DNA from: Gammaproteobacteria bacterium
Lineage (GTDB): Bacteria > Pseudomonadota > Gammaproteobacteria > DSM-26407
Direction of reading: 5' to 3'
Assembly: GCA_028694565.1 (NCBI GenBank)
Contig: JAQVKR010000030.1
Coordinates: forward strand, 1 to 12,114
Length of the DNA: 12,114 bases
The position numbers were made by a program, and so were the translations under genes. Every line of letters starts with the position of its first letter. Within the stretch, counting starts at the first letter, position 1. A model generated the notes under the pieces. It saw nothing but the letters and a program-made list of their open reading frames with translations. It did no database searches and was not told where the DNA came from. This document shows positions 1 through 12,114 of this stretch, piece by piece.

Positions 1-66
1 CGAGCAGGGAGCAGGGGCCCCGCGCAGCGGGGATGCGAGCGTCCGCGAGTCGCGGCCCGCCGGCCG
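1..66. repeat. 66-bp direct repeat, copy 1, with REP-like hairpins
   Basis: This stretch recurs at 115-180 with a single difference (G at 7, T at 121). It may extend left of the window. It contains a perfect 6-bp inverted repeat, CCCCGC-GCA-GCGGGG, at 18-32 and a second short one, CGCG-AGT-CGCG, at 44-54, so the transcript could fold into two adjacent hairpins. Paired GC-rich hairpins in an intergenic repeat resemble REP/BIME-type elements. That class assignment is inference, because only two copies are visible here. No reading frame with similarity to a known protein covers it. Confidence 0.85.
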
Positions 67-114
67 CATGGCACTGCCCTGGATGGTTGCTCTGAGTTGG
101 AGCGGTCGGGCGCG

Positions 115-180
115 CGAGCATGGAGCAGGGGCCCCGCGCAGCGGGGATGCGAGCGTCCGCGAGTCGCGGCCCGCCGGCCG
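115..180. repeat. 66-bp direct repeat, copy 2, with REP-like hairpins
   Basis: Second copy of the element at 1-66, offset by 114 bp and 65/66 identical. The hairpin arms lie at 132-146 and 158-168. It ends 28 bp before the chosen nuoB start, so any folding would occur in the nuoB leader of the operon transcript. The 48-bp spacer between copies (67-114) shows no similarity to the repeat that I can see and no convincing promoter. Confidence 0.85.
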
Positions 181-194
181 TCGGCGATGTCTTT

Positions 195-200
195 GGGGGA
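195..200 (+). promoter_or_regulatory. Ribosome binding site that sets the nuoB start
   Basis: The purine run GGGGGA ends 8 nt before the ATG at 209. It favours that start over the in-frame ATG at 200, which directly overlaps the run, and over the ATG at 68, which would add 47 residues encoded largely by the direct repeat. Confidence 0.55.
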
Positions 201-208
201 TGTCTGCA

Positions 209-685
209 ATGGGCATTGAGGGTGTCCTCGAAAAGGGCGTGGTCACCACGACCGCCGACAAGCTCATCAACTGGGCGCGCACGGGCTCCATGTGGCCCAT
301 GACCTTCGGCCTGGCCTGCTGCGCGGTGGAGATGATGCACGCGGGAGCCTCCCGCTACGATCTCGATCGCTTCGGCATCATGTTCCGGCCCAGTCCGCGC
401 CAGTCCGACGTGATGATCGTGGCCGGCACCCTGTGCAACAAGATGGCGCCGGCGCTGCGCAAGGTCTACGACCAGATGCCGGAGCCGCGCTGGGTCATCT
501 CCATGGGCTCCTGCGCGAACGGCGGCGGCTACTACCACTATTCCTACTCGGTGGTGCGCGGATGCGACCGCATCGTGCCCGTGGACATCTACGTGCCGGG
601 CTGTCCGCCCACGGCCGAAGCGCTTCTGTACGGAATACTCCAGTTGCAGAACAAGATCCGTCGAACCAATACCATTGCCCGTTGA
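209..685 (+). CDS. nuoB: NADH-quinone oxidoreductase subunit B (NuoB, PSST/20 kDa subunit)
   Basis: NuoB carries the terminal [4Fe-4S] cluster N2, which passes electrons to quinone at the interface with NuoD and NuoH, in the peripheral arm next to the membrane. From the ATG at 209 the protein has 158 residues, the usual length for this subfamily. The N2 ligands are visible: the tandem Cys37-Cys38 ([13 protein letters not shown]), Cys102 ([14 protein letters not shown]) and Cys132 ([14 protein letters not shown]). The C-terminus [11 protein letters not shown] is typical of beta- and gammaproteobacterial NuoB. The frame stays open far upstream (to at least position 2), but homologues begin near [10 protein letters not shown] and the ribosome binding site at 195-200 supports this; MSAMGIEG from 200 is the alternative. 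nuoA is expected upstream but is not in the window, and nuoC follows after 12 bp. Confidence 0.97.
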
Positions 686-697
686 GAGACTCCTCTG

Positions 698-1387
698 ATG
701 GCTGACGTGCAGACACTGGCAGCCCGGGTCCGGGAGCGCCTGGGCGAGCGGGTAACAATCGGCGACCACGTCACGGACATGGTCACCGTGGAGGTCCGCC
801 CCGAACACCTGCTGGAGGTCTGCCGGGTGCTTCGCGACGAGGCGGCCTTCGGCTTCGAGCAGCTGACCGATCTCTGCGGCGTCGACTATCTCGCCTACGG
901 CCAGGCCGAGTGGGCCACCGAGAGCGTGAGCGGCACCGGGTTCAGCCGCGGGGTGGCCGGGCAGGCGGCTTGCGGGGAGCGCGAGGAGCCGCGTTTCGCC
1001 GTGGTCTACCATCTCATCTCCTACCGCAACAACCACCGCCTGCGCCTGCGGGTCTTCGCCGCCGGCGAGCCGCCCCTGGTGGAGTCGGTGGTGGAGATCT
1101 GGGCGGCGGCCAACTGGTTCGAGCGCGAGGCCTTCGACCTCTACGGCATTCTTTTCAACGGCCATCCGGACCTGCGCCGCATCCTCACCGACTACGGTTT
1201 CATCGGCCATCCGTTCCGCAAGGATTTCCCCCTCTCCGGCAACGTCGAGATGCGCTACGACCCGGAGCAGGCGCGGGTGGTGTACGAACCGGTGGATCTC
1301 GACCCGCGCGTGCTGGTGCCGCGGGTCATCCGTCACGATCACCGCTACCGCCAGGAACCGGCCAAGCCGGAGGGATCCGATGCCTGA
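698..1387 (+). CDS. nuoC: NADH-quinone oxidoreductase subunit C (NuoC, 30 kDa subunit)
   Basis: NuoC is a cofactor-free structural subunit of the connecting module; it binds NuoD and helps hold the peripheral arm together. The 229-residue product carries the 30-kDa subunit signature at residues 142-163 (EREAFDLYG, then H156, R160 and IL). It is followed by [12 protein letters not shown], a strongly conserved stretch. Residues about 68-97 (around YGQAEWATE and TGFSRGV) form a loop insertion seen in many beta/gammaproteobacterial NuoC proteins. The start is supported by a GAGAGA run at 684-689, 8 nt upstream. The gene is separate from nuoD, unlike the fused nuoCD of enterobacteria and pseudomonads, and its end overlaps nuoD by 8 bp, suggesting translational coupling. 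Confidence 0.96.
1369..1375 (+). promoter_or_regulatory. Strong ribosome binding site for nuoD inside the nuoC end
   Basis: GGAGGGA lies within the last codons of nuoC. GGAGG is 6 nt before the nuoD ATG at 1380. It fixes the nuoD start and explains the 8-bp gene overlap. Confidence 0.7.
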
Positions 1388-2633
1388 GATCCGCAACTAC
1401 ACCCTGAACTTCGGTCCCCAGCATCCCGCGGCCCACGGCGTGCTGCGCCTGGTGCTGGAGATGGACGGCGAGGTGATCTCGCGCGCCGATCCCCATATCG
1501 GCCTGCTTCATCGCGCCACCGAGAAACTGGCCGAGAGCAAGCCCTACAACCAGAGCATCGGCTACATGGACCGGCTCGACTACGTCTCCATGATGTGCAA
1601 CGAGCACGGCTACGTCCTGGCCATGGAGAAGCTGCTCGGCGTGCAGGTGCCGATCCGCGCCCAGTACATCCGGGTGATGTTCGACGAGATCACCCGCATC
1701 CTGAACCACCTGCTCTGGCTCGGCACCCACGCCCTGGACGTGGGCGCCATGGCGATGTTCCTCTACTGCTTCCGCGAGCGCGAGGACCTCTTCGACTGCT
1801 ACGAGGCGGTGAGCGGCGCGCGCATGCACGCCACCTACTACCGCCCGGGCGGGGTCTACCGCGATCTGCCCGAGAGCATGCCCCACTACCAGCCCTCCAA
1901 GTGGCACGACGCCAAGGAGGTGGCCCGGCTCAACGAGAACCGCCAGGGCTCGCTGCTGGATTTCATCTGGGACTTCACCGAGCGCTTCCCGGGCCGGGTG
2001 GACGAGTACGAGACCCTGCTCACCGACAACCGCATCTGGAAGCAGCGGACGGTGAACATCGGTGTGGTCACCGCCGAGCGCGCCCTGCAGCTCGGGCTCA
2101 CCGGGCCGATGCTGCGCGGTTCCGGGGTGGAGTGGGACCTGCGCAAGAAGCAGCCCTACGAGGTCTATGATCGCCTGGACTTCGACATTCCCGTGGGGGT
2201 CAACGGCGACTCCTACGATCGCTACCTGGTCCGCATCGAGGAGATGCGCCAGAGCAACCGCATCATCCGCCAGTGCGTGGAGTGGCTGCGCAAGAACCCC
2301 GGGCCGGTGATGGTGGACGATCACAAGATCGCGCCGCCGCCGCGCGAAGAGATGAAGGCGGACATGGAGGCCCTCATCCACCACTTCAAGCTCTTCACCG
2401 AGGGTTTCTGCCTGCCCGAGGGCGAGGTGTACGCCGCCATCGAGCACCCCAAGGGGGAGTTCGGCGTCTACCTGGTCTCCGATGGCGCCAACAAGCCCTA
2501 CCGGCTCAAGATCCGCGCACCGGGCTTCGCCCACCTCTCGGCGATGGACGAGATGGTGCGCGGCCACATGCTGGCGGACGTGGTCACCGTGATCGGGACC
2601 CAGGATATCGTGTTCGGGGAGATTGACCGCTGA
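1380..2633 (+). CDS. nuoD: NADH-quinone oxidoreductase subunit D (NuoD, 49 kDa subunit)
   Basis: NuoD forms most of the quinone-binding pocket at the base of the peripheral arm and is related to the large subunit of [NiFe]-hydrogenases without keeping the metal site. The 417-residue length is standard. The N-terminus has [15 protein letters not shown], whose second His (His19) corresponds by motif to the quinone-head-group histidine of the family. The 49-kDa signature [13 protein letters not shown] lies at residues 42-54, and [11 protein letters not shown] (about 62-72) contains the conserved quinone-site tyrosine (Tyr68 by motif). The C-terminal stretch [16 protein letters not shown] followed by [12 protein letters not shown] is canonical. 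The stop overlaps the nuoE start (TGATG). Confidence 0.98.
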
Positions 2634-3127
2634 TGAGTGAGAACCCGACCCCGCAGCTCTCCGCCGCAGCCCGCGCCGAGATCGATGGCTGGGTGGCGAA
2701 GTATCCCGCGGATCGCAAGTCCTCCGCGGTGATGGCGGCCCTCAGGGTGGTGCAGGAGGAGAACGGCGGCTGGATCAGCCGCGAGTTCATGGACGCCATC
2801 GCCGCGTACCTGGAGATGCCGCCCATCGCCGTCTACGAGGTGGCCACCTTCTACTCCATGTACGAGCTGGAGCCGGTGGGCCGGCACAAGATCTGCCTGT
2901 GCACCAACATCTCCTGCATGTTGTGCGGTTCCGAGTCGCTGCAGGCCCACCTGGAGCAGCGCCTCGGCATCCGGATGGGGGAGACCACTCCCGACGGCCG
3001 TTTCACCCTCAAGGAAGTCGAGTGCCTCGGGGCCTGCGCCCATGCGCCGGTGGCGCAGCTGGGGCACGACTACCACGAGAAGCTCACCCCGGAACGGCTG
3101 GACGAGATCCTGGACGGGCTGGAGTGA
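2633..3127 (+). CDS. nuoE: NADH-quinone oxidoreductase subunit E (NuoE, 24 kDa subunit)
   Basis: NuoE is a thioredoxin-fold [2Fe-2S] protein holding cluster N1a beside the FMN of NuoF in the NADH-oxidising module. The 164-residue product has the ligand pattern C-x4-C then C-x3-C: Cys90 and Cys95 (CTNISC), then Cys131 and Cys135 (ECLGAC). Two further cysteines (Cys88, Cys98) flank the first pair but are not expected ligands. The N-terminal helical part includes [14 protein letters not shown] and [15 protein letters not shown], both typical. The ATG overlaps the nuoD stop by one base; GGGGAG at 2616-2621 is the likely ribosome binding site. A 64-bp gap separates it from nuoF. Confidence 0.97.
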
Positions 3128-3191
3128 GCGCCGGCGCAGCCGCCCAGCGTACCTGACCGGTTCGGTTCCGACACCCAGTAACGAGAGACCC

Positions 3192-4466
<1,275 letters not shown>

Positions 4467-4500
4467 CGCCGGCACGGACAGGACAGCGACGAGCCAACGC

Positions 4501-6879
4501 ATGAGCAAGGTCAAGATCGAGATCAACGGCATCCCCCTGGAAGTCGAGCAGGGGATGATGGTCATCGAGGCCGCGGACCAGGTCGGCATCACCATTCCGC
4601 GCTTCTGCTACCACAAGAAGCTGTCGGTGGCCGCCAACTGCCGCATGTGCCTGGTGGAGGTGGAGCGGGCGCCGAAGCCGCTGCCCGCCTGCGCCACGCC
4701 GGTGAGCGAGGGCATGAAGGTCTTCACCGACTCGCCCCGGGCCATCGCCGCGCAGAAGGCGGTCATGGAGTTCCTGCTCATCAACCATCCGCTGGACTGC
4801 CCCATCTGCGACCAGGGCGGCGAGTGCGAGCTGCAGGACGTGGCCGTGGGCTACGGCGGCGACGTCTCCCGCTTCAGCGAGGGCAAGCGGGTGGTGAAGG
4901 ACAAGGACATCGGTCCGCTCATCGCCACCGACATGACCCGCTGCATCCACTGCACCCGCTGCGTGCGTTTCGGCGCCGAGATCGCCGGCGTGCGCGAGCT
5001 GGGCGCCACCGGCCGCGGCGAGCACACCGAGATCGGCACCTACGTCGCCCGGACGGTGGCCTCCGAGCTGTCGGGCAACGTCATCGACCTGTGCCCGGTG
5101 GGCGCCCTGACCTCCCGGCCGTTCCGCTACCAGGCCCGCGCCTGGGAGCTGCGCCAGCATCCCAGCGTGGCGCCCCATGACTGTATCGGTTCCAACCTCT
5201 GGGTCCATACCCGCCGCGGCGAGGTGCTGCGCGCGGTGCCGCGCGAGAACGAGGCGGTCAACGAGGTGTGGCTCTCCGACCGCGATCGCTTCGGCTACGA
5301 GGGGCTCAACCATCCCGAGCGCCTGCGCCGGCCCCTGCAGCGCGGCGCCGACGGGCAGTGGCGCGAGGTGGACTGGGACACGGCGCTGACCGCCGCGGCC
5401 ACCGGCCTGAAGCAGGTGCTGGCGCAGCACGGCGCCGGGCGGCTGGGCGCGCTGGTCTCGCCCTCCTCGACGGTGGAGGAGCTCTACCTGGCCCAGGCGG
5501 TGATCCGCGGGCTGGGGGGGCGCAACATCGACCACCGGCTGCGCCAGGCCAGCTTCGAGGACCAGGACCGCGCGCCGCTCTTCCCCTGGCTCGGCCAGGC
5601 CATCGCGGACCTGGAAGCGGTCGACGCGGCGCTGGTGGTGGGCGCGAACCTGCGCAAGGAGCAGCCGCTCATCGCCCACCGGCTGCGCAAGGCGGCGCTG
5701 AAGGGCGCGGGCATCACCTTCCTCTCCGGGGTGGACTACGAGCAGACCTTCCCGGCCACGACCCTGGCCGCGGCCCCGGACACCTGGACCCACACCCTGG
5801 CCGGGATCGCCCGGGCGGCGCTGGAGGCGAGCACCGCGCCGCGCCCCGAGGGGCTGCCGCAGCTGGTCTCCGAGACCGCCGCCGGCGATAGGCACCGGGA
5901 GATTGCCGCCCGGCTGGCGCAGGCCGGTTCGGCCACCGTGCTGCTGGGGCTCCAGGCCATGGCCCATCCGGACCTGCCGCTGCTGCGCTGCCTGGCGAGC
6001 GTCATCAGCGAGCTGACCGGCGCCCGGCTGGGCTACCTCACCGAGGGGGCCAACGGCGCCGGCGCCTGGCTCACCGGCGCGGTGCCGCACCGGGAGCCCG
6101 GCGGCAAGGCGCTGAGCGAGCCGGGCCTCGATGCCGGCGCCATGCGCGAGGCCGGCCTGCGGGGCTGGCTGCTGCTGGGGGTGGAGCCCGGCCGCGACTG
6201 CGCCGAGCCGGCGGCCACCGCCGCTGCGCTGGCGGGGGCTGAGTTCGTGCTGGCCCTGTCGGCCTATGCCGGCGAGGACCTGCTGCAGCACGCCCACCTG
6301 ATCCTGCCGGTGACGCCCTTCACCGAGACCGCCGGCACCTTCGTCAACGCCGAAGGACGCTGGCAGGGCTTCGGCGGCGTCGCCCCGCCGCTGGGCGAGG
6401 CGCGCCCGGGCTGGAAGGTGCTGCGGGTGCTGGGCAACCTGCTCGGGCTGCAGGGCTTCGACTACGACACTGCCGGGGAAGTGCTGGCGGCGGCGCGGTC
6501 GGCCGTCGGCGAGCCGCAGCCGAGCAACCAGCTCGCCTGGCGCTGCCCGCCGGGCCTGCCGGCGCCCGCCGCCGAGCCGGTGCGCCTGGGCGAGGTGCCG
6601 CTCTACGCGGTGGACGCCATCGTGCGCCGGGCTTCGGCCCTGCAGCGGACTCCCGACGCCCGCGCCGCGGCCTGCGTGCGCATCGCGCCGGTGCTGGCCG
6701 AGCGCCTGGGCCTCGCCGACGCCGGGCGGGTGACCGTGCGCCAGGGCGACGGCAGCGCCACGCTGCCGCTGGTGATCGACCCGCGGGTCGCAGACCGGGT
6801 GGCGGTGGTCCCCGCGGGACTGGCCGAGACGGCGGCGCTGGGGGCCTCCTACGGGCCCCTGACGCTGGAGCGGGGTTGA
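4501..6879 (+). CDS. nuoG: NADH-quinone oxidoreductase subunit G (NuoG, 75 kDa Fe-S subunit)
   Basis: NuoG relays electrons along the peripheral arm through several Fe-S clusters. The 792-residue product begins with a [2Fe-2S] ferredoxin domain (N1b: Cys36, Cys47, Cys50, Cys64). Next is the His-Cys3 cluster N5 (His96, Cys100, Cys103, Cys109), then N4 (Cys148, Cys151, Cys154, Cys198). The rest is a molybdopterin-oxidoreductase-like domain that in this family is structural and lacks the metal cofactor. The extra cluster N7 of E. coli and Thermus cannot be built: only Cys228 remains (HDCIGSN, with Ser where the next ligand would be). The domain is shorter than that of the about 900-residue enterobacterial NuoG. 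The start follows nuoF by 34 bp and has only a weak ribosome binding site (GACGAG). A run of seven Gs at 5514-5520 is in frame and causes no disruption. Confidence 0.96.
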   Translation: MSKVKIEINGIPLEVEQGMMVIEAADQVGITIPRFCYHKKLSVAANCRMCLVEVERAPKPLPACATPVSEGMKVFTDSPRAIAAQKAVMEFLLINHPLDCPICDQGGECELQDVAVGYGGDVSRFSEGKRVVKDKDIGPLIATDMTRCIHCTRCVRFGAEIAGVRELGATGRGEHTEIGTYVARTVASELSGNVIDLCPVGALTSRPFRYQARAWELRQHPSVAPHDCIGSNLWVHTRRGEVLRAVPRENEAVNEVWLSDRDRFGYEGLNHPERLRRPLQRGADGQWREVDWDTALTAAATGLKQVLAQHGAGRLGALVSPSSTVEELYLAQAVIRGLGGRNIDHRLRQASFEDQDRAPLFPWLGQAIADLEAVDAALVVGANLRKEQPLIAHRLRKAALKGAGITFLSGVDYEQTFPATTLAAAPDTWTHTLAGIARAALEASTAPRPEGLPQLVSETAAGDRHREIAARLAQAGSATVLLGLQAMAHPDLPLLRCLASVISELTGARLGYLTEGANGAGAWLTGAVPHREPGGKALSEPGLDAGAMREAGLRGWLLLGVEPGRDCAEPAATAAALAGAEFVLALSAYAGEDLLQHAHLILPVTPFTETAGTFVNAEGRWQGFGGVAPPLGEARPGWKVLRVLGNLLGLQGFDYDTAGEVLAAARSAVGEPQPSNQLAWRCPPGLPAPAAEPVRLGEVPLYAVDAIVRRASALQRTPDARAAACVRIAPVLAERLGLADAGRVTVRQGDGSATLPLVIDPRVADRVAVVPAGLAETAALGASYGPLTLERG

Positions 6880-6924
6880 AACGGTGGCTGATTCCAACGG
6901 GTATCTGCTGAGGGACGGGCGCGG

Positions 6925-7971
6925 GTGATGTTCGACTGGTTCATGAATCCGGAAGGGCCGATGGTCCTGGTGGTGATCCTCATCAAGATCATCGCGCTGG
7001 TGATGCCGCTGATGCTCGGCGTGGCCTACCTGACCTTCGCCGAGCGCAAGGTCATCGCCTACCTCCACGTGCGCGTGGGACCCAACCGGGTCGGCCCGCG
7101 CGGCTGGCTGCAGCCCATCGCCGATGCGCTCAAGCTGGTGATGAAGGAGCTGCTGGTGCCCAGCGCGGCCAACCGCTACCTGTTCATGCTCGGCCCCGTC
7201 ATGGCCATCGCGCCGGCGCTGACCGCCTGGGCGGTGGTGCCGGTGGGCGAGGGGATGGTCATCGCCGACATCAATGCCGGCCTGCTGTTCCTGCTGGCCA
7301 TGACCTCCATGGGCGTGTACGGCATCATCGTCGCCGGCTGGGCCTCCAACTCCAAGTACGCCTTCCTCAGCGCCATGCGCGCCGGGGCCCAGATGATCTC
7401 CTACGAGATCGCCATGGGCTTCGCGCTGGTGGGCGTGCTGATGGCCGCCGGCAGCCTCAACCTGAGCCAGATCGTCATGGCCCAGCAGGGCAGCATCCTG
7501 CACTGGTTCTGGCTGCCGCTGCTGCCGCTGTTCCTGGTCTACTTCATCTCCGGCGTGGCCGAGACCAACCGCTCGCCCTTCGACGTGGCCGAGGGCGAGT
7601 CGGAGATCGTGGCCGGCTTCCACGTGGAGTACTCGGGCATGGCCTTCGCCGTGTTCTTCCTGGCCGAGTACGCCAACATGATCCTCATCGCCACCCTGAC
7701 CGCGCTCCTGTTCGCCGGCGGCTGGCTGTCGCCGTTCCAGGGCATCCCGGTGCTGGAGGGGCTGTTCGCCTGGGTGCCGGGGACGATCTGGCTGCTGCTG
7801 AAGGTGTGCGTATTCCTGTTCTGCTTCCTCTGGTTCCGCGCCACCTTCCCCCGCTACCGCTACGACCAGATTATGCGCCTGGGCTGGAAGGTGTTCATCC
7901 CGGTGACCATCGTCTGGATCTTCGTCGAAGGCGCGGCGGTGCTGGCCGGCCTCGGGCCGTGGTTCGACTGA
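6925..7971 (+). CDS. nuoH: NADH-quinone oxidoreductase subunit H (NuoH, ND1-like membrane subunit)
   Basis: NuoH is an integral membrane protein that docks the peripheral arm and lines the quinone entry channel. It is about 347-348 residues long, strongly hydrophobic, and consistent with the eight-helix fold of the family. Numbered from the ATG at 6928, the first signature region [19 protein letters not shown] is at 39-57 and continues to [12 protein letters not shown] (59-70). The second, [16 protein letters not shown], is at 212-227, with the acidic loop important for coupling quinone reduction to proton transfer. The start is either GTG at 6925 (GAGGGA at 6910-6915, spacing 9) or ATG at 6928; the two differ by one residue. 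The stop lies inside the nuoI ribosome binding site. Confidence 0.97.
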
Positions 7972-7978
7972 GGAGGAG
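7971..7978 (+). promoter_or_regulatory. Strong ribosome binding site that sets the nuoI GTG start
   Basis: AGGAGGAG starts at the last base of the nuoH stop codon; its AGGAGG core is 5 nt before the GTG at 7982. It is the best ribosome binding site in the window and supports a GTG start for nuoI. Confidence 0.8.
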
Positions 7979-7981
7979 AAC

Positions 7982-8470
7982 GTGAGCGCTCTGCAACGCT
8001 ACATCAAGAGCTTCCTGCTGTGGGAGCTGGTCATGGGGCTCAAGCTCACGGGCCGGTACCTGTTCGCGCGGAAGATCACGGTCCAGTACCCGGATGAGAA
8101 GACGCCGCTGTCGCCGCGCTTCCGCGGCCTGCACGCCCTGCGCCGCTACCCCAACGGCGAGGAGCGCTGCATAGCCTGCAAGCGGTGCGAGGCGGTGTGC
8201 CCGGCGCTGGCCATCACCATCGAGGCCGAACCCCGCGAGGACGGCTCGCGCCGGACCACGCGCTACGACATCGATCTCTTCAAGTGCATCTTCTGCGGCT
8301 TCTGCGAGGAGTCCTGTCCCGTGGACTCCATCGTCGAGACCCGGATCTTCGAGTACCACTTCGAAAAGCGCGGCGAGCAGATCATGACCAAGGACAAACT
8401 GCTGGCCATCGGTGACCGGTTCGAGGCGCAGATCGCGGCCGATCGTGCCGCCGACGCGCCCTACCGCTGA
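7982..8470 (+). CDS. nuoI: NADH-quinone oxidoreductase subunit I (NuoI, 23 kDa, 2x[4Fe-4S] ferredoxin)
   Basis: NuoI carries clusters N6a and N6b, which bridge NuoG to cluster N2 of NuoB, and sits at the junction with the membrane arm. The 162-residue product has an N-terminal amphipathic segment (about 1-35) that lies against NuoH in known structures. Two ferredoxin motifs follow: Cys63, Cys66, Cys69 with Cys73 ([12 protein letters not shown]), and Cys102, Cys105, Cys108 with Cys112 ([12 protein letters not shown]). The preserved [20 protein letters not shown] context is typical of TYKY-type subunits. Translation starts at GTG with a strong ribosome binding site, 10 bp after nuoH. nuoJ follows after 22 bp. 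Confidence 0.97.
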
Positions 8471-8492
8471 CGGGTAACGAGAGCGAGAGATT

Positions 8493-9095
8493 ATGGAGCA
8501 GGCGATCTTCTACTTCTTCTCCGCGGTGCTCATCTTCGCCGCCGGGATGGTGATCACGGCCCGCAACCCGGTGCACGCGGTGCTGTTCCTGGTGCTGGCC
8601 TTCTTCACCAGCGCGGCGCTGTGGCTGCTGCTGGAGGCGGAGTTCCTGGCCATCGTGCTGGTGCTGGTCTACGTGGGCGCGGTGATGGTGCTGTTCCTGT
8701 TCGTGGTGATGATGCTCGACATCAACCTGGCGCCGCTGCGGGAGGGCTTCGCCCGCTACCTCCCCGTCGGGGTGCTGGTGCTGGCGCTGGTGGTGCTGGA
8801 GATGGTGCTGGTGGTGGGGCCGCGCCTGTTCGGTGCGGAGGCGGTGACCGTCCCGGCCCGCCAGGCGGCGGAGTACAGCAATACCGAGACCCTCGGCGAG
8901 CTGCTCTACACCGTCTACGTCTATCCCTTCGAGGTGGCGTCGGTGATTCTGCTGGTGGCCATCGTGGCGGCCATCGCGCTGACCCTGCGCCGCCGGCCCG
9001 GCACCCTGAAGCAGGAGGTGGGCCGGCAGGTGGCGGCGAATCGCGGCGAGCGGGTGCGGCTGGTGCGCATGGCCGCCGAACGTTCGAAGCGCTGA
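8493..9095 (+). CDS. nuoJ: NADH-quinone oxidoreductase subunit J (NuoJ, ND6-like membrane subunit)
   Basis: NuoJ is a membrane-arm subunit next to NuoK and NuoA that takes part in coupling conformational change to proton transfer. The 200-residue product shows about five hydrophobic segments (near 3-21, 27-47, 52-75, 89-112 and 140-163). The third contains the conserved run VYVGAVMVLFLFVVMML, where the family has its characteristic pi-bulge helix. The last about 35 residues form a basic cytoplasmic tail. The start at 8493 is preceded by the purine-rich run GAGAGCGAGAGA. A 60-bp gap with a hairpin (9112-9127) separates it from nuoK. Confidence 0.96.
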   Translation: MEQAIFYFFSAVLIFAAGMVITARNPVHAVLFLVLAFFTSAALWLLLEAEFLAIVLVLVYVGAVMVLFLFVVMMLDINLAPLREGFARYLPVGVLVLALVVLEMVLVVGPRLFGAEAVTVPARQAAEYSNTETLGELLYTVYVYPFEVASVILLVAIVAAIALTLRRRPGTLKQEVGRQVAANRGERVRLVRMAAERSKR

Positions 9096-9111
9096 GGGCG
9101 CGGGTGACCAA

Positions 9112-9127
9112 CGGGGGCGAGCCCCCG
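9112..9127 (+). other. Hairpin between nuoJ and nuoK
   Basis: CGGGGG and CCCCCG can pair around a CGAG tetraloop, a compact and very stable stem in the 60-bp nuoJ-nuoK gap. No T-run follows, so it does not look like an intrinsic terminator. A role in mRNA processing, stability or relative expression is possible but is inference. Confidence 0.5.
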
Positions 9128-9155
9128 CCGACAGGACAACGAGAACAGGCGAACC

Positions 9156-9461
9156 ATGATTCCGCTTTCCAACTACCTCGTCGTGGGGGCCGTGCTCTTC
9201 GGTCTGAGCATGGCGGGCATCGTGCTCAACCGCAAGAACATCATCGTGCTGCTGATGTGCGTGGAGCTGATGCTGCTGGCGGTGAACACCAACTTCATTG
9301 CCTTCTCCCGCTACCTCGGGGACACGGCGGGCCAGGTGTTCGTGTTCTTCATCCTCACGGTGGCGGCGGCCGAGGCGGCGATCGGCCTGGCCATCCTGGT
9401 GGTGCTGTTCCGCAACCGGCGCACCATCAACGTCGAGGATCTGGACGAGCTTAAGGGGTAG
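9156..9461 (+). CDS. nuoK: NADH-quinone oxidoreductase subunit K (NuoK, ND4L-like membrane subunit)
   Basis: NuoK is a small membrane-arm subunit with three helices, related to MrpC, that contributes to the proton path between the quinone module and the antiporter-like subunits. The 101-residue length is standard. Both conserved membrane glutamates are visible: Glu37 in [13 protein letters not shown] and Glu73 in [13 protein letters not shown]. The C-terminus [11 protein letters not shown] is typical. The gene ends in TAG, unlike the other complete genes here, which end in TGA. Only 9 bp separate the stop from the nuoL ATG, and nuoL is in the same reading frame. Confidence 0.97.
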
Positions 9462-9470
9462 GGGCAGGCC

Positions 9471-10742
9471 ATGGAGAACATCTATCTGACCATCGTCCTG
9501 GCGCCCCTGGCGGGCGCCCTCATCGCCGGGCTGTTCGGCCGCCATATCGGCCGTGCCGGCGCCCATGGCGTGACCATCCTCGGCGTGGCGGTCTCCACCG
9601 CGCTGTCGTTCCTGGTGTTCAAGCGCATCGTCATCGACGGCGCCGCGGTCGAGAACCTCAGCGTCTACACCTGGGCGGTCAGCGACGGGGTGCGGTTCGA
9701 GGTGGGCTTCCTGGTGGATTCCCTCACGGCGGTGATGATCTCGGTGGTCACCTTCGTGTCGCTGATGGTGCACATCTACACCATCGGCTACATGGCCGAC
9801 GACGAGCACAACTGGAAGGACGGCAGCCTCTCGGGCAACAACAGCTACCAGCGCTTCTTCAGCTACATCTCGCTGTTCACCTTCTCCATGCTCATGCTGG
9901 TGATGTCGAACAACTTCCTCCAGCTGTTCTTCGGCTGGGAGGCGGTGGGCCTGGTCTCCTACCTGCTCATCGGTTTCTGGTTCCAGCGCGACACGGCCAT
10001 CTACGCCAACCTGAAGGCGTTCCTGGTGAACCGCGTGGGCGACTTCGGCTTCCTGCTCGGCATCGCCGCGGTGCTCATGTACTTCAACAGCCTCGACTAC
10101 GCCGACGTGTTCGCCGCGGCTCCGCTGCTGAAGGACATGACCATCCAGATCCTGCCCGGCAGCGACTGGTCGCTGCTCTCCGTCATCGGCATCCTGCTGT
10201 TCATCGGCGCCATGGGCAAGTCGGCCCAGGTGCCCCTGCACGTGTGGCTGCCCGACTCCATGGAGGGCCCCACGCCCATCTCCGCGCTCATCCACGCGGC
10301 CACCATGGTGACCGCGGGCGTGTTCATGGTGGCGCGCATGTCGCCCCTGTACGAGCTCTCGGAGACGGCGCTGGGCTTCATCCTCGTCATCGGCGCCACC
10401 ACCGCCCTGTTCATGGGCCTGGTGGGCCTGGTGCAGAACGACATCAAGCGGGTGGTGGCCTACTCCACCCTGTCCCAGCTCGGCTACATGATGGTGGGCC
10501 TGGGCGCCTCGGCCTACGCCGCCGGCATCTTCCACCTCGCCACCCACGCCTTCTTCAAGGCGCTGCTGTTCCTGGCCGCGGGCTCGGTCATCATCGCCAT
10601 GCACCACGAGCAGGACATCCGCAAGATGGGCGGCCTCAAGAAGTACATGCCCATCACCTACTGGACCTCCCTGGTGGGGTCGCTGGCGCTCATCGGCTTC
10701 CCGGGCTTCGCCGGCTTCTACTCCAAGGACGCGGTCATCTAG
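9471..10742 (+). CDS. nuoL: NuoL N-terminal part as terminated by the amber stop (423 aa)
   Basis: If the TAG acts as a stop, this is the product. It contains the antiporter-type core, with key residues recognisable by motif: Glu157 (FGWEAVGL), Lys250 (GAMGKSAQ), Lys326 (QNDIKRVVAYSTLSQ), Lys363 (THAFFKALLFL) and Lys419 (FYSKD). The segment HVWLPDSMEGPTPISALIHA is typical of NuoL/MrpA. The stop falls only four residues after Lys419, so the last helices and the lateral helix would be missing. A truncated NuoL of this kind would not be expected to assemble into a fully pumping complex. The start at 9471 follows GGGGCAGG at 9462-9469. Confidence 0.8.
   Translation: MENIYLTIVLAPLAGALIAGLFGRHIGRAGAHGVTILGVAVSTALSFLVFKRIVIDGAAVENLSVYTWAVSDGVRFEVGFLVDSLTAVMISVVTFVSLMVHIYTIGYMADDEHNWKDGSLSGNNSYQRFFSYISLFTFSMLMLVMSNNFLQLFFGWEAVGLVSYLLIGFWFQRDTAIYANLKAFLVNRVGDFGFLLGIAAVLMYFNSLDYADVFAAAPLLKDMTIQILPGSDWSLLSVIGILLFIGAMGKSAQVPLHVWLPDSMEGPTPISALIHAATMVTAGVFMVARMSPLYELSETALGFILVIGATTALFMGLVGLVQNDIKRVVAYSTLSQLGYMMVGLGASAYAAGIFHLATHAFFKALLFLAAGSVIIAMHHEQDIRKMGGLKKYMPITYWTSLVGSLALIGFPGFAGFYSKDAVI
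10740..10742 (+). other. In-frame TAG within nuoL
   Basis: This TAG sits in the nuoL frame between GCGGTCATC and GCGGTGCACC. Family members usually read SKDAxIEA here, so GAG (Glu) is the likely ancestral codon and T at 10740 the altered base. The following codons GCG-GTG would allow reinitiation at GTG 10746 only with a poorly placed AAGGA (10725-10729). Confidence 0.9.
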
Positions 10743-10745
10743 GCG

Positions 10746-11459
10746 GTGCACCTGTCCCAGGTGCCGGGCTCCGGCTACGCCTACTTCTGCGTGCTGATCG
10801 GGGTGTTCGTCACCGCGCTCTACTCCTTCCGCATGTTCTTCCTGGTGTTCCACACCGAGGAGCGGATGGACGAGCACACCCGCTCCCACCTGCGCGAGTC
10901 GCCCTGGGTGGTGACCCTGCCGCTGGTGCTGCTGGCGATCCCGTCGGCCATCGCCGGATTCCTGTTCGAGGGGCCGATGCTGTTCCAGGGCCTGCTGGGC
11001 GGGGCGATCAGCGTGCTGCCCGGCCACGACGTGCTCGCGGAACTGGGCGCCGAGTACCACGGCCCGCTGGCGATGATGCTGCACGGTCTGCTGGCGCCGC
11101 CCTTCTGGCTGGCCGCCGCCGGCGTGGCCAGCGCCTGGTACGTCTACACCCGGCGGCCGGACATCGCCGAGAGCGTCCGCGCCCGGGTGCAGGGGCTCTA
11201 CACGCTGCTGGATCACAAGTACTACTTCGATGAATTCAACGACCGCGTGTTCGCCGGCGGCGGGCGCGGCCTCGGCCGCCTGTTCTGGCGGGCCGGTGAC
11301 GCGACGCTCATCGACGGCTGGCTGGTGAACGGCACCGCCAACACCGTCGGCCGCCTGGCCGGGGTGCTGCGCCGGGTGCAGTCGGGCTACCTCTACCACT
11401 ACGCCTTCGCCATGATCATCGGTCTGGTGGGGATGCTCAGCTGGGTGCTGTTCGGTTGA
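10746..11459 (+). CDS. nuoL: NuoL C-terminal part downstream of the amber stop
   Basis: From the first possible start (GTG, 10746) this frame gives 237 residues: the remainder of NuoL. It includes hydrophobic segments (for example YFCVLIGVFVTALYSF, WVVTLPLVLLAIPSAIAGF and PFWLAAAGVASAWYVYT). It also holds the conserved LLDHKYYFDEFNDRVF that begins the lateral amphipathic helix region, and a final membrane helix (YHYAFAMIIGLVGMLSWVLF). Codon choice is like its neighbours and there is no further lesion, so the fragment has not visibly decayed. Independent translation is doubtful because no well-spaced ribosome binding site precedes the GTG. Confidence 0.5.
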   Translation: MHLSQVPGSGYAYFCVLIGVFVTALYSFRMFFLVFHTEERMDEHTRSHLRESPWVVTLPLVLLAIPSAIAGFLFEGPMLFQGLLGGAISVLPGHDVLAELGAEYHGPLAMMLHGLLAPPFWLAAAGVASAWYVYTRRPDIAESVRARVQGLYTLLDHKYYFDEFNDRVFAGGGRGLGRLFWRAGDATLIDGWLVNGTANTVGRLAGVLRRVQSGYLYHYAFAMIIGLVGMLSWVLFG

Positions 11460-11530
11460 GCGGGGTTCGCCGCGCGGCTCGCGCCCGCGCCGCGCACAGA
11501 ACAAGAGACAAGGGCTAAAGGACCCATTCC

Positions 11531-12114
11531 ATGACGGATCTACCGCTTCTGAGTCTGCTCGTCTGGGCGCCCGTGGTGGGCGGCGTACTGGTGCTGGCCA
11601 CCGGTGGCGACCGCAACGCGCTGGCGGCGCGAACCGTGGCCCTGCTGGCCGCGGTCGGCGTGCTGCTGCTGTGCGTACCCCTGTGGACCGGCTTCTCCAC
11701 CGGCACCGCCGAGATGCAGTTCGTGGAACGGCATGCCTGGATTCCCGCCTTCAGCGTGGAGTACTACCTGGGCGTGGACGGCATCTCCATGCCCCTCATC
11801 GTGCTCACCAGCTTCACCACCGTGCTGGTGGTCATCGCCGGCTGGGAGGTGATCCAGGAGCGGGTGGCCCAGTACCTCGCGGCCTTCCTGATCATGGAAG
11901 GGCTGATGAACGGCGTGTTCGCCGCCCTCGACGGCATCCTGTTCTACGTCTTCTGGGAGGCGATGCTGATCCCGATGTTCCTCATCATCGGCATCTGGGG
12001 CGGCCCGCGGCGCATCTACGCCACCATCAAGTTCTTCCTCTACACCTTCCTCGGATCGGTGTTCATGCTGGTGGCGCTGATCTACCTCTACCTGCAGTCC
12101 GGCAGCTTCGCCAT
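11531..12114 (+). CDS. nuoM: NADH-quinone oxidoreductase subunit M (NuoM, ND4-like), 5' part
   Basis: NuoM is the second antiporter-like proton-pumping subunit of the membrane arm. The window ends after 194 complete codons of what should be about 500, so this is a truncation by the window, not by the gene. The reading begins MTDLPLLSLLVWAPVVGG and is hydrophobic throughout. Family features are YYLGVDGISMPLIVLTSF (79-96) and FYVFWEAMLIPMFLIIGIW (138-156); Glu143 in the latter is the conserved membrane glutamate of the first half-channel. AAAGGA at 11517-11522, 8 nt before the ATG, supports the start. A 71-bp gap follows nuoL; nuoN is expected downstream. Confidence 0.96.
   Translation, partial: MTDLPLLSLLVWAPVVGGVLVLATGGDRNALAARTVALLAAVGVLLLCVPLWTGFSTGTAEMQFVERHAWIPAFSVEYYLGVDGISMPLIVLTSFTTVLVVIAGWEVIQERVAQYLAAFLIMEGLMNGVFAALDGILFYVFWEAMLIPMFLIIGIWGGPRRIYATIKFFLYTFLGSVFMLVALIYLYLQSGSFA

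What the first reader, a model, noticed from the sequence alone, without database searches (positions are those of the whole stretch)
10740..10742. Amber codon interrupts an otherwise perfect nuoL
The nuoL frame is intact and of normal total length, but codon 424 is TAG where relatives normally have Glu. The sequence downstream shows no frameshift, decay or altered codon use, so the change is recent, artefactual or tolerated. It falls just after the last conserved membrane lysine (Lys419) and would remove the final helices and lateral helix of a proton-pumping subunit. If real, it implies a damaged complex I, a two-piece NuoL, or amber suppression.
Basis: partly seen in the sequence, partly recalled or inferred. 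Interest (0 to 1): 0.72.

Follow-up and report, generated by a model that had tools for sequence, protein, structure and literature searches.

The report
Stray stop codon in nuoL
A respiratory-enzyme gene in a patchy draft genome of a sulfur bacterium carries one stop codon in its middle, most likely a sequence error or a very recent broken copy rather than a new way of reading genes.

Summary
In detail: nuoL (9471-11459, 662 codons) has TAG at codon 424 and no other break. Of 109 related loci none has a stop in its best-matching stretch; 94 of 108 readable ones have Glu there. The window is a whole contig of a draft genome in 511 contigs, 88% complete. The one congener returned, G001, whose protein equals the Thioalbus denitrificans NuoL record, is intact. 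The bin appears to mix haplotypes: another contig covers the last 497 bases of the window with 9 differences and equals G001 there. Sequence after the stop still looks constrained. Nothing found supports a programmed amber: release factor 1 is intact, PylS is below cut-off, no CUA tRNA was seen in an incomplete set, and TAG ends other genes, nuoK included. GAG to TAG is the commonest one-step nonsense change for this codon usage. I judge an artefact (base error or strain mosaic) most likely, a recent real nonsense mutation in one haplotype next. Without reads the two cannot be separated.

The parts
9471..11459 (+). nuoL frame, 662 codons plus TGA stop, interrupted once
   Evidence: NCBIfam NuoL models on both pieces
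10740..10742 (+). in-frame TAG, codon 424
   Evidence: Glu in 94 of 108 readable related loci
9471..10742 (+). proximal open frame, 423 aa, about TM1 to TM12 (helix count inferred from E. coli)
10746..11459 (+). distal open frame, 237 aa, first start codon a GTG at codon 426; TM13-16 and lateral helix (inferred)
   Evidence: AAGGA at 10725-10729 leaves 16 nt before the GTG, a poor ribosome-binding spacing (read)
9156..9461 (+). nuoK, itself ending in TAG, in the same frame as nuoL
11618..12114 (+). 5' part of nuoM, covered a second time by contig C263 with 9 differences in 497 bases, a sign of mixed haplotypes in the bin

Best explanation
The TAG is not a programmed element. It is a single-codon artefact in a draft, strain-mixed, metagenome-type assembly: a wrong or mosaic consensus base in an ordinary, functional nuoL. 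Shown: the stop is there, intact close relatives exist, the rest of the gene looks constrained, and the bin holds two versions of an overlapping stretch. Inferred: that the base itself is wrong, and that the genome is metagenome-derived (from its fragmentation and mixed haplotypes).
For: 511 contigs, 88% complete, 4.8% contamination. A second contig overlaps the window end with 9 differences in 497 bases, 7 of 9 synonymous, and is identical to G001 there. Two other mid-gene TAG stops, where G001 has CAG and GAG, turned up among 60 gene-to-contig comparisons (18,104 aligned residues), both within about 130 nt of contig ends; one lies among six differences in the first 78 nt of its contig, all transversions, three of them A>C. 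Only one NuoL, and no NqrA, was found in the bin. E. coli NuoL shortened by just 24 residues leaves about 7% quinone-reductase activity and very slow growth on malate (PMC3274701, passages read), so a strain with this stop would be expected to do badly. Two close relatives are intact: P0002, and P0186 from a metagenome, which shares some residues with this copy against P0002.
Against: The stop is 1.37 kb from the nearest contig end. Differences from G001 along the contig look like true divergence (omega 0 to 0.49 per gene). Difference density is not higher near contig ends overall: 75 of 2107 positions under 150 bp against 2622 of 56,310 beyond 500 bp. The reverse comparison also gave 4 in-frame stops and 2 frame changes in G001, not examined further, so an excess of stops in the draft is not shown statistically. 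Only 9 of 81 G000 sequences had an alignment over 500 bp to the G001 sample (64 kb). No read depth was available.
Confidence: 0.6

Rival explanations
1. A real, recent nonsense mutation in one haplotype of the population, giving a non-functional or crippled complex I in those cells.
For: The contig otherwise looks like a genuine diverged haplotype. GAG to TAG is the commonest one-step nonsense path. Omega after the stop is 0.33 against 0.15 before it.
Against: The residues at 493, 500, 511, 596 and 605, where this copy differs from G001 and P0186, all occur in other relatives. The distal part is also the faster one between this copy and P0003 (87% identity over the first 423 residues against 83% overall), so the omega difference needs no relaxation. 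nuoJ, nuoC and nuoG, with no stop, have omega 0.49, 0.23 and 0.22. It appears to be the only complex I in the bin, though the bin is incomplete.
Confidence: 0.33
2. The TAG is read through or suppressed, or NuoL is made in two pieces by restart at GTG 10746, so complex I works.
For: The distal frame is intact and NuoL-like. A GTG lies at codon 426. Two database fragments, P0233 and P0260, also start at the equivalent of codon 426.
Against: RF1 (prfA) intact. PylS only 22.2 bits against a cut-off of 178.15. No CUA anticodon on the 26 tRNA loci found in G000 or on 30 of 43 in G001. TAG ends 21 of 142 closed long frames in the G000 sample, or 18 of 139 without three broken or doubtful frames, and 63 of 409 in G001. 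nuoK ends in TAG. The 80 nt after the stop are not unusually structured (z -0.67). Ribosome-binding spacing is poor. Starts of the 120 best NuoL C-terminal fragments spread over residues 248-441, the lower bound being set by the search's length limit.
Confidence: 0.05

Closest known systems
NuoL / ND5, distal antiporter-like subunit of respiratory complex I (NCBIfam NF005141, TIGR01974)
   Same: Both pieces match NuoL models in order; Lys250, Lys363 and Lys419 present; operon order nuoB to nuoM (gene names nuoB to nuoK from reading the sequence, not from a family search)
   Different: One in-frame TAG at codon 424
NuoL of Thioalbus denitrificans (P0002)
   Same: 97% identical over 662 residues; the congener locus L008 translates to exactly this protein
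   Different: Intact at codon 424
E. coli C-terminally truncated NuoL mutants Y590St and K551fs (PMC3274701, passages read)
   Different: Those lose far less (24 residues, or half the lateral helix plus TM16) and are laboratory mutants
Amber recoding (pyrrolysine, natural amber suppressors; recalled)
   Same: An in-frame TAG with sense on both sides
   Different: PylS below cut-off, no CUA tRNA seen, RF1 present, TAG a normal terminator

Membership tests
NuoL (complex I) | Matches NuoL profile models over cut-off | tested here: met
   423-aa piece 632.5 bits against cut-off 556 for NF005141; distal piece 156.8 bits to the C-terminal part of that model
NuoL (complex I) | Conserved membrane lysines | tested here: met
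   K250 in 109 of 109, K363 in 109 of 109, K419 in 108 of 108 related loci, and all three here
NuoL (complex I) | Uninterrupted frame through the lateral helix and TM16 | tested here: not met
   TAG at codon 424
Pyrrolysine decoding | PylS present | tested here: not met
   best 22.2 bits, cut-off 178.15, in G000 and G001; the G000 draft is 88% complete
Amber suppression or reassignment | tRNA with CUA anticodon | tested here: inconclusive
   none on the 26 G000 tRNA loci or on 30 of 43 G001 loci; the G000 set is incomplete
Amber suppression or reassignment | Loss of RF1 or avoidance of TAG as a terminator | tested here: not met
   prfA 540.2 bits, cut-off 423.25, no stops inside; TAG ends 21 of 142 closed frames (18 of 139 without three broken or doubtful ones) against 63 of 409 in G001
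Natural two-piece NuoL | Split at the same site in relatives | tested here: not met
   0 of 109 related loci with a stop in the best-matching stretch, 95 of 109 stretches spanning nearly the whole protein; two of 120 C-terminal database fragments start at codon 426

The most novel reading that the evidence does not exclude
NuoL in this haplotype is made as two polypeptides that assemble into a working complex I, or the amber codon is decoded as an amino acid by an unseen suppressor tRNA.
Probability: 0.04. Interest if true: 0.7.

Novelty: not a real feature. Interest (0 to 1): 0.1.

Why it matters
A lone stop in a core gene of a composite draft genome is easily taken for recoding or for loss of respiration. 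Here the surrounding evidence points to neither. If the stop were real and tolerated, it would show that the distal proton-pumping subunit of complex I can be split or bypassed in nature.

Tried and rejected
Second NuoL: the other six hits in the bin are at most 35% identical. C209 carries frames like hydrogenase-4 subunits F (over cut-off) and B, C408 antiporter-like frames below cut-offs, and C263 NuoM and NuoN. In one search two of seven proteins (from L003 and L005) matched nothing because I had chosen wrong frames; one search repeated them in the right frame. NqrA: no match in G000 or G001. Type-2 NADH dehydrogenase was not tested: the accession I tried from memory was an unrelated shape protein, so that call says nothing. 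Rfam at gathering threshold on the window: no match. tRNA genes in the window: none. Plasmid collection: 57 records, none covering 80% of nuoL. Literature: 14 papers mention Thioalbus (listing and abstract starts); two searches on NuoL truncation and one on stop artefacts in metagenome assemblies, listings and abstract starts only. Of papers, passages of PMC3274701 and one passage of PMC4938563 were read.

Coding-on-both-sides scan: 5 of 123 tested stops were flagged in 393 kb of G000 (nuoL, the C19 frame, the nuoK/nuoL junction, and two that look like ordinary gene ends, viewed); 8 of 358 in 800 kb of G001 (one the nuoK/nuoL junction, four viewed and ordinary-looking, three not viewed).

In one search (579 G001 frames against 81 G000 sequences) four of the seven G000 stops lie within the first 17 residues of the query frame; I set them aside as probably upstream of the real start (inferred).

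Full report
What is there. The window is the whole of contig C80 of a draft genome, G000 (3.02 Mb in 511 contigs, 88% complete, 4.8% contamination). It carries nuoB to nuoL and the first 194 codons of nuoM (gene names of nuoB to nuoK from reading the sequence). nuoL runs 9471-11459, 662 codons, with one in-frame TAG at codon 424, 10740-10742.

Relatives. The one genome of the same genus that the search returned, G001, has nuoL intact, with 48 differences in 1989 bases. Its protein is identical to P0002, deposited as NuoL of Thioalbus denitrificans. A partial metagenome protein, P0186, 97% identical to this copy, is also intact. I scored 109 loci: 29 and 80; 108 are distinct. None has a stop in its best-matching stretch, and 95 of the 109 stretches span nearly the whole protein. 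Position 424 could be read in 108, of which 94 have Glu; Lys419 is Lys in 108 of 108.

Is the part after the stop decaying? There is no sign of it. There are no gaps in nuoL against G001; omega is 0.33 after the stop against 0.15 before it, and other genes of the operon range from 0 to 0.49. The distal part is also the faster one against P0003. The residues at 493, 500, 511, 596 and 605, where this copy departs from G001 and P0186, are all found in some other relatives. Any real mutation must be recent (inference).

State of the assembly. The last 497 bases of C80 are covered again by contig C263, with 9 differences, 7 of them synonymous; over that stretch C263 is identical to G001. Further in, C263 differs from G001 by 2-15 bases per 250. 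The bin therefore appears to hold more than one haplotype. I compared 81 G000 sequences (393 kb, window included) with 800 kb of G001; 9 of the 81 aligned over more than 500 bases, 64 kb in all. Of 60 gene-to-contig comparisons covering 18,104 residues, seven in-frame stops were found in G000. Four lie at the very start of the query frame. Three are mid-gene, all TAG: nuoL, a frame on C19 (L181) and a DsbA-like frame on C95 (L237; name from my reading of the sequence). The last two are within about 130 nt of contig ends. The first 78 nt of C95 show six differences, all transversions, a pattern I take as base error. Against this, difference density is not raised near contig ends in general, and the reverse comparison gave 4 stops and 2 frame changes in G001 that I did not pursue.

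Is TAG recoded? RF1 is intact and above cut-off. PylS is far below cut-off. The anticodons on the 26 tRNA loci found in G000 and on 30 of 43 in G001 include no CUA, but the G000 set is incomplete. TAG ends 21 of 142 closed long frames in the G000 sample; three of these are broken or doubtful frames (nuoL itself among them), leaving 18 of 139; in G001 it is 63 of 409. nuoK, whose stop lies nine bases before the nuoL start, ends in TAG in both genomes. With this codon usage 69% of one-step nonsense changes give TAG, and GAG to TAG is the commonest path, so three TAGs need no special cause. The 80 nt after the stop are not unusually structured.

Two pieces? A GTG at codon 426 could restart, but the ribosome-binding spacing is poor. 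Among the 120 best C-terminal fragments, starts spread over residues 248-441, the lower bound being set by the length limit of the search; two (P0233, P0260) start at the equivalent of codon 426. I see no sign of a conserved split.

Consequence if real. The stop would remove 239 residues, TM13-16 and the lateral helix (helix count inferred from PMC3274701). In E. coli, loss of only the last 24 residues leaves 7% quinone-reductase activity and very slow growth on malate (PMC3274701). No second NuoL and no NqrA were found in the bin; type-2 NADH dehydrogenase was not tested.

Verdict. I put 0.6 on artefact, 0.33 on a real recent nonsense in one haplotype, and 0.05 on a functional stop. These odds rest on judgement; reads would settle it.

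Noticed in passing
window 1-66 and 115-180: Two near-identical 66-bp direct repeats (98.5%) upstream of nuoB; related copies lie at G001 C7:75573-75896 (the matching place) and at G000 C411 and G001 C9.
   Followed up: partly
window 11618-12114 and G000:C263:6081-6577: Two contigs of one bin overlap in nuoM with 9 differences in 497 bases; C263 equals G001 there.
   Followed up: yes
L237 (G000:C95) position 47 and L181 (G000:C19) position 125: Other frames interrupted by TAG near contig ends where G001 has GAG and CAG; the C95 case sits in a cluster of transversions.
   Followed up: partly
proteins P0122 and P0004: Database NuoL proteins with an internal duplication of the middle part, possibly assembly artefacts.
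   Followed up: no
proteins P0233 and P0260: Separate NuoL C-terminal fragments that start at the equivalent of codon 426, P0233 from a 12.8-kb contig.
   Followed up: partly
window 8493-9095: nuoJ has the highest dN/dS of the operon against G001 (0.49).
   Followed up: no
G000:C209 (L002): Hydrogenase-4 subunit F-like frame of 689 aa whose match starts only at residue 237.
   Followed up: no
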